From the NCBI GenBank assembly GCA_016712865.1, contig JADJQH010000002.1:1178001-1242000 (forward strand): DNA of 64,000 nucleotides, read 5' to 3'. Positions 1 to 64,000 of this stretch are shown here, piece by piece. Every line of letters starts with the position of its first letter. The first letter of the stretch is position 1. Source of the DNA: Dokdonella sp. (GTDB taxonomy: Bacteria > Pseudomonadota > Gammaproteobacteria > Xanthomonadales > Rhodanobacteraceae). The position numbers and the translations under genes are program-made. The notes beneath the pieces were generated by a model. It ran no database searches, had not been told where the DNA came from, and was given only the letters and a program-made list of their open reading frames with translations.

Positions 1-267
1 GCCGGGGTCAAGGGCAAGGTCACCATGGCGATGAGCTGCGGCTTGCCGGTGGTGGCAACTTCCATTGCAGTGGAAGGCATCCACGCTCGCGACGGTTTCG
101 ACATCCGCGTGGCCGACAGCGCGGAGGCGTTTGCCGAGGCCGTGGTGGAACTGTACGAGGACGAGGCGCAGTGGAATCACATTGCGCAGAACGCGCTGGC
201 CACCATGCAGGACAATTTCTCCTTCACCGCTGCGCGGCGTGCCATTCGTCGCATCTTCGACCTTTAG
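1..267 (+). CDS. Glycosyltransferase, GT4-like, C-terminal part (5' end outside window)
   Basis: The reading frame is open from base 1 and ends at a TAG at 265-267, so only the last 88 residues are visible. The segment begins AGVKGKVTMAMSCGLPVVAT, which matches the nucleotide-sugar binding end of GT-B fold glycosyltransferases: a G-x-K-x-K loop, then a 'GLPVVAT' strand followed by a loop containing Glu. A short helical tail (AQNALATMQDNFSF) is also typical. Sugar donor and acceptor cannot be told from this piece. The gene is probably part of a surface-polysaccharide cluster lying to the left. Confidence 0.72.
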   Translation, partial: AGVKGKVTMAMSCGLPVVATSIAVEGIHARDGFDIRVADSAEAFAEAVVELYEDEAQWNHIAQNALATMQDNFSFTAARRAIRRIFDL

Positions 268-273
268 GGAAAC

Positions 274-371
274 TCTGAACAAGTACGGAACTCATTCGTC
301 GCGAGCAAGCTCGCTCCCACAAAATCAAGCAATGGTGGGAGCGAGCTTGCTCGCGACAATACGTGTTCAGA
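274..371. repeat. 98-bp nested palindrome (REPIN-like), copy 1
   Basis: An outer inverted repeat (TCTGAACAAGTA / TACGTGTTCAGA) encloses an inner 23-bp inverted repeat (298-320 and 335-357). Each inner arm has an AGCAAGCT/AGCTTGCT core. A nearly identical copy lies at 18621-18718. The inner arms resemble the REP sequences of Pseudomonas. The element lies just downstream of the glycosyltransferase and between convergent genes. No REP-associated transposase gene is visible in this window. Confidence 0.85.
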
Positions 372-383
372 CCTTCCTTGGCA

Positions 384-1166
384 CTACTCGAGTTGCCATT
401 CGCCATGGATGGCCAGACAACGCCAGGCAACTTCGTCACTGTTTGAGGCCGCCGCAGAAAAGCTGCGCTCGCGGAACAGCACGCTGCCATCTTCGTGGTG
501 CATTACCAGCGTGCTGGCACGCGTGCCGTAGTGCTCGCCGCGAATGAAGATCGGCGCCAGCATGCGTTCACGCTGGGGACCCACGCCGGTATCCGGCAGG
601 AACTGCGGATCCGGCTGCGACTCGTCGGCAAGCAGGCCCAGGAGGCTCGCATCATCACGCTGGCCACTGCGGATCGCCTGTTCGAAGCGTTCACGCAGGC
701 GGCGCACCTTGGGCCAGTTGCAATCAAGCGGGCCGTTGCTCACCACGTGAACGCCGCTGCGCAATCGTTGCAGGGTTTCGCCGTGGCCATCGATGGCCCA
801 AACCGCGGATCCATCACCGAACACCAGGTTGAATGGACCGTACTCGTCGATGTGGCGAATGACCTCGTCGGCAAATTCGGTGGCCGATTGCGATCCGATG
901 ACGAATTCGCGCACCAGGTGTCCGCGCGAACGCGGTGCCTGCGCCGGCATGCCGCTGCGCAGGTTGGTCACTGCGGCAAAGCGACCGTCATTGCGCTGCG
1001 CGAGCCAGCTGCCGCCACCCACCTGGTCGAGTCCACCGAGGCAATCGGGCGCGCCGGCCCAGGGTTGTGCAGGCGTGCTTGGACGCGCATGGAATTCATC
1101 GCGGTTGCCAAGCAGCAGCAGCGGCCAGTCGATCAACTCATCAATGGCAATCAACAGGATGCACAC
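384..1166 (-). CDS. NRDE family protein (TANGO2-like)
   Basis: This 260-residue protein starts Met-Cys-Ile and carries the defining Asn-Arg-Asp-Glu motif at about residues 21-24 ([12 protein letters not shown]). Further family blocks are GGxxxxGGGSWLA, the NLR segment after 'AAVTN', and 'HVVSNGPLD'. Family PF05742 spans the whole length; its members have the position-2 cysteine arrangement of N-terminal nucleophile hydrolases, but the biochemical role is unsettled (the eukaryotic homologue TANGO2 is linked to Golgi/haem/lipid handling). The GTG start at 1164-1166 is supported by GGAGGA eight bases upstream on this strand. It probably follows the kinase gene as the next gene on the same strand, 29 bp away. 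Confidence 0.85.
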
Positions 1167-1195
1167 ACCGTGTGTCCTCCGCGCGCGACCCGGCC

Positions 1196-3766
<2,571 letters not shown>

Positions 3767-3875
3767 GCCGCAGTGCAGCGTCAGGACAAGCATATCAGCC
3801 CGCCTGCCTCGACGCGCCGACATTGTGGTCAGCGACGCCCCGGACAGAGGCGACGCTGATCTGGTGGATTCCGCA

Positions 3876-3922
3876 CATGGTTCGACTGGCTCACCACGAA
3901 CGGAATCCACTGGTTCAGCGTT
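3876..3922. repeat. Dispersed 'CATGGTTCGAC...CTCACCACGAACGG' repeat
   Basis: One copy of a repeat containing CATGGTTCGACTGGCTCACC followed by ACGAACGGAA. Related copies sit at 28373-28700 (several), 30384-30424 and 41996-42028, and a degraded one at about 18571-18620. It occupies the gap between relA and the kinase start and, if translated, would add a spurious N-terminus to the kinase. Confidence 0.8.
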
Positions 3923-3925
3923 GCC

Positions 3926-6028
3926 CTACGCGTGGCGGACCGCCTCGATCACGTTCGGCACCGCCTGCAACTGGCCGAGCAGCTTCGAGAGCTGGCCAAA
4001 ATCCGCCACCTTCAGGCGGTAGTTCATGTGCACTTCGTTGCGCTCGGGATCGACACGCGCATCGACCACCAGCACGTTCACGTTGGCCGCCGCAATCACG
4101 TTGCTGACATCCTTGTGCAGTCCCTTGCGGTCATAGCCGCGCACGATGAGATTGACTTCATAGCTGCGTTGGCCTGCCCCGCTCCATTCCACTTCGATGA
4201 TGCGATCCGGATCCAGGCTGCGGAGGCGACCCAGTTGGCGGCAATCAGTCCGGTGCACGCTGACGCCGCGCCCGCGGGTGATGAATCCGCACACCGAATC
4301 GCCGGGCAATGGCTGGCAGCAACGCGCCAGCACGGTCAAAAGGTTGCCCACGCCCTCGATCACCAGTGCGCCCTTGCCGGAATCGTGTCTGATCGGCACG
4401 GCTTCCGCGCGCACGGGTGCAGGCTCGTTCTCTGCCTTCTGCTCATGCAGGATGCGTGCAATGTGTCCGGCGCTGATGTCGCCCAGGGCCAGGGCCTCGA
4501 ACAATTCCTCAAGGCTGCGCACCTTGAACATGGCAGGCAGGCTTTCCAGTTCGACGTTGTGCAGGGCGAGGCGCTTCAGTTCGCGCTCCAGCACTGCTCG
4601 TCCCGCCGCAATGTTGATCTCGCGATCGGCCTGGCGGAACCAGTTGCGCACCTTGTTGCGTGCACGCGCGGTGTTGAGGAAGCCATGGTGCGCGTTCAGC
4701 CAGTCGCGTCGCGGCTCCTGGGTCTTGCCGGTGAGGATCTCGATGCGGTCGCCGCTGACTGGCTGGAAGGTCAAGGGCACGATGCGGCCATTGACCTTGG
4801 CGCCGCGGCAGCGGTGGCCGACACTGGTGTGGATGAGGTAGGCGAAGTCGAGCACGGTCGCGCCCTTGGGCAGGTCCATCACCTGCCCCTTGGGAGTCAG
4901 CAGGTAGACCCGGTCATCGATGACATCGGTGCGGAAGCCGGCGAGCAGCGCGGCATCGTCGTCGGCGTCATCCCGACTTTCCAGCAACTGGCGCATCCAG
5001 GCGATCTTGCGCTCGAAGCTGGCATCGCCACCGCCACCTTCCTTGTAACGCCAGTGCGCGGCAAATCCGAGTTCGGCATAGGCGTGCATGTCGTGCGAGC
5101 GGATCTGCACTTCCAGGGTGCGGTTGTCCGGGCCGATCACCGCGGTATGCAGCGACTGGTAGTTGTTGCCCTTCGGGCTGGCGATGTAGTCATCGAACTC
5201 GCCGGCAATGAATGGCCACAGCGAGTGCACGACACCGAGCGCGGCGTAACAGGAAGGAACATCCGGCACCAGCACGCGCAGCGCGCGGATGTCGTAAAGG
5301 CTGGAAAAATCCAGGCCCTTCTTCTGCATCTTCTTCCAGATCGAACTGATGTGCTTGGGGCGACCACCAATCTCGGCCGTGATGCCGGCCTTTTCCAGGG
5401 CAGCCTGCAGCAGGCCCCTCGCTTGGGCGATCCAGGCTTCGCGATCCGAGCGGCGCTCGTCCAGCAACTGCGCGATGCGCCGGTAGGTTTCCGGCTGCAG
5501 GTAACGGAAGGCGAGGTCCTCAAGCTCCCACTTGAGTTGCCAGATGCCGAGCCGATTGGCCAGCGGCGCATGGATGTCCGAAGTCAGTTGCGCCAGCGCG
5601 CGCCGTTCGCCTTCATCCAGTTCGGCGGCCATGCGCATGCGCACGAGTTGTCGCGCCAGCAGGATGAAGACCACGCGCAGGTCGCGGATGATGGCCAGCA
5701 GCAAGCGACGCAAGCCTTCTGCCGCTCCCGGCGACGTGCGCTGTGCATACAGCGACCAGACCTTCTCTGCGGCGCGCTGGCCTTCGACCAGTTCGGCCAC
5801 TTCGGTGCCGAATGCCTGCAATTCCGCGGCATCGAATTCGCAACCGGAAAGAGCGGCTTCGTGCAGAAGGAATGCGTTGCGCGTTGCGGCCCCCGTGGCC
5901 AGGGGTTCCAGGACATCGAGGGTCGCCTCGCGCTCAGCACGTGTGGCATCCCATCGTGCGCGCGCGTCTCTGGACTGGATCAGCCTGGCGTCTATCAGGG
6001 CAAGCACATCGACGGGCTGCTGGGACAC
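3926..6028 (-). CDS. relA: GTP pyrophosphokinase RelA
   Basis: About 700 residues with the long Rel architecture: N-terminal HD-like region, synthetase (RPKHISSIWKKMQKK at about 223; YDIRALRVLV), TGS (about 375-435) and a C-terminal ACT domain. The synthetase carries EFDD in front of 'YIASPKGNNYQS', the acidic EXDD signature of monofunctional RelA rather than the RXKD of SpoT. The HD region lacks the His-Asp hydrolase motif, so this is predicted to be a ribosome-associated (p)ppGpp synthetase without hydrolase activity. GTG at 6026-6028 is preferred because AGGA lies six bases upstream; the longer frame starting with TTG at 6046 has no visible ribosome site. Confidence 0.9.
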   Translation of the reverse strand: MSQQPVDVLALIDARLIQSRDARARWDATRAEREATLDVLEPLATGAATRNAFLLHEAALSGCEFDAAELQAFGTEVAELVEGQRAAEKVWSLYAQRTSPGAAEGLRRLLLAIIRDLRVVFILLARQLVRMRMAAELDEGERRALAQLTSDIHAPLANRLGIWQLKWELEDLAFRYLQPETYRRIAQLLDERRSDREAWIAQARGLLQAALEKAGITAEIGGRPKHISSIWKKMQKKGLDFSSLYDIRALRVLVPDVPSCYAALGVVHSLWPFIAGEFDDYIASPKGNNYQSLHTAVIGPDNRTLEVQIRSHDMHAYAELGFAAHWRYKEGGGGDASFERKIAWMRQLLESRDDADDDAALLAGFRTDVIDDRVYLLTPKGQVMDLPKGATVLDFAYLIHTSVGHRCRGAKVNGRIVPLTFQPVSGDRIEILTGKTQEPRRDWLNAHHGFLNTARARNKVRNWFRQADREINIAAGRAVLERELKRLALHNVELESLPAMFKVRSLEELFEALALGDISAGHIARILHEQKAENEPAPVRAEAVPIRHDSGKGALVIEGVGNLLTVLARCCQPLPGDSVCGFITRGRGVSVHRTDCRQLGRLRSLDPDRIIEVEWSGAGQRSYEVNLIVRGYDRKGLHKDVSNVIAAANVNVLVVDARVDPERNEVHMNYRLKVADFGQLSKLLGQLQAVPNVIEAVRHA

Positions 6029-6163
6029 AACCGATCCTGCCTTCAAACGTGATGCGTCGATGGGCCGCGGCAGCCTGACGCAAGATTGGGGAGAATCCGG
6101 TCAGCCCTGCCCGCCAAGCTGGCTTGCCGCTGATCCCCAGCGAGGATCAGGCACATTGCGCAA

Positions 6164-6188
6164 TGGGTTCAGGCCGGGCCCGAACCCA
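6164..6188 (-). terminator. Candidate terminator hairpin after the 6203 gene
   Basis: A 25-base hairpin with stem TGGGTTC/GAACCCA and additional GC pairs inside. It lies 15 bases past the stop of the minus-strand secreted protein gene and upstream of relA. There is no clear U-run, so intrinsic termination is only a possibility. Confidence 0.35.
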
Positions 6189-6202
6189 CTGTACGACTGG
6201 GC

Positions 6203-7207
6203 TCAGTAGGCGTACCAGACGCTGTCGTCGCGGAACCAGTCCTGCAATTCGTCGGCAGCCAAGGCAAGGCCACCTCCGGTACGCAGTGCCGCAAATCCCT
6301 GCATGGGTGTGCCGCCAGCAGCCGCACCAACCACGGAGCGATAGACAAGGACGAACTTGGCCGGGTCACTCACGGCGAAGCTGAGTTCCGAACGCACGAA
6401 GGCTCCGGTCTGCTTGGGAACACCAAGGCCAGGGTCGTCGCACAACTGCGCCGGGGGCGTGGTTCCTCCGACCCAGCTTGCCGGCAACACGCACCAGCTT
6501 GCATTGGCCAGCGATGACAGCGCCTGCCGGTTGTAGCCATCCACCAGAGTCCAATTGACGGCAGCCGGCGCGGTCGCATCGAACTCCGTCTCGAGCTTGA
6601 TCACATTCACCGCCAAGCCGGCAAATCCACCGAAGGACTCACCTGTCACCTTGACGTTTTGATGAGCAGCAGACGGAGGCTGCGCCGTGGCATCGCTGCC
6701 AAAGGTGCTGTCGAACAGTCCATGACTCACGCTGGCCATGTCGAGGCTGGAGCCCGGCTGGGCCACGAGGCAGCGCATGTTGGTACCGGCCAATCCATGG
6801 GCGACGCTGATATCAAGCTCGGGTTCCCCCGCGCCGGAAAAACCGCCACCGGTGTAGCTCAGGGTTTTGGCGTAGACATCCGGAAAGTTCCAGACATCGG
6901 AATTGGGCGAAGGCAGTTGATACCGGGGCTGCAAGGAAAGCTGGTTGGCGACGCGCGGCGTCTCCGCACAGAACAGATGCGCATTGAGGAAAACCGTTGC
7001 ATTGCCGGCGCCGACGCCCGGTCGCGCATACGCGAAGGCATCGGAGATGGTCGCATCGAGCAGGGTCGTGGCCTGGTTGCCGGAGCTGTTGTCGCCGCCG
7101 ATCACGGCGGAGCGCTTGGCGGCATCGGCCAATGGCGCGGCTGCAAGAAGGGCGGTCGAAGCCGCTGCGAGAATGCCGAAGTGGATCGAATCGTTGATAC
7201 GTTTCAT
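6203..7207 (-). CDS. Secreted protein of unknown function
   Basis: A 334-residue protein not recognised as a member of a named family. Residues 1-29 form a signal peptide (MKRINDSIHFGILAAASTALL..., cleavage near PLADAA). The mature part is rich in Gly, Ala and Ser and has few cysteines. Its C-terminal third reads like an all-beta domain ending DDSVWYAY. ATG at 7205-7207 was chosen because it places the signal peptide at the N-terminus; a longer frame to 7303 adds 32 residues without signal-like character. It is divergent from the 7437 gene. The function is unknown; an exported or outer-surface location is the only inference. Confidence 0.65.
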   Translation of the reverse strand: MKRINDSIHFGILAAASTALLAAAPLADAAKRSAVIGGDNSSGNQATTLLDATISDAFAYARPGVGAGNATVFLNAHLFCAETPRVANQLSLQPRYQLPSPNSDVWNFPDVYAKTLSYTGGGFSGAGEPELDISVAHGLAGTNMRCLVAQPGSSLDMASVSHGLFDSTFGSDATAQPPSAAHQNVKVTGESFGGFAGLAVNVIKLETEFDATAPAAVNWTLVDGYNRQALSSLANASWCVLPASWVGGTTPPAQLCDDPGLGVPKQTGAFVRSELSFAVSDPAKFVLVYRSVVGAAAGGTPMQGFAALRTGGGLALAADELQDWFRDDSVWYAY

Positions 7208-7364
7208 TGAATCTCTGTACTCGTGGGTATCCGGGAAATCGTTGCAGGATGTCATGTGATGCATGCCTCCGCCTCGATTGAAACCTGCAGGCACACGAAG
7301 CATCGCTGCCCGGTGCTAGACTGCGTTGTGCGGATTCTAACCTGTGTATTGATGCACTGCATCC

Positions 7365-7381
7365 ATTAACCTCGCGTTAAT
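7365..7381. promoter_or_regulatory. Inverted repeat, candidate operator
   Basis: ATTAACCTCGCGTTAAT is a perfect 6-bp inverted repeat with a 5-base spacer in the divergent gap between the two secreted protein genes, 56 bases before the 7437 start. Size and placement suit a dimeric repressor or activator; no specific regulator is recognised. Confidence 0.4.
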
Positions 7382-7436
7382 CAAAGACTTTTCGATCAAC
7401 TGGTCACGCTTTGACCACCCCCGAGAGCTCAAATCC

Positions 7437-7913
7437 ATGCCTTCCAGAACCTTGATCCTTGTCCTCCTGCTCGGCCTTTCGCTGGGTGTATCGGCACAAA
7501 CGCAGACTTCGGCGCCCACGCTGGAAGAACGCATGTCCCAGGACGAATTCAACGCCTCGGGCCTCGACAAGCTGAGCCCGGAGCAGCTCAAGTTCCTGAA
7601 CGAGTGGATCCAAAGCAAGGGTGTGAGCGTCATCGGCGCCCCCATCCGCAAGGCGGACGGCACCACCGAGTTCTATGTCGACGGCAGCGACCGTGAGGTC
7701 ATCGAGTCGGTGATCGTCGGCAAGTTCAAGGGATGGACCGGCAATACCAAGGTCAAGCTGGAGAACGGCCAGGTCTGGCAGCAGGCGGAATCTGGCAAGA
7801 GCGGGTTCCCGATGGAATCCCCGCGGGTCAAAGTCAAGCCCATGAGCCTCGGCAGCTGGCTGATGTATGTCGACGGCTGCGGCTGCGATATCCGCGTCAA
7901 GCGCGTGGAGTAG
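7437..7913 (+). CDS. Small exported protein of unknown function
   Basis: 158 residues with a clear signal peptide (MPSRTLILVLLLGLSLGVSAQ). The mature protein begins with the block LEERMSQDEFNASGLDKLSP, followed by EQLKFLNEWIQSKG, a segment seen in other exported Xanthomonadales hypotheticals. It then has a beta-rich domain with a 'VIVGKFKGWTGNTKVKLENGQVWQQ' core resembling a small SH3-like barrel, and ends with a Cys-Gly-Cys (DGCGCDIRVKRV). The final two cysteines could form a disulfide or bind metal. There is no visible operon partner. Confidence 0.7.
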   Translation: MPSRTLILVLLLGLSLGVSAQTQTSAPTLEERMSQDEFNASGLDKLSPEQLKFLNEWIQSKGVSVIGAPIRKADGTTEFYVDGSDREVIESVIVGKFKGWTGNTKVKLENGQVWQQAESGKSGFPMESPRVKVKPMSLGSWLMYVDGCGCDIRVKRVE

Positions 7914-7952
7914 TCGCAGTCCAGCATCCATCCCAGACAATCTGGTTGGCGA

Positions 7953-10900
7953 TCAAGGTCGCCCGGGAACCCGGTCCAGTGCAGAAATCGCAGCGGCCAG
8001 GCGCTTGGGCGAGACCGGCTCTGCGGTGCCGAGCTCCTGGGCAAAGGTCGAGACGCGCAATTCCTCGATCAACCAGCGCAATGCGTTGAGGGCAGCAGGG
8101 TCGGCATCGCCGCTGCTGCGACGCTTGAGGTATTCACGCCAATAGTGCTGGACATTGAGCATGCGTGATTGATCGCGCGCGGGATCCTGGCGCAGGCGTT
8201 CCGCGCGCAGGCGCATGCCTCGCAAATAGCGCGGGAAGTGATCCAGATGCGCGGGGTTGGTGGCGCGCAGGAACCCGGGGGTCAACAATTCATCGCGCTG
8301 CTGGTGGAGATCGGCATAGTTGGCGGCGGCAAAGCCCATCAACGGCGGTTCCAGCCATGCGACGAGGTCCGCATGCGCCTCGATGATGGCCTCGGCCAGC
8401 TCCAGGCGCTTGACCGCACTGCCGAACAATTCGCGCGAGATCGATTCCTGCAAGGCTTCGAATCCTGCGCGCGTGCGCACTTGAAGGTCGTGTGCATGCA
8501 ATCGTTCGGCAAGTGCAGCCTCGACCAGATCTGCGCGCAAGGTATCCACGCTGCCAAGCGCCGCCCACTTCAGTGAGGTTGCATTGCCGAGAGGCAACTG
8601 GCGACGGCAGCGCTTGATGGCATCGGCAAGTGCGCGCCGCAGCAGGCGCTCGACACCGCGCGCGTGCTCGGCGCGTGCCGTGTCTGCCTGCTCGAAAACG
8701 CGCAAACCCACGCTGGCGCCGAGGTCAACCAGTGCGGGATAGGCCAGCAAACCCTCCTCGGAGCGGATCGATTCGGGAATGTCATCGATGTCGAATCCAT
8801 CGACTTCCTCGCGACTGAAGCTGGCATCGGCGCGACGCGAGAATGCCTCGCGTGCCGCACTGGCCCATTCCGCCTGCAAGGCCGCAAGGTCGCGGCCGGC
8901 GGCGATTTCCTTCTGGCGCGTGTCGAAAATGCGATAGCGAAGGCGCAGGTGTGGCGGTAGTTCGATGCTGCCGAAATCATCGGCGCTGATCGCTACACCC
9001 GTCACCTTGCGCAGGTAGGTGGCCAAGGCGAGGATCAGCGACTGCCCACGCGCCTCGGCAAAGGAATCCAGCGACTGCACGAACGCCCGGGCGAAATCCG
9101 GAGTGGGCACGAAGTTGCGACGCAAGGGCTTGGGCAGGCCGCGAATCAGCTCGGCCACCTTCTCGACCAGCAATCCCGGCACCAACCATTCACCGGCTTG
9201 TACGGGCATGGCATTCAACAAGGCCAGCGGCACGCGGGCGCTGACGCCATCGGCCGGATCACCCGGCACGAATCGGTACTCCAGCGGCAAGGGCTGGCCT
9301 GCAAATTCCAGCTCGGTCGGAAACTCGTCCGCACCCGACGCGGACGTGCCGCCCAGCACGTCGGCCAGCGACCAGCGCAGCGCCGCCTGCTCCGCAGGTG
9401 TTGCGCGGCGATACCACGCATCGAGGGCCGCACTGGTGTGGATCTCGGCCGGCAAGCGGGCACTGAAGAATGCCGCAAGTTCGTCCTGCGACTTGATCAA
9501 CCCGGCGCGCCGCTGCTGGGCCTCAAGCTCCGCGGCTTGAACCAGCACGCGCGCATTGGCGCGGATGAAATCCGCACGCGCATCGATGTCGCAAGTGGCC
9601 AATGCATCGCGCACGAACAACGCATGCGCGCGCTGCGCATCCTGCTTGCCGAACTGCACGGCGCGCTTTTCCACCAGCACCAGACCGAACAGGCTGACCT
9701 GCTCGAAGGCAATCACGGCACCGCGTTTGCGCGACCAATGCGGGTCGTGCCAACTGCGACGTACCAGGTGCGCCGCCTGCTGCTCGATCCAGGCCGGCTC
9801 AATGCGCGCGCACTGCATCGCATACACCTTGCCGATATCGAGGATCTGCCCGGCCAGCAACCAGTTGGGCGGCGACTTGGCCAGGGCCGAGCCGGGAAAG
9901 ATCGCGAACTTGCGCTCGCGCGTGCCACGGTACTGGTTGCGCTCGTCCTTGCGTGCGACCTGGGTGGGCCAGCCGCTCAGGAGACAACGGTGAATGGATT
10001 CACCGTTGTCGGGAATGGGGAATGGGGAATGGGGAATCGAACGAGCAGGATCCGTGGCGACATGACGCGCATGCTTCGATCCAGATTTGCTCTTGCTCTT
10101 GCTTTCGCGCTTGCTCTGGCTCCGGCTTCTGCTATTGCCCTTACCTATTCCCGATTCCCTATTCCCTATTCCCGGCTTTTCACCCATTCCCGGCCCCACA
10201 ACCAACTGCCGATGCAGCTCGCGCCATTCACGCATGCGCATGAAGTTGAGGAAGTGGGCCTTGCACCAATCGCGCAGTCTGGCTTGGGTCAGGTCCTGGT
10301 GTGATTGCGTGTAGGTCTGCCACAGCTTGAGGATGCCGAGAAAATCGGATTTCGGATCGTTGAACTGCGCATGCGCCGCATCGGCCTGGGCACGCGCATC
10401 GGCCGGACGTTCGCGTGGATCCTGGATGCTGAGGAAGGACACCAGTACCTGGATTTCACTCACCACGCCCAGCCGTTCGGCCTCGACCAGCATGCGCGCC
10501 AGGGCCACGTCCACCGGCATGTTCGCGATGGCCGAGCCAATGCGGGTCAGCCGGTGTTGTGCATCGATCGCACCGATTTCAAGAAGACGCCGATAGCCAT
10601 CACCGATGGCGCGTTCCTCCGGGGCATCGACGAAGGGGAATTCCGCGACATTGCCCAGCTTCAACGCCAGCATGCGCAGGATCACGCCGGCCAGTGAGGT
10701 GCGCAGCACTTCCGGATCGGTGAAGCGCGGCCGCTGCGCGAAATCATCTTCCGCGTACAGGCGATAGCACGTGCCGGGCCCGATGCGCCCGCAACGCCCC
10801 TTGCGCTGGTCCGCGGCCGCCTGGGAAACCGCTTCGATGTGCAGGCGTTCCAACTGTCCGCGCTGGCTGTAGCGTTTGACCCGCGCGGTTCCGCTGTCGA

Positions 10901-11972
10901 TGACGTAGCGGATGCGCGGAACGGTCAGCGAAGTCTCGGCCACATTGGTGGCAAGCACGATGCGCCGCTTCGCACCCGGCTTGAATACACGATCCTGTTC
11001 GTTGGCCGAAAGCCGCGCATACAGGGCCAGGATTTCGGTCTCGCGATACTTGCGCCGCTCCAGCGCCAGATGCGCATCGCGGATTTCGCGTTCACCCGGC
11101 AGGAACACCAGCGCATCGCCCAGCGGGTCAGTCGCGTTGATCTCGTCCATCACCGCGACGATCTGTTCGGCAAGGCCGGCATCGGCACGCTCGGCGGGAG
11201 GACGCCAGCGCAGTTCCACCGGAAAGCTGCGGCCCTCCACTTCCACCACCGGCGCACCACCGAAGTGTTCGGCAAAGCGCGCGGTGTCGATGGTGGCCGA
11301 CGTGATGATCAGCTTGAGATCACGACGCTTGGCAAGCAGGCGCTTGAGATAGCCGATCAGGAAATCGATGTTGAGGCTGCGCTCGTGCGCCTCGTCGAGA
11401 ATGATCGTGTCGTAGGCGCTGAGCCAGGCATCGCCCTGTGTTTCCGCCAGCAGGATGCCATCGGTCATGAATTTGACCAGCGAGGCATCGCCCACGCGCT
11501 CATCGAAACGCACCTGGAAGCCGACCAGCTCACCCACGGTCGTGCCCAGTTCGCTGGCAACGCGGCGGGCCACCGTGCGCGCGGCAATCCGGCGTGGCTG
11601 GGTGCAGCCGATCATGCCGGCCACGCCGCGACCGGCCGCAAGACACAGCTTGGGCAATTGCGTGGTCTTGCCCGACCCGGTTTCACCGGCCAGCACGACG
11701 ACCGGATGGTCCTGGATCAAGCGCACGATCTCCTCGCTGCGTGCCGCAATCGGCAGGGATTCGTCGACACGGATGGTCGGCACGCGCGTACGCCGCGCCG
11801 CCACCCAGGCAATCGACGATTCGATGTCGCGGGCAAGGTCTGCAACCTGCTCGGGATTGGCAGATGTACCGGTCGCGGACAGGCGTTGCCAGCGGCCGAT
11901 CAAGCGGCCGCGGTCACGGGTGGCAATGTCCGCAAGTGCGGAGCGGGGTGGCAACGATTTGGATGGCTGCAT
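7953..11972 (-). CDS. hrpA: ATP-dependent RNA helicase HrpA (DEAH box)
   Basis: A 1339-residue DEAH-box helicase: Walker A GETGSGKTTQLP at about residue 95, DEAH, SAT, then the helicase C domain, HA2/OB region and the long HrpA-specific C-terminal domain (IHRCLLSGW... FPGSALAKSPPNW... and MGFAAANYADL). Bacterial HrpA resolves stalled or collided ribosomes on mRNA. A segment of about 65 residues rich in Ser, Lys and Arg (SRSRSQSKRESKSKSKSGSK), lying just before IHRCLLSGW, is absent from the E. coli protein as I recall it and coincides with a repeat-flanked insertion (10011-10193). The frame stays open, so the protein is probably functional. ATG at 11970-11972. Confidence 0.93.
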   Translation of the reverse strand: MQPSKSLPPRSALADIATRDRGRLIGRWQRLSATGTSANPEQVADLARDIESSIAWVAARRTRVPTIRVDESLPIAARSEEIVRLIQDHPVVVLAGETGSGKTTQLPKLCLAAGRGVAGMIGCTQPRRIAARTVARRVASELGTTVGELVGFQVRFDERVGDASLVKFMTDGILLAETQGDAWLSAYDTIILDEAHERSLNIDFLIGYLKRLLAKRRDLKLIITSATIDTARFAEHFGGAPVVEVEGRSFPVELRWRPPAERADAGLAEQIVAVMDEINATDPLGDALVFLPGEREIRDAHLALERRKYRETEILALYARLSANEQDRVFKPGAKRRIVLATNVAETSLTVPRIRYVIDSGTARVKRYSQRGQLERLHIEAVSQAAADQRKGRCGRIGPGTCYRLYAEDDFAQRPRFTDPEVLRTSLAGVILRMLALKLGNVAEFPFVDAPEERAIGDGYRRLLEIGAIDAQHRLTRIGSAIANMPVDVALARMLVEAERLGVVSEIQVLVSFLSIQDPRERPADARAQADAAHAQFNDPKSDFLGILKLWQTYTQSHQDLTQARLRDWCKAHFLNFMRMREWRELHRQLVVGPGMGEKPGIGNRESGIGKGNSRSRSQSKRESKSKSKSGSKHARHVATDPARSIPHSPFPIPDNGESIHRCLLSGWPTQVARKDERNQYRGTRERKFAIFPGSALAKSPPNWLLAGQILDIGKVYAMQCARIEPAWIEQQAAHLVRRSWHDPHWSRKRGAVIAFEQVSLFGLVLVEKRAVQFGKQDAQRAHALFVRDALATCDIDARADFIRANARVLVQAAELEAQQRRAGLIKSQDELAAFFSARLPAEIHTSAALDAWYRRATPAEQAALRWSLADVLGGTSASGADEFPTELEFAGQPLPLEYRFVPGDPADGVSARVPLALLNAMPVQAGEWLVPGLLVEKVAELIRGLPKPLRRNFVPTPDFARAFVQSLDSFAEARGQSLILALATYLRKVTGVAISADDFGSIELPPHLRLRYRIFDTRQKEIAAGRDLAALQAEWASAAREAFSRRADASFSREEVDGFDIDDIPESIRSEEGLLAYPALVDLGASVGLRVFEQADTARAEHARGVERLLRRALADAIKRCRRQLPLGNATSLKWAALGSVDTLRADLVEAALAERLHAHDLQVRTRAGFEALQESISRELFGSAVKRLELAEAIIEAHADLVAWLEPPLMGFAAANYADLHQQRDELLTPGFLRATNPAHLDHFPRYLRGMRLRAERLRQDPARDQSRMLNVQHYWREYLKRRSSGDADPAALNALRWLIEELRVSTFAQELGTAEPVSPKRLAAAISALDRVPGRP
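10011..10193. repeat. GGGAAT-repeat element inserted in frame inside hrpA
   Basis: The left arm (10011-10039) is a run of GGGAATG units ending GGGAATCG. The right arm (10145-10193) carries the complementary ATTCCC units. The roughly 105 bases between are made of CTTGCT-like hexamers that encode the Ser/Lys/Arg stretch on the minus strand. The same heptad family is found at 12604-12628, 12771-12797, 33893-33918, 35150-35244, 37760-37914 and, as a variant, around 36556 and 36982. Confidence 0.8.
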
Positions 11973-12128
11973 TCAGCGGTGGGCATGCACAATCATGCCG
12001 GATCAAGTGCGCAACGCATGCGGAATTGGGTGCATGATAGCTGCTCCCTGTCGGATTGATTTCAATATTCGAATACCCATGTCGATCCGGTACGTGCAAA
12101 CTCGAAACCGCCCAGAAGGAGAACTGCC

Positions 12129-12596
12129 ATGGCCATCAACATTGGAATTTCCGCCGCTGACCGCAAGAAGGTTGCCGGACACCTGTCACGCCTGCTTGCC
12201 GACAACTATTCGCTGTACCTGAAAACGCACAGCTTCCATTGGAACGTGACCGGGCCCATGTTCAACAGCCTGCACGTGATGTTCGAAACCCAGTACAACG
12301 AACTGTGGCAAGCCAACGACGTGATTGCCGAACGCATCCGCGCCCTCGATGTGTTCGCACCGGGCTCCTATTCACAGTTCGGCAAGCTGACCTCGATCAA
12401 GGAAGAAACCAAGGTTCCCGACTGGAAGGCCATGGTTTCGCAATTGGTGGAAGGTCATGAAACCGCGGCGCGCACGGCGCGCGCAACCATTACGGCAGCC
12501 GACAACGCCAATGATCAACCCACCGCCGACCTCGCCACGCAACGCGTGGAATCCCACGAGAAGACCGCCTGGATGCTGCGCTCGTTGTTGAAGTGA
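12129..12596 (+). CDS. dps: Dps family ferritin-like DNA-protection protein
   Basis: 155 residues, all helical, with the Dps ferroxidase signature: [20 protein letters not shown] at about residues 37-56, followed by the [11 protein letters not shown] helix. Dps dodecamers oxidise and store iron and condense DNA in stress. The N-terminus is short, with a single Arg-Lys-Lys patch (DRKKVAGH), so DNA binding by a long tail is not expected. AGAAGGAG lies eight bases before the ATG. A TATTCGAATA palindrome sits at 12066-12075 in the upstream gap and may be part of its control region; no OxyR site was clearly recognised. A monocistronic unit is likely. Confidence 0.93.
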
Positions 12597-12795
12597 TTAA
12601 GCGGAGAATGGGGAATAGGGAATAGAGAATCGTTGATAGGAAAAACAACTGTGCTAGTGAAGTTGGTGATTGGCTTGAAGCCGATTGCCGCTCCACCCTC
12701 ACCCCAGCCCTCTCCCGCCAACGGGAGAGGGGGAACTGCGGTGAACACTTGTCACCACCGCTCGCGTCCCAATCCCAATTCCCCATTCCCGGCAA
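12597..12795. repeat. Repeat-filled gap (GGGAAT heptads and CCCTCTCCCGC hairpin)
   Basis: GGGAATAGGGAATAGAGAAT at 12609-12628 is paired with CCCCATTCCC near the other end. Between them is a second repeat type: CCCTCTCCCGCCAACGGGAG, a hairpin also found in variant form at 33714-33873 and 51912-51952. No gene is seen here. It separates the convergent dps and exporter genes and may act as a terminator zone. Confidence 0.75.
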
Positions 12796-14028
12796 TTAAA
12801 GCTTCCTTCTCGGCGGCACCAGCAGGTCGCCGAACAGCAGGCCCGCAACCAGCGCCACCAGCAAGGTGGTCAGGGTGATTGCCGTATCCAGGCCGAGCAT
12901 GACATCGCGCTCGAACACGAAGCTCATGGAGCGGAAAGCCACGCTGCCGGGGACCAGCAGGATGATGCCGGGTTCGCGAACCAAGGCGCCCGGCCGTTCG
13001 AATGCGCGCGCGAATACGTTGCTGCTGGCGCCGAGCAACAGTCCGCCCACGAAGACGCCGAACGGCGCGGAAACGAAGGCACCACCCAGGCGCGTGCAGA
13101 TGTAGCCCGCAATCACGGAACCGATCACCAGCGGGAAGAAGCGCCACGGGCTGCGGAACATGATGGCAAACGCTATCGCCGCCACGGGTACCGCGATCAA
13201 TTCAGTCCACGGCTCCACCCGGCTCATCGGCACGGGCGGCGGAATCAAGCCGAACAAGGCGCAGACCTGGGTTGCCGCAACCGTGCCGAAGGCCAGCTTG
13301 AGCAATACCGCCAGGGCACCGGCCATGCGCGCCGTTCCGGACACGAGGTCCTGGCTCGACAACTCGCGCACGGCGGCGGTCAGGCTCATGCCGGGCATGA
13401 GGATGATCAGGCTGGCCACGATCACGGATGGCACCTGGATCGGCACGATGTACATCGAAATCAAGGTCGCAATGATGGTTGCGGCCAGCGCGGAAATGGC
13501 TTCGAACGCCGCGGCGATGTTTGCGCGTTTTCGTGCAGCAAACGCAATCGTGCCGGTAACCAGACCGATCACGCCTGCGGATACGACGCCTTCCCAACCG
13601 GTCAGCAGGATGGCGGCGACGCAGGCAGAGGCAATCGAGTAGGACAGCAGCATCAGCAAAGTCATACCTTTTGACTGTTTGCGCGAACCCACGGCGCGCA
13701 GGCGTTGGCGGCCTTCGGCCAGATCCAGCTTGCCGTCGATGACCTGGTCGGCAATCTCGTCCACGAGGCACAGGCTCTTGAGATCCACGTCACCCGGCGA
13801 CACGCGCAGCACCTGGGTCATCTCTGCGATCCCCGGCGCGTTTTCCAGGCGCGAGAAACTCATGATGATCGAGGTGGGCGTGGAGAGGATGTCGCAGGCG
13901 AGACCCAGGCGTTTGCCAACCAGGATGACGGCCGCTTCCAGTCGCGGCGCCGCCGTGCCGTATTCGTGCAAGCGACGCGCGAGTTCGACGATGAACTCGA
14001 CGCGGGTGGTCATGGAGGCGGCAATCAT
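12796..14028 (-). CDS. Threonine/serine exporter family protein (ThrE type)
   Basis: 410 residues with the fused ThrE arrangement: a cytoplasmic N-terminal domain (about 1-115, FIVELARRLHEYGTAAPRLE) followed by about ten hydrophobic helices. The conserved segment IILMPGMSLTAAVRELSSQD lies in the middle, and a second membrane domain contains GILLGASSN-like and 'IILLVPGSVAFRSMSF' blocks. The family exports threonine and serine (C. glutamicum ThrE). In most bacteria the two halves are either fused, as here, or split into YjjP and YjjB. Start: ATG at 14028, with ATG at 14013 (MTTRVEF) an equally good alternative. Confidence 0.82.
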   Translation of the reverse strand: MIAASMTTRVEFIVELARRLHEYGTAAPRLEAAVILVGKRLGLACDILSTPTSIIMSFSRLENAPGIAEMTQVLRVSPGDVDLKSLCLVDEIADQVIDGKLDLAEGRQRLRAVGSRKQSKGMTLLMLLSYSIASACVAAILLTGWEGVVSAGVIGLVTGTIAFAARKRANIAAAFEAISALAATIIATLISMYIVPIQVPSVIVASLIILMPGMSLTAAVRELSSQDLVSGTARMAGALAVLLKLAFGTVAATQVCALFGLIPPPVPMSRVEPWTELIAVPVAAIAFAIMFRSPWRFFPLVIGSVIAGYICTRLGGAFVSAPFGVFVGGLLLGASSNVFARAFERPGALVREPGIILLVPGSVAFRSMSFVFERDVMLGLDTAITLTTLLVALVAGLLFGDLLVPPRRKL

Positions 14029-14174
14029 GGGCAGGGCAACGTGATGGGACGGCGCGCATTATGGCGTTTGCCCGGACGCACCGATACGTTCAGCCGCCGC
14101 CGTCGCACGCCGCGCTCAGCCTGCGTTCGGGCAACACTCCGGCGCTTGGCGGGAATGCTGCTACTCTTTCAGGC

Positions 14175-15284
14175 ATGAGCGAGCGCGGATCGGCACAGCT
14201 GGTCGACGACGGCAGCCGGATCACCATCCGCGGTGACTGGACGCTGGAGCACATTTCCGAGCTGGCCGCCCTGTGTGCGCAGATGCGCAAAGCCGCGCGC
14301 AGCGATGTTGCGCTGGATATCGAGGTCGAATCCCGCATCGACACCGCCGGCGCGAGCGTCCTGCTCGACCTCGTTGCCGGCGACAGCCAACGGGTACTGA
14401 CCGCCAACGATGCAACGCGCCAGCTGATCGCAGCTGTTGCCAGGGCCGAAGGCGTGCCAGCGCCGAAGCGAAAGCGCGATGCCGGATTCCTCGGCATCGT
14501 TGCCAACGTCGGCAACGCCTTGGAAGCCATGTGGCGCAACACTCTCGGGCTGGTCGGCTTCATCGGCCTGATCCTTTCCTCCTTCGCACGCAGTGCCCTG
14601 CGTCCTTCGCAATGGCGTACCACCTCGACGGTTGCCCACATCGAGCAGACCGGCCTCAATGCCACGCCCATCGTGGCCCTGCTGTGTTTCCTGGTCGGAG
14701 CCGTGGTGGCCTTTCTTGGCGCGGTCGTGTTGCAGGATTTTGGCGCCAGCGTGTTCACGGTGGAACTGGTGGGATACTCGTTCCTGCGCGAGTTCGGCGT
14801 GTTGCTCACCGCGATCATGGTGGCCGGGCGCTCCGGCAGCGCGTTCACCGCGCAGATCGGCTCGATGAAGGCGCGCGAGGAAATCGACGCAATACGCACC
14901 CTCGGATTGCAACCGGTGGACGTGCTGGTGATGCCGCGGGTGATCGCCCTTCTGGTGTCGCTGCCCATCCTGACCCTGGTTGGCATGCTGGCCGGAATCA
15001 TCGGCGGGGCCGTGGTCTGCGTGGCCACGCTCGACATCTCGCCGCTGATGTTCTTCACCCGCCTGCAGGAAACCACCAGCATCCGCCATTTCTGGGTAGG
15101 CATGAGCAAGGCACCGCTGTTTGCATTCCTCATCGCGGCCATCGGTTGCATGGAGGGCTTCAAGGTATCCGGCAGCGCCGAATCGGTCGGCACGCACACC
15201 ACCTCCAGCGTGGTGCAATCCATTTTCGTGGTGATCCTGGTGGATGCGCTGGCGGCGGTGTTCTTCCTGGAGATCGACCTGTGA
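14175..15284 (+). CDS. MlaE-type ABC transporter permease with N-terminal STAS domain
   Basis: 369 residues. Residues 1-100 look like an MlaB/STAS domain (ITIRGDWTLEHISELAALC; a 'DTAGASVLLDL' turn equivalent to the STAS phosphosite helix). Residues 110-369 form the five- to six-helix MlaE permease (TALLCFLVGAVVAFLGAVV; EFGVLLTAIMVAGRSGSAFTAQIGSMK; EEIDAIRTLGL). In E. coli the STAS subunit MlaB is separate; here it is fused. The complex moves phospholipids or other lipids between the membranes. ATG at 14175 starts at the STAS domain; the open frame extends upstream to 14061 without homology. The next gene overlaps by four bases. Confidence 0.9.
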   Translation: MSERGSAQLVDDGSRITIRGDWTLEHISELAALCAQMRKAARSDVALDIEVESRIDTAGASVLLDLVAGDSQRVLTANDATRQLIAAVARAEGVPAPKRKRDAGFLGIVANVGNALEAMWRNTLGLVGFIGLILSSFARSALRPSQWRTTSTVAHIEQTGLNATPIVALLCFLVGAVVAFLGAVVLQDFGASVFTVELVGYSFLREFGVLLTAIMVAGRSGSAFTAQIGSMKAREEIDAIRTLGLQPVDVLVMPRVIALLVSLPILTLVGMLAGIIGGAVVCVATLDISPLMFFTRLQETTSIRHFWVGMSKAPLFAFLIAAIGCMEGFKVSGSAESVGTHTTSSVVQSIFVVILVDALAAVFFLEIDL

Positions 15285-16084
15285 GCGACGCGGAGCCCAT
15301 CATCCGCATCCGCGGCTTGCGCAACCAGTTCGGTGAACAAGTGGTGCACGAGAGCCTGGATCTCGACGTGCGCCGCGGCGAAATCCTCGGCGTGGTCGGC
15401 GGATCGGGTTCGGGCAAGTCCGTGCTGCTGCGCGCAATCATCGGGCTGGGGCATCCTGCGGCGGGCAGCATCCACCTGTTCGGCGAAGACATGGCAAGCT
15501 TGCCGGAAGCGCGTCGCGAGCGCATGCAGCAACGTTGCGGCGTGCTGTTCCAGAACGGCGCGTTGTTTTCCTCGCTGACCGTGGCCGAGAACGTGGCCGT
15601 TGCCCTGCATGAGCACTACGCACTGGATGCCGCCATGGTGCATCGCCTGGTGCAGCTGAAGATCGCGCTGGCTGGCCTGCCCCTCGATGCTTCCAGCAAG
15701 TTTCCCTCGCAGTTGTCCGGCGGCATGGTCAAGCGCGCTGCCCTCGCGCGTGCCTTGATCCTCGATCCGGACATCCTGTTTCTGGATGAACCCACTGCGG
15801 GACTCGACCCGATCGGCGCGGCGGCATTCGATCAACTCATCCTCACCCTGCGCGACAGCCTGGGGCTCACCGTGTTCCTGATCACCCACGACCTCGATAC
15901 CCTGTACACGATCTGTGATCGCGTTGCCGTGCTCGCGCAGAAGAAGATCCTGGTCGCCGATTCGCTGGAGGTGGTCGAGAAATTCGACGAACCCTGGGTG
16001 CGCGATTATTTCCAGGGGCCGCGCGGACGTGCGGCACAGCAGGCAAGGACCCGCCAAACCTCCCTTTCATCCGCAGGCCACTGA
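15281..16084 (+). CDS. MlaF-type ABC transporter ATPase
   Basis: 267 residues starting with GTG, whose GTGA overlaps the stop of the permease gene. Walker A GGSGSGKSVLL at about residue 39, the Q-loop VLFQNGALF, signature LSGGMVKRAALARAL, Walker B ILFLDEPTAGLDP and the switch ITHDLDTL are all present. The LSGGM signature and 'FQNGALFSSLTV' are typical of MlaF/Ttg2A ATPases driving MCE lipid transport. The C-terminal 30 residues are longer and basic. Translationally coupled to the permease and two bases before the MCE gene. Confidence 0.92.
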   Translation: MSDAEPIIRIRGLRNQFGEQVVHESLDLDVRRGEILGVVGGSGSGKSVLLRAIIGLGHPAAGSIHLFGEDMASLPEARRERMQQRCGVLFQNGALFSSLTVAENVAVALHEHYALDAAMVHRLVQLKIALAGLPLDASSKFPSQLSGGMVKRAALARALILDPDILFLDEPTAGLDPIGAAAFDQLILTLRDSLGLTVFLITHDLDTLYTICDRVAVLAQKKILVADSLEVVEKFDEPWVRDYFQGPRGRAAQQARTRQTSLSSAGH

Positions 16085-16086
16085 TC

Positions 16087-17031
16087 ATGGAAACCCGCGC
16101 TCACCACATCCTCATCGGCGCCTTTGCGATCCTGGCCTTCCTGCTCGGTGCCGGATTCGTGCTGTGGCTGTCCAAGACCAGCGCCGATCGCGAGTTTGCC
16201 CTTTACGATGTGATCTTCCGCGAAGCCGTCACCGGACTCTCCAAGGGGGGCCTCGTGCAGTACAACGGCATCAACGTGGGCCAGGTGACCCAGCTCAAGC
16301 TGGACCCCACCGATCCGCGCATCGTCATCGCGCGCATCCAGTTGGCGGGTGACACGCCGGTGAAGGTGGACACGCAAGCCAAGCTCGGCCTGCTCGGCGT
16401 CACCGGCACCGCGTTCATCCAGCTCTCCGGTGGCAAGCCGTCCAGCAAGCCGCTTCTGCCAACCGATGCCGAACCGGTGCCGCGCATTCATGCGCAGGAG
16501 TCGGCGCTGTCGAAACTGTTGTCCTCGGGCGAGGACATCGTCACCAGCGTCAACCAGTCGTTGTTGCGCATCGGCCAGTTGCTTTCGGAGGAAAACATCG
16601 CGCATGTCAGTTCAACGCTTGAGCATTTCGACAGCATTGCCGGAACCATCGCCGGCCAGCGCGAAGCACTCGCCACCGCGCTTGCGCAACTCGCCGATGC
16701 CAGCGGCGAGCTCAAATCCACTCTGGGCACGCTCGACCAGATGGCCAAGTCCACCAACCGCCTGATCGACACCGATTTGCGCCGCGTCATCCAGTCCACC
16801 GACAAGGCCATCAACGCCATCGACCAGGTGGCCGGGTCCGCCGGACAGATGCTTGATCGCAACCAGGCTGCCATCAACAGTTTCAGCGAGGGCGGGCTGC
16901 GCCAGGTGGGCCCCACCCTGATCGAGTTGCAGGAAACCCTGCGCTCCTTCAAGCAACTGGGCGACCAGTTGGGAAGTTCCAACACCCTGCTGCTCGGGCG
17001 CGACCAACCACGGGAGTTCAAACCGGAATGA
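16087..17031 (+). CDS. MlaD family MCE domain protein
   Basis: 314 residues. One N-terminal membrane helix (about 8-30, HILIGAFAILAFLLGAGFVL) is followed by a single MCE domain (about 38-118; GLSKGGLVQYNGINVGQV; LGLLGVTGTAFIQLSGG) and a long helical/coiled-coil segment with many Ala, Asp and Gln. The MCE ring is the periplasmic lipid-binding part of the transporter; longer helical tails in other members (PqiB, LetB) bridge the envelope. The stop overlaps the lipoprotein start by four bases (ATGA at 17028-17031). Confidence 0.92.
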   Translation: METRAHHILIGAFAILAFLLGAGFVLWLSKTSADREFALYDVIFREAVTGLSKGGLVQYNGINVGQVTQLKLDPTDPRIVIARIQLAGDTPVKVDTQAKLGLLGVTGTAFIQLSGGKPSSKPLLPTDAEPVPRIHAQESALSKLLSSGEDIVTSVNQSLLRIGQLLSEENIAHVSSTLEHFDSIAGTIAGQREALATALAQLADASGELKSTLGTLDQMAKSTNRLIDTDLRRVIQSTDKAINAIDQVAGSAGQMLDRNQAAINSFSEGGLRQVGPTLIELQETLRSFKQLGDQLGSSNTLLLGRDQPREFKPE

Positions 17032-17681
17032 ATCGACTCGTCGCAATTCTGACCGCGTTCGGCGTGAGCCTGCTGCTGGGCGCCTGCGCTGCACTCTCCG
17101 GCAAGCACGGATCCTTTGCCATCTACGCGCCGCAACTCGACTTGTCCGCACACGCGCAAAACAACGCCGGCGTGCCGTGGCAACTGCTGGTCGATACTCC
17201 GCAATCGAGCAGCACGCTCGATTCCGCGCGCATTGCCGTCATGCCGAGCCCAGGCGTGCTGGAGGTGTATGCCGATGCACGCTGGAGCGATCCGGCGCCC
17301 ACCCTGTTGCGCAACCTGATCGTGCGCGCATTTGAAACGGATGCTCGCGTGAACGGTGTCAGCGCGATGGACGCTGGCCTGGGCGGCGACTACCTGCTGG
17401 CCATCAACCTGCACGATTTCCAGATCGAACTTGCTGGCGGCACGCCCCGCGCCGTGATCCGCCTCACCGCGAAACTGTACGACCGCAGCAGCAACCGCAT
17501 CGTTGCAAGCCATGCGCTTGCAGCCAGCGCCGACGCCGGCTCGACCGACGCCGCCAGCGCCGCCCGTGCCTTTGAGCTGGCCATCAACGAGCTCATGCCA
17601 CAACTGGTCGAGTGGACCATCGCGCAAGGCAATGGGCATTGGAGCGCGCCGGCCTCCGACAAGGCGAACGCACGGGAGTGA
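17028..17681 (+). CDS. ABC-type transport auxiliary lipoprotein (PqiC-like)
   Basis: 217 residues with a lipoprotein signal (MNRLVAILTAFGVSLLLGAC, lipobox LLGAC, lipidated Cys at 20). The mature protein fits PF03886/LptE-like auxiliary lipoproteins: a short strand around 'FAIYAPQ', then 'RIAVMPSPGVLEVYADARW', and helices with 'LLRNLIVRAFE'. In MCE operons these lipoproteins are thought to sit at the outer membrane end of the pathway. There is no mlaC-like periplasmic carrier in the cluster, so this operon (STAS-permease, ATPase, MCE, lipoprotein) differs from the E. coli mla layout. Confidence 0.88.
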   Translation: MNRLVAILTAFGVSLLLGACAALSGKHGSFAIYAPQLDLSAHAQNNAGVPWQLLVDTPQSSSTLDSARIAVMPSPGVLEVYADARWSDPAPTLLRNLIVRAFETDARVNGVSAMDAGLGGDYLLAINLHDFQIELAGGTPRAVIRLTAKLYDRSSNRIVASHALAASADAGSTDAASAARAFELAINELMPQLVEWTIAQGNGHWSAPASDKANARE

Positions 17682-18164
17682 AGGATCCGTCCCGAACTGA
17701 CCCAGCAATCAGATGTGCGTCAAGGATTGCAGGCGGTGCTCTCAATGGACAACGCTGTGGGCGAAATGAACCTTTAGCCTACATTGTTCATCCCGAAAAG
17801 GGACTTCCTTCGGTCGTGAACGGGCGCGGATGATCACGGAGGAAATCTTCCCTTCCACACTCCAAGGCCGGTGGATGCGCTGCGCTTATCCACCCTACAA
17901 CGGTGGAAGGGGTTCGTAGGGTGGATAAGCGCAGCGCATCCACCAGGCTTTAACCAGCACTATTCATGAGCGGGCGTGGATGTTCGCGGCAGACATTTCT
18001 CCTCAGACGCCTGCCCTTTCGGGACGATGCTTTTCGGGGTCGCTCGGGACACTCAGGCGAACACGCTGTTGAATCCCCGCTGATCGTTGTAATACGTTGT
18101 CATACCAAGGCTTCGGGCGTTTTCCTGCGACGTTCGTGAATATTGCAGGTTAGGGGTATCGACA
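17682..18164. repeat. Gap with a perfect 28-bp inverted repeat
   Basis: Bases 17871-17898 and 17916-17943 are perfect 28-base inverted copies (GTGGATGCGCTGCGC...CACCCTAC) with a 17-base loop. The same arm recurs at 32097-32124/32147-32174, at 51282-51309 and in the 59-bp tandem array near 51536. The rest of the gap shows no gene; its sequence after 17950 is moderately AT-rich. Confidence 0.85.
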
Positions 18165-18494
18165 ATGGGCATTGCGGCATTCGTTGTATTCACTTCATGT
18201 GGTGCAGCAACTGGAATAGCGGCTGGCATCCATGCGCTCCGCAGCAACGAACAAGGTCCAGGTTCGGTTGCATACTGGAGCATGAGCGCTGTAGGGCTTG
18301 GAGCGTTCATGATTCTGCAGTGTCTTTTCTGGTCGTCGCTTGCACCCGTCGACTTGAACCAAGCATTGCTACCCGATTCTTGCTCTCCGGGCCGCAAAGA
18401 AAGGATACTCTGGTGTTACGCGTTAACCGCAGCAGGTATCGGCGGGTTGTTTTCGGCAGCACGGGCTTGGCTTAGTACGCGACGGGGCCAATGA
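18165..18494 (+). CDS. Small membrane protein, unknown function
   Basis: 109 residues with three hydrophobic segments (about 1-25, 35-60 and 82-103) separated by short polar loops. An AGGGG lies eight bases ahead of the ATG. There is no recognisable family. The composition (Trp/Tyr at helix ends, Arg-rich C-terminus) suits a real inner-membrane protein, but the gene stands alone among repeats, so it may be poorly conserved. Confidence 0.5.
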   Translation: MGIAAFVVFTSCGAATGIAAGIHALRSNEQGPGSVAYWSMSAVGLGAFMILQCLFWSSLAPVDLNQALLPDSCSPGRKERILWCYALTAAGIGGLFSAARAWLSTRRGQ

Positions 18495-18802
18495 GCTTCT
18501 CGCGTATTCAAAACGCTTCGACACACCCGAGTCGGACATTGAAAGTCGAGCACATGTCAGCTTGATTCCGTTCATGGTTCGACGGGTCTGTCCTGTGCCC
18601 TTCGACCATGCTCAGGAAACTCTGAACAAGTACGGATCTCATTTGTCGCGAGCAAGCTCGCTCCCACAAAATCAAGCAATGGTGGGAGCGAGCTTGCTCG
18701 CGACAATACTTGTTCAGACCTTCCCTCAGGGCATGCTTGTCGAAGAGGTCATCGCGGCCGACGTAAAGGCGATCATCCGCAAACTGCACTATCCGCCACA
18801 AC
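18495..18802. repeat. Gap with 98-bp nested palindrome, copy 2
   Basis: Bases 18621-18718 repeat the element at 274-371. Here the outer 12-base inverted repeat (TCTGAACAAGTA / TACTTGTTCAGA) is perfect. A degraded copy of the CATGGTTCGAC repeat precedes it (about 18571-18620). No gene is seen. Confidence 0.85.
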
Positions 18803-20209
18803 TCAAGCGAAAACCGGATACGTCGGTTCCGCGTCGAGGGTGGCGGCGCAGACTTCGGCAAGATCCAACAGGCGCAAGTCGGAGCCGGGCGCACCGATCA
18901 ATTGCAAACCCACCGGCATGCCGCTGGCCAGCGTGCCCATCGGCAGGCTGACGGCGGGACAGCCGGCAACGCTGGCGAAGCTGCACAGGTCGGCATCGCT
19001 GGCGCGCTCGGTTTCGCCAATGCGATAGGGGCCGTTTGAAACCGTGGGCAGCACCAGCACATCGAACTGCTCGAACAGTCGGCGTGCGCGGCGCACAGCC
19101 GCATCAAGCAGACGATCGGCCGCCGCGTAGTCGATGGCGGATTTGGCGTGGGGGAATCGCAGCATGTCACGCAGGCGCTGGGAAACCGGATGCGCTCCGT
19201 CGTCGAGATCGGCTTCCAGCTCGCAGGCCAATTCGCTTTCCATGATGAGCAACGCGGCACGCCGGGTGCGCGCAAAGTCATAGCTGCTGAAGTCCGCATC
19301 GATGCGCTCGCCGAGTTCCAGCGCCAAGGCATCGGCGGCGCGATTGAACACGGCGCAAACTTCGGCGCTGACGCCGCGCGCCTGCAAATCGGGCAGGAAA
19401 CCGCTGCGCAGGCGGCCGGGTTCCCAATCCGGCGGCGACAAGGCCACGCGACGTCGCCGTGAGCGCGCGTCTTCAGCGTCGTAACCGCCAAGCACCTGCA
19501 ACACGATGGTGAGATCCTGCACCGAGCGCGCGAGGATGCCGACGGTATCGAGCCTGCGTGCAGCCGGAACCACGCCGCGCATGGAAATCTCGCCAAGCGT
19601 CGGACGCAGCCCATAGATGCCGCAGTGGCTGGCCGGGATGCGCACCGAGCCGAGCGTGTCGGTGCCGATGGCAAAGCTGCACAGGCCGGCGGCAACGGCA
19701 ACGGCAGAGCCGGCCGACGATCCGCCACAGATGAGATCAGGGCGCAGCGGATTGCGCGTCGGCCCATGCGCGGCAGTGCTGCCGGTGGTGCCCAATGCGG
19801 CTTCGTCGGTTTCGGTCTTGCCGAGCACCACGGCACCGGCGGCACGCAGGCGATTCACCACCGCTGCATTGTTGGCGACCACGCGGTTCCTGCGCGATGC
19901 CAGACCCAGGCCCGTGGCGAGGCCGGCCACGTCCATGTTGTCCTTGATCGCGACCGACAATCCGTCCAGGCGCCCGATCACGCTGCGCGCGGCGCGGCGC
20001 TGATCGCTGGTGCTGGCCGCCAGTGCGGCTCCGGAGTCGACGCAGACGTAGGCATTCAATGCCGGGTTGTGCTGGTCGATGGCCGACAGATAGGTTTCGG
20101 TCAATTGCGCTGCGCTGACACGGCCACTGGCCAGCCAGTGAAGCTGCTGGAACGCGCTGGCCCCGCGCAGCCTCGTTGAGGAAAGTTCGATCTCGCTGGA
20201 CTCGGTCAT
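18803..20209 (-). CDS. Amidase signature family enzyme
   Basis: 468 residues with the amidase signature catalytic triad in place: Lys89 (VAIKDN), cis-Ser164 (GGSSAGS) and nucleophile Ser188 (GTDTLGSVRIPAS). The 24-residue spacing between the serines is the family norm. The usual GTDTGGS reads GTDTLGS, a Leu in place of a Gly beside the nucleophile. Family members hydrolyse amides, from GatA to AtzF and aryl-acyl amidases; no GatB/C neighbours exist, so this is a stand-alone amidohydrolase of unknown substrate. ATG at 20207-20209 with GGGGAG upstream. Confidence 0.9.
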   Translation of the reverse strand: MTESSEIELSSTRLRGASAFQQLHWLASGRVSAAQLTETYLSAIDQHNPALNAYVCVDSGAALAASTSDQRRAARSVIGRLDGLSVAIKDNMDVAGLATGLGLASRRNRVVANNAAVVNRLRAAGAVVLGKTETDEAALGTTGSTAAHGPTRNPLRPDLICGGSSAGSAVAVAAGLCSFAIGTDTLGSVRIPASHCGIYGLRPTLGEISMRGVVPAARRLDTVGILARSVQDLTIVLQVLGGYDAEDARSRRRRVALSPPDWEPGRLRSGFLPDLQARGVSAEVCAVFNRAADALALELGERIDADFSSYDFARTRRAALLIMESELACELEADLDDGAHPVSQRLRDMLRFPHAKSAIDYAAADRLLDAAVRRARRLFEQFDVLVLPTVSNGPYRIGETERASDADLCSFASVAGCPAVSLPMGTLASGMPVGLQLIGAPGSDLRLLDLAEVCAATLDAEPTYPVFA

Positions 20210-20309
20210 GCCTGCTCCCCGTTCGAACGCGGATTATGGCCCATGAATTGCCGCCCGCGACACGAAACCGGACAATGGCCACCGAACCAGCAACCGGCGG
20301 ATTCAGGCC

Positions 20310-21914
20310 ATGAGCGAACGCGAAACCATGCAATACGACGTGATCACGGTCGGAGCCGGTCCCGCCGGTCTGGCCTTCGCCATCCGCCTCAAGCAGCTCA
20401 AGCCGGACTTGAGCGTTTGCGTGATCGAGAAGGCATCGACCATCGGCGCGCAGATTCTTTCCGGGGCAGTGATCGAGCCGGAGCCGCTCAACGAACTGCT
20501 GCCCGAATGGGGCAAGGAACCGCCGCCCATCTGCATTGCCGCCGGTGCCGATGAATTCTGGTGGCTGCGCGACAGCACGCGTGCGACCCGCTTCCCGATG
20601 GTTCCCCCGCAGATGCACAACACCGGCAATTTCATCGTCTCGCTCGGCGCGCTTTGTGGCTGGCTGGCGGGCAAGGCCGAAGCCCTCGGTGTCGATGTGT
20701 TTCCCGGCTTTGCCGCAAGCGAAGCGGTTTTCAACGACGCCGGCGCCGTGTGCGGCGTGCGCATTGGCGACATGGGCGTGGCCCGCGACGGCTCGCACAA
20801 GCCCGGATACACCCAAGGCATCGACATCCATGCGCCGATCACCGTGCTCGGCGAGGGTTGCCGCGGCAGCATCAGCAAGCAGCTCATCGCGCGCTACACG
20901 CTGGATGCCGAAAGCAATCCGCAAACCTATGGCATCGGCCTCAAGGAACTCTGGCAATTGCCCGAAGGCCGCGGCCAGCCCGGCAAGATCATGCACACGA
21001 TGGGCTGGCCGCTGGACCCGGCCACCTACGGCGGCAGCTTCCTGTATCACCTGGACCAGAATCGCGTGGCGATCGGATTCGTTGCCGGCCTTGACTACGT
21101 CGATCCCGAGTTCAAGCCGTTCGAGGCATTCCAGCAACTCAAGCATCACCCTCTGGTCAAACCGCTGCTGGAAGGCGGCCAGATACTTTCCGCCGGCGCG
21201 CGCAGCCTGGTGGAAGGCGGCTACCAATCCTTGCCCAGGCTGGAAATGCCGGGCGCCATCCTGATCGGCGATTCGGCCGGCCTGCTGAATGTGCCGAAGA
21301 TCAAGGGCACCCATCAGGCCATGCGCTCGGGCATGCTGGCCGCGGAACTGATTGCCGAGTCCGGTGGCGTGACCGGCTGGGATGCCAAACTGCGTGGCTC
21401 GGTGGTGATGAAGGAATTGCGCAAGGTGCGCAACATCCGCCCCGGCTTCAACAAGGGCATGTGGTTTGGATTGGCCAACGCCGTGTGGGAAACCGCCACC
21501 GCCGGGCTGTCACCGTGGACGCTGAAAAACCATGCCGATCATTCGGCGCTGCGCAAGGTCGATGAGTACACCACGCCCGAGCGCGGATGGGGAGAACGCA
21601 ACCTGGCCCCACGTGATCGTCTGGCCAGTGTGTACTTCGCCGCCACCCAGCACGACGAAGACCAGCCCATCCATCTGCACGTGGCGGAACCGGACATCTG
21701 CACGACGCGCTGCACCGCTGAGTACAACAACCCCTGCACACGCTTCTGTCCGGCCGGGGTGTACGAGATCGTCAGCGACGGGGCCGGCAAGCGCCTGCAG
21801 ATCAATGCCGCCAACTGCGTGCACTGCAAGACCTGCGACATCAAGGATCCCTACCAGATCATCAACTGGGTGACGCCCGAAGGCGGCAGCGGACCGAACT
21901 ACCAGAACCTCTGA
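20310..21914 (+). CDS. Electron transfer flavoprotein-ubiquinone oxidoreductase
   Basis: 534 residues, the usual ETF-QO length. FAD-binding GAGPAGLAFAIRL lies at about residue 16. The quinone-binding and second FAD segments follow (GWPLDPATYGGSFLYHL; GDSAGLLNVPKIKGTHQAM). A C-terminal [4Fe-4S] domain shows CTRFCPAGVYE and NCVHCKTCDIKDP. It passes electrons from reduced ETF (fatty-acid and amino-acid oxidation) into the ubiquinone pool at the inner membrane. The ETF subunits themselves are not in the window. The start could be either of two Met residues in MSERETMQYD. Confidence 0.95.
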   Translation: MSERETMQYDVITVGAGPAGLAFAIRLKQLKPDLSVCVIEKASTIGAQILSGAVIEPEPLNELLPEWGKEPPPICIAAGADEFWWLRDSTRATRFPMVPPQMHNTGNFIVSLGALCGWLAGKAEALGVDVFPGFAASEAVFNDAGAVCGVRIGDMGVARDGSHKPGYTQGIDIHAPITVLGEGCRGSISKQLIARYTLDAESNPQTYGIGLKELWQLPEGRGQPGKIMHTMGWPLDPATYGGSFLYHLDQNRVAIGFVAGLDYVDPEFKPFEAFQQLKHHPLVKPLLEGGQILSAGARSLVEGGYQSLPRLEMPGAILIGDSAGLLNVPKIKGTHQAMRSGMLAAELIAESGGVTGWDAKLRGSVVMKELRKVRNIRPGFNKGMWFGLANAVWETATAGLSPWTLKNHADHSALRKVDEYTTPERGWGERNLAPRDRLASVYFAATQHDEDQPIHLHVAEPDICTTRCTAEYNNPCTRFCPAGVYEIVSDGAGKRLQINAANCVHCKTCDIKDPYQIINWVTPEGGSGPNYQNL

Positions 21915-21931
21915 GCCATCTCCCCTGAGCC

Positions 21932-22615
21932 ATGTGTGGACGTTACTCCAACCACTATCGCTGGGCCGACGTGCATGCGTTTTCGACTGGCCTTGAATTG
22001 AGCACGCCGGCGCAGGACCCGGAACCGGCCTACAACTTCGCTCCAACCCAAATCGGCTGGGTGCTCACTGCGAACGATGAGGGTGGCGGCAGTGCCCATG
22101 CGATGCGCTGGGGAATCATCCCGGCCTGGGCCAGGGACACGCGCATCGCCTGGAACACCATCAATGCACGCATTGAAACCGTGGCCAGCAAACCCGCCTT
22201 CCGCGCCGCGTGGCGCGCGCGACGTTGCCTGGTGCCCGCATCCGGCTACTACGAATGGCCGGGCGAAGGTCGCGCCAAGCAACCGTTCTACATTCATCCG
22301 GCCCGCGCACCGATCCTGATGTTTGCCGGACTGTGGGAGCGCTTCACTCCAGCCGATGCGGAAGCCGTGGAGACCTATTCCATCATCACCATGGACGCGG
22401 CCGGCCCACTCGCTGAGCTGCATGACCGCATGCCGCTGATGCTGCCCGCCGAACTTCATCAGGCATGGCTTTACGGATCGGCGGATGAGGCCATGAACAT
22501 CGCGCACGCCGCGCCCCTGCCTGAGGTGCGCTGGCATGCCGTCGGCAAGGCGGTGGGCAATGTGCGCAACCAGGGACCTACCTTGATTGAACCCATCGCC
22601 GACCCTGCACGCTGA
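21932..22615 (+). CDS. SRAP domain protein (HMCES/YedK family)
   Basis: 227 residues beginning Met-Cys-Gly-Arg-Tyr. Cys2 is the nucleophile that crosslinks to abasic sites in single-stranded DNA. The other active-site residues are visible: Asn in INARIET, Glu in YYEWPG and His in LHDRMP. The family shields abasic sites at replication forks from strand cleavage and reverses the crosslink. It lies 17 bp after the ETF-QO gene and may be cotranscribed with it. ATG at 21932. Confidence 0.93.
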   Translation: MCGRYSNHYRWADVHAFSTGLELSTPAQDPEPAYNFAPTQIGWVLTANDEGGGSAHAMRWGIIPAWARDTRIAWNTINARIETVASKPAFRAAWRARRCLVPASGYYEWPGEGRAKQPFYIHPARAPILMFAGLWERFTPADAEAVETYSIITMDAAGPLAELHDRMPLMLPAELHQAWLYGSADEAMNIAHAAPLPEVRWHAVGKAVGNVRNQGPTLIEPIADPAR

Positions 22616-23401
22616 TCACCGCCGCGAGGTAAAGCCGAGCTTGCTCGGCTTGGTCTGCGATGTTGCGTTGAGCGCAGCAAGCTGCGCTCTACATGCGGTT
22701 GTAGAGCCGAGCTTGCTCGGCTGCCATCGTGCGTCAAATTGGAAGCGGAGCAAGCTCCGCTCTACAAGAACCGCGGAGGTTCGAAGCCTGGGCAGAGCCG
22801 AGCCTGCTCGGCTTGGTCTGCGATGTTGCGTTGAGCGCAGCAAGCTGCGCTCTACAAGGGACGGCCAACGGCAGGCTGATCGGTGTACCCGGATCCCACC
22901 ACGGTAGAGCCGAGCTTGCTCGGCTGCCATCGTGCGTCAAATTGGAAGCGGAGCAAGCTCCGCTCTACAAGAACCGCGGAGGTTCGAAGCCTGGGCAGAG
23001 CCGAGCTTGCTCGGCTTGGTCTGCGATGTTGCGTTGAGCGCAGCAAGCTGCGCTCTACAAGGGACGGCCAACGGCGGGCTGATCGGTGTTCCCGCATCTC
23101 ACCTCGGCAGAGCCGAGCTTGCTCGGCTTGGTCTGCGATGTTGCATTGAGCGCAGCAAGCTCCGCGCTACAAGAACCGCGGAGGTTCGAAGCCTGGGTAG
23201 AGCCGAGCTTGCTCGGCTTGGTCTGCGATGTTGCGTTGAGCGCAGCAAGCTGCGCTCTACAAGGGACGGCCAGCGGCGGGCTGATCGGTGTTCCCCGATC
23301 CCGCCTCGGTAGAGCCGAGCTTGCTCGGCTGCAATCATGCGGCAAGCACCCAGCGGAGCAAGCTCCGATCTGCAAAGCGGCTCCCAACCCAAAACCGGAA
23401 A
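22616..23401. repeat. Array of 16 alternating AGCTTGCT/AGCAAGCT palindromes
   Basis: From 22634 to about 23367 there are 16 small hairpins, strictly alternating between GCCGAGCTTGCTCGGC and either GCGCAGCAAGCTGCGC or GCGGAGCAAGCTCCGC. Each pair is bounded by (G)TAGAGC...GCTCTAC, so the array reads as eight inverted doublets. Blocks repeat with a period of about 213 bp (22702 and 22915), together with shared spacer text such as TTGGTCTGCGATGTTGCGTT. The core is constant while the stem bases change on both sides together. Related units are at 44384-44602 and 51832-51898. No gene is seen. Confidence 0.88.
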
Positions 23402-25117
23402 TCAGGGTTCGAAACCATCCGCAAAAATCACGTCGGCATCGGGCAGCACCAGCAGGTTGGCGGAGCGTGCCGGCATGTTGCTGACCGCAATCGTCGAGCC
23501 GTTGATGTTGCCCGAGGCAACCTGGGCCAGATCGCTGGTGCCACTGAAGCGGTACAACTTCCAGGGACCGGCCAATGACGTGCCGAGATCAAGGTTGGCG
23601 GTGGTGGATGTGGTTGCCTTGTTGAACAGCAGGATCATCACGCGCTGGCCGGGCGCGTGCACCGCATAGGCGCCCAGCGCATCGACATCGGAGCTTATCG
23701 CGCGCGTGCTGAATCCTTGCACGCGACTGCCTTGGCCGTCGTAGTCCAGATACAGCCGGAATGCGCGCTCCACCAGGGAGCCGCTGTCTGGCATGACCCA
23801 ACGCGCGGCCGCATCCACTCCTTCGCGGGCGAAGATCGCCAACGCCTCGGCCTGGGCCAGCGCGCTGCTGGCGCCGTTGTCGGCACCCCAGTTGTATTCG
23901 GTGATGGCAAGGCGCGTGCCGGGGCATTCCTCGTCGATCCAGGCGCGCACGCGCGGAATCAAATTGGGGCGGCTGTAGTGCCAGGTTGGATCGTTGCCGA
24001 GATCGGCAACCCAGGATTCCGACTCCCAGTTGGCGTCGTAGAGTTCCTTCAGCGAGCGCAGGCGACGGGCGGAAACGGTGGCGGTTTCCGAGCCGTTGGG
24101 CGGGTCGGAGAAATCCACCACGCCCTGCCCTTGCGGGTAGTAATGCAGATCGAGGACATCCACCAGACGCACGCCGTTCTGCGCCTGGTACTCGCAGACC
24201 TTGCCGAGATACCACTTCACGAACGGCTTGCCCTCGTGCGCCTCGCGGTCGCTGCCGTCGACGCAATTGTCGGCAGCCGATCCGAACAGGTCGCAGTAGC
24301 CCCAGGTCACCGGCCCGAACACCTGTGCTGCCGGATCCTGCGCCTTCACGGCACTTGCATAGGCTACCGTGCGCTGCCAGATCTCGTCGTAGGTCAGCGG
24401 TTGCGGATGCACGTCGCGATGGGTGGAATTCCACAGCATCGGTTCGTTGTCCAGCGCGTAGTTGCGGACGCCGCCATTGGCTGCGCTGCCAAAGGTCTGC
24501 TGCAGATGGCCAACCCAGTTGCGCATCGTCTGCGGCGTGGCGACATCGGAGGTATCCAGCGGATCGTTGTTGACGATCACGCCCGACGAATTGCAGAACT
24601 GGGTCTGGTTCTGCGCCGGATTGCACAATCCATTGCCCGCATCGGCGGTGCACCACGTCGGCGGATCGTTGCCGAAGTAGCTGCACTCGTCCTGCAACTG
24701 CGGGCCATACTTGATCCGGGAAAATCCCCATCGCTTCTGCTGCACCGGCTTGGCGATGTAGCCGATCGTGGTCAGGGTGACCAGCGGATGCGCATCCGCC
24801 GCAAGGGCGGCACCGATGCCTGCCTCGAACGACGAGGCGGCGGGCGTGCCGTCGCCGTCCGGGATGTTCATGAAGAACCAGTCGCCGGCCGTGTTGTGCA
24901 CATCGGCTTGCCAGTTGTAGCGCGTGGTCGAGTTGCCTCCCCAGCGCACCAGCGGATAGGCAACCTGCTGGAAGTTGGGCCAGCCGCTAACGCCGAAGAT
25001 GTCGGGGCTCAGTGCGCGGCGGTCGAGATCCAGATCGACGCTGACGGGTACGGTCGCCGCCAATGCGCCACCGGAAAGGGCAGACCAGAGCACAAGCAGC
25101 AAGGCAGGCTTTCGCAT
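23402..25117 (-). CDS. Secreted glycoside hydrolase family 44 (endoglucanase/xyloglucanase-like)
   Basis: 571 residues with a signal peptide (about 1-21). GH44 hallmarks: PLVRWGGNSTTRYNW near the N-terminus; the acid/base Glu at about 225 in YALDNEPMLWNSTHRDVHP; the nucleophile Glu at about 407 in RLAITEYNWG; and DVLDLHYYPQG between them. A beta-sandwich follows the TIM barrel. GH44 enzymes cleave beta-1,4-glucans and xyloglucan outside the cell. The last residues are DADVIFADGFEP, a tag shared with the 42262 protease. Eight or more cysteines in the 140-190 region suggest disulfides. ATG at 25115-25117 gives a clean signal peptide; a TTG three codons upstream is possible. Confidence 0.88.
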   Translation of the reverse strand: MRKPALLLVLWSALSGGALAATVPVSVDLDLDRRALSPDIFGVSGWPNFQQVAYPLVRWGGNSTTRYNWQADVHNTAGDWFFMNIPDGDGTPAASSFEAGIGAALAADAHPLVTLTTIGYIAKPVQQKRWGFSRIKYGPQLQDECSYFGNDPPTWCTADAGNGLCNPAQNQTQFCNSSGVIVNNDPLDTSDVATPQTMRNWVGHLQQTFGSAANGGVRNYALDNEPMLWNSTHRDVHPQPLTYDEIWQRTVAYASAVKAQDPAAQVFGPVTWGYCDLFGSAADNCVDGSDREAHEGKPFVKWYLGKVCEYQAQNGVRLVDVLDLHYYPQGQGVVDFSDPPNGSETATVSARRLRSLKELYDANWESESWVADLGNDPTWHYSRPNLIPRVRAWIDEECPGTRLAITEYNWGADNGASSALAQAEALAIFAREGVDAAARWVMPDSGSLVERAFRLYLDYDGQGSRVQGFSTRAISSDVDALGAYAVHAPGQRVMILLFNKATTSTTANLDLGTSLAGPWKLYRFSGTSDLAQVASGNINGSTIAVSNMPARSANLLVLPDADVIFADGFEP

Positions 25118-25444
25118 ACGTTTCAACCCGGAAGTGTCGGGAAACGGTAGCAGGGTCTGCGGCGGACCAAGGCGGCGGATTTCACAGTTCGTCGCCGTGC
25201 TTTGGCCAGCGGCGCAGGTCGAACCAGGGGATGGGTGGAGCGGAGGGGAATGGCAGTTTCGAAATCTCTCCCTGCGCTGGGCAGACCGCAGGGAGAGGAG
25301 TTCGAATTACTGAATGCACCCAAGGTCTTCTGAACTCACCTTATTGTGCATTTGGCCGGTACTGGCCTGCATCAAACCAACCATGCAGGTGACCCGGCAA
25401 AGGGGTTGACCGCCAGCAGACAGTCACCCCGGCAACAGCGTTAC
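25118..25444. other. Gap with an 11-bp stem hairpin
   Basis: Between the MetJ-like gene's stop and the GH44 start. CTCTCCCTGCG at 25266-25276 pairs with CGCAGGGAGAG at 25287-25297 around a 10-base loop. There is no T-run on either strand, so it may be a rho-assisted terminator or an operator for the GH44 gene. No gene is seen. Confidence 0.5.
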
Positions 25445-25879
25445 TTACTTCTTTGCAGCCTTCTTTGCAGTCTTCTTCTTTGCAGCTTTCTTGGCCGGAG
25501 CCTTCTTCACGGCCGCGGAGGTCTTCGCCTTGGCCGTCTTCTTCTTGGCAGGAGCCTTCTTGGCTACTGTCTTCTTGGCTGCCTTCTTTGCAGCCGGCTT
25601 CTTTGCAGCGGGTTTCTTCTTTGCAGTTGCTTTCTTGGTTGCCATATCGCGTCTTAGCTCCTCGTCAGTTGGCAGTGGTTGCCCAGTAAAAGCGTGAAGA
25701 AATGCTTCGCACAGCAGATTGCTGTTTGTAGCGTGACGCAGGTTTGCTACCTGGCGTCGTGTCCGTTCATCGGACAAAAGTCGAAGTACATGCAGCGGAA
25801 TCGATACCGTGATTTTTCTTGCGGCCGAAGATTTGAGGCCGTGTTCGATATAGGGATCGATGAATCTGGGTGAAGCCAT
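25445..25879 (-). CDS. MetJ-like ribbon-helix-helix repressor with lysine-rich H1-like tail
   Basis: 144 residues in two parts. Residues 5-78 match E. coli MetJ almost line for line: the DNA-contacting strand RKITVSIP, helix A with [20 protein letters not shown], and [21 protein letters not shown], which includes the segment lining the S-adenosylmethionine pocket. From about residue 80 the normal MetJ C-terminus is replaced by 64 residues holding 29 lysines in KKA/AAKK/PAKK steps, like histone H1 and AlgP-type tails. AAGGA lies six bases before the ATG at 25877-25879. MetJ proper represses methionine biosynthesis genes with SAM as corepressor; the tail should add non-specific DNA binding. The assignment as a MetJ homologue is strong; the physiological role is inference. 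Confidence 0.88.
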
Positions 25880-25917
25880 GATTCCTTTTTCATGTCCGTA
25901 GTGTTACTGCGGCGAAA

Positions 25918-25944
25918 ATTATTCCTGTCGCGTGCGCGTGTCAA
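25918..25944 (-). promoter_or_regulatory. Candidate sigma-70 promoter of the MetJ-like gene
   Basis: On the minus strand TTGACA (25939-25944) is followed after 15 bases by AATAAT (25918-25923). The spacer is short, but both hexamers are near consensus in a GC-rich genome. The predicted start near 25910 would leave a 30-base leader. Confidence 0.5.
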
Positions 25945-26052
25945 CAGATTTCTGATAGGAATCAAGGGTCTCGAACAGGGGTCCGAAGCGCCGAAAAATC
26001 ACCCCGAGGAGCCACCTGGAGAGCACTTTGCAAACTTTCTGAATGGCCTTCT

Positions 26053-26068
26053 GGACGTCTATACGTCC
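26053..26068. promoter_or_regulatory. Tandem met-box-like site
   Basis: GGACGTCTATACGTCC reads as two adjacent 8-base units (GGACGTCT, ATACGTCC) matching the MetJ operator unit AGACGTCT at 7 and 6 of 8 positions; the preceding octamer GGCCTTCT matches at 5. It lies 174 bases upstream of the MetJ-like start, in the same non-coding stretch, and about 110 bases upstream of the candidate -35. GACGTC alone is common by chance in such DNA, so this is suggestive only. Confidence 0.4.
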
Positions 26069-26523
26069 ACCGCCAATTTTTCCTGCGAAACCCGGAGAGC
26101 AAGCACTAATGCGGCTTGCAGCGCCTCACCACTTAGTTCGCACGCAAGATTTGATGCCGTTCGAGAATTTCAGGACGCGGAAAATCCGCAACGCGCGGAC
26201 TCGAAAACGGGGCTATCCGGATCCACAACGAAGGCCAAACGGCCGGAAAAATATTTTCACGAAAGAGCGGAATTTTGCCTCCGCACCCCTGCCGAGGGAC
26301 GACTTGCGACCTTGCCGCCGCATCTTCGGCAACATGGAACCGGGCGGATTTCGGCAGTGAATGCGCATCGAATCCGGCGCACCAGGAAGAGTCACTTGCG
26401 TGTCCGCGAAGTCCGACACCGTCGATCAGCGAAACGCGTCAAGCATTGCCCTCAACCCATGCGCAGGCATCGAACCATGCCTGCTGCCTGATGTTCGTTG
26501 TCGAGCGCCGACGTGCGCAAACG

Positions 26524-26550
26524 AAAAAGGCCGGTTGCCCGGCCTTGTCC
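26524..26550 (-). terminator. Intrinsic terminator of gcvH
   Basis: On the minus strand AAGGCCGG-GCAA-CCGGCCTT is followed by a T-run (TTTTTCG). The perfect 8-bp stem, four-base loop and U-run lie 25 bases past the gcvH stop. Confidence 0.85.
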
Positions 26551-26574
26551 GATTCCGCGCAAGCACCCGCAGGA

Positions 26575-26970
26575 TCAATCGTCTTCGTTTTCGATCAGTT
26601 CCGCATAGGCATCGGCGTCCAGCAGTTCCTCAAGCTCTGCGCGATCGCTGAGCTTGACGACGAAGATCCAGCCATCGCCGTAGGCATCCTCGTTGATGGT
26701 CTCGGGCCTGTCGCTGAGCGACTCGTTGACGGCAACGATCTCGCCACTGACTGGCGAGTACACGTCCGATGCGGCCTTGACCGACTCGACGACGGCCGCA
26801 GCCGTGCCTGCCTGGGCGGTATCGCCGACATTCGGCAGCTCCACATACACGAGGTCGCCAAGCAACCCCTGCGCGTGATCGGAGATTCCGACCGTCGCGG
26901 TGCCGTTGTCTTCGACGCGCACCCACTCGTGGGACTTCAGGAAATTCAGATCGCCGGGTATTTCTTTCAT
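26575..26970 (-). CDS. gcvH: Glycine cleavage system H protein
   Basis: 131 residues, the normal length. The lipoyl-lysine sits in [15 protein letters not shown] at about residue 65, and the N-terminal [22 protein letters not shown] block is typical. GcvH carries the aminomethyl group between the P, T and L proteins in glycine breakdown to CO2, ammonia and methylene-THF. ATG at 26968-26970 begins [16 protein letters not shown]; five upstream codons to 26985 are also open. It follows gcvT on the same strand by 99 bp. gcvP is not in this window. Confidence 0.96.
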
Positions 26971-27069
26971 GGCTGCATTCCGCAATGAGTCAAGGTTCAG
27001 GTTGGGTACGACGCGGTGATTCTATCAGCAGGTCGGCACCGGCAATCATCGGCATCGGGTCCGTGCGGG

Positions 27070-28152
27070 TCAGGCCGATACCGCCTGGCCTTCCCGAACG
27101 AAGGGAACCTTGACCACGCGCACGGGGACTTCCCGTCCGCGGATGTCCACGCGCACGGAGCCTGGCTCACCCGCCGGGACGCGCGCAAACGCAATGGCCT
27201 TGCCGAGCGTGGGCGAAAACGTGCCGGAGAGGATTTCGCCCTGGCCGTGATCGGTCAACACGGCTTGGCCATGACGCAGCACGCCCTTTTCGTCCATGAC
27301 GATTCCCACCATGGCGCGACCAACGCCGCCATCACGCTGCGCCTGCAACGCGGCGCGACCGATGAAGTCGCGCTCCTCGTCCAGCGCCACGGTCCAGCCA
27401 AGGCCGGCTTCCCAGGGCGTGATCGTTTCATCCATGTCCTGGCCGTACAGGTTCATGCCGGCCTCCAGGCGCAGGGTATCGCGCGCGCCGAGCCCGGCCG
27501 GAGTCACGCCCGCCGCCAGCAGCTTGTTCCACAGATCGACCGCCGCAGTTTCCGGCACGATGATCTCGAAACCGTCTTCGCCGGTGTAGCCGGTGCGCGC
27601 AATGAAGAGCTCCTCGCCAGGCAGCGCGACGAACTTGCCGAGCTTGAGCGCCGCACCCGCCGCCTCCACTGGCAAAACGGAGGCCGCCTTGGTGCGTGCC
27701 TGCGGCCCCTGCACGGCAATCATCGCCAGGTCGCTGCGTTCACGAACCGAAACGCCGAAGTGACCTGCGTGCCGGTTGATCCACGCCAGGTCTTTCTCGC
27801 GGGTCGAGGCATTGACCACGGTGCGGAAGTGCGACTCGTCGATGAAATACACGATCAAGTCATCAATCACCCCGCCTTGCTCATTGAGCATGCAGGAATA
27901 GAGCGCCTTGCCCGGCTTCTTGAGCTTGCCCACGTCGTTGGCAAACAGGAATCGAAGGAATTCGCGGGTGCGTGGGCCTGCAAGATCGACCACGGTCATG
28001 TGCGAGACATCGAACATGCCGGCGTCGCGTCGCACCGCATGGTGTTCTTCGATCTGCGAACCGTAGTTGAGCGGCATGTCCCAGCCGCCGAAATCGACCA
28101 TGCGTGCACCGAGCGCACGGTGCGTATCATTGAGTACTGTCTTGCGGGTCAT
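27070..28152 (-). CDS. gcvT: Glycine cleavage system aminomethyltransferase (T protein)
   Basis: 360 residues. Typical blocks are [83 protein letters not shown] and, at the C-terminus, G(K)AIAFARVPA. It transfers the methylene group from the H-protein arm to tetrahydrofolate. ATG at 28150-28152 begins MTRKTVLND; upstream in-frame codons come from repeat DNA. Probably cotranscribed with gcvH. No glycine riboswitch fold was recognised ahead of it. Confidence 0.96.
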
Positions 28153-28768
28153 GGCAATGGGCCTGTCGGGGAGTCGCCGATTATAGGCAATCGGCACATT
28201 CCGAAGCTCGGCCTTCCCGCCCAGCCTTCGACTGGCTTGTATGTTGGCTTCCGACCTCCGCCCCTCACCACGATCGGGATCAGTGGCGTGGCCCGGATGA
28301 AGCGCAGCGCAATCCGGGATAGGTTTCGCTCTTGGCCGCTCGAAGAATGCGCGGATGTTGGCACGAGGCCGTTCATGGTTCGACGAGCTCACCACGAACG
28401 GGGCTTGGGAGCTCACCACGAACGGAATTTTTGCTCAGAGCTCGTTGACCGGCAACATGGAATCTCAGGACAGGCCCTCCCACTCGCTCAAGACGAACGG
28501 GGACAGGCAATTCCGTTCGTGGTGAGCCAGAGCCTGTCCTGAGCTTGTCGAAGGGAACCATGAACGGATCGCAAAACCACCCGCTCATCCCTGGATGCTC
28601 AAGACGAACGGGGACAGACAACTCCGTTCGTGGTGAGCCCGTCGAACCATGAACGGCTCTCACCCCCTCCGTTCGTGGTGAGCTCGTCGAACCATGAACG
28701 GATCGCAAGGCCACCCGCTCATCCCTGGATGCTCAGGGCAGATCCTTCGTCGCGCGGGATCAAACAGC
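28153..28768. repeat. Cluster of dispersed repeats upstream of gcvT
   Basis: It contains one GCCCGGATGAAGCGCAGCGC-type palindrome (28291-28319) and at least five full or partial copies of the TTCGTGGTGAGC...TCGAACCATGAACGG repeat in both orientations (about 28373-28445, 28505-28565, 28620-28655 and 28668-28700). A duplicated linker (CCACCCGCTCATCCCTGGAT) occurs near 28578 and again near 28712. Open frames here are repeat translations (for example VRGELVEP), not genes. Confidence 0.82.
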
Positions 28769-29224
28769 TCAGGCGGCAGCCACGACCTTCAAGGTCACGC
28801 CCTGCACGCCCACCACTTCCACCAGGCTGCCGACCGCGCAATCGGCGCCCTCGACCAGCCACACGGAGTCTCCAACCTTGACCTTGCCGCGACCGTTGAC
28901 AATGGGCTCGACCACCATCACCCGACGCCCGATCATGCGATCACCCTTGCGGTTGAGCAGGGGTTGATCGTTGCGCAGTTCGGCGGCCGGTCGGATGAAC
29001 TTCCAGTACACCACGCACAGGGCGAGGGCGAGCGCGGCAAACACGATGGCCTGGGCAAGGAACGGCATGCCGGGGAACACCAGCATGATGATTCCCATGA
29101 CTGCGGCGGCAAGACCGATCCAGAGCAGGAAATATCCGGGCGCGATCAACTCGGCGGCGATCAGGCCGAGCGCCAGCAGCCACCATCCGTAGCTGTCGAT
29201 GAGGTTGGAGAAAACCGGTCCCAT
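28769..29224 (-). CDS. NfeD family membrane protein
   Basis: 151 residues: three to four membrane helices (about 10-80, GYFLLWIGLAAAVMGIIMLVFPG) followed by a C-terminal OB-fold domain (about 95-148) with IGRRVMVVEPIVNGRGKVKVGDSVW. This is the short NfeD1b type without protease domain, which pairs with SPFH/stomatin proteins. It starts 12 bases after the SPFH gene's stop, with GGAG upstream, so the two form an operon. It is likely to stabilise or organise membrane microdomains or quality control. Confidence 0.9.
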   Translation of the reverse strand: MGPVFSNLIDSYGWWLLALGLIAAELIAPGYFLLWIGLAAAVMGIIMLVFPGMPFLAQAIVFAALALALCVVYWKFIRPAAELRNDQPLLNRKGDRMIGRRVMVVEPIVNGRGKVKVGDSVWLVEGADCAVGSLVEVVGVQGVTLKVVAAA

Positions 29225-29236
29225 GTTCGCAACTCC

Positions 29237-30196
29237 TCAACGCATGACGGGCGCCGACGGCCGCGGGGGCGGCGGCGGCGGGTTGGACGACTTGTCGAAG
29301 GAGTTCTTGGCAATTTCGGCGATGCCCGCGAGCGATCCGAGGATGCCACTGGCTTCGAACGGCAGCATCAGCATCTTCTGGTTCGGCGAGCGCGCCATCT
29401 CCTTGAGCGCCTCCACATACTTGTTGGCGACGAAATAATTGATGGCATTGATGTCGCCGCCAGCAATCGCGTCGGACACCGAAGTGGTCGCCTTCGCTTC
29501 AGCCTCGGCCAGGCGCTCGCGTGCCTCGGCTTCGCGGAAGGCGGCCTCCTTCTTGCCTTCGGCATCGAGGATGGCGGCCTGCTTCTCGCCGTCGGCCTTG
29601 AGGATGGCGGCCTGGCGCAGGCCCTCGGCTTCCAGGATGTTGGCGCGCTTTTCGCGTTCCGCCTTCATCTGCTTGGCCATGGCGTCAACCAGATCGCGCG
29701 GCGGCGTGATGTCCTTGATCTCGATGCGGGTGACCTTGACTCCCCAGGGATGGGTGGCCTCGTCGACCACGGTCAGCAACTTGGCATTGATCTCGTCGCG
29801 CTTGCTCAGCGACTCATCGAGATCCATGGAACCCAGCACGGTACGGATGTTGGTCATGATCAGCGCCAACGAGGCGCGTTCCAGATTGGCCACCTCGTAG
29901 GCAGCCTTGGCCGAATCGAGCACCTGGTAGAAGACCACGCCATCGACGCGCACCACCGCGTTGTCCCTGGTGATGACTTCTTGCGAGGGCACATCGAGCA
30001 CCTGTTCCATCATGTTGATCTTGTGGCCGATGCTCTGCACCACCGGCACCAGCAGGTGGAACCCTGGCGTGAGGGTGTGGGTGTACTTGCCCCAACGCTG
30101 CACGGTCCATTCGAAGCCCTGCGGCACGATACGCACCAGCTTGGCCAGCGCAATGAACACCAATACAACGACGACCAAGCCGATCAGGCTATCCAT
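29237..30196 (-). CDS. SPFH/stomatin-like membrane protein (QmcA/slipin type)
   Basis: 319 residues with an N-terminal membrane segment (about 4-22), a PHB/SPFH domain (IVPQGFEWTVQRWGKYTHTL; DNAVVRVDGVVFYQVLD; GVKVTRIEIKDITPPRDL) and an Ala/Glu-rich coiled coil (MKAEREKRANILEAEGLRQA). The end is a Pro-rich tail (NPPPPPPRPSAP). Such proteins form large inner-membrane rings and scaffolds, and those partnered with NfeD are linked to membrane fluidity and FtsH control. ACAAGGAG lies before ATG 30194-30196. Confidence 0.92.
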   Translation of the reverse strand: MDSLIGLVVVVLVFIALAKLVRIVPQGFEWTVQRWGKYTHTLTPGFHLLVPVVQSIGHKINMMEQVLDVPSQEVITRDNAVVRVDGVVFYQVLDSAKAAYEVANLERASLALIMTNIRTVLGSMDLDESLSKRDEINAKLLTVVDEATHPWGVKVTRIEIKDITPPRDLVDAMAKQMKAEREKRANILEAEGLRQAAILKADGEKQAAILDAEGKKEAAFREAEARERLAEAEAKATTSVSDAIAGGDINAINYFVANKYVEALKEMARSPNQKMLMLPFEASGILGSLAGIAEIAKNSFDKSSNPPPPPPRPSAPVMR

Positions 30197-30606
30197 GACC
30201 CACTCCTTGTAGATATGTGCGTGGGTGCAATCTAGCAGGAGTCGGGGCGCCGCGGATACTCAGGAGGCGCGAATTGACCAGGGCAATCTCGATCAAGCGA
30301 CGCAGCTCTGGCAGCCTGCCAAGGCAACGCTGATCAAGTCCTGCCTGTCCAGAACGCATCTAAAAGTGAGCGCATGGCGCCTTGATTTCGTTCATGGTTC
30401 GACGGGCTCACCACGAACGGAAGCGACTTGACCAGCGCCGCCCTAAGGAAACTCTGATCAACCACAATCTTCGTCACCCCGGCATACGCCGGGGTCCATT
30501 TTGCCCTTGATTCCATTGCAACAAGATCAAGATGGATTCCGGCTTGACCAGCCATTCGGCTGTTGTAAAGCGCCTCGCCGGAATGACGAGCAAAATCAGA
30601 GTTGCC
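30197..30606. repeat. Repeat-filled gap
   Basis: A CATGGTTCGACGGGCTCACC copy is at 30391-30410. At about 30470-30594 a second element has arms TCACCCCGGCATACGCCGGG and, inverted, GCCGGAATGACGAGC, around the text TTGATTCCATTGCAACAAGA. The same element is at 51328-51419. No gene is seen. Confidence 0.8.
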
Positions 30607-31941
30607 CTAAGGTTGTGGCAAGGTCAGACTCACCTGCAGCCCACCGTCGGCGCGATTGGCCAGGTGCAATCGACCGCCGTGGGCTTCGGCAATCTCGCGC
30701 GCAAGCGCCAGGCCCAGCCCGCTGCCGCTGCGCTTGGTCGAGTAGAACGGCAGCAAGGCATTGGCCAGCACCGTTTCACTCATGCCGGGCCCGCGGTCGC
30801 GCACCTCGATGCGCAGCTCACGCCCACGCTGCTCGATGGCAAGCTCGATGGCCTGGGGATCGCCGCCCGACTCGACCGCATTCTTCAGCAGGTTGATCAA
30901 CAATTGTTCGATCTGCGCACGATCAAACCATGCGTCTCTCGCCGGTGGTCCAAGCACCAGTCGAAATGGCGAGTGCTGGCTCAAGGCAGCGAGGAACGGC
31001 TGCCAAGAGATGGCCGCGGGTTGTGGCAAGGGCAATCGCGCAAAGCGGGCGTAGCCCTGCACGAATCCGCCCAGGTGCGATGCGCGCTCCTCGATGGTGT
31101 CGAACACGGTGTCCAGGCGATCCAGCGCACCCCGCTTCACCAATTCGCGTCCGCTGTGCGAGAGCGAACGGATCGGCGCCAGCGAGTTGTTGATTTCATG
31201 GCTGACGACGCGGATGACCTTTTTCCAGGTCGCCACTTCCTGGCGCGACAGCTCGCGCGTCATGCGCCTGAGCAGAATCAATCGATGCGTGCGCCCCTGC
31301 AGGTTGAATTGGCGCTGCGACAGGTGAAAGGTTTCTTCCTCGTGGTTCAGCTCGACGCTGAACAGGGAATCCTCGTTGCCCGACAGCGCCTCGGCCAGCG
31401 CCGGCGGCGCTTCGGCCAGCACCTCGCCAATGCCTGAGCCATTCAGGGCACGGCCATTGTTGAGCAAGGCGCGCGCCGCCAGGTTGGCGTAGACGATGTG
31501 CCCACCCGGCTCAACCAGCAGCAGCGCATTCGGCGTGTTCTGCACCACGGTATCAAGCAGCAATTCGCGCTGGAAGAGATTCTGGCGTTGCTCGCGCAAC
31601 ACGCGTCCGAGTTCGTTGTGGGCATCGACAAGATCACCCACTTCATCGCGGCGTTGGTTGCGGATGGAGAAGCTGAAATCACCATCGCCAAACGCCGACA
31701 CGCTGCCGGCCAGGGCGCGGATCAACAGGGCGACGGGCTTGGCCAGCATTCGCGCCAGCAACAAGGCAGGCAGCAACAACACGAGAATGGCGGCAGCCAC
31801 CGCCCAAGCCATCGATCCCAAACCGTACCAGGCGACGACCATCACCGCCGCAGTAAGCACCGACCAGGCCACCAGGGCCGCAGCCAGTTTTCCTTCCAGT
31901 GAAAAGAATCGCATGCGACGGGTATCTCTGGGTGAGGCCAT
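30607..31941 (-). CDS. Sensor histidine kinase (NtrY-like)
   Basis: 444 residues: two N-terminal membrane helices (about 18-65), a HAMP-like segment, a PAS domain (about 125-215, VVQNTPNALLLVEPGGHIVYAN), a HisKA-like helix with His248 in VVSHEINNSLAP, and HATPase N, G1 and G2 boxes (LLKNAVESGG; DRGPGM; GSGLGLALARE). There is almost no periplasmic loop, so it probably senses an intramembrane or cytoplasmic signal. It sits last in the cluster behind its response regulator, forming an NtrC/NtrY-type pair with the ABC exporter genes upstream. ATG at 31939-31941 or 31912-31914. Confidence 0.92.
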   Translation of the reverse strand: MASPRDTRRMRFFSLEGKLAAALVAWSVLTAAVMVVAWYGLGSMAWAVAAAILVLLLPALLLARMLAKPVALLIRALAGSVSAFGDGDFSFSIRNQRRDEVGDLVDAHNELGRVLREQRQNLFQRELLLDTVVQNTPNALLLVEPGGHIVYANLAARALLNNGRALNGSGIGEVLAEAPPALAEALSGNEDSLFSVELNHEEETFHLSQRQFNLQGRTHRLILLRRMTRELSRQEVATWKKVIRVVSHEINNSLAPIRSLSHSGRELVKRGALDRLDTVFDTIEERASHLGGFVQGYARFARLPLPQPAAISWQPFLAALSQHSPFRLVLGPPARDAWFDRAQIEQLLINLLKNAVESGGDPQAIELAIEQRGRELRIEVRDRGPGMSETVLANALLPFYSTKRSGSGLGLALAREIAEAHGGRLHLANRADGGLQVSLTLPQP

Positions 31942-32256
31942 CCAACCGTTTGCTCCAGCGACACTGTGCTACAAGCCTCATCCCGCCGTCGAGCAGGGTC
32001 GCCTGAAATCCGCACGACCAGTCTTGGGAACCCGCCCTATTCTGCCCTGCGCATCTTCCCCCGCTTTGCAGGAGAAGAAAACGCATGGATCAGTTGGTAG
32101 GGTGGATAAGCGCAGCGCATCCACCGAGCCGCGGACAGTAGAGCCGGTGGATGCGCTGCGCTTATCCACCCTACGCATTCTGTCATCCTTGGCGGCCACG
32201 TCAGTTGTTGGACGCGGCCACACAACCAGACGACGCCTTGTACGCGACCGCATGGA
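31942..32256. repeat. Gap with paired 28-bp inverted repeats
   Basis: Bases 32097-32124 and 32147-32174 are perfect inverted copies of the GTAGGGTGGATAAGCGCAGC family, here in arm order opposite to that at 17871-17943. No gene is seen. The element separates the response regulator from the kinase, which would otherwise form one transcript. Confidence 0.85.
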
Positions 32257-33600
32257 TCAGGACTCGATGCCCATCTTTTCCATGCGCCGGTACAGCGCCT
32301 GGCGGGAAAGGCCGAGGTCGGCGGCCGCCTGGCTGATCACACCCCGTGCCTTTTGCAACGCCGCTTCGATCATCGGCTTGTCCGGTTCGGCTTCCGCCGG
32401 CAGGCGCACGCCGCCCGCACGATGGGGCGCCAATGCAAGGTCGCGCGCGTGGATCACGCCGTCGCTGCACAAGAGGCTGGCGCGCTCGATTGCATTCTTG
32501 AGCTCGCGCACATTGCCCGGCCAGGTGTGCGCGGCCAGTGCGGAGCGTGCGCTGGAATGCAGGCTGGCCCTGCCACCCAGGAAGTGCTCGGCCAGCGGCA
32601 GGATGTCATCGCTGCGCTCGGACAGCGGCGGTACCCGCAGCTCGATCACGTTGAGGCGGTAGAAAAGATCTTCGCGGAATTGACCCTCGCGGATCAGCGC
32701 AGGCAAATCCGCGTTGGTTGCGCTGATCACGCGCACCGAAACCTGTCGCGTTCGGCTCGAACCCAGTCGTTCGAACTGGCCGGTTTCAAGGATGCGCAGC
32801 AGTTTCATCTGTCCTGCCAGTGGCAGATTGCCGATCTCATCAAGGAACAGGGTGCCGCCGTCGGCGACCTCGAAACGCCCCTCGCGCGCGCGGTTGGGCG
32901 CACCGGTGTAGGCGCCCGGATCGGCGCCGAACAATTCGGCTTCGATCAATTCGTGCGGCAGGGCTCCGCAATTGACGGTTATGAAAGGCCCCTTGGCCCG
33001 TGCCGAATTGGCTTGCACGATTTCGGCAATGCGCTCCTTGCCGGCACCGTTCGGTCCCGTGATCAACACCGGCACGTCGGCACGCGCCACCTGGCAGGCC
33101 AGCTCCACCACGCGCTCCATGCCACTGGAGGCAAACACGATGCCGCGCAGGTCGTAGCGATCATCCAGTTGACGGCGACGACGACGGCGCTCCTCGCGGA
33201 AACGCGATACCTCGCGCGTGGCCTGCGACAGCTCCAGAAGGTTTTCCACCGTGGCCAGCAGCTTGTTGTCATCCCAGGGTTTGCCGATGTAATCGCCGGC
33301 GCCGGCCTTGATCAGCTGCACGGCCGTTTCAAGACGGGTCCATGCGGTGAGCAGGATGATCGGCAGGTCTGGATAGTCGGCACGGATCGACCGATACAGC
33401 GCGATGCCTTCCTCACCCGAGGTGGTGTCGGCGCTGAAATTCATGTCCTGCACGACGAGATCAATGCTCTCGCTTGCCAGCACGCTCAAGCCGAGCTCCG
33501 GCGACTCGGCACCCACAGTGCGGATGTCGTGCAAGCCGAACAGGAGTTCCAATGCCGTTCGCACGGCTGGGTTGTCGTCAATGACCAAAACGGTTCGCAT
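32257..33600 (-). CDS. Sigma-54-dependent response regulator (NtrC family)
   Basis: 447 residues: receiver domain (Asp8/9 acidic pocket in VLVIDDN, phospho-acceptor Asp52 in VVQDMNFS, Thr and Lys in LLTAW and GKPWDD), AAA+ domain (Walker A GPNGAGKE, sigma-54 loop GAYTGA in place of GAFTGA, Walker B GGTLFLDEIGNLPL) and a C-terminal Fis-type helix-turn-helix (GVISQAAADLGLSRQALYRR). It should activate sigma-54 promoters after phosphorylation by the neighbouring kinase. The perfect sigma-54 promoter ahead of the exporter operon (39234-39248) is the obvious target. ATG at 33598-33600. Confidence 0.94.
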   Translation of the reverse strand: MRTVLVIDDNPAVRTALELLFGLHDIRTVGAESPELGLSVLASESIDLVVQDMNFSADTTSGEEGIALYRSIRADYPDLPIILLTAWTRLETAVQLIKAGAGDYIGKPWDDNKLLATVENLLELSQATREVSRFREERRRRRRQLDDRYDLRGIVFASSGMERVVELACQVARADVPVLITGPNGAGKERIAEIVQANSARAKGPFITVNCGALPHELIEAELFGADPGAYTGAPNRAREGRFEVADGGTLFLDEIGNLPLAGQMKLLRILETGQFERLGSSRTRQVSVRVISATNADLPALIREGQFREDLFYRLNVIELRVPPLSERSDDILPLAEHFLGGRASLHSSARSALAAHTWPGNVRELKNAIERASLLCSDGVIHARDLALAPHRAGGVRLPAEAEPDKPMIEAALQKARGVISQAAADLGLSRQALYRRMEKMGIES

Positions 33601-33921
33601 GGCTCGTGATCTGTAGGAAATTGGCGGCATGGCCGCTTGGATGCGGGACGCTGCCGATAGGTTGCAATGGTAAGGGATTCGGAATGCGGCTCGCGGGACG
33701 CGAGGGCATTACTTCCTCTCCCGCTGGCGCACCCGGAGGGCATAAAGGAGAGGGTCAGGGTGAGGGTGGCACAACACGCACGCGAATGATTTCAAGCAAG
33801 CCCAAGCCCCACCCTCACCCGCCGCTGCGCGTCGGCCTCTCCTTTATGCCCTTCGGGTACGCCAGCGGGAGAGGCGGAAAAGCTGGCGTCCCGAATCCCG
33901 AATCCCCAATCCCGGCCCTCC
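33601..33921. repeat. Repeat-filled gap (CTCTCCCGCTGGC hairpin, GGGAAT family)
   Basis: Inverted copies at about 33714-33757 (CTCTCCCGCTGGCGCACCCG, then GGGCATAAAGGAGAGGG) and about 33808-33873 form a long imperfect hairpin. Heptads CCCGAATCCCGAATCCCCAA follow at about 33893-33918. No gene is seen. It lies between the last permease and the response regulator on the same strand. Confidence 0.8.
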
Positions 33922-35130
33922 TCACACACTCCGCGTGGCGATTGCCGGTGGCACTCGTGATGCGCGCAGGGCGGGGCCGAGCACGGCAAGCTGGCCCAGT
34001 GCCCACAGGCAAAGGAACCCGATCGGCACGTAGTACCAGGGCAGCTTGGGTGACTGATAGGCCTGCATCATCCACAGGCTGAACGCATAGGCGAGGATTG
34101 CGCCAAGCACGAGGCCGAGGCTCGTGATGATGAAGTTCTCGGTGTGGAAATAACGCAGGATGTCGAACTTCGTCGCCCCCAATGCACGACGGGTACCGAT
34201 CTGGCGCGTGCGCTGGGCAACCCAGAAGCTGGCCATGCCGACAATGCCCAGTGCCGTGATCGCAAGCAATGCGAAGATGACCGTGCCGAGAATGATGGCC
34301 ATGGCGCGGTCACTGGCGTAGGCATCGGCGCGATAGTCCTGCAAACCCTTCAGCTTACCGATGATTCGGCTCGGGTTGACCTCGGCGAGTTTCTGCTCGA
34401 CCGCCTTCATCACCTCGTCGCGCCGCCCCGGCTCGGCGCGCACCAGGTAACGCGAAGCGTTTCCATAGGTCATGTAGACCGGCGCAAGTGTGGAATATTC
34501 AACTTCATCACTCGACATCCACGGTTGCTGCATGCCCTCGACGATGCCGATCACGGTGCTGGGTTCGTTTCCAGTGAGATAGACCTGCTTGCCCAGCGCA
34601 CCACCATCCGGGAACATTTTCTCGGAAAGGGCCTTGGTCAGAATTATCACTTTGGGTTGCGGGCGATCCCCAAACTTGACGTCCATGACCTCTTCAGGTT
34701 TGAAGTCGCGCCCAGCGATCAGGTTCAGGCCAAATGTCTGGACGGCGCTGTCATTCACCAGGTAGAACGCGGTGCTCGCCGTCGAGGTCTTTTGATCCGG
34801 CTTCAGACTGATACCTTCGCCCCATCCACCATCGCTCATGGGAACCGAGTTGGTGGTGGCGACGGAGGCAACACCCGGAATCTGTCGCATCACCTCAAGG
34901 TCGGACTTCATCACCGCACGCGCGTCGAAGCCTTCGCCGAACCCACTGCTGCTGAAGGTGAAGGTATCCGCCTCGTTGACGCCACTGGGTCGATCCATGC
35001 GGTCAAGACGTTGGCCAATGATGAACAGCGCATTGCAGACAATGGCAAGGGTCAGCGCAACCTGCACGCCGATCAGGATCATTGAAACCTTGCTGCGCAT
35101 CAGCGCTGAGAGAATGGGACGGATTTCCAT
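33922..35130 (-). CDS. ABC transporter permease (MacB/FtsX type), second of two
   Basis: 402 residues. One N-terminal helix (about 15-40), a periplasmic MacB-PCD-like domain (about 45-270; SVPMSDGGWGEGISL; VIILTKALSEKMFPDG), and three C-terminal helices in an FtsX domain (ILGTVIFALLAITALGIVGM; RTRQIGTRRALGATKFDILRYF). FtsX-type permeases with a large periplasmic domain work as mechanotransmission exporters with a membrane-fusion partner. It pairs with the 35248 permease as a heterodimer, both served by one ATPase. The start ATG is at 35128-35130. Confidence 0.9.
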   Translation of the reverse strand: MEIRPILSALMRSKVSMILIGVQVALTLAIVCNALFIIGQRLDRMDRPSGVNEADTFTFSSSGFGEGFDARAVMKSDLEVMRQIPGVASVATTNSVPMSDGGWGEGISLKPDQKTSTASTAFYLVNDSAVQTFGLNLIAGRDFKPEEVMDVKFGDRPQPKVIILTKALSEKMFPDGGALGKQVYLTGNEPSTVIGIVEGMQQPWMSSDEVEYSTLAPVYMTYGNASRYLVRAEPGRRDEVMKAVEQKLAEVNPSRIIGKLKGLQDYRADAYASDRAMAIILGTVIFALLAITALGIVGMASFWVAQRTRQIGTRRALGATKFDILRYFHTENFIITSLGLVLGAILAYAFSLWMMQAYQSPKLPWYYVPIGFLCLWALGQLAVLGPALRASRVPPAIATRSV

Positions 35131-35247
35131 GGTTTTCTTGTCCGGGAGTCGGGAATCGGGAATCGGGAATCGGTAAGAGCGGGTTTCATTGGGCCGGGAG
35201 AATCTGCTTCTCCCATTCCCTATTCCCCATTCTCGACTCCCGGCCTT
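35131..35247. repeat. GGGAAT-family inverted pair between permease genes
   Basis: GGGAGTCGGGAATCGGGAAT at about 35153-35172 and the complementary CCCATTCCCTATTCCCCATT at about 35211-35230 flank a 40-base spacer. The transcript through this point should fold into a strong hairpin between the two permease cistrons. Confidence 0.8.
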
Positions 35248-36552
35248 TCACACCTTCAACTGCGCTGCCGGCTGCACGCGACAGGCGCGCCAGGTCGGAT
35301 AGATGCCAGCGAGCAGGGCCGCAACAATGGCCAGCGCGATGGTGAGGAAGGTCATGGCCCAATCCAGATGGGCCACGGTCTGGTATTCCGAGTACAGCGC
35401 ACGCACTGCGATCAGGCCGAGGCCGGTCAAGGCCAGGCCGAGCAGACCACCGCTCAGGCCCACCACGCCGGACTCGATCATGTATTGCCCGAACACCTGG
35501 CGACGGCTCGCGCCCAACGCGCGGCGCAATCCGATTTCGCCGGCCTTGCGCGTGAATTTGGCCAGCAACAGGCCCACGGTGTTGACCAGGCACACGATCA
35601 GGAAAGCAAACGCGAGTCCCGTCTGCACTTCCATGTCGCGCGAAACCACCTCCTGGTCCTTCATCCAGCCATTCACGTCGAGCAGGCGGTTGTTGAGCGG
35701 GCGCTGGAAGCGACCGAGCTTCTTCTGCTCGTTGACGTAGTTGTCGAGGAAGGACTTGTACTCCTCCAGCCCATGCGCGGAATCCAGCTGCACCCACATC
35801 TGGATCCACACGCAGTCCGAATCGAGATAGGCATCCCAGCCATCGCCAGACGGACTGAAGCAGCTGTTGTTGCCGGAAGCGCGCTGCTTCAGGTCAATCG
35901 CCGTGGTAAACGGGATGAAGAATTCGTCAGGATCGGCAAATGCGCCGTTGGTGACGTCGTAATAGCGGAAACGCAGATTCCAGTCTCCAAGGACGCCCAC
36001 CACGCGGTAGTCATTTCCGTCCAGGCGCACCGACTTGCCGACGCTGTCCTGTCCACCGAACAGCTTCTCGTTGATTTCCTTGCCGAGCACGATGACCCGC
36101 GCATGGCTGGCATCTTCCGATGCGCCCCACGGGCTGCCGAAGCGGAACGGCGGCTCGAACATGCCGAAGAAATCGGTGTAGGCCACCCGCCCCAGCGCCC
36201 GGAAGGGCTTGATCTCCGGGTTTTCCGGCTGCACCGGCATGGCCAGCTTGTACATCGCCGACTGCTTGTCCGCCTTGCCGGCCTCCATCAGCGCCACCGC
36301 ATCGCGATAGGTGACCTGGTCCGGTGGCCGACCGTCATCGTAGTAGGGTTGGTTGACGTCCCAATTGTCGAGCTGCACGTAATGCAGCTTGTCGCTTTTC
36401 CATGGAATCGGATCGCTGCCCATCAGGTGCAACACGGTCAGGGTGGTCATGCTGGCGGCAATGCCGAGGCCAATGCCGATGACCATCAACGCGGTCAGAA
36501 CCGGATTGCGCTTGAGGCTGTGCAGGCCAAGCTGGAGGTAGTAAGAAAACAT
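35248..36552 (-). CDS. ABC transporter permease (MacB/FtsX type), first of two
   Basis: 434 residues with the same build as its neighbour: an N-terminal helix (NPVLTALMVIGIGLGIAASM), a periplasmic domain of about 230 residues containing four cysteines (NNSCFSPSGDGWDAYLDSDC), and three C-terminal helices with GEIGLRRALGASRRQVFGQY. No good ribosome site precedes ATG 36550-36552, because the bases before it belong to a GATCAGAG repeat; translation may depend on readthrough from upstream or on a weak site. Confidence 0.9.
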   Translation of the reverse strand: MFSYYLQLGLHSLKRNPVLTALMVIGIGLGIAASMTTLTVLHLMGSDPIPWKSDKLHYVQLDNWDVNQPYYDDGRPPDQVTYRDAVALMEAGKADKQSAMYKLAMPVQPENPEIKPFRALGRVAYTDFFGMFEPPFRFGSPWGASEDASHARVIVLGKEINEKLFGGQDSVGKSVRLDGNDYRVVGVLGDWNLRFRYYDVTNGAFADPDEFFIPFTTAIDLKQRASGNNSCFSPSGDGWDAYLDSDCVWIQMWVQLDSAHGLEEYKSFLDNYVNEQKKLGRFQRPLNNRLLDVNGWMKDQEVVSRDMEVQTGLAFAFLIVCLVNTVGLLLAKFTRKAGEIGLRRALGASRRQVFGQYMIESGVVGLSGGLLGLALTGLGLIAVRALYSEYQTVAHLDWAMTFLTIALAIVAALLAGIYPTWRACRVQPAAQLKV

Positions 36553-36555
36553 ATC

Positions 36556-36597
36556 GGGACTCGGGGGTTGGGAGATCAGAGATCAGAGATCGGGGGA
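36556..36597. repeat. GATCAGAG-type repeat, left of the S23 gene
   Basis: GGGAGATCAGAGATCAGAGA, a variant of the GGGAATC heptad family. Its inverted partner is at 36982-37016, on the other side of the S23 four-helix gene. Confidence 0.75.
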
Positions 36598-36974
36598 AGA
36601 GCTGGGGATTTGGCAAGCTTGGATTCCAGCGCGAGCCGTAGGCGGGTGAGCATGCGGGACAGTCGTTCAGTTTTTACTTCAAGCTCTGCAAATGCTTCAG
36701 GCTGCAACCAAGCAAGGCGCGAAGAGATTTCTAGTTGAGTTCTGAGCTCAGCCAACGACCCGGCTGCAAGCCCGACAAAACGCAGATATTCGCGCGTGGT
36801 ATGTCTCGCATGACCTTCGGCAATGCATGAAGGAACTGAAACTGAAGCTCGTCGTGCCTGACTTGTCAGTCCGAACTTCTCGTCAGCAGGAAAATCTGCA
36901 GTGGTCCGATAGACGGACTCAACGAGATCCATGGCGAGCTGCCATACCTCAAGATTGCGAAAGCCTTCACTCAT
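36576..36974 (-). CDS. Four-helix bundle protein (S23/23S rRNA intervening-sequence family)
   Basis: 132 residues with the S23 family pattern: [20 protein letters not shown] at the N-terminus, [21 protein letters not shown], then a helix with [21 protein letters not shown] and a final helix with [14 protein letters not shown]. Members are found in 23S rRNA intervening sequences and as free genes; the related Avd protein works with reverse transcriptase in diversity-generating retroelements, but no such element is here. The ATG overlaps the ATPase stop by four bases (ATGA). The gene splits the ABC operon between ATPase and permease, and inverted GATCAGAG/GATCTCCG repeats lie at both ends, so it looks like a late insertion. 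Role unknown. Confidence 0.9.
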
Positions 36975-37702
36975 GCGACAACTTCCCCTGATCTCCGGTC
37001 TCCGATCTCCGCTTCCCGCCGCAGCCGCGGCTCATCGTCGAAGTCGGTGACCTGGCCATCGATCACGTGCACGTTGCGCTGGGCGCGCGCCGCGAGTTCG
37101 GCATCGTGGGTGACCATGACGATGGTGGTGCCCTGGCGGTTCACTTCCTCAAGCAGTTCCATGACGCCGCGAGCCATCAGCGAATCCAGGTTTCCGGTCG
37201 GCTCGTCCGCCATCAACAGGCGCGGTGAACCGGCCAGCGCACGGGCAATCGCCACGCGCTGCTGCTGGCCGCCGGAGAGTTCCGACGGGTAGTGCTTCAA
37301 GCGCGAAGACAGGCCGACGCGGGACAAGGATTCCTCGATGCGCTTCTTGCGCTCGGCGGCAGCGAATCCGCGATAGCGCAGCGGCACGTCAACGTTGTCG
37401 AAAAGGTTGAGGTCAGGAATCAGGTTGAAGCTCTGGAAGATGAATCCGATCTTTTCGTTGCGCAGTTTCGATCGGGCATTGTCATCCAGGCCGCGCACGT
37501 CGACACCGTCCAGCCAGTACTCGCCACCGGTGAACTCCTCAAGCAGACCGGCGATGTTGAGAAAGGTCGTCTTGCCGGACCCGGATGGTCCGGTCACCGC
37601 GACGAATTCACCCTCCCTCACGTTGATCGAGAAATCACGCAGGGCGTGGGTCTCGATGAGATGGGTGCGGTAGACCTTTTGCAGGTGGGTCATCTTCAGC
37701 AT
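36971..37702 (-). CDS. ABC transporter ATPase (MacB/LolD type)
   Basis: 243 residues: Walker [13 protein letters not shown] at about 39, Q-loop [12 protein letters not shown], signature [15 protein letters not shown], Walker [13 protein letters not shown] and switch His in VTHD. The '[10 protein letters not shown]' and DEPTGNLDS blocks are those of the LolD/MacB group. It powers the two FtsX permeases in this operon. The last ten or so residues derive from a dispersed repeat and extend beyond the normal C-terminus. AGGA lies seven bases before ATG 37700-37702. Confidence 0.94.
36982..37016. repeat. GATCTCCG-type repeat, right of the S23 gene
   Basis: CTGATCTCCGGTCTCCGATC and following bases, the inverted counterpart of 36556-36597. 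It lies within the last codons of the ATPase gene and encodes its odd [10 protein letters not shown] ending. Confidence 0.75.
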
Positions 37703-37914
37703 GTCGGGATCCTGAGGGGTATTGAGTCTTTACGTGTGTTGATGGGTGTGGCGTTGTTGTTACCGGGAATCGGGAATGGAGAATGGATGGAAAACCGGGA
37801 GTCGAGAATTGGGAACCGGGAATGGGTAAGAGGCCAAAGCTCAAAGCTCGCCGATTTCTGTTGCTGCCGATTCCCTATTCCCTATTCCCTATTCCCCATT
37901 CCCGATTCCCCGCA
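37703..37914. repeat. GGGAAT-family inverted pair between ATPase and adaptor genes
   Basis: Heptads at about 37760-37830 (ACCGGGAATCGGGAATGGAG onward) and the complementary run at about 37867-37914 (GATTCCCTATTCCCTATTCC onward). Another hairpin between cistrons of the same operon. Confidence 0.8.
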
Positions 37915-39186
37915 CTAATCAAGCGCCACTCTCTGCGCGCCTTTGAAAGCATCGGTGCCGGAAATCACGATGCGGTCGCCCTCCTTGACGCCGTTCACGA
38001 TTTCCACTGCGTTGAGACTGGTGGCGCCGACTTCGATGGCGGTGCGATCAGCCACATTGCCGTGCACGACATAGGCCACGCGGCCACCGCCGGTATCGAC
38101 AAAAGGTCCGCGCTCGACCATCAGCACGTCGGGATGTTCGTCCATCAAAATGCGCGTGGTCAGGCGCTGGTTCTGGCGCAATCCGGCCGGCTTGCCATCG
38201 CTGAAGCGGATGCGACCACTGACCTGGCCATCGACCACCTGTGGCGACACCGCGCTGATTTCGCCCTGGTAGGTACGGGCGTCATCGCGAATCTCGGCGG
38301 ACATGCCGATGGCCAGTTCGTTGGCAAACACTTCCGGAACCTTGACCTCGATTTCCAGCGCGCTCAGGTCAACCACGCTGAGCAGCGGCGCGTTGGCGGC
38401 GACATTCGCGCGCTGCTGCACGATCAATTGCCCAACCTGGCCATCCACCGGTGAGCGCACCTTGAGTTCATCGACCTGGCGTTGCAGGTCTTCGGCAAGC
38501 AGGCGCTGGCGATCAAAGGCCAATTGCTTGCTCTTGAGTTCGAACGCCAGGCTTTCGACATCGAGATTCATTTCCGCCTCGGCATTGGCCACCGAGATGT
38601 CGGCCTTGGCCAAGGCATCCTTGGTGCGCAACAGGTCCATTTCGGACATGGCACCGGCATCGAACGCTCGTTGCGTGCGCTCGACCTCGCGCTTGGCGGT
38701 CTGGCGGTCGATCATGGCCTGGTCGAGCACCTTCTTGGCCGCCAATTGCTGCTTGCGATGATCCAGCCGCGAGCGCTGCACTTCGATATCGAGACTGTCG
38801 CGCGTTGCCTGCTCCTGGCGCAGGCGATTGTTGAGCTCCGGGCTCTGCACTTCCGCCAACACCTGGTCTTTCGTGACCTTGTCGCCTGCATTCACCATCA
38901 AGGTCACGGTGCCTGAGCTGGGCGCGTAGACCGTCGGGCTGATCGCGGCAACAACGCTGCCCTGCACGGAGACATCACGCACCAGGGTGCCGCGCTTCAC
39001 TTGCGCAATGCGCAAGCGTTCCATGCTCGCTGCCGTGTCCGAGGAGAACAGGCGGGCTGCGGTTGGAACCACCAACGCAAGCAGGGCAACGACGGCAACC
39101 ACGGCGATGCCAAATTTGATCCGGCGCCGTCCCTGGTTCGGCTCACGCTTGAGTTGCCGGTCCTGCGCCGAGGTGTCGCGAATCAT
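37915..39186 (-). CDS. HlyD/MacA-like periplasmic adaptor (membrane-fusion protein)
   Basis: 423 residues: a short cytoplasmic start, one membrane helix (about 25-45, FGIAVVAVVALLALVV), then a lipoyl/barrel domain (VYAPSSGTVTLMVNAGDKVTKDQVLAEV), a long alpha-hairpin (about 110-230) and the second half-lipoyl (KVRSPVDGQVGQLIVQQRANV), beta-barrel and membrane-proximal domains. It links the inner-membrane permeases to an outer-membrane channel; no TolC-like gene is in the window. AAAGGA stands directly before ATG 39184-39186, and a sigma-54 promoter lies about 50 bases upstream. Confidence 0.92.
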   Translation of the reverse strand: MIRDTSAQDRQLKREPNQGRRRIKFGIAVVAVVALLALVVPTAARLFSSDTAASMERLRIAQVKRGTLVRDVSVQGSVVAAISPTVYAPSSGTVTLMVNAGDKVTKDQVLAEVQSPELNNRLRQEQATRDSLDIEVQRSRLDHRKQQLAAKKVLDQAMIDRQTAKREVERTQRAFDAGAMSEMDLLRTKDALAKADISVANAEAEMNLDVESLAFELKSKQLAFDRQRLLAEDLQRQVDELKVRSPVDGQVGQLIVQQRANVAANAPLLSVVDLSALEIEVKVPEVFANELAIGMSAEIRDDARTYQGEISAVSPQVVDGQVSGRIRFSDGKPAGLRQNQRLTTRILMDEHPDVLMVERGPFVDTGGGRVAYVVHGNVADRTAIEVGATSLNAVEIVNGVKEGDRIVISGTDAFKGAQRVALD

Positions 39187-39233
39187 TCCTTTCTCCACGG
39201 CAGTCCCGCATGGCTGCCCATGGGTCATCTTCA

Positions 39234-39248
39234 GCAAGCGGCGTGCCA
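39234..39248 (-). promoter_or_regulatory. Sigma-54 (RpoN) promoter of the ABC exporter operon
   Basis: The minus strand reads TGGCACGCCGCTTGC, a complete match to the -24/-12 consensus TGGCAC-N5-TTGC. Transcription would start near 39222, leaving a leader of about 36 bases before the adaptor gene. The operon ends with an NtrC-family activator carrying the GAYTGA sigma-54 loop, so promoter and activator fit each other. Confidence 0.8.
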
Positions 39249-39296
39249 ACCATCAAGTTGTTGATTTCACGGAACTTGAAGAGTCCGTTCGCGTGT

Positions 39297-39337
39297 GCGG
39301 ACAGTGTCCGCGCCGGGTTCGCGGACAGCCGTGGACA
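39297..39337. promoter_or_regulatory. Candidate enhancer (UAS) for the NtrC-type regulator
   Basis: GCGGACAGTGTCCGC at 39297-39311 is a perfect 7-bp inverted repeat around one base. A second imperfect copy (GCGGACAGCCGTGGACAC) follows at 39321-39338, and a half site GTCCG lies near 39284. They sit about 50-90 bases upstream of the sigma-54 promoter, normal for dimer sites of NtrC-family activators. The site is also just ahead of the divergent sigma-factor gene. Confidence 0.55.
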
Positions 39338-39415
39338 CGACCATCGCCCGGCCGATCGGGAGCATCATCTGAAATCGTTGCGACCATTTTCCGCGGCACC
39401 GCATCCAAACCTTCC

Positions 39416-40015
39416 GTGAGCGCCACCAGCTTCCAGATCGAGCTTCCCGACACCGTGCTGGCAGGCGCGCGGCGCGGCGACCTGCGCGCACTGGAAACCA
39501 TCTATCGCGCATTCGAGCGACCCGCCTACACGCTGGCCTTGCGCATGCTCGGCGATGCCGAGCACGCACGCGAGACGGTGCACGACGCCATGCTTCGCCT
39601 GTTCGAGCGCGTTGCACAATTTCGCGGCGACGCCCCGTTCTGGGGCTGGTTGCGGCAGATCGTGGTCAATGAAGCCCTGATGCGCATTCGTCGCGAGCGA
39701 GGCGTCGTTCTCGAATCCCTGCCCGAGGACGACAGCATCGCAGGCAACGCCGCGGAGCCCTGGGCAAGCGCCGACGCCAGCAATATCGAGCGTGCCCTGG
39801 CCCGACTGCCGGCGCTCACGCGCAGCGTGCTCTGGTTGTTCCACGTCGAGGAATACACGCATCAGGAAATTGCCGAGCTGACCGGCAAGTCGATCAGCTT
39901 TTCCAAGACCCAGGTGATGCGCGGCAATCAGCGCCTGCGCCATCTGCTTGAAGCGGAAACATCACGGAATCACGAGGAGATCACGCCATGGCTGAGTCCG
40001 GCGACAGCCGTTTGA
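39416..40015 (+). CDS. ECF-type RNA polymerase sigma factor
   Basis: About 199 residues with region 2 (ALETIYRAFERPAYTLALRM; DAEHARETVHDAMLRLFE; GWLRQIVVNEALMRIRRER) and region 4 (RLPALTRSVLWLFHVEEYTH; EIAELTGKSISFSKTQVMRG). The GTG at 39416 gives a normal ECF length; the frame stays open far upstream but runs antisense to the adaptor gene. The stop overlaps the next gene by 28 bases. Probably controlled by the following membrane protein. Confidence 0.85.
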   Translation: MSATSFQIELPDTVLAGARRGDLRALETIYRAFERPAYTLALRMLGDAEHARETVHDAMLRLFERVAQFRGDAPFWGWLRQIVVNEALMRIRRERGVVLESLPEDDSIAGNAAEPWASADASNIERALARLPALTRSVLWLFHVEEYTHQEIAELTGKSISFSKTQVMRGNQRLRHLLEAETSRNHEEITPWLSPATAV

Positions 40016-40563
40016 CCGACGCAAGCCACAACGCCTGCAGCGCAGCCTTGCGCGCGCTGCCGGAATGCACGCCGGACCGCGACCTGTGGCCGGACCTTTC
40101 GCGCGCGTTGCAGTCCCGCCGCCGTTCGCATCGGCTGCATGTGCTGGTTCCGTTGGCGCTCGCTGCCGGCCTGGCTGCCTTCATGCTCTGGCCCAGGCAG
40201 ACCCTGCAACTTTCCCTGCCAACTGCCAGCACGCCGACGGCAAGCAGCCAGGCCACCGGCACCACCGAACTGGCCGCCTTGCAGCAGCGCTCGCAATCCA
40301 TGGAGCGCTGGATCAGCGCGCTTTCGCACAACGCGGCGCAGGACAGTCGCGACCTGATGGCGGCGGTTGAAGTCGAAGACCTGATCGGCCTCATCGATAT
40401 CCAGCTCGGCGCCGCGCGTGATGCAAACGATGCCTTGCCGCTGTGGCGCAAACGGGTGCGCCTGCTGGAAGACCTGGCCACGATCCGCGCATCCGGCGCG
40501 TCCATCGCGGCCGGCCATTTCGCGCTGACTTCGGCAGACAACACCAACCAACGAATCAATTGA
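39988..40563 (+). CDS. Probable anti-sigma factor, single-pass membrane protein
   Basis: 191 residues. A 45-residue N-terminal cytoplasmic part (CSAALRALPECTPDRDLWPDL) is followed by a basic stretch, one membrane helix (about 51-68, VLVPLALAAGLAAFMLW) and a helical periplasmic domain. The layout and the overlap with the sigma gene suggest an anti-sigma factor; the zinc HxxxCxxC motif is absent, so this is not a ZAS-type. GAGGAGA lies before the ATG. The DRDLWPDL-type segment with a following helix is common among Xanthomonadales anti-sigma-like proteins. Confidence 0.65.
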   Translation: MAESGDSRLTDASHNACSAALRALPECTPDRDLWPDLSRALQSRRRSHRLHVLVPLALAAGLAAFMLWPRQTLQLSLPTASTPTASSQATGTTELAALQQRSQSMERWISALSHNAAQDSRDLMAAVEVEDLIGLIDIQLGAARDANDALPLWRKRVRLLEDLATIRASGASIAAGHFALTSADNTNQRIN

Positions 40564-40573
40564 GGAAACGACG

Positions 40574-41824
40574 ATGAAGCTCCGCACCTGCCTGATCACC
40601 CTGGCCCTGGCTGGAAGCAGTGCATTGGCCGCCGATCCACCGGCAAGCCGCGAGAATCAAGACAGCGGCAACCAACCCGCGGCCTCCGCCGCGGCCGCTG
40701 CCGTCGCAGCCAGGTCAGCACAGACTGTCGCCGTTGCCGCAGACAAGGCTGCCGCCACCGCTGCAGCCAGTGCCGAGATGGCCGAACTGCGCACGCAAAT
40801 CCAGGAACTGTCGCAGCGCATGGCGACCTTGTCCATGGAAATGGGTGATGCCGGACCACGCGCCTATGCATTCCGCTACATCGGCGATCCGGACCGCGCC
40901 ATCATCGGCGTGGTGCTGGGCAAGAACGACAAGGAAGTCCTGATCAATGCCGTCACGCCGGGAGGCCCGGCGGCACGTGCCGGCTTGCGCAATGGCGACG
41001 TCATCGTTGCCATCAACGGCAAGGCCGTCCCTGCCGGCGATGGTGAGGCAGCGCGTGAACAGGCCCGGGACCTGCTGTCGGATCTCAAGCAGGACGACAA
41101 GCTGACCATCGCCTACCGGCGCGGAAACCAGCGCGCCGAAGTGGAACTGATCGCGGAGCGGCACAAGGCCTGGACCTGGCCCTCGTTGATTGGCGATGGC
41201 GATGATGACGATGAAGCGATCGCCCGGGATATCGAACAACGCGTCGAACGCGAGATGCAGCGCGCCGAGCATGAGGGCGAGCGGGTACGCGTCGAGATCG
41301 AACGCGCGCGCGAGCAAGCCACCCGCGCCGACCGCGAAGCGATCCGGGCATCCGCTCACCGCGCCATGCGCGATACCTACCGTGGCATGCCGTGGTGGGG
41401 CCTCAACCTGGCGCCGGTCAACGCCGAACTCGGCCGCTACTTCGGAGCCGACAAGGGGGCTTTGGTGATTTCCGCCGATGATGGGTCCCTGCCGGGACTG
41501 CGCGGTGGCGATGTGATCGTCGAGGTTGCCGGCGAAGCGATCAGCCGACCCGAGGATGCCTTGCGCGCATTGCGCGACCAACCTGCCGGCAAGGAAGTGC
41601 CGATCCGCGTGCTGCGCGAACGCAAGTCGATTGCACTTGCCCTCAAGGCCCCGGAGTTCAAATCGATCTTTGCCATGCCGCCCTTGCCACCCCTGCCGCC
41701 GACGCCTCCGGTAGCACCGGTACCTCCGGTTCCCGATGACGTGCCCGTTGCAGCCCCGGCTCCGCGCGCACCACCGACCCCACCACCGCCGCCGCCACCA
41801 GCCGACAGCACCGACCTGCTTTGA
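40574..41824 (+). CDS. Exported protein with two PDZ domains and Pro-rich tail
   Basis: 416 residues: signal peptide (about 1-19), an Ala-rich low-complexity and coiled-coil region (about 35-90), PDZ 1 (about 105-195; IIGVVLGKNDKEVLINAVTP; GGPAARAGLRNGDVIVAINGK), an acidic/basic helical linker (residues 205-265), PDZ 2 (about 270-355; LRGGDVIVEVAGEAI) and a tail of about 50 residues that is half proline. No protease domain is present. It lies ten bases after the probable anti-sigma gene, so it may sense or bind misfolded envelope proteins for this regulatory pair. That role is inference. Confidence 0.82.
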   Translation: MKLRTCLITLALAGSSALAADPPASRENQDSGNQPAASAAAAAVAARSAQTVAVAADKAAATAAASAEMAELRTQIQELSQRMATLSMEMGDAGPRAYAFRYIGDPDRAIIGVVLGKNDKEVLINAVTPGGPAARAGLRNGDVIVAINGKAVPAGDGEAAREQARDLLSDLKQDDKLTIAYRRGNQRAEVELIAERHKAWTWPSLIGDGDDDDEAIARDIEQRVEREMQRAEHEGERVRVEIERAREQATRADREAIRASAHRAMRDTYRGMPWWGLNLAPVNAELGRYFGADKGALVISADDGSLPGLRGGDVIVEVAGEAISRPEDALRALRDQPAGKEVPIRVLRERKSIALALKAPEFKSIFAMPPLPPLPPTPPVAPVPPVPDDVPVAAPAPRAPPTPPPPPPPADSTDLL

Positions 41825-42261
41825 GCGCGAAAGATTGGACGCGCCGATTCGATTCAAGGCCGCGCGGATCGGGCGGCCTGTGGCGCAAGTTCACGCACTC
41901 TTGCTGTGGTAGAGCCGACTACATTCAGACCTGATCAATAGTGGCTCGTGTTCCTGATGCGCGATCTCAAGACGTTGGTGATGGGTCATTTCAAGCCGTT
42001 CGTGGTGAGCGTGTCGAACCATGAACGGCATCGCCTCGTCACGCGCTCATCCCCGGACAAGCCTGTCCCGAGCACGATCAAAAGACTGCGAACCGGCCAA
42101 TTCGCCAACAGAGAACGAGGATTGATCAGGGTTGCCTTGATCTCACCCGCAAAGCGGCGCTCAGGGAATGATCAAAGCCAGCAATGGCAGGTCAAACATG
42201 TTTACTTGTATCACCGACAGCTTGGCGGTAGATTCGGCATTCGCAGGATGAGGAGTTGCGC
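41825..42261. repeat. Gap with one dispersed repeat and a candidate promoter
   Basis: CCGTTCGTGGTGAGCGTGTC and following bases at 41997-42028 are another copy of the TTCGTGGTGAGC family. TTGTAT (42206-42211), a 17-base spacer and TAGATT (42229-42234) form a plausible sigma-70 promoter for the protease gene. No gene is seen. Confidence 0.55.
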
Positions 42262-43649
42262 ATGTACCGCCGTACCTTGCTCGGTGCCGCACTCGTACTC
42301 GTCTCCAGTGTTACCCCCCCCCCGAATCTTTGCGGGCGGAAGTAGCACTTGAGGCGTTCGGCATTGTTTCAGCCGATCCGGAGCTTGACTTGCTCACCCA
42401 CATTGGCCCTATTGGTCGCCCCGGCTCAACAGCCCCGACCAGCGCGATGGAGGAATGGCCTGTCAGCGTTGACCTGACCCGACTGCGTACCTTCCCGCAG
42501 AACCTGCTGCTTAACCTGCCTGGGCGCGCACCCGATTTGCTGACGCGCGTTCGCTCCGGTTTGCGCGTGAGTGACGGCTTCATGTGGAGCGGTCGTGGCG
42601 CGGGATGCAGTGCACTACTCAGCGCCAAAGGTTCGGCATTTCGCGCCAGCATTTCCTGCCTGAACGGTACCTATGGCATCGAGACCGGCGCAGCGGGAAC
42701 AATCCTCACCCGCTACGAGTTCGCATTCTGGCCTTCGAGTACGACGAACGATGTGGTCTACCCAGGTGGAGATGCCGGATCGCCCGCCCAAGCCATGGGC
42801 CAGGAGCCTCCGTCCTGCGTGCCTGCGGGCGACCCTGACGAACTCGATCAGGAAATCGACGTGCTCATCCTCTATTCGACCCCGGTCAGACAAGCCTTGC
42901 AGGGGATGGGTATCAACGTCCAGCAGTACATGCAGGACAAACTGGACGAAACCCAGTTGGCGATGGATAACAGCACGGTTCCGGGTCAAGCGGTCATCGC
43001 GCAACTGCATTTGGCGCATGCGCAGGAAATCGACCGCCCCGACAACAGCACGGTCACTTTCGGAGATGACTTGGACTATCTGCGCGGAGATGCGTTGCCC
43101 ATACAGTTGCGAAATACCTGGTCGGCTGATCTGGTGATGCTGATCCGGGAAACCACGTTTGACGATGACTACTGCGGACTTGCCGGCACCCCCAACCGGG
43201 ACACTCCGCCGGGTCCGGGCTTTGCACCCTTCGCCGTCGGCGTGACCAAACGTACCTGTGACTTCTCTGGCTTCCCGTTCCAGCACGAGTTCGGCCACCT
43301 GTTTGGCGCCAATCACGATCCTGACAACACGCCGCCAAATCCCCTGCGCGACTGGGCCTTTGCCCACTTTGCCAATCCGAACGGCCAATGCGGCCCGAAT
43401 CCGATTCCCATCGGGCCGGATCCGGGTGCGCGCACCCTGGTGGCCACCAAGCACGAGGATTGCCGTGGTGAATGCACCCAGATCCTCCATTACTCCAACG
43501 CCCAGATCACCGTGACCGACCCCTGGTGCTTCACTACAGGCATTGCCGGTGCGCGTGAAAACGCCGATGTGATCGAGGAGTGCGCCTTGATCACTGCGCA
43601 GTACCGGCCACGAAATTCGGACATTATCTTTGCCGACGGTTTCGAGTGA
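42262..43649 (+). pseudogene. Secreted metzincin-type zinc metalloprotease, frameshifted at a C10 tract
   Basis: ATG 42262 (AGGAG seven bases upstream) opens a signal peptide, MYRRTLLGAALVLVSSVTPP, which runs into a stop at 42343-42345. The protease itself continues in another frame from the tract (ESLRAEVALEAFG...). Ten Cs at 42314-42323 are the junction; eleven or eight would restore one frame. The mature part, about 440 residues, has HEFGHLFGANHD at 43284-43319, the HExxHxxGxxHD motif of metzincins, and ends SDIIFADGFE. The full protein would be a secreted endopeptidase of reprolysin-like type. A TTG at 42330 could start the mature frame but would lack export. Either a phase-variable OFF state, programmed slippage or a sequencing error in the homopolymer. 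Confidence 0.8.
42314..42323 (+). repeat. Poly-C tract (10 C) at the frameshift
   Basis: A pure C10 run sits 52 bases after the ATG, at the end of the signal peptide. This is the position used by phase-variable genes that switch by slipped-strand mispairing. Confidence 0.9.
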
Positions 43650-43661
43650 GGAGGGGCTGTC

Positions 43662-44267
43662 ATGCTCGCCGCGCCTCGCTACATCCTCGTCCTGCTCGCA
43701 GCATTCGGACTCCTGACATGCCGGGCTGCCAATGCGGGCGAGGTGATCATACCTTCCGATCTTTCCGTCCATCTAAGCGCCGAGCCCACCAGCGTCCAGC
43801 CCGGCCAACCCGTCGTACTCACCCTGACCATCGTCAATCATGGTCCGGAAACCGTTGCCGATGTCGCGCTCATCAGTTCCGATTTTTACGACCAAATTGA
43901 CCTCGGCTTCGGAGAAGTCGATTGCAGCGGATTCGTGCTTTCCGTCGCCGATGGTCAGTCGTTTCATTTCAATTATTGGTGGTTTCCGATGGTGTTCGAT
44001 GGGCCGCTCGCGGTCGGCGAGGCCAGAACCTGCCATATCACGCGCGCAATCACCCCCCAGATGCCGCCTGTCTGGCCGTTCAGCTTTGGCCTGCTTCAGA
44101 CCACCTATTACGACCTGGATCCGTCCAACAACACCGCCACCGTAGTTCTGCGGCGGGGCGATCTTGCGCCGACCACGCTTCCGTCCCATTCGCCGCTCGC
44201 GCTGCTGCTGCTGGCCTTGGGCTTGTCTGCTCTTGCACTGACTCGAATGCAGCGAATGCTGACGTAG
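43662..44267 (+). CDS. Exported protein with beta-sandwich domain and C-terminal membrane anchor
   Basis: 201 residues. Signal peptide (about 1-25) with a Cys near its end (GLLTCRAANA). The mature part looks like a DUF11/CARDB-type bacterial Ig fold: LSAEPTSVQPGQPVVLTLTI, then VNHGPETVADV. The C-terminus, LPSHSPLALLLLALGLSALA then TRMQRMLT, is a motif-helix-basic arrangement like the CTERM sorting tails (PEP-CTERM, IPTL-CTERM). It starts 12 bases after the protease stop with GAGGAG upstream, so it is probably cotranscribed. Surface or envelope attachment is inferred; no exosortase or similar is in the window. Confidence 0.72.
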   Translation: MLAAPRYILVLLAAFGLLTCRAANAGEVIIPSDLSVHLSAEPTSVQPGQPVVLTLTIVNHGPETVADVALISSDFYDQIDLGFGEVDCSGFVLSVADGQSFHFNYWWFPMVFDGPLAVGEARTCHITRAITPQMPPVWPFSFGLLQTTYYDLDPSNNTATVVLRRGDLAPTTLPSHSPLALLLLALGLSALALTRMQRMLT

Positions 44268-44617
44268 GTTCCCACTTCGACAATGTGGGCTACGCCGCCG
44301 GTTCCCGAAGTGGCTGTGCTCTGAGGCAATTGCACCGCGTAAGGGTTGGCGCCCAAGCGTCACGGTTTGATCCCGCGCGCGTTTGTAGTGCCGGGCTTGC
44401 TCGGCAGGATGTTCCGTTTCGCCGCGAAAAGTCCGGCGCTACCCCAAGCGCAGCAAGCTGCACTCTACATTGGCACCGTGGTAGTGCCGAGCTTGCTCGG
44501 CAGGATGTTCCGCTTCGCCTCGAAATGTCCGGCGCTACCCCAAGCGCAGCAAGCTGCGCTCTGCATTGGCACCGTGGTAGTGCCGAGCTTGCTCGGCTGC
44601 GTGCCTTTGGCTTGCCC
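44268..44617. repeat. AGCTTGCT-palindrome cluster
   Basis: Three T-type hairpins (GTAGTGCCGGGCTTGCTCGG at 44384 and two GTAGTGCCGAGCTTGCTCGG copies) alternate with two A-type ones (GCGCAGCAAGCTGC). A unit of about 110 bp, with shared text such as CAGGATGTTCCG and TCCGGCGCTACCCC, is repeated twice. Same family as 22616-23401. No gene is seen. Confidence 0.85.
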
Positions 44618-45877
44618 TCAAGCGTGGCGTCGTCGATGACGCATTCCGACCAGGGCCAGCAGCATCACCAGCACAGACCACAGTGCAAGATTGCCCACCG
44701 GCAATTCCGTCACCTGCTGCGGTCCACCCGTGACTTGATCGACGTCCTTGATCGACGCATTCGTCGAACTCCCGGCAAGCGCAGCGGATGCGCCCATCAC
44801 GGAATCCGCCGAATCCGGCATTCCCGAAGCCACAAGGGCCGCGTCCAACGCCATGGACTTTTCCTCGCCCTGCGCAAGCAGCATGGCATTCTCGAAGCCA
44901 TCCTGGAAAATGACGTCGCTGGCCAGGTTGACGTTGCTTTCCAGCAAGCCATGGATCACGTAGGCGGCATTGAGCGCACCGATTTCGCTGAAAACGCCGG
45001 TCGCGGTATTCACCTCGAACAATCGTGCTGCCGAGCTGCCGAGATCACCGCCCACGAAGCGCAGCCGATTGGCGTTGCGCGCGGAAACACCGGCGTAGAC
45101 CTTGCAGCAGTTGGCCTGCCCGCTTCCCACCGGCGTGACCGAGCCGTCGTTGGCCAGATTGCCGAAGAACTCCGTGCCTGCATCGTGGTAGATCGCGGCG
45201 AACGTGCTGGCGCCGGTGCCGATCAACACATCCGGCACCTTGGCCAGTACCGCGTTCACCAGCAAGGCACCGCTGCCGGTGTTGACCACGATCAGGCGTG
45301 GCGCCGGATCACCGGCCGCCGGGAGCAAGCGGGCGACAAAGGCGATGCGTGAAGCGTCGGTGGACAACGCGGCAACGCCGACGCGCAGCGCGCAGCAGTT
45401 GGTGAGGATGGCTGCGCCAATCGCACTGACGGCACCCGCATCGGAGATCGACACCAGGCGCAAGCCGCTGCCGTTGTCGCTGAGCGCCAGCGTGGTGGCC
45501 GGTGATGGTCGACGCAGCAATGCAAGCGGTTTTTCGCCGAGTGGCAGGTTGACGGTGGCGGCAGTGCCGCTGGCAAGGCTGATGCGATGAAACTGCCAAG
45601 CCAGCGCAGGATCATCATTCGGGGTGATGAAATAAGCAGTCTGCGTCGCGTCATCGGACGCCAGCAGCGCCCCGCTGACCCGACAGCAATTGGCCAGGGC
45701 GACTTGTGCGTTGTCGGTGATGGCGGCGTCGGCAACAGAAACCCGGACCAGCGACTCGCGACCTTCGGCAATCTGGTGTGCCACGCCGTACAGCGTGGCT
45801 TGCGCGCTTGCCGCGCCCAGCGCCATCGTGAAGCAAAGCGCCAAACCCGCGCAGCGACGTAGGGTTGAACCATTCAT
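44618..45877 (-). CDS. Exported protein with three Asn-Cys-Cys repeats, FQDGFE tag and C-terminal anchor
   Basis: 419 residues, no named family recognised. Signal peptide about 1-28 (cleavage near AQA). The mature part has beta-propeller-like repeats with an Asn-Cys-Cys at regular intervals (LANCCRVSGALLASD, LTNCCALRVGVAALSTD, QANCCKVYAGVSARN). A DVIFQDGFEN segment at about residue 320 matches the terminal tag of two other secreted proteins. A linker then leads to an ELPVGNLALW motif, a membrane helix and RHRRRHA, a CTERM-like tail. GGGG near the ATG. It follows the 45894 gene by 16 bp on the same strand. Confidence 0.72.
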   Translation of the reverse strand: MNGSTLRRCAGLALCFTMALGAASAQATLYGVAHQIAEGRESLVRVSVADAAITDNAQVALANCCRVSGALLASDDATQTAYFITPNDDPALAWQFHRISLASGTAATVNLPLGEKPLALLRRPSPATTLALSDNGSGLRLVSISDAGAVSAIGAAILTNCCALRVGVAALSTDASRIAFVARLLPAAGDPAPRLIVVNTGSGALLVNAVLAKVPDVLIGTGASTFAAIYHDAGTEFFGNLANDGSVTPVGSGQANCCKVYAGVSARNANRLRFVGGDLGSSAARLFEVNTATGVFSEIGALNAAYVIHGLLESNVNLASDVIFQDGFENAMLLAQGEEKSMALDAALVASGMPDSADSVMGASAALAGSSTNASIKDVDQVTGGPQQVTELPVGNLALWSVLVMLLALVGMRHRRRHA

Positions 45878-45893
45878 GGCGTTCCCCTTGCCC

Positions 45894-47312
45894 TTACTGG
45901 GCAGCTGGCGCGGCGGATTCGCCGGTTTCGCGCTCCATCAATATCTCTTCCAGCCGCGCAAGGCGTGCTTCCAGTGCGGCGATGGTCTGGTCGCGTGCCG
46001 CAATTTCGCGTTGCAGGGCCTGGCTGGCGGCCAGCGCCACGCCGGCCACATCACTGGGCGCCAGTTGTTTCGCGCTCGTGCCAAAACCAAAGGTCGCGTA
46101 GAAGTCCTCGGCCACCGGGCCAATGTGGCGATCCTGCGTATCGCTGCTCAGGTAATTCCAGGTCCACAGCGGCAAGCGCGACAGTTGATCGAGTACGGCA
46201 TCGCTCGCAACCGCCACCAGATTGGTCTTGGCGCTGCGGCTGGAAAGCTGGGTCAGGGTGCCGGCAATGTAGGCATCACCATTCACATGCAGTTTTGCTT
46301 GCGGAGTGCCGATACCGATGCCGACATTGCCAGACGCGGCAACATCAATGCTGCTGGTCGGAGCTCCAGGGCGGATGCGGAACGGCAGCAGGCTTCCGTT
46401 GGTCACATCGCGCACGAAGAAGTTGGCCTCGTTGCCAGCAACGTCCCAGGTTTGTGGCGTGAATCCACCCGAATTGTTCTGTTCCAGTCGCATGGCCGGG
46501 GTGTCGGCCGAATTGAGATGCAACTCCAGAGCCGGCGTCGACGTGCCCAGGCCGACATTGCCAGTGGAATCCAGATAAAGGCTGTTGGTCGGTGCGGAAC
46601 CTTCCACGGTGAAAGGCACGCGGGCGGCAGTGATGTTCTCGATGGAAAAGCGGTTGAGTCCACCACTCAAATTGTCATTCGCGGTCAACTGCCAGTCGTC
46701 GCTTGGGAAAGCATCGACGGAGGTGTCTTCAAACTTGATGCGCAGGTTGTTTTCCTTCATGCGGATGGTGTCGAAGCCGAAGGATTCATTGTTCACGCAA
46801 TCGAACCCTGCGCAGATGCTCCCTTGCACAATGAGATCATCGGCAATCACCTGATCATTGGGCGATTCGGAACTCTTGGGAACGGTGGAGGCATTGCGGG
46901 TTTCTCCCGCATCGGCCGCAACCAGAATTCCGTTGGCGATGCGAAAGCTGCCGGAAACCGATGCCAGCGGCTCGGGCTGTCCATCCATCGGTGTGCTTGA
47001 ACCCTGCTGGCGCGATTGCACCAGAGCCGCCTTTTGCTCGGCACTGAGCACTTGCGCGAAGCGCACTTCATAACGATACAGACCATCCGCCCTCGCTTCG
47101 CCGAGCAGGGACGCGGGATCCAGAGTGGCGACATCCCGCGCGTTCTGGAAAGGATGATCGCTGATCGTGCCGTCCGGCGCGGCCAGCCGCACAGTCGCCG
47201 AGCTTGCCGACTCCGGCACCGCCACATCCCAAGCGGCCGAGGCCACCGCCCACGGCATGGCGATCAAGCCGCCGAGAAGGAAACTCAAAACACGCGCGCG
47301 TACGTTCATCAT
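45894..47312 (-). CDS. Exported fibre-like protein with C-terminal S74 intramolecular chaperone
   Basis: 472 residues: signal peptide (about 1-26), an N-terminal domain, beta-repeat segments with the motif GNVGLGTSTP/GNVGIGIGTP found in tail fibre and surface fibre proteins, and a C-terminal Peptidase S74 domain (about 350-450; LSSRSAKTNLVAVASDAVLD, with the Ser and Lys expected for autocleavage; GPVAEDFYATFGFG) followed by a coiled coil (REIAARDQTIAALEARLARL). S74 domains trimerise and release phage tail fibres and some bacterial surface proteins. There are no phage genes nearby, so this is a chromosomal surface or secreted fibre. Confidence 0.85.
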   Translation of the reverse strand: MMNVRARVLSFLLGGLIAMPWAVASAAWDVAVPESASSATVRLAAPDGTISDHPFQNARDVATLDPASLLGEARADGLYRYEVRFAQVLSAEQKAALVQSRQQGSSTPMDGQPEPLASVSGSFRIANGILVAADAGETRNASTVPKSSESPNDQVIADDLIVQGSICAGFDCVNNESFGFDTIRMKENNLRIKFEDTSVDAFPSDDWQLTANDNLSGGLNRFSIENITAARVPFTVEGSAPTNSLYLDSTGNVGLGTSTPALELHLNSADTPAMRLEQNNSGGFTPQTWDVAGNEANFFVRDVTNGSLLPFRIRPGAPTSSIDVAASGNVGIGIGTPQAKLHVNGDAYIAGTLTQLSSRSAKTNLVAVASDAVLDQLSRLPLWTWNYLSSDTQDRHIGPVAEDFYATFGFGTSAKQLAPSDVAGVALAASQALQREIAARDQTIAALEARLARLEEILMERETGESAAPAAQ

Positions 47313-47521
47313 GCCTGCTCCAGTTCGGGACGCTTTCGCGGGATGCTCGACGCTGCCGGACCCGTCGATCTCCCAACCCTGGCCGGCCAGCCCTTTCGCC
47401 CCGGATTCTGCGCCGATGATGCCCCTGTTCCAATGGGCAGGGCGTCGAGCCCGACGCCAGGCGATCCCGGCGACGGCCTCGCCACGCCCTTTGCTATGAT
47501 CGCGCGACAGAGGAAGGGGAC

Positions 47522-50488
47522 ATGGCCGATCGCCTCCAGGACATTCCTGGTTACGAGATGATCAGCAAGCTGGGCGAGGGCGGCATGGCGACCGTCTACC
47601 TCGCGATCCAGCATTCGCTCGACCGCAAGGTCGCGATCAAGGTCATGCGCCGCCAATTGCGTGGAAACGACGGCGGCCCCATGCCCGAGTTCGAGCGGCG
47701 TTTCCTGCTCGAAGGCCGCACCATGGCCAAGCTGCCGCACCGCAATATCGTCGCGGTCTACGACATCGTCACCCGCGATGATGTCGCCTACATCTCCATG
47801 GAACTGCTCGAAGGCGGCACGCTGTCCGACCGCATGCGCGAGGGCCTGTCGCTGGGCGAGGCCATCGGCGTGGTGGTGCAACTGGCCAATGGCCTGGAGT
47901 TTGCGCATCGCAATGGCGTGATCCATCGCGACCTCAAGCCCTCCAACGTGATGTTCCGCGATCCGACCACGCCGGTGCTCACCGATTTCGGCATCGCCAA
48001 GCAATCCGACGTGCTCGCCTCGCGCATCACCCAAACCGGACTGGTGCTGGGCACGCCCACCTACATGAGCCCGGAGCAGGCCAGCGGCAAGGACATCGAT
48101 GGCCGCGCAGATCAGTATGCGCTGGGCATCCTGTTCTACGAATTGCTGACCGGCAAGCCACCGTTCACCGGCGAGAATCCGATGGCGGTGCTGATGGGCC
48201 ATGCCTTGCAGCCACCGCCGCCCCTGCCGGACGACCTGAAACCGCTGCAGCCCATCTTCAACAAGATGCTGGCCAAGAATCCGGACGACCGCTTCGCCAA
48301 CCTGCTGGATTTCATCAAGGCGCTGCGTGGCCTGGTGGTTGGCAACGATGCATTGGTCAAGCAACTGGGCAGCGTCACCACGGCCAGCACCTCCGAGCGT
48401 CTGCGCGCGCTGGGTTTTTCCGGCGACTACACCGGCGGCAGCAGCGATTTTGCGCTCGACCTCCTGCGCATGCCGCAGACCGATCCGGCCATGCGCCAGC
48501 AAACCACCTCGCTGGTCATGGAGGCGATGAAGAAGCCGCGCCTGGTGTTCGGCATCGCCGCCGGACTCGGCGTGTTGATCCTGAGCCTTGTGCTGTGGGC
48601 GGTGTTCAAACCACGCACCTTGTCCCAGGACGAACAATTGCTGGTGCGCACGCTGCTGCGCGAGGCCGACAGCCTGATCCTCAAGGGTGACCTGCTCGCC
48701 CCACCCGGACAGAATGCGTTTGAGGACGTGCAGAAAGTGCTGCAAAAGGATCCGGAAAACGAACGCGGTCTCGAATTGCTCACCCAGATTGCCGGGCTGC
48801 TGCGCGCCAATGCGGAAAAGGTCATGGAAACGGGTGACCTGGCCGGGGCCAGCGAGATTGCCAACCAAGCCCTGCTGGTAGCGCCCGAGGATGCCCAGGT
48901 CCAGGACCTGCTCAAGCGCATCACCGAAACCCAGCAGCGTGAAGCCAATGCCGCACGCATCGCGGAATTGTTGCAGAAGGCAATCGAGGCGGAGAAGCGC
49001 AACCAGATCACGGGAGCGGAGGGAGCCTACGCGCTGCTGCGTTCCGCGCTGGCGCTGGATGCCAGCAACGCCGACGTGATGGCGCGCCTCAAGGCACTCA
49101 CCGACACCGAGTTTGCGCGCGTGCGCAAACTGCTCGCCGACATGGAAGTGGACGCCGCCGATCGCGCTTTGCAGGAGATGCGCGAACAGTTCGGCGGCGA
49201 TCCCGCCTTTGTCGCGCTGAACACGGAAATCGAGCAGGCGAAAACCGTACAGGCCGGAAAGCTGCGCATCGAAGGCTTGCTGGCCAAGGCACGCGGCGCC
49301 CTGGATGCCGACCGCATCAGCGAACCGGCCGGCGACAATGCGTTTGAATGGTTCGAGCAGGCGCGGCAGATCGATTTCGGCAACCCGGCCGTGGTGGCCT
49401 TCAAGCAGATCCTGGCTGATCGCATCCTCGGCGATGCACGCACCGCGCAAGCGCGCAAGGACATCGCCAGCGCGCTCGACCGTGCCGAGCTTGCACTGCG
49501 CGTGGATCCGGATCTTGCGGCCGCCGTGCGCATCCGCGACGACGCCCGCCAAACTCTCGGCGCCCAGCAAGCGCAGATTGCCACCCAGCTCAATCTCGCC
49601 CGTGCGGCCATCGCATCGGGTCGCCTGCTGCCTCCGGCAACCGACAATGCGCGCGACGTGCTCGATGCACTGCTGCGTGAAGATCCGGCCAATGCCGACG
49701 CGATCAAGCTGCGCGATGCCTTGCCACGAGTGGTGGCCGATGCGCTGCGCGGTGCGGTGGAACGCAACGAGATGGCGGTTGCGGTACCGCTGGCCGACGC
49801 TGCCGCCATCGCCTATCCGGACGATTCACGCATCGCCGCACAGATCAGCGCGGTGCGCGAGAAAGTCGCCGCCGGCCAGGCCCAGCAGGCGCTTGCCGAA
49901 CGTGAGCAGCGACTCGCCCAACTGCTGCAACGCCGGCCCCTGACTGCCGAATCGGCGGCGGCAGCAGCCACAGGGATCGTCGAGCTGCGCGCGGTTGATG
50001 GCGAGGCAGCGAGCCGGTACGAACAGCAACTGGCACAGGTGCTTTCCGGCGATCTCAACAACGCCAGCGATCTGGACGCTGGCCAGGCGAGCGCTGCCGC
50101 AATCCGCGCCGCCAATGGTCCGCTCGCGGGCAGCCAGCTGCTGGCGGCACTGACTCCCGTCACCGACAAGCGCATTGCGGAGTTGCAGGCGCAGCGCGAT
50201 GCCGAGTTGGCCGCGCAGAATGGCGAGCTGGTCATCAACGCCACCCCTTGGGGCACGGTTGATCGCGTGCTCGATGCTTCGCGCAAACCGGTCGAATTGC
50301 CTGCCGAACGCACCACGCCGCTGCGCCTGACCCTGCCTGCCGGCAGCTACTACGTCACCCTGACCCATCCGGATTCGCGCAAGTCCGTTTCAGCGTTTGC
50401 CCGCGTCAAGGCTGGCCAGCGCAGCCAGGCCAATGCGGCATTCCCGAGCCTGAGTTCCGAGGAGTACCTGAAGAATGCAGGGCTCTAG
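47522..50488 (+). CDS. Transmembrane Ser/Thr kinase with repeat ectodomain and PEGA domain
   Basis: 988 residues: kinase domain (GEGGMATVYLA at 18-28, Lys40, HRDLKPSN at 135-142, DFG at 155-157, SPE at about 183), a linker, one membrane helix (about 341-362), a large periplasmic region of helical TPR-like repeats carrying LLAPPGQNAFEDV, RISEPAGDNAFEWF and RLLPPATDNARDVL units at about 150-residue intervals, and a C-terminal PEGA-like domain (GELVINATPWGTVDRVLDAS). The pattern repeats that of the 1196 kinase, which lacks PEGA. AGGGGAC precedes ATG 47522. The stop overlaps the next gene by 14 bases, marking a two-gene operon. Confidence 0.93.
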   Translation: MADRLQDIPGYEMISKLGEGGMATVYLAIQHSLDRKVAIKVMRRQLRGNDGGPMPEFERRFLLEGRTMAKLPHRNIVAVYDIVTRDDVAYISMELLEGGTLSDRMREGLSLGEAIGVVVQLANGLEFAHRNGVIHRDLKPSNVMFRDPTTPVLTDFGIAKQSDVLASRITQTGLVLGTPTYMSPEQASGKDIDGRADQYALGILFYELLTGKPPFTGENPMAVLMGHALQPPPPLPDDLKPLQPIFNKMLAKNPDDRFANLLDFIKALRGLVVGNDALVKQLGSVTTASTSERLRALGFSGDYTGGSSDFALDLLRMPQTDPAMRQQTTSLVMEAMKKPRLVFGIAAGLGVLILSLVLWAVFKPRTLSQDEQLLVRTLLREADSLILKGDLLAPPGQNAFEDVQKVLQKDPENERGLELLTQIAGLLRANAEKVMETGDLAGASEIANQALLVAPEDAQVQDLLKRITETQQREANAARIAELLQKAIEAEKRNQITGAEGAYALLRSALALDASNADVMARLKALTDTEFARVRKLLADMEVDAADRALQEMREQFGGDPAFVALNTEIEQAKTVQAGKLRIEGLLAKARGALDADRISEPAGDNAFEWFEQARQIDFGNPAVVAFKQILADRILGDARTAQARKDIASALDRAELALRVDPDLAAAVRIRDDARQTLGAQQAQIATQLNLARAAIASGRLLPPATDNARDVLDALLREDPANADAIKLRDALPRVVADALRGAVERNEMAVAVPLADAAAIAYPDDSRIAAQISAVREKVAAGQAQQALAEREQRLAQLLQRRPLTAESAAAAATGIVELRAVDGEAASRYEQQLAQVLSGDLNNASDLDAGQASAAAIRAANGPLAGSQLLAALTPVTDKRIAELQAQRDAELAAQNGELVINATPWGTVDRVLDASRKPVELPAERTTPLRLTLPAGSYYVTLTHPDSRKSVSAFARVKAGQRSQANAAFPSLSSEEYLKNAGL

Positions 50489-51260
50489 GCTGTTCCTCAT
50501 CCTTGCGCTGGCCAGCGTGGCTGCGCCGGCGCTGGCGGATTGGAAGCAGGATTACGCACGCGGTGTCGAAGCCGCAGGCGATGGTCGCTGGAGTGATACC
50601 GCGCGCTACATGCAAGGCGCGCTCGCTGGCAACGCAACACCCGAAAAGCGCGTGCGTCTGTATGGCCAGCGTTACGAAGTTTATGTTCCACAGCACTATG
50701 CCGGCCTTGCCGCGTGGCGACAGGGCGATTGCACGGGCGCGTTGCGTTATTGGTCGCAGGGCGGAAATGCCACCTTCATCCAGGGCTTTCCCGATCTGGC
50801 CAGTGTCGAGCAGGAAGGCAAGTCGGCGTGTTCATCCGCCTCGCAGGTGGCGACGACCGAGAAGCCGCCGGTCGTCACCCCGCCGGTCGAGGATCGCACC
50901 GATACCAGGCCATCGCAGGTCACGCCGCCGCCACCGCCTCCACCACCGGTGGTCGAACAGACGGTGCAGCTCTCGCGCGACGCGCTCATCCTCAAGCCCC
51001 TGGTCGACGCCTACCTGTCCGGTCGCTATGCGGATGTCATCAAGCTGAGCACCCAGGTGCCTCCAACGCAGCGCTTGCGATGGCACATGCTGGTATTGCG
51101 CGCGGCGGCTGCATTCACGCTTGCGGAATCCGGCGCGGACGATTCGGCCACTGCCATTGCACGCAAGGCGGTGACAGAAGCCCGCGCCAGCGATGCAACA
51201 CGCAAGCCGGATCCGGACTACTTCTCACCGCGCTTCATCGCCTTTTTCCAGGGCGGTTAG
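50475..51260 (+). CDS. Periplasmic helical-repeat protein paired with the kinase
   Basis: 261 residues. Signal peptide about 1-21 (LILALASVAAPALA). The N-terminal half is a TPR/SEL1-like helical domain (DYARGVEAAGDGRWSDTARY; QHYAGLAAWRQGDCTGALRYW), then a 20-residue PPPPPPPP linker and a second helical domain with LVDAYLSGRYADVIKLS. Such proteins often pair with eukaryotic-type kinases in Xanthomonadales and may bind the kinase's periplasmic repeats; that is inference from overlap and shared repeat style. No catalytic motif is seen. Confidence 0.8.
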   Translation: MQGSRLFLILALASVAAPALADWKQDYARGVEAAGDGRWSDTARYMQGALAGNATPEKRVRLYGQRYEVYVPQHYAGLAAWRQGDCTGALRYWSQGGNATFIQGFPDLASVEQEGKSACSSASQVATTEKPPVVTPPVEDRTDTRPSQVTPPPPPPPPVVEQTVQLSRDALILKPLVDAYLSGRYADVIKLSTQVPPTQRLRWHMLVLRAAAAFTLAESGADDSATAIARKAVTEARASDATRKPDPDYFSPRFIAFFQGG

Positions 51261-51989
51261 CACGGTGTTGAAAGCGGAACGGTGGATGCGCTGCGCTTAT
51301 CCACCCTACGACTGGTCAGCCGGGGTTTTCGTCGCCCCGGCGAACGCCGGGGCCCATTTTGTTCTTGATTGCGTTGCAGAAGATCAAGATGGGTTCCGGC
51401 GTTCGCCGGAATGACGAGCAGAAAAGGAACTTCCCCCGGCTCGGCCATGAGCGGCTTCCTGCACGAGTCCCGTTCTCCAAACCGGTTTCAGATCTGCGAC
51501 ACGTCCAGCCGTAGGGTGGCCAACACCACGTCAGCCGTAGGTGGCCAAGCGCAGCGCATCCACCGCGAGAGAACGGACCACAACGCGTCCAGCCGTAGGG
51601 TGGATAAGCGCAGCGCATCCACCGCGAGAGAACGGACCACAACGCGTCCAGCCGTAGGGTGGATAAGCGCAGCGCATCCACCGCGAGAGAACGGACCACA
51701 ACGCGTCCAGCCGTAGGGTGGATAAGCGCAGCGCATCCACCATCGCATTCATCGCGGCTCGATTTGGTGGATGCGCCCGGCGGGTTTATCCACCCTACTA
51801 CAAAGCTTGCTCGCTCGCCGTTGATGCGCTTGTAGAGCCGAGCTTGCTCGGCTGGGCATTCGGCATCACCGCAAGCGGAGCAAGCTCCGCTCTACAACGG
51901 CAAAGGCGGGAGCCCTCTCCCTTGTACCCTTTTGGTACACCACCGGGAGGGGCGTGAGTCATCCAGTGAATCAACGCCCCCGGGGTGGA
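51261..51989. repeat. Dense repeat cluster, including a 59-bp tandem array
   Basis: Contents in order. One arm of the 28-bp GTGGATGCGCTGCGC family (51282-51309). The CCGGCGAACGCCGGG inverted element (51328-51419). A tandem array of the 28-bp family with a period of 59 bases starting at about 51536 (clean starts at 51595, 51654 and 51713), with spacer GCGAGAGAACGGACCACAAC. A diverged inverted copy to about 51800. An AGCTTGCT/AGCAAGCT doublet (51832-51898). A CCCTCTCCC element (51912-51952). No gene is seen. Confidence 0.88.
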
Positions 51990-53282
51990 TCAGAAGCGGA
52001 ACACGCCCGACATCGAGAGGATGTCCACGGTGTCGGAGAAGTCGGCTCCGAGGTCGATCTGGAATTTCTCGAAGGCCATGCCGGCACCGATGGCGATATG
52101 GGTCTGCGCATCGTCGCGTCCGGCGGCGAAGGTGGCGGCGTTGGCCGGCACGTTGTTCACCGAAAGATCGATGTTCGGCGGTGTGCCGCGATAGACCAGC
52201 TCATGCGCCGGATCACGCCAGATGCCGGCACGGATGCTGAACGGGTGCGCGGTGGCGAAGGTGTATTCGGCGCCCAGGTGCACTTCGGTGCCGTCGTCGA
52301 GCTTGAGCGGTTCCAGGTCGAGCGCCTGGTTGGCGTCAAACACCGAAGTCAGGTCATCGGTGACGTCGGAATAGAACACCCGGTTCACGTCGAAGTTGAT
52401 CACCCAGGACTCGCTCGGGCGGATGCTGAAGCCGACGCCGAATACATCCGGCACGTCCAGCCCGGTGTCGCGGGTAAAGGTATCGGTGGTGCCCGGTGCG
52501 GAAAGCACGGCGTCGTAACCGAGCTCCGGAGCGCGCCGGTAGGACGCGCCAATGCTCAGCCAGTCGTTGGCCGCGAAGCGCGCACCCAGGGTGAAGCCGA
52601 AGCGGCCATCGCCATCGAAGTTTGCTTCGCGGTTGACCGGCGTGCCGTCGAGCAGGAAGCGATCCGTGGTGCTGTTGATGTCGAGTCGGTAGTAGTTGAT
52701 GCCAAGACCGAAGGACAGCGAATCGGTGGCCTTGATGCCCATTGCGGCGCCGTAGGTTTCCACGTCGAAGCTCGTGTTGACGTCGTAGGCAAAGATGCTG
52801 CCGTTGATGCCGCTGCCGTCTCCCGTGGTCCAGGTGGCCCCGGCGCTCTCGAAGTCGGTGTCGTAATTGACCAGTTCGTAGCGATAGAACGCGAAGGAAA
52901 TTCGCTCACTCGGGTAGACGAACGAGAACGAGCGCAGCGATGTACTGGTGTCGTTCTGCGACGAATAGCCGAGGCCGGAACCATTGAATGCATTGAACTG
53001 CACGTTGCCGCCATCCAGCCAGCGCGTATCGGTGCGCTCGGAACGAAGTTCTGCGGACACTTCCGGACTGACCAGTTGCGTGAGGCCGGCCGGATTGGTG
53101 TAGGCCGCCGACGCATCATCCGCCAGGCCGATGAATGCGCCGCCCATGCCCAGCGAACGCGCACCCGGATTGGAGAAGCTGAAGGGAAGGCTCGCGTTGG
53201 CCTCGTTGTCGGTGATTGCGAAGGCGTTGCCGGTGAGACCCGCCAGCGCCAGTGCCACAGCTGTTGCCAATACCTTTTTCAT
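51990..53282 (-). CDS. FadL/OmpP1/TodX family outer membrane transporter
   Basis: 430 residues. Signal peptide about 1-22 (LAGLTGNAFA). The N-terminal plug region is typical (NPGARSLGMGGAFIGLADDASAAYTNPAGL), followed by a 14-strand barrel rich in Tyr and Asp and a C-terminal aromatic residue (MSGVFRF) for BAM recognition. FadL proteins pass long-chain fatty acids or other hydrophobic molecules across the outer membrane. GGGGAGT precedes ATG 53280-53282. It stands alone; ETF-QO elsewhere in the window belongs to the same fatty-acid metabolism theme. Confidence 0.93.
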   Translation of the reverse strand: MKKVLATAVALALAGLTGNAFAITDNEANASLPFSFSNPGARSLGMGGAFIGLADDASAAYTNPAGLTQLVSPEVSAELRSERTDTRWLDGGNVQFNAFNGSGLGYSSQNDTSTSLRSFSFVYPSERISFAFYRYELVNYDTDFESAGATWTTGDGSGINGSIFAYDVNTSFDVETYGAAMGIKATDSLSFGLGINYYRLDINSTTDRFLLDGTPVNREANFDGDGRFGFTLGARFAANDWLSIGASYRRAPELGYDAVLSAPGTTDTFTRDTGLDVPDVFGVGFSIRPSESWVINFDVNRVFYSDVTDDLTSVFDANQALDLEPLKLDDGTEVHLGAEYTFATAHPFSIRAGIWRDPAHELVYRGTPPNIDLSVNNVPANAATFAAGRDDAQTHIAIGAGMAFEKFQIDLGADFSDTVDILSMSGVFRF

Positions 53283-53370
53283 GGTTCTACTCCCCGTGGA
53301 TGCAAAGCCAAACAGCAGTCCGGAAACGGCGCCAAAGATAACACGAGCTTAACGAGTACGCGTGAACCGC

Positions 53371-53396
53371 AAAACGGCGCCCCGGGCCGGGGAAAA
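53371..53396 (-). terminator. Candidate terminator after dusA
   Basis: GC-rich palindrome CGCCCCGGGCCGGGG flanked by four As on one side and four Ts, as read on the minus strand, on the other. It lies 17 bases past the dusA stop and before the FadL gene. The stem is short, so a bidirectional weak terminator is the most it supports. Confidence 0.35.
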
Positions 53397-53412
53397 CGCC
53401 ACCTCGCCAGAC

Positions 53413-54387
53413 TCAAGCCGCCGGGACCCGGACAGGCTCGTGGATGGACGCCAATGCCCGTTCCACCACGCCCCAGTCGGCGTTGTCGCGATGCGCGTTC
53501 TCGCTCAGATGCCGGCGCCAGCCACGCGCGCCGGGCAGGCCCTGGAACAGGCCGAGCAGGTGGCGGCTGATGTGGTTGAGCTTGCCGCCCTCGGCCAGGT
53601 GGCGTTCGGTGTACTCGCGCATTTGCCGGATCAATGCCATGCGATCCGGCAATGGCGTGCCGAACAAGGCGTGCTCCAGTTCGGCCAGGCGGTACGGCTC
53701 GTGATAGGCGGTGCGTCCCAGCATCACCCCGTCCGTATGCATGAGATGGTTTTGCACTTCGGCAAGTGACTGGATGCCGCCATTGATGAGAATCGTCAGC
53801 GCCGGGAAGTCCCGCTTCAACTGATACACACGCTGATAGTTGAGCGGCGGCACTTCGCGGTTTTCCTTCGGCGACAAACCCTTCAGCCAGGCCTTGCGTG
53901 CATGTACGATGAAAACCCCGCAGCCACGCGCTGCCACGGTTTCGATGAAATGCTGGAGATCGGCGTACTCGTCCTGCTCGTCCACGCCGAGGCGGCACTT
54001 GATGGTGACCGGAATCGTCACTGCCTCGCGCATGGACGTGAAGCAATCGGCCACCAGCGCAGGTTCATGCATCAGGCAGGCACCAAAGCGCCCGGACTGC
54101 ACGCGATCGGACGGACAACCCACATTGAGGTTGATCTCGTCGTAGCCGAAATCGGCGCCGATGCGCGCGGCCTCGGCCAGCTCCTGCGGATCGGAACCGC
54201 CCAGTTGCAGCGCCACCGGGTGCTCCGCGTCATCGAACCCGAGCAGGCGCTGGCGATCGCCGTGCACCAGCGCGGCGGAGGTGACCATCTCCGTGTACAG
54301 CCGCGCATGCGGCGCCAACAGCCGATGGAAATAACGGCAATGCCGATCCGTCCAATCCATCATCGGTGCGACGGACAGGCGGTTCAC
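53413..54387 (-). CDS. dusA: tRNA-dihydrouridine(20/20a) synthase DusA
   Basis: 324 residues. FMN-binding TIM barrel start (RLSVAPMMDWTDRHCRYFHR), LYTEMVTSAALVHGD, active-site Cys in NLNVGCPSDRVQSGRFGACLM, DUS motif KCRLGVDEQDEY and FIVHARKAWLKGLSPKENRE, the DusA-specific 'ENR' segment. It reduces U20/U20a in the tRNA D-loop. The GTG start at 54385-54387 overlaps the fic stop as GTGA, so translation is coupled to fic. Confidence 0.95.
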   Translation of the reverse strand: MNRLSVAPMMDWTDRHCRYFHRLLAPHARLYTEMVTSAALVHGDRQRLLGFDDAEHPVALQLGGSDPQELAEAARIGADFGYDEINLNVGCPSDRVQSGRFGACLMHEPALVADCFTSMREAVTIPVTIKCRLGVDEQDEYADLQHFIETVAARGCGVFIVHARKAWLKGLSPKENREVPPLNYQRVYQLKRDFPALTILINGGIQSLAEVQNHLMHTDGVMLGRTAYHEPYRLAELEHALFGTPLPDRMALIRQMREYTERHLAEGGKLNHISRHLLGLFQGLPGARGWRRHLSENAHRDNADWGVVERALASIHEPVRVPAA

Positions 54388-55550
54388 GCCGGCACCTCAT
54401 CGGTGAATAGTTGCACGTAGGGTTGGTAGCGGAAACGCCGGTTGCGCGCGTATCCGGTCATTTCGCTGATGATGCCAAGCTCCGCCATGCGCCGCACCAG
54501 GGTATTGGCAGCAACGTAAGTGGTGCCCGTCACCTGTTGCACATCGGCAACGCTGACGATGGGGCGATCAAACAGGCGTTCCAACACGCGGTGACCATTG
54601 CCAGCCGCGCGCCCCAGTTGCTCGGTGATGATGGTTCGGTGTGCTTCACGCAAGAGCTGGATGCGCCGCGCCGTCTCGGCGGCCTCGCCAGCCACTGCGA
54701 TCACGCCGCGCAGGAAAAACGCCAGCCAGCCTTCCCAATCGCCGCGATCGCGCACCGCCTGCAGGTGATCGTAGTAAGCCTGCCGGTGCATGCGGAAATA
54801 GTGCGACAGGTACAACACCGGCTTGTGCAATATCCCGCTTTCGGTCAGCAGGAAGGTAATCAGCAAACGCCCAACCCGCCCGTTGCCGTCCAGAAACGGA
54901 TGGATGGTTTCAAACTGCACATGCGCCAGGGCAATGCGAACCAGCGGCGGCAGTTCATCCCGGGCATGCAGGAAGCGCTCCCAATCACCCAAGGCCTGTG
55001 GCACCTCGTGCGCAGGCGGAGGCACGTAGGCCGCCGTGGCGAGTGTGCTGCCAGGTGGTCCGATCCAATTCTGGCTGCGACGCAACTCACCCGGCTGCAA
55101 GTGGCCACCGCGCACGCCGCGCATCAGTTTGGCGTGGATCTCCAACACCAGCCGCAATGACACCGGCAGGCTGGAAAGGCGCGCCAGTCCGTGGTGCATG
55201 GCGCGCACATAGTTGATGACTTCGCCGACATCATGCGGACGCTGCTCATCGAACAGTTCGGCCTCGGCCGCAAGCACATCCTGCAGCGAACTCTGCGTGC
55301 CTTCGATCTGGCTCGACAGCACGGCTTCCTTGCGCACATACATGAAGATGAAAAGATCCGGATTCGGCAAGGTCAGCACCGACCCGTCCAGCCGACCCAA
55401 GGCGCGGTCTGCCTGCGACAACAGGCCAGGCAACTCACCCTGCAAGGCAATCGGCGGCACCGGCGGCAGTGGCGCAGGCATGAACGCCCGATAGCCCGTC
55501 GGCTGACGGACATACACCCCCGCGCGGTTCGATTGGGATGGGTCGCTCAT
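54384..55550 (-). CDS. Fic family protein with N-terminal inhibitory motif and C-terminal winged helix
   Basis: 388 residues. DUF4172-like N-terminal region (PTGYRAFMPAPLPPVPPIAL), the inhibitory helix motif SSQIEGTQS at about residue 79, the Fic active-site loop HPFLDGNGRVGR at about 217, and a winged helix-turn-helix (SVADVQQVTGTTYVAANTLVRR) at the end. Fic proteins AMPylate protein targets; the SxxxEGT helix keeps the enzyme autoinhibited. The C-terminal wHTH form may also control its own gene. ATG at 55548-55550. Confidence 0.93.
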   Translation of the reverse strand: MSDPSQSNRAGVYVRQPTGYRAFMPAPLPPVPPIALQGELPGLLSQADRALGRLDGSVLTLPNPDLFIFMYVRKEAVLSSQIEGTQSSLQDVLAAEAELFDEQRPHDVGEVINYVRAMHHGLARLSSLPVSLRLVLEIHAKLMRGVRGGHLQPGELRRSQNWIGPPGSTLATAAYVPPPAHEVPQALGDWERFLHARDELPPLVRIALAHVQFETIHPFLDGNGRVGRLLITFLLTESGILHKPVLYLSHYFRMHRQAYYDHLQAVRDRGDWEGWLAFFLRGVIAVAGEAAETARRIQLLREAHRTIITEQLGRAAGNGHRVLERLFDRPIVSVADVQQVTGTTYVAANTLVRRMAELGIISEMTGYARNRRFRYQPYVQLFTDEVPA

Positions 55551-55945
55551 GAAAGGCTGGCTTGGGCATGGAAGCCCGTTCGCTGCATGCTATAGGCTGT
55601 CTTTATCATAAGCCGGCCTTGCCGACATACTCAAGCCAGGATTGAACAAGGGCCGGGCAAGGACAAGCCGCAACCCCCGACCGGCGTCGACGGCCTCGGG
55701 TTCGTGGTTGCCGATGGCGAAAAAGGGCCATCCCTGGTGTTGCGCGATGCCCAGCTCGAGTACGTGTTTGCGCGCCTTGCCCCCAGCACTCGCTGAACGC
55801 ACATCACCCCGGCACGGCGGGCAACACCGGCGAGCACGGCACGATTCCGCCCCACTGGCGGGCATGCAGGCTGCGCTTGAAGCGCCCATCCGCCATGGGC
55901 ATACTCCGATGGCAAACTTTGCCATTGGAGCAAGCCGTGGCCACC
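55551..55945. other. Gap with a possible gene remnant
   Basis: Between fic and parD. A + strand frame from about 55640 to a stop at 55794-55796 (GVDGLGFVVADGEKGPSLVL, then LRDAQLEYVFARLAP) reads like the end of a real protein but has no start and no recognised family. A stem-like CAAACTTTGCCATTGGAGC segment before parD might include its promoter. Nothing else is seen. Confidence 0.3.
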
Positions 55946-56188
55946 ATGAACATTTCGCTGCCGGAACCCTTGAAGCAATTCGTGGACGAGGAAGTGCGCG
56001 AGGGCGGTTTCTCCGGCACATCCGACTATGTGCGTGACCTTATCCGCCAGCGTCAACGCGAGAAGGCGGCCGAGTTCCTGCGCAAGTTGATTGCCGAAGG
56101 ACTGGCCTCCGGGCCGGCCACGCCGCAGGAACCGGACTTCTTCGACAAGATGCGCGAACGCGCGCGCGCGCGCGCCGGCGGCGAATGA
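55946..56188 (+). CDS. ParD-type antitoxin (ribbon-helix-helix)
   Basis: 80 residues: MNISLPEPLKQFVDEEV strand/helix, then GGFSGTSDYVRDLIRQRQR, typical of ParD, and a C-terminal disordered toxin-binding tail (FFDKMRERARARAGGE). A GTG three codons upstream is an alternative start. It overlaps parE by four bases (ATGA). In such pairs the antitoxin neutralises the toxin and represses the operon. Confidence 0.9.
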   Translation: MNISLPEPLKQFVDEEVREGGFSGTSDYVRDLIRQRQREKAAEFLRKLIAEGLASGPATPQEPDFFDKMRERARARAGGE

Positions 56189-56523
56189 AATCCATCCATT
56201 GGCGCGAAAGCGCGAGGCGCGATCTGGACGATGCCGCCGAGTGGTACGCACAACAAGGCGGCGAATCGCTTGAGCTGCGCTTCGTTGCCGCAGTGGAATC
56301 GACCGTGCTCATGGTCCGGCAGCATCCCGTCGTCGGCTCCACACGGCACGCTGGCCACGTCACCGACCTGCCTGCACCGTTGCGCCATTTTCCGATTCGT
56401 CAATTCGCGTCGTACCTCATCTACTACATCGACTTGCCGGAACACATCGAAGTGATCCGCGTCTGGCATGCCGCACGCGGGCTTGAGGCATTGCTCGGCG
56501 ACGGGGAGCCACAGCCCGAATGA
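56185..56523 (+). CDS. ParE/RelE superfamily toxin
   Basis: 112 residues, MKSIHWRESARRDLDDAAEWYAQQ, then FPIRQFASYLIYYI and EVIRVWHAARGLEALL: the ParE pattern of a helical hairpin plus a beta sheet with the C-terminal VWHAAR strand. ParE toxins poison DNA gyrase; RelE members cut mRNA. Lack of RelE catalytic residues favours ParE. Paired with the preceding ParD. Confidence 0.9.
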   Translation: MKSIHWRESARRDLDDAAEWYAQQGGESLELRFVAAVESTVLMVRQHPVVGSTRHAGHVTDLPAPLRHFPIRQFASYLIYYIDLPEHIEVIRVWHAARGLEALLGDGEPQPE

Positions 56524-56572
56524 GCAGCGCAATCCGGTTGCCATGTTCCGCATTGATCCGGGGAGAAACCGC

Positions 56573-56785
56573 GTGTCACGTCTGACCGACCTGCTTGCCC
56601 AAGCCAAAGCCCGCGATCCGCAATTGGGTGCGGATCTGGAGCGCGAATTCCGGGCGCTGTCCTCACGCCTGCCGTTCGGCCTGAACTTGGAGCGGCACCG
56701 GCCCGAAAATACACAATGCATAAGGGAATGCATCAGAGTGCAAGCCAGCAGCCATATGGCATCATCGCCTCAGCGCTTCTTTTAG
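56573..56785 (+). pseudogene. 5' remnant of a type III restriction-modification DNA methyltransferase (Mod-like)
   Basis: GTG at 56573 with GGGGAGAAACC upstream begins VSRLTDLLAQAKARDPQLGA, followed by LEREFRALSSRLPFGLNLER and HRPE, the N-terminus of type III Mod (site-specific adenine methyltransferase) proteins. After codon ~46 (about 56710) the homology breaks off and an unrelated, AT-richer stretch with a stop at 56783-56785 follows. The catalytic motifs (DPPY, FxGxG) are absent, so the gene is a fragment. Confidence 0.75.
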
Positions 56786-56794
56786 GGGAATGTC

Positions 56795-57706
56795 GTGCGA
56801 TTTTGGCTGGGCGTTACAGACAATCGCTGGTATCGGCACGTCTCTGCGTCCGCCAGTCCCGAGGTCAACTTCTGGCAACCCTCGGCGAGGGCACCCTTCA
56901 TCGGGCTACCCGAGGGAACGCTCTTCCTATTCAAATTGAAGGCACCCAATCACCATATTGTTGGCGGGGGGCGGTTCGTTCGCTATACGAGGTTGCCACT
57001 TATTTCGGCATGGTCCGTTTTCGAGCAGCAGAACGGGACATCTAGCCTAGCTGAACTCAGAAACCTGATCGCCAGCCATCGTCGTGAACCCACATCTCTC
57101 GATGCGGATATCGGCTGTACAGTGCTGACAGATGTGTTTTATCTCCCTCAGGAGCGATGGATCGACGCTGGCCCGCGATTTCATCGCAGCATCATGGTGG
57201 GCAAAACCTACGAGGATACAGAGCCTGATGGTGCCAGCCTGATGGCCGATCTCGAAATAGCAACAGGTGGTCGAAATATCGGCGTGGCTGATCAAGCCTT
57301 CGAACGATTTGGCCGACCCTTCTTGCAGAAGGCGCGACTCGGACAGGGATCGTTTCGCACCTTGGTTATCGATGCATACAAGCGACAATGCGCAATAACC
57401 GGGGAGCACACGTTGCCGACACTGGAAGCTGCGCACATACTTCCATTCGCGGATCACGGTCCGCATCACGTGAGCAACGGCCTCCTACTGCGATCTGATT
57501 TCCACAAGCTGTTTGATGCGGGGTTGGTGACGGTCGAACCGGATCTGAAGATCCGAGTCAGCGGCAAGATTCGCGATCAGTACTTCAATGGCAAAGCATA
57601 TTACCGGTTGCACGGGCAAACACTTGCCGCGCTTCCGCATGAGGTCATGGATCATCCGAATACAGAGTATTTGCGATGGCACAACGTGAACAGGTTCGTG
57701 GAGTAG
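56795..57706 (+). CDS. HNH endonuclease domain protein
   Basis: 303 residues. An N-terminal PUA-like/EVE-related region (MRFWLGVTDNRWYRHVSASA; NHHIVGGGRFVRYTRLPLIS) of about 130 residues is followed by an HNH_2-type nuclease (about 195-262): CAITGEHTLPTLEAAHILPF, then DHGPHHVSNGLLLRSDFHKL, holding His, Asn and His. It is likely to be a restriction-like nuclease recognising DNA through the N-terminal part. GTG start at 56795 with AGGGGA upstream. The region is lower in GC and codon use than neighbours, suggesting transfer. Followed three bases later by a MazG-like gene. Confidence 0.88.
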   Translation: MRFWLGVTDNRWYRHVSASASPEVNFWQPSARAPFIGLPEGTLFLFKLKAPNHHIVGGGRFVRYTRLPLISAWSVFEQQNGTSSLAELRNLIASHRREPTSLDADIGCTVLTDVFYLPQERWIDAGPRFHRSIMVGKTYEDTEPDGASLMADLEIATGGRNIGVADQAFERFGRPFLQKARLGQGSFRTLVIDAYKRQCAITGEHTLPTLEAAHILPFADHGPHHVSNGLLLRSDFHKLFDAGLVTVEPDLKIRVSGKIRDQYFNGKAYYRLHGQTLAALPHEVMDHPNTEYLRWHNVNRFVE

Positions 57707-57709
57707 CCG

Positions 57710-58057
57710 ATGATCAGTCGTCCCTTAATGGACAAACTGCTGACATTCCGCAAGGAACGGGAATGGGAACAATTCCATAATCTGCGTACACTTTCTACAT
57801 CAATCGCATTGGAAGCCGCAGAGCTGGCTGAATTCACGCAGTGGGCACGGGACGACGAAATCGAAGAAATATCGAAGGAGCACCGTGCCGAGATTGCATT
57901 GGAGATTGCGGACATTGCTATTCTGTTGAGCTATCTGGCCCATGATCTGGGTGTTGAACTCGAGCAGGCCGTCTCCAGCAAACTCGAACTCAATGCGCGG
58001 CGCTATCCCGTCTCCAAGGCAAAGGGCACGGCAAAAAAATACGATCGGCTCGAATAG
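57710..58057 (+). CDS. MazG-like nucleotide pyrophosphohydrolase
   Basis: 115 residues, all alpha: LLTFRKEREWEQFHNLRTLS, then IALEAAELAEFTQWARDDE and EIALEIADIAILLSYLAHDLG, carrying the EExxE..ExxD metal-binding pattern of the MazG/dUTPase-like superfamily. It hydrolyses NTPs or dNTPs; several such proteins act in phage defence or in house-cleaning. It sits three bases after the HNH gene, and both share the low-GC character, so they form a two-gene module. Confidence 0.88.
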   Translation: MISRPLMDKLLTFRKEREWEQFHNLRTLSTSIALEAAELAEFTQWARDDEIEEISKEHRAEIALEIADIAILLSYLAHDLGVELEQAVSSKLELNARRYPVSKAKGTAKKYDRLE

Positions 58058-58290
58058 CGTTCTTCAACCTCCAAAAGTTCGAGTTCGGCAAGATCTTCCT
58101 CCTCAACACCCAGAAGCTCGGCAAGATGAGCCTGCTGGCGCAGGGCTTCGATGGCGCGCATGACCTGCTGATACGCCCCGACGCGAAGGTCATGTGCCCG
58201 GACTTCAACCAATCCGCGCGAGCCGGCCATCCGGTTTTGACTTTGCCTGGGCAAAGTCTGAACCTTGTGCCCACTTTCGAGGAATGTGGA
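58058..58290. other. Junction segment with possible gene remnant
   Basis: On the minus strand a frame reads VEVRAHDLRVGAYQQVMRAI, then EALRQQAHLAELLGVEEEDL, which looks like genuine helical protein but stops being sensible at both ends and has no start. Its family was not recognised. It may be the leftover of a gene displaced when the HNH/MazG module arrived. Confidence 0.35.
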
Positions 58291-58848
58291 ATGAACAGCC
58301 CCCGCTTCTCCACCGCGCCCGCCTGGATTCCGCGCGGTGGCCAGCACACGGCCGAGGAAATCGCCCAGCAGCCGGCGCTGTGGCAGGAGTTGGCAGATTG
58401 GCTTGAGGGCGCGCAGGCACGACTTGATGGCTTTCTCGGTGACTGGCTGCACGATCCGCGCAAGCGGGTGATCTTCACTGGTGCGGGCAGTTCCGGCTTC
58501 ATTGCCGAAATGGTTGCCGACCACATCAACGCGCAATGGCCGGCCGACGTGCGCGCCGTGCACACCACCAGCCTGCTGACCCATCCTTCGAGCTATCTCA
58601 CGCGCGATCGGCCGACCTTGCTGGTTTCGTTCGGGCGCAGCGGCTGCAGCCCGGAAAGCGTGGCGGCGGTGGATCTGGTACGCAGCGCCGTGGATACGAC
58701 GCGGTTTCTCGACATCACCTGCAATGCCGATGGCGAGCTGGCGCGACGCGGCAAGGATCGCGCCGACACCTGCACCGTGCTGATGCCGGCAGCCAGTTGC
58801 GATCGCGCCTTCGCCAGGTTGACGTCAATCCGGGCGATTCCAGAGTAG
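58291..58848 (+). pseudogene. SIS-domain sugar isomerase (AgaS-like), C-terminally truncated
   Basis: About 185 residues remain of a family normally near 380. Preserved: GGQHTAEEIAQQPALWQELA, the SIS-domain loop VIFTGAGSSGFIAEM and LLVSFGRSGCSPESVAAVDL. The homology ends at ASCDRAFA, where family members continue into MTSSF; the sequence then runs to a stop at 58846-58848. GGA-rich site before ATG 58291. AgaS-type proteins deaminate or isomerise amino sugar phosphates; the truncated form lacks the second SIS domain and is probably inactive. Confidence 0.8.
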
Positions 58849-58963
58849 TCCATTCCTGTTGCAGTTCAATCCCGGTCACAGGCCAGGAGTGCACTCAGGA
58901 TTCGACGGCAAACGTTTGTCGGGGAATCGATGGGCCGCCTCCCGGAGGTTCGCACGCGCCAAC

Positions 58964-59713
58964 TCAGAACAACCACATCACCGATGCCACCCAGCGCTGG
59001 CGCGACGGCAGGGTCAGTTCGTAGGGGAAATTGAACAACTCGTAGCTGTATTTTCGTTTGCTGGCCCAGATGCGGCCGATGCCGATCGATGCATCGCCGA
59101 GCGCGACATTGAAGCCGAGATTGGCGTACTGGTAGTCGTGCGCCGGCCCGTGCACGGCATCGGCGTAGCCGAGTCCGACATCGAAACTGAAACGGGTGCC
59201 GAGCGGCTGGTGCCAGCCGGTTTCCGCCCACAACCATGCGCTGGGTTGCTCGACGAAATCCGAGTAGGAATTGTTGACGCGCGGCGACCAGGTCAGTTGT
59301 GCGGACCAGCGTCCGCGCCAGGAAACAGCGGCAGCCAGTTCGTCGTATCGGAGGCCAGCATGGTTGCTGGCATGGGTGCTGTCGTAATGAGCCACACCGA
59401 TACGCGCACTCCAGTCCGGGTTCAGGCGCCAGCGCCGATCCAGTTGCAGGCTGACCTGCGTATCGGCGTGCCGACCCTCCGGATGCACGCTGCTGGCCGC
59501 AACCCCAGCCACCCAGTTGCCGTCGATGTTCAAGTACAGGTTGGCGAACAGCGATGGATCGCCCCGACTCTGGCCAATGCCGCGATAGATGTTCTCCGAA
59601 CTGACGCCGACAGCCCCGCTCCAGGTTTGTGCCTGCGCGGGAGGTGCAGGCGGCATCAACCCAGCGGCCATCAGCACCGGCAGGACAGCACGCCCGGGAC
59701 AAGCGGCGATCAA
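58964..59713 (-). CDS. TorF family putative outer membrane protein
   Basis: About 249 residues. The probable start is TTG at 59711-59713, with AAGGA upstream, giving a signal peptide ending PPAPPAQAQ. The mature part begins with the TorF signature VSSENIYRGIGQSRGDPSLF, then DGNWVAGVAASSVHPEGRHA, and has alternating beta strands down to a terminal Phe (VASVMWLF), all typical of the small TorF/Gcw_chp barrel. Function not established for the family. It is divergent from the sigma operon at 59807. Confidence 0.7.
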   Translation of the reverse strand: MIAACPGRAVLPVLMAAGLMPPAPPAQAQTWSGAVGVSSENIYRGIGQSRGDPSLFANLYLNIDGNWVAGVAASSVHPEGRHADTQVSLQLDRRWRLNPDWSARIGVAHYDSTHASNHAGLRYDELAAAVSWRGRWSAQLTWSPRVNNSYSDFVEQPSAWLWAETGWHQPLGTRFSFDVGLGYADAVHGPAHDYQYANLGFNVALGDASIGIGRIWASKRKYSYELFNFPYELTLPSRQRWVASVMWLF

Positions 59714-59806
59714 GGGCGCATCCTTGGGTTGTTGCGGCAAGCAACCTTTTGACCCTGCAAACGGTACATACGACGTCAACCCTTGCGTGTGAACGCTGGA
59801 CAGCGG

Positions 59807-60424
59807 ATGAAACCCGAACCGGAAAACCTCGGCAATACCGCGCCGCCCAACTCCCCGGCGCAGGAACTTGCCTGGATCAAGGCCATTGCCCGTGGCGACC
59901 GCATCGCGTTTGAGCAACTGTACAGAAGTTATCACGGTCTGCTGGTGCGTTTTCTGATCCGCAACACCTCGCGGCGTGACCTGGTCGACGAAGTGGTCAA
60001 CAGCACCCTGTGGGCGGTGTGGCGCGGCGCATCGCGTTTTCGCGCCGAGTCGACGCCGCGCAGCTGGATCATTGCCATTGCCTACCGCACCCTGATGAAG
60101 GCGCTGCGCGACCAACCGTTCGATGTCGGCGCTGCCACGGTGGACGCACAGGATGAGCTTGTCGAACTGTCCCAGACTCACAACCACGCGAGCCAGACCG
60201 AACTCCAGCAATGGGTCGGCGCAGGGCTGAAGATGTTGCCCGAGGAGCAGCGCATGACCCTGGAACTGGCGTATTTCCTCGGCCAGTCCTGCGAGGAAAT
60301 TGCCGAAATCATGAGTTGCCCGGTGGGCACGGTGAAGGCACGCATGTTCCACGCGCGCGTACGCCTGCGCAGCAATCTTGCCACCTTGGGCGGCGACACC
60401 CGCAACGAGGCAAAACCCGAATGA
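59807..60424 (+). CDS. ECF-type sigma factor
   Basis: 205 residues with region 2 (AFEQLYRSYHGLLVRFLIRN; RRDLVDEVVNSTLWAVWRG; TPRSWIIAIAYRTLMKALRD) and region 4 (MLPEEQRMTLELAYFLGQS; CEEIAEIMSCPVGTVKARMF). The first in-frame ATG is at 59807; a TTG eight codons earlier is possible. The stop overlaps the anti-sigma start as ATGA. It is the first gene of a five-gene overlapping operon and the divergent neighbour of the TorF gene, which suggests control of both. Confidence 0.92.
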   Translation: MKPEPENLGNTAPPNSPAQELAWIKAIARGDRIAFEQLYRSYHGLLVRFLIRNTSRRDLVDEVVNSTLWAVWRGASRFRAESTPRSWIIAIAYRTLMKALRDQPFDVGAATVDAQDELVELSQTHNHASQTELQQWVGAGLKMLPEEQRMTLELAYFLGQSCEEIAEIMSCPVGTVKARMFHARVRLRSNLATLGGDTRNEAKPE

Positions 60425-61152
60425 GCATGAACCCCTACGACCCCGCGCATCGGCAGATCTGGGACCTGATTCCCTGGCTGGTCAACGGCACCCTCGATGA
60501 CGAGCAGCGCGAAATTGCGCATCGCCACCTGGATCGCTGCATCGACTGCCGCGACGAGTTTGATTTCCAACTGCGCATCCAGGGTGGCATGGCCGTGGAT
60601 GCGCATGCACCCGTGGGCGACTGCTCGGCATCGCTGGCGCGACTCATGGCCCGCATCGATGAGGAAGACGAAGGGTACGGCTACGAGCATGTTTCCTTGA
60701 ACTTGATCAGCGTGGCCGAGACCCAGCGCACGGCCCGTCGCGTGCATCGGCAACGGCGCTTGATGCGCATGCTGGCAGCCATGGTGGTGGTCGAGGCACT
60801 GGGCCTCGCCGCGCTTGGCACGCTCTGGTTTGGGCGAGGATCCAATCCCGCGCAGCCCGCCGTCTATGCCACCCTGAGCACGGTCGCTCCGGAAGCAGCG
60901 GTCGGCATCATTCGCCTGGTGCCATCGCCCTCGCTTGGCATGGGCGAGTTGCAAGCCTTGCTCGCGGAAACGGGCCTGCACATCGCAGGCAGCAATGCGA
61001 CAGCGACCGTACTCACCCTCGCAGCAAACGGCGAAGCGGACACGCAATCCGCGAACGGCAAGACGAGTATCGAGGACACCCTGCAACGCCTGCGCGCAAA
61101 CCCGGGCGTACTGCTGGCTGAACCCATCCCTGGCGCGGCAACCTCGCCATGA
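60421..61152 (+). CDS. Zinc-binding anti-sigma factor (ZAS type), single pass
   Basis: 243 residues. IPWLVNGTLDDEQREIAHRH, then LDRCIDCRDEF: His-x3-Cys-x2-Cys, the ZAS zinc site that holds ECF sigma factors. A membrane helix follows at about 120-138 (MLAAMVVVEALGLAALGTLW) and a periplasmic domain with a ferredoxin-like fold (GIIRLVPSPSLGMGELQALL). It overlaps the sigma gene and the protease gene by four bases each. It should keep the sigma factor off RNA polymerase until a periplasmic signal or proteolysis frees it. Confidence 0.92.
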   Translation: MSMNPYDPAHRQIWDLIPWLVNGTLDDEQREIAHRHLDRCIDCRDEFDFQLRIQGGMAVDAHAPVGDCSASLARLMARIDEEDEGYGYEHVSLNLISVAETQRTARRVHRQRRLMRMLAAMVVVEALGLAALGTLWFGRGSNPAQPAVYATLSTVAPEAAVGIIRLVPSPSLGMGELQALLAETGLHIAGSNATATVLTLAANGEADTQSANGKTSIEDTLQRLRANPGVLLAEPIPGAATSP

Positions 61153-62513
61153 CCGGGAATGCAGCCCTGCGCAACGCGTGCCCCCTTCGGCGCGCAATCC
61201 GACGCATCGGTCCGTGGACAACGGCGCTGCTGATGTTCATGACCTCGGTCGCTGCGTTCGCCCACAGCATCGAAGCGCAGGTCGACCGGCGCATCATCGT
61301 CGCCATTGCCGAGAAGCCCGACGCGATTGCCGGCAGCGGATCGAGTGCACGCGGCTATGCCGGCTTGCCCGACTACGCCGGCAGCCAACGCACGCGCGCT
61401 GCCGCCAGGCGCATTGCCGATGCGCACGGCCTGGTGGAGATCGCGGCATGGACGATAGAGCCGCTGCAACTTCGCTGCATGCTGTATGAAGTGCCGGCAT
61501 CCAGCAGTCGCGAGGAGATGCTCGATCGCTTGCGCGCGGACAGGCGCGTGAAGCTTGCCGAGCCGCTGCGCGAGTACACGACACTCAATGCGGTCCGTGT
61601 CGATTCCCTGCCTGCCGAGGCTTCGGCATCGAACACAAGCCGCTTCAACGATCCGTATGCCGCCCTGCAGAGTGGATTCTCGGTGATCGATGCGGCACGT
61701 GCCCAGCAATGGGCAACCGGCAAGCACGTTTCCGTCGCGGTCATTGACACCGCCGTGGATGCCACGCACCCGGATTTGCAGGGCCAGGTCGTTGAGCAGC
61801 GCGATTTCGCGGGTGATGCGGTGCCGGTGCAGGCCAGTGAACGACACGGCACGGAAGTCGCCGGTGTGATCGCTGCATTGGCCAACAACCGCATCGGCAT
61901 TGTCGGTGTGGCCCCGGCGGCGTCGATTCATGCATTCCGTGCCTGCTGGTCTTCGCCGCAGGATGCCGCCTCGGCGCGTTGCAACTCCTTCACCCTCGCC
62001 CAGGCACTGGCCGCGGCAATCCAGTCCAGGGCGCAGATCATCAACCTCAGCCTCGGCGGTCCGCGCGACCCCTTGCTCGATGAACTGCTGGGGCGTGCAG
62101 TGGCGGCCGGACAGATCGTGGTCGCCGCCTTGCCTGCCGACCCGGCTCTCAACGGCTTTCCAACCACGCTCGATGGCGTGATCGGCGTACGCACAATCAA
62201 TCAATCGCATGCCGGCGGTGCCGCCGTGGTCAGTGCCCCGGGCATCGACATCCTCACGCTCGAACCCGGCGGCAGCTTCGACTATGCCTCGGGCAGTTCG
62301 CTGGCGGCCGCGCATGTCAGCGGCACCATCGCGCTGCTGCTGCAGGCATCGCCCGACGTGGATGCGGAACGCGCACTTGGCCTGCTCAGGAATTCCAGCA
62401 CCATCCCTGGCGATGCCATCAATGCGTGCATGGCCTTGCGCTTGCAGATGAACCAAGCCGGCGTATCCTGCACCGACACGCGGCAGCCGGGAGCAGGTCA
62501 TGAGCGTGGCTAG
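61149..62513 (+). CDS. Exported S8 (subtilisin-like) serine protease
   Basis: 454 residues. An N-terminal basic/hydrophobic signal or anchor (about 20-38), a prodomain-like region (about 40-150), then the S8 triad: Asp in VIDTAVDATHPD, His in HGTEVAGVIAALANN and Ser in GSSLAAAHVSGTIALLL, with the oxyanion Asn region not clearly visible (the stretch around ALPADPALNGFP). Family members mature by removal of the prodomain. Being between an anti-sigma factor and the cytochrome genes, it could cleave the anti-sigma or process the exported partners. That is inference. Confidence 0.87.
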   Translation: MTGNAALRNACPLRRAIRRIGPWTTALLMFMTSVAAFAHSIEAQVDRRIIVAIAEKPDAIAGSGSSARGYAGLPDYAGSQRTRAAARRIADAHGLVEIAAWTIEPLQLRCMLYEVPASSSREEMLDRLRADRRVKLAEPLREYTTLNAVRVDSLPAEASASNTSRFNDPYAALQSGFSVIDAARAQQWATGKHVSVAVIDTAVDATHPDLQGQVVEQRDFAGDAVPVQASERHGTEVAGVIAALANNRIGIVGVAPAASIHAFRACWSSPQDAASARCNSFTLAQALAAAIQSRAQIINLSLGGPRDPLLDELLGRAVAAGQIVVAALPADPALNGFPTTLDGVIGVRTINQSHAGGAAVVSAPGIDILTLEPGGSFDYASGSSLAAAHVSGTIALLLQASPDVDAERALGLLRNSSTIPGDAINACMALRLQMNQAGVSCTDTRQPGAGHERG

Positions 62514-63567
62514 CAGGGCGATCCGGGGACTGACACAACGCACACTTCTGCCGTTGTGGATTGCGCTTGCGACGATGCTTGCGTGTGGCCATGCCGGGGC
62601 GCAATCCGCTGCGCTGGATCTTGCCCATTTCCTTCCGGCAGCATCGCGCGCACAAGCGGCCTCGGCGGGTGAATCACCCGCTGCCGGGTTTGCCAACGCA
62701 CGCGTGGCGGTGAATCCTGCCGCCGCCAGCGCCACGCCGGTTGGCGAGCGCATGTGCATTGCCTGCCATCAACTGGAAAGCGATCACTTCACCCACACCT
62801 TCCACGCCCTTGGCCTGCACGCAGCCAGCAAAACCGATGCGTCGATACCGGTCTGCGAAACCTGCCACGGCGCGGGCTCCCTGCATGCGCAAGATCCGAC
62901 CAGCAAGGGCTTGATCATCGGCTTCACGAAAACCTCGGGCACGCCCATTGCCGTGCAGACCGCCACCTGCCTGACCTGCCACGAAGGCGGCCCGCGCGAT
63001 CACTGGAGCGGCTCGGTGCACCAGCGCAACCAGTTGTCGTGCAGCGACTGCCACAATCCGATGGCGAAATTCTCCGGCGAAGGCCTGCTCGCGCGGGCAT
63101 CGATCAACGACACCTGCGCGCAATGCCATCGCGACGTGCTCGTGCAGTTCCACCGCCGCTCGCACATGCCGCTGCCGGAAGGACAGATGAGCTGCGTGGA
63201 TTGCCACAACCCGCACGGTTCCATCACCAGCCCGCTGCTGAAGACCAATACCGTCAACGAAACCTGCTACCAGTGCCATGCGGAAAAGCGTGGGCCGTTC
63301 CTGTTTGAACATGCGCCGGTGCGCGAGAACTGCCTCAACTGCCACACCCCGCACGGTTCCAACCAGCATGCCCTGCTGGTCACCCCGCTGCCGTTCCTGT
63401 GCCAGCAATGCCACAGCAGCCTGCGCCATCCCAACGACTTGCAGACGCCGCAATCCCTGATTACTGGAGCGCATCCGGACGAGCGTCTGATCGGGCGCGC
63501 CTGCATCACCTGTCACGCCAATATCCACGGTTCCAACGCGCCTTCCGGACCGCGCTTCCACGAATAG
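62500..63567 (+). CDS. Decaheme c-type cytochrome, DmsE/MtrA family
   Basis: 355 residues with a Sec signal peptide (about 1-35) and ten CxxCH haem sites: CIACH, CETCH, CLTCH, CSDCH, CAQCH, CVDCH, CYQCH, CLNCH, CQQCH, CITCH. Size, spacing and the repeated CVDCHNPHGS block match the DmsE/MtrA group, which forms the haem wire through an MtrB-type barrel in Shewanella and in porin-cytochrome conduits. Haem attachment needs the Ccm system elsewhere in the genome. It overlaps the protease gene by 14 bases and stands 15 bases before the barrel gene. Confidence 0.95.
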   Translation: MSVASRAIRGLTQRTLLPLWIALATMLACGHAGAQSAALDLAHFLPAASRAQAASAGESPAAGFANARVAVNPAAASATPVGERMCIACHQLESDHFTHTFHALGLHAASKTDASIPVCETCHGAGSLHAQDPTSKGLIIGFTKTSGTPIAVQTATCLTCHEGGPRDHWSGSVHQRNQLSCSDCHNPMAKFSGEGLLARASINDTCAQCHRDVLVQFHRRSHMPLPEGQMSCVDCHNPHGSITSPLLKTNTVNETCYQCHAEKRGPFLFEHAPVRENCLNCHTPHGSNQHALLVTPLPFLCQQCHSSLRHPNDLQTPQSLITGAHPDERLIGRACITCHANIHGSNAPSGPRFHE

Positions 63568-63582
63568 GGAAGGAGAAACCGC

Positions 63583-64000
63583 ATGCGCAGGCAATCTGGC
63601 CATCGTCTTCTGCTCGCCCCGCTCGGCGGCCTGCTCCTGCTGGCGGGAAGCATTGCGCATGCCGATTCCGGTGTCGGCGTTGACATGTGGCGTGGCAATG
63701 TTCTCGATCCGCGCGGTGGCGCGGATTCCCGCCCCCTGGATCCACACGGCACCAGTTGGCTGAGCCCGCTGCAACGGCGTTCCCCCAGTGGCAACCTGTA
63801 CCTGTGCCCGGCTGCCAGCCCTGCGCAGACTGAACTGGGCGACTGGCTGTTCAGTGGATCGCTGGACATCGGCTTTGTTGGCGTGGGCGGCGATGAAGAC
63901 AACGCCTTGTGGAACCGCTACGCCGACTGGGAGGATGGTTTCATCCTCGGCCTCCTGCAGCTTGAATTCCTGCGCCCGCGCGATGGCAGTTACGCTTCGC
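63583..64000 (+). CDS. MtrB/PioB family outer membrane barrel (3' end outside window)
   Basis: First 139 residues visible. AAGGAGAAACCGC precedes ATG 63583. Signal peptide about 1-27 (LLLLAGSIAHA), then a segment with GNVLDPRGGADSRPLDPHG and LYLCPAASPAQTELGDWLFS, followed by the start of the barrel (GSLDIGFVGVGGDEDNALWN; YADWEDGFILGLLQLEFLRP). MtrB/PioB proteins sheath a decaheme cytochrome and bring electrons across the outer membrane. The direct neighbourhood of a DmsE/MtrA gene is what supports this name. Confidence 0.75.
   Translation, partial: MRRQSGHRLLLAPLGGLLLLAGSIAHADSGVGVDMWRGNVLDPRGGADSRPLDPHGTSWLSPLQRRSPSGNLYLCPAASPAQTELGDWLFSGSLDIGFVGVGGDEDNALWNRYADWEDGFILGLLQLEFLRPRDGSYAS

What the first reader, a model, noticed from the sequence alone, without database searches (positions are those of the whole stretch)
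25445..25879. MetJ repressor fused to a histone H1-like lysine tail
Residues 5-78 align with E. coli MetJ through the DNA-contact strand and the SAM-pocket segment, while the rest is 29 lysines in 64 residues. Classic MetJ has no such tail, and methionine control in Xanthomonadales is usually ascribed to other regulators. A specific repressor carrying a chromatin-like arm could combine operator recognition with DNA compaction, perhaps making nucleoid binding depend on S-adenosylmethionine.
Basis: partly seen in the sequence, partly recalled or inferred. Interest (0 to 1): 0.85.

Follow-up and report, generated by a model that had tools for sequence, protein, structure and literature searches.

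The report
H1-like protein gene nested inside metJ
The methionine repressor gene of this bacterium ends in a lysine-rich stretch that appears to be a second gene, for a histone-H1-like DNA-coating protein with its own start site, so one gene probably makes both a SAM-sensing repressor and a DNA-packing protein.

Summary
In detail: 25445-25879 (-) encodes a real MetJ (PF01340, 130 bits) followed by a 66-residue tail with 29 lysines and no acidic residue. MetJ is in 227 of 233 family genomes (26 of 26 genera), tailed in the loci read. Position-conserved Met boxes (67 of 73 upstream regions) suggest a working repressor.

The tail is more than an appendage. It opens with a conserved ATG (74 of 75 sequences; GTG in the other). 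The 14 codons before it are frozen at synonymous sites (2.9 against 13.2 changes per codon) and contain GAGGAG; in 73 MetJ loci of other Gammaproteobacteria the same codons vary freely. In three other families of the order a stand-alone H1-like gene lies beside the gcv genes, without metJ, yet with a similar promoter and, in all but one readable leader, ACTGGGC-like...ACTGAC-like-GAGGAG before ATGGC.

Best reading: metJ carries a nested, in-frame H1-like gene with its own ribosome-binding site; tailed MetJ and free H1-like protein are both made from one promoter, probably under SAM/MetJ control. The other families probably lost metJ but kept H1; one such leader still spells part of MetJ's C-terminus. 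Internal initiation is inferred, not shown.

The parts
25445..25879 (-). metJ::H1 fusion ORF, 144 aa (MetJ core + lysine-rich tail)
25646..25879 (-). MetJ core, residues 1-78 (ribbon-helix-helix repressor)
   Evidence: PF01340 130 bits; NCBIfam MetJ equivalog; 1cma
25445..25645 (-). nested in-frame ORF, 66 aa + stop, H1-like ([16 protein letters not shown]...), 29 K, computed pI 11.4
   Evidence: stand-alone H1-like genes in f2, f3 and f6
25643..25645 (-). proposed internal start codon ATG (codon 79 of the fusion)
   Evidence: ATG in 74 of 75 distinct sequences, GTG in 1; 1 change on the tree
25658..25663 (-). GAGGAG, proposed Shine-Dalgarno of the nested ORF, 12 nt from the ATG
   Evidence: GAG at the two codons in 74 of 75 and 75 of 75 sequences; in eight f2 stand-alone genes GAGGAG (GAGGAA in one) lies 6-8 nt from ATG
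25650..25693 (-). synonymously frozen block (codons -14 to -1 before the tail, and two bases of the next codon)
   Evidence: control in 73 MetJ loci of other Gammaproteobacteria; one site in the own genome; 124 of 125 family genomes sampled, 0 of 273 others
25915..25944 (-). sigma-70-like promoter TTGACA-N14-GAATAATTTT of metJ::H1; same hexamer and spacing as in stand-alone H1 genes (TTGACA-N14-GATTAGTTT or close)
26053..26068 (-). Met-box pair GGACGTATAGACGTCC (MetJ operator-like), 108 bp upstream of -35
26575..26985 (-). gcvH, upstream neighbour (synteny anchor)
   Evidence: PF01597
27070..28419 (-). gcvT, second upstream neighbour
   Evidence: PF01571

Best explanation
One locus, two proteins. 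metJ and a histone-H1-like gene share a promoter and a reading frame. Ribosomes starting at 25879 make a SAM-responsive MetJ whose C-terminus runs into a lysine-rich arm (shown: the open frame; inferred: expression). A second initiation at the ATG at 25645, using GAGGAG at 25658-25663 inside the metJ coding sequence, makes a free 6.8-kDa H1-like nucleoid protein (inferred from conservation and from stand-alone genes with a similar leader). Met boxes upstream suggest that MetJ-SAM controls this promoter, so the supply of both products would follow SAM (inferred). Historically the H1 ORF arose at, or overlapping, the 3' end of metJ beside gcvH. Three other families lost the metJ coding sequence and kept promoter, leader end and H1 gene; this family kept both, fused (inferred).
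For: (1) Conserved start: 74 of 75 distinct sequences have ATG within two codons of the MetJ ...LRR end, the other has GTG, in an otherwise variable linker. (2) Synonymous freeze of 14 codons: 2.86 against 13.19 third-position changes per codon on a tree built from the upstream codons; codon homozygosity 0.83 against 0.52; GC3 0.40 against 0.70. It continues past the ATG: the second lysine is AAA in 68 of 75 against 350 of 2464 in the rest of the tails (these rows are related, 5 changes on the tree). (3) Control: in 73 MetJ loci of other Gammaproteobacteria (72 seen tailless, 1 masked) the same codons vary freely. (4) The 33-mer is in 124 of 125 family genomes and 0 of 273 others of the order. 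(5) Stand-alone H1-like genes: by exact leader pattern f3 in 3 of 3 and f6 in 1 of 1; by gcvH anchor f2 in 9 of 10 loci, the tenth ending inside the leader. Promoter hexamer and spacing agree, and in f2 the purine run lies 6-8 nt from ATG. (6) Synteny gcvT-gcvH-H1 in f3 and gcvT-gcvH-gcvPA-H1 in f6 against gcvT-gcvH-metJ::H1 in the window. (7) One f2 leader (L238) reads, in frame, LVTGQSEPTDEELT-MATKKAAKK, like Met[23 protein letters not shown]. (8) The junction mRNA is less structured than synonymous recodings: -10.2 against -16.1 kcal/mol, 23 of 29 sequences with at most 5% of recodings less structured.
Against: No expression, ribosome-profiling or peptide data. SD-to-ATG spacing in the fused genes is 9-12 nt, longer than the 6-8 of f2. 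Predicted pairing of the SD-ATG segment itself is hardly lower than in recodings (0.49 against 0.46 unpaired), and the lower MFE partly follows from low GC3. ACTGGGC lies well upstream of the SD and no RBS rule explains its conservation; one f2 leader (L237) has neither ACTGGGC nor ACTGAC, only GAGGAG. A TTGACA promoter is generic, so its likeness alone is weak. One genus (G014/L028) lost the block and has GTG yet keeps a tail, so the tail is retained without this leader. Met boxes sit 100-137 bp upstream of -35, an unusual place for a repressor operator.
Confidence: 0.77

Rival explanations
1. Only the fusion is made. MetJ gained a lysine-rich arm that raises non-specific DNA affinity and local operator search; the frozen codons serve something else, for example a pause before the tail.
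For: The frame is open through the junction, the MetJ core and Met boxes are conserved, and the frozen codons are mostly non-preferred (GC3 0.40). G014 keeps the tail without the block.
Against: Exact codons rather than merely rare ones are conserved, CTG and GAG included; the ATG is conserved; similar nucleotides precede the ATG of stand-alone H1-like genes that have no metJ.
Confidence: 0.13
2. The frozen block is a cis-acting RNA element (regulator- or sRNA-binding, processing site) controlling the H1 part rather than a plain ribosome-binding site.
For: Two conserved parts (ACTGGGC and ACTGAC-GAGGAG) with a variable spacer across families; the upstream part is too far from the start for a simple SD.
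Against: No Rfam match over the block recurs or reaches its gathering score; only a weak 4-bp GGCA/TGCC hairpin in some folds. Not exclusive of internal initiation: an element controlling H1 still implies that H1 is made.
Confidence: 0.3
3. History the other way round: the H1 gene and its leader came first, and metJ moved into the leader in this family, its C-terminus rewritten by the leader.
For: More families have stand-alone H1 (f2, f3, f6) than fused; apart from its 3' end the f2, f3 and f6 leaders show no MetJ similarity to the eye.
Against: The leader spells TGQ..PTDEEL in frame in one f2 genome, and tailless MetJ of f12 in the same order already ends [15 protein letters not shown] with ordinary codons, so the match is unlikely by chance; TTGACA-to-H1 distances (256-407 nt) are near those of the fused genes (291-299).
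Confidence: 0.25

Closest known systems
MetJ methionine repressor (PF01340; E. coli, PDB 1cma)
   Same: Ribbon-helix-helix core, residues 5-88, including KITVSIP and the [14 protein letters not shown] segment; Met-box pairs upstream of metJ and of a metX-like/metB-like pair
   Different: Lacks the E. coli C-terminal segment ([22 protein letters not shown]) and has a 66-aa lysine tail instead; the order was without MetJ in Leyn 2014
AlgP and PhaF of Pseudomonas (H1-like KPAA-repeat C-terminal domains; PMC9239181, passages read)
   Same: Lysine/alanine/proline-rich DNA-binding tail on a folded N-terminal domain
   Different: The host domain here is a SAM-responsive repressor; the tail also has its own start and leader, and stand-alone versions exist in other families
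Stand-alone bacterial H1-like proteins (NCBIfam NF038053; Chlamydia HC2 PF07382)
   Same: Composition; an f3 stand-alone protein scores 43.4 bits to NF038053
   Different: Below the curated cut-offs (80 and 40 bits)
Genes with in-frame internal starts (e.g. cheA long/short; recalled, no call)
   Same: One frame, two products, second start inside the first gene
   Different: Here the second product resembles a whole separate gene of other families, joined to an unrelated repressor

Membership tests
MetJ (PF01340 / NF003622) | Profile match above curated cut-off | tested here: met
   130 bits against 25; 134.3 against 110
MetJ (PF01340 / NF003622) | Conserved DNA-contact strand and SAM-pocket residues | tested here: met
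   30 core columns identical in 20 tailed and 13 tailless MetJ, E. coli among them; which residues contact DNA and SAM is recalled, not tested. The AlphaFold monomer model was too poor to use (pLDDT 55)
MetJ (PF01340 / NF003622) | Met-box operators at met genes | tested here: inconclusive
   For: upstream of metJ in 67 of 73 family sequences against 0.9% of mononucleotide shuffles; own genome: a perfect site 146 nt upstream of a metX-like/metB-like pair, a 2-mismatch site between cysB-like and cysG-cysK-like genes (names partly by eye). Against: sites with up to 2 mismatches are not commoner than with the reversed pattern (28 against 40), and the other perfect site lies inside a dnaG-like coding sequence
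MetJ (PF01340 / NF003622) | SAM-dependent repression | not testable with these tools
   needs biochemistry
Bacterial histone H1-like protein (NF038053 / PF07382) | Profile match above curated cut-off | tested here: not met
   window protein 19.8 bits of 80 and 15.1 of 40; f3 stand-alone 43.4 of 80 and 36.8 of 40; three f2 proteins no NCBIfam match, one f2 protein no Pfam match
Bacterial histone H1-like protein (NF038053 / PF07382) | Lysine/alanine-rich, (nearly) no acidic residues | tested here: met
   26-46% K in f1 tails of 35 aa or more, 0-2 D/E; 40-45% K and 0 D/E in 9 f2 proteins. Works like one; membership not claimed; disorder and DNA binding not tested
Gene with internal in-frame start | Conserved SD and start codon inside the longer ORF | tested here: met
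Gene with internal in-frame start | Observed short product | not testable with these tools
   needs ribosome profiling, immunoblot or proteomics

The most novel reading that the evidence does not exclude
A SAM-sensing repressor gene doubles as the supply line of an H1-like nucleoid protein. MetJ-SAM acts through conserved Met boxes on the promoter that yields both a tailed repressor and free H1, so nucleoid composition follows methionine/SAM status, with the tailed MetJ and free H1 competing for DNA. In other families metJ decayed into the 5' leader of H1, so a fossil repressor end now serves as a translation signal.
Probability: 0.35. Interest if true: 0.88.

Novelty: new variant of a known kind. 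Interest (0 to 1): 0.74.

Why it matters
It adds MetJ to a family of Xanthomonadales, an order in which the comparative study read here (PMC4239095) listed none. It gives a case of two unrelated genes, a metabolic repressor and a chromatin-like protein, sharing one frame with a conserved internal start. It suggests how a 5' leader can descend from a lost coding gene, and makes a testable link between SAM level and supply of a nucleoid protein.

Tried and rejected
Hammerhead-II ribozyme: a sub-threshold Rfam hit over the block in the window (17.2 bits, gathering 37). It is not among the hits of 18 relatives and rests on MetJ codons that vary; rejected as chance. Internal promoter in the block: no -35/-10 with sensible spacing, and the codons upstream vary; rejected by inspection. 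Programmed +1 frameshift at the conserved TRA: no slippery codon seen, and the TRA is missing in L012 and L177; by inspection. Rare-codon pause: would not fix exact codons such as CTG and GAG.

Tail protein searches: (order, 160 genomes) found only the own genome and missed known tailed genomes such as G005, so it failed its positive controls; the negative (own genome) is therefore weak too. The tail-start pattern matched 7 places in 6 of 65 genomes: two were metJ::H1 itself, three stand-alone H1-like genes with the leader, two (L184, L185) other proteins; it missed G000, G022 and G018, so its absences mean little. The exact leader pattern does not fit f2 leaders and missed 20 of 125 f1 genomes. 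AlphaFold on the alignment gave pLDDT 55, pTM 0.22 (a dimer modelled as monomer), so no fold search was run.

Papers: no paper held MetJ, 'lysine-rich' and Xanthomonas or MetJ and 'lysine-rich tail'; some searches gave listings in which I saw no description of this fusion or of the H1-like gene beside gcvH. This is not proof of absence from print.

Rows dropped before the n=75 count: 1 cut by a contig end, 6 duplicates, of 82; two kept rows (L033, L136) run to a contig end, so their tails are truncated. In one search sequences without the promoter pattern, with under 200 nt upstream, or identical were left out (73 f1, 8 f2, 3 f3, 1 f6 kept). Leader measurements use 8 of 10 f2 loci; L230 ends inside the leader and L237 did not match the promoter pattern.

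Full report
THE OBSERVATION. The ORF at 25445-25879 (-) encodes 144 residues. Residues 5-88 match Pfam MetJ with 130 bits, the NCBIfam MetJ equivalog with 134.3 bits against a cut-off of 110, and the E. coli Met repressor in the PDB with E 5.5e-33. The rest is lysine-rich: residues 79-144 hold 29 lysines and no D or E, computed pI 11.4.

HOW WIDE. Among 60 genomes of own and related taxa, MetJ was found in all 36 of the same family (f1, own genome included) and in 2 of 24 from other families of the order. Over the whole held family it was in 227 of 233 genomes (226 over the cut-off) and 26 of 26 genera. In 82 f1 loci read the frame runs on into a lysine-rich tail; three are cut by a contig end (L033, L136, L145), the others have tails of 35 to 310 residues, 26-46% K. 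The two MetJ of family f12 are 79 aa, tailless, end TDEELARPE or TDQELARPE and have ordinary codons. In the class, 5 of 369 genomes have MetJ; the three outside f1 have frames of 112-118 aa. The comparative study of methionine regulation (PMC4239095; abstract, passages and section 8 read) found MetJ in six other gammaproteobacterial groups and none in 4 Xanthomonadales, which have SamR.

THE REPRESSOR PART LOOKS FUNCTIONAL. Thirty core columns are identical in 20 tailed and 13 tailless MetJ. A Met-box pair with 3 mismatches or fewer begins 100-137 bp upstream of the metJ -35 box in 67 of 73 family sequences, against 0.9% of mononucleotide shuffles; upstream of the stand-alone H1-like genes it was found in 0 of 8 (f2), 0 of 1 (f6) and 2 of 3 (f3, at other positions). 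In the own genome a perfect site lies upstream of a metX-like/metB-like pair and a weaker one between a cysB-like gene and cysG-cysK-like genes (Pfam, names partly by eye). Against this, sites with up to 2 mismatches (28) are not above the reversed-pattern control (40), and the other perfect site is inside a dnaG-like coding sequence.

THE JUNCTION. The tail opens with Met in nearly all sequences: in 75 distinct sequences the codon is ATG in 74 and GTG in 1. The 14 codons before it, GCT TTT ACT GGG CAA CCA CTG CCA ACT GAY GAG GAG CTR AGA, are almost fixed although the protein sequence allows many spellings. On a tree built from the upstream codons, third positions change 2.86 times per codon in this block and 13.19 times upstream. 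Codon homozygosity is 0.83 against 0.52 and GC3 0.40 against 0.70. The constraint continues after the ATG: the first lysine is AAG in 73 of 75, the second AAA in 68 of 75, whereas in the rest of the tails AAA is 350 of 2464. In 73 MetJ loci of other Gammaproteobacteria (72 seen tailless, one masked) the same codons vary freely. The 33-mer core occurs once in the own genome and, with up to 3 mismatches, in 124 of 125 f1 genomes and 0 of 273 others of the order. The exception, G014 (L028), has other codons and GTG.

STAND-ALONE H1-LIKE GENES WITH A SIMILAR LEADER. A pattern for the tail start, run on 65 genomes (60 outside f1), matched 7 places in 6 genomes. Three are genes without metJ: two f3 genomes and one f6 genome have separate lysine-rich ORFs (126, 173 and 108 aa) preceded by TTTCACTGGGCAACACACACAACCACTAACGAGGAGCTAAGAC or GTCTGGGCAACCTCAACCCACTGACTTAGAGAGGAGCTGAGAC; two others (L184, L185) are different proteins. 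The combined pattern CTGGGCAAM...GAGGAGCTRAGAC...ATGGC was found in 109 of 398 genomes of the order: 105 of 125 in f1, 3 of 3 in f3, 1 of 1 in f6, none elsewhere; reversed-pattern controls were 0. These genes sit beside the gcv genes: gcvT-gcvH-H1 in f3 (L221, L222), gcvT-gcvH-gcvPA-H1 in f6 (L220, gcvPA by eye); in the window gcvT and gcvH lie directly upstream of metJ::H1. Taking gcvH as anchor in 30 genomes (29 matched), 9 of 10 f2 loci and the f3 locus show a lysine-rich ORF after gcvH; the tenth f2 locus ends inside the leader. The f1 exception G014 has gcvPA next, the f6 genome likewise, and 16 loci of eight other families have none within the stretch read.

SHARED PROMOTER AND LEADER. 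f1 metJ has TTGACA-N14-GAATAATTT or close; the stand-alone genes have TTGACA-N14-GATTAGTTT or GATTAGGTT or close; the pattern was met in 9 of 10 f2 loci. A TTGACA promoter is generic, so this is supporting evidence only. The distance TTGACA to H1 ATG is 291-299 (five f1), 279-283 (three f3), 256 (f6) and 313-407 (eight f2). Of 17 aligned leader ends all have CTGGGC (ACTGGGC in 15), all an ACTGAC-like step, and GAGGAG before ATGGC (GAGGAA in L225). In f2 the purine run lies 6-8 nt from ATG, a normal Shine-Dalgarno spacing; in f3/f6 11-12; in f1 9 or 12. Against: the f2 leader L237, not among the 17, has GAGGAG 7 nt from ATG but neither ACTGGGC nor ACTGAC. One f2 leader (L238) reads, in frame, LVTGQSEPTDEELT-MATKKAAKK, recalling MetJ's [22 protein letters not shown]; its congener L228 is out of frame there. 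Since f12 MetJ carries [11 protein letters not shown] on its own, descent of the leader end from the metJ 3' end is more likely than chance; metJ was then lost in f2, f3 and f6. The direction is inferred, not shown.

MECHANISM. Best reading: the locus makes a tailed MetJ by full translation and a free H1-like protein by internal initiation. Shown by sequence: open frame, intact core, conserved start and GAGGAG, nucleotide-level constraint, stand-alone genes with similar signals. Inferred: that ribosomes use the internal start, that both products exist, that MetJ-SAM controls the promoter, and that the tail binds DNA as AlgP/PhaF tails are thought to (PMC9239181, passages read). RNA folding is consistent but not decisive: the -45..+21 segment is less structured than synonymous recodings (-10.2 against -16.1 kcal/mol; 23 of 29 at 5% or less), yet the SD-ATG stretch itself is hardly more open (0.49 against 0.46). 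Nothing in Rfam reached gathering in the regions searched.

COMPARISON AND NOVELTY. It is a MetJ by profile and core residues; operators are likely and repression untested. The tail works like a bacterial H1-like protein but does not reach the curated cut-offs of NF038053 or PF07382, so membership is not claimed. Lysine-rich H1-like tails on folded domains are known (AlgP, PhaF), and internal in-frame starts are known (recalled). The join of the two in a SAM-sensing repressor, its conservation over a family, and the stand-alone genes with a similar leader did not appear in the listings.

Noticed in passing
22701-23375: Tandem array of a 203-bp unit, 3.3 copies, 88% matches, downstream of an SRAP/YedK-like ORF (21932-22615, recognised by eye).
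   Followed up: no
23402-25126 (-): Glycoside hydrolase family 44 protein (PF12891, 226 bits), next gene downstream of metJ::H1.
   Followed up: no
L160-L165, L167: In several genera MetJ helix A changes from DERTRRQV to DLRTHRQV, DLRTERQV, DLRTYRQV or DLRTSRQV while the frozen block stays; operator or dimer-dimer contacts may differ there.
   Followed up: no
L221, L222 (f3), just upstream of -35: CGTCTAGACG palindrome, like the core of a Met-box pair, directly upstream of the H1 promoter although no MetJ was found in these genomes.
   Followed up: partly
L120 box 2904-2919 and L119 box 2773-2788 (own genome): Two distant loci share AGTATGGACGTCYAAACGGCT, an extended Met-box-like array; L119 lies between cysB-like and cysG-cysK-like genes, L120 29 nt before an ORF that looks secreted.
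   Followed up: no
L144/L171 (G173), L011, L169: Tail length is very variable (35 to 310 aa within the family), suggesting fast repeat expansion.
   Followed up: partly
G055:C6 (f12), L159 and L247: Tailless metJ lies about 1.4 kb upstream of gcvH on the same strand, hinting that metJ near gcvH is old in the order.
   Followed up: no
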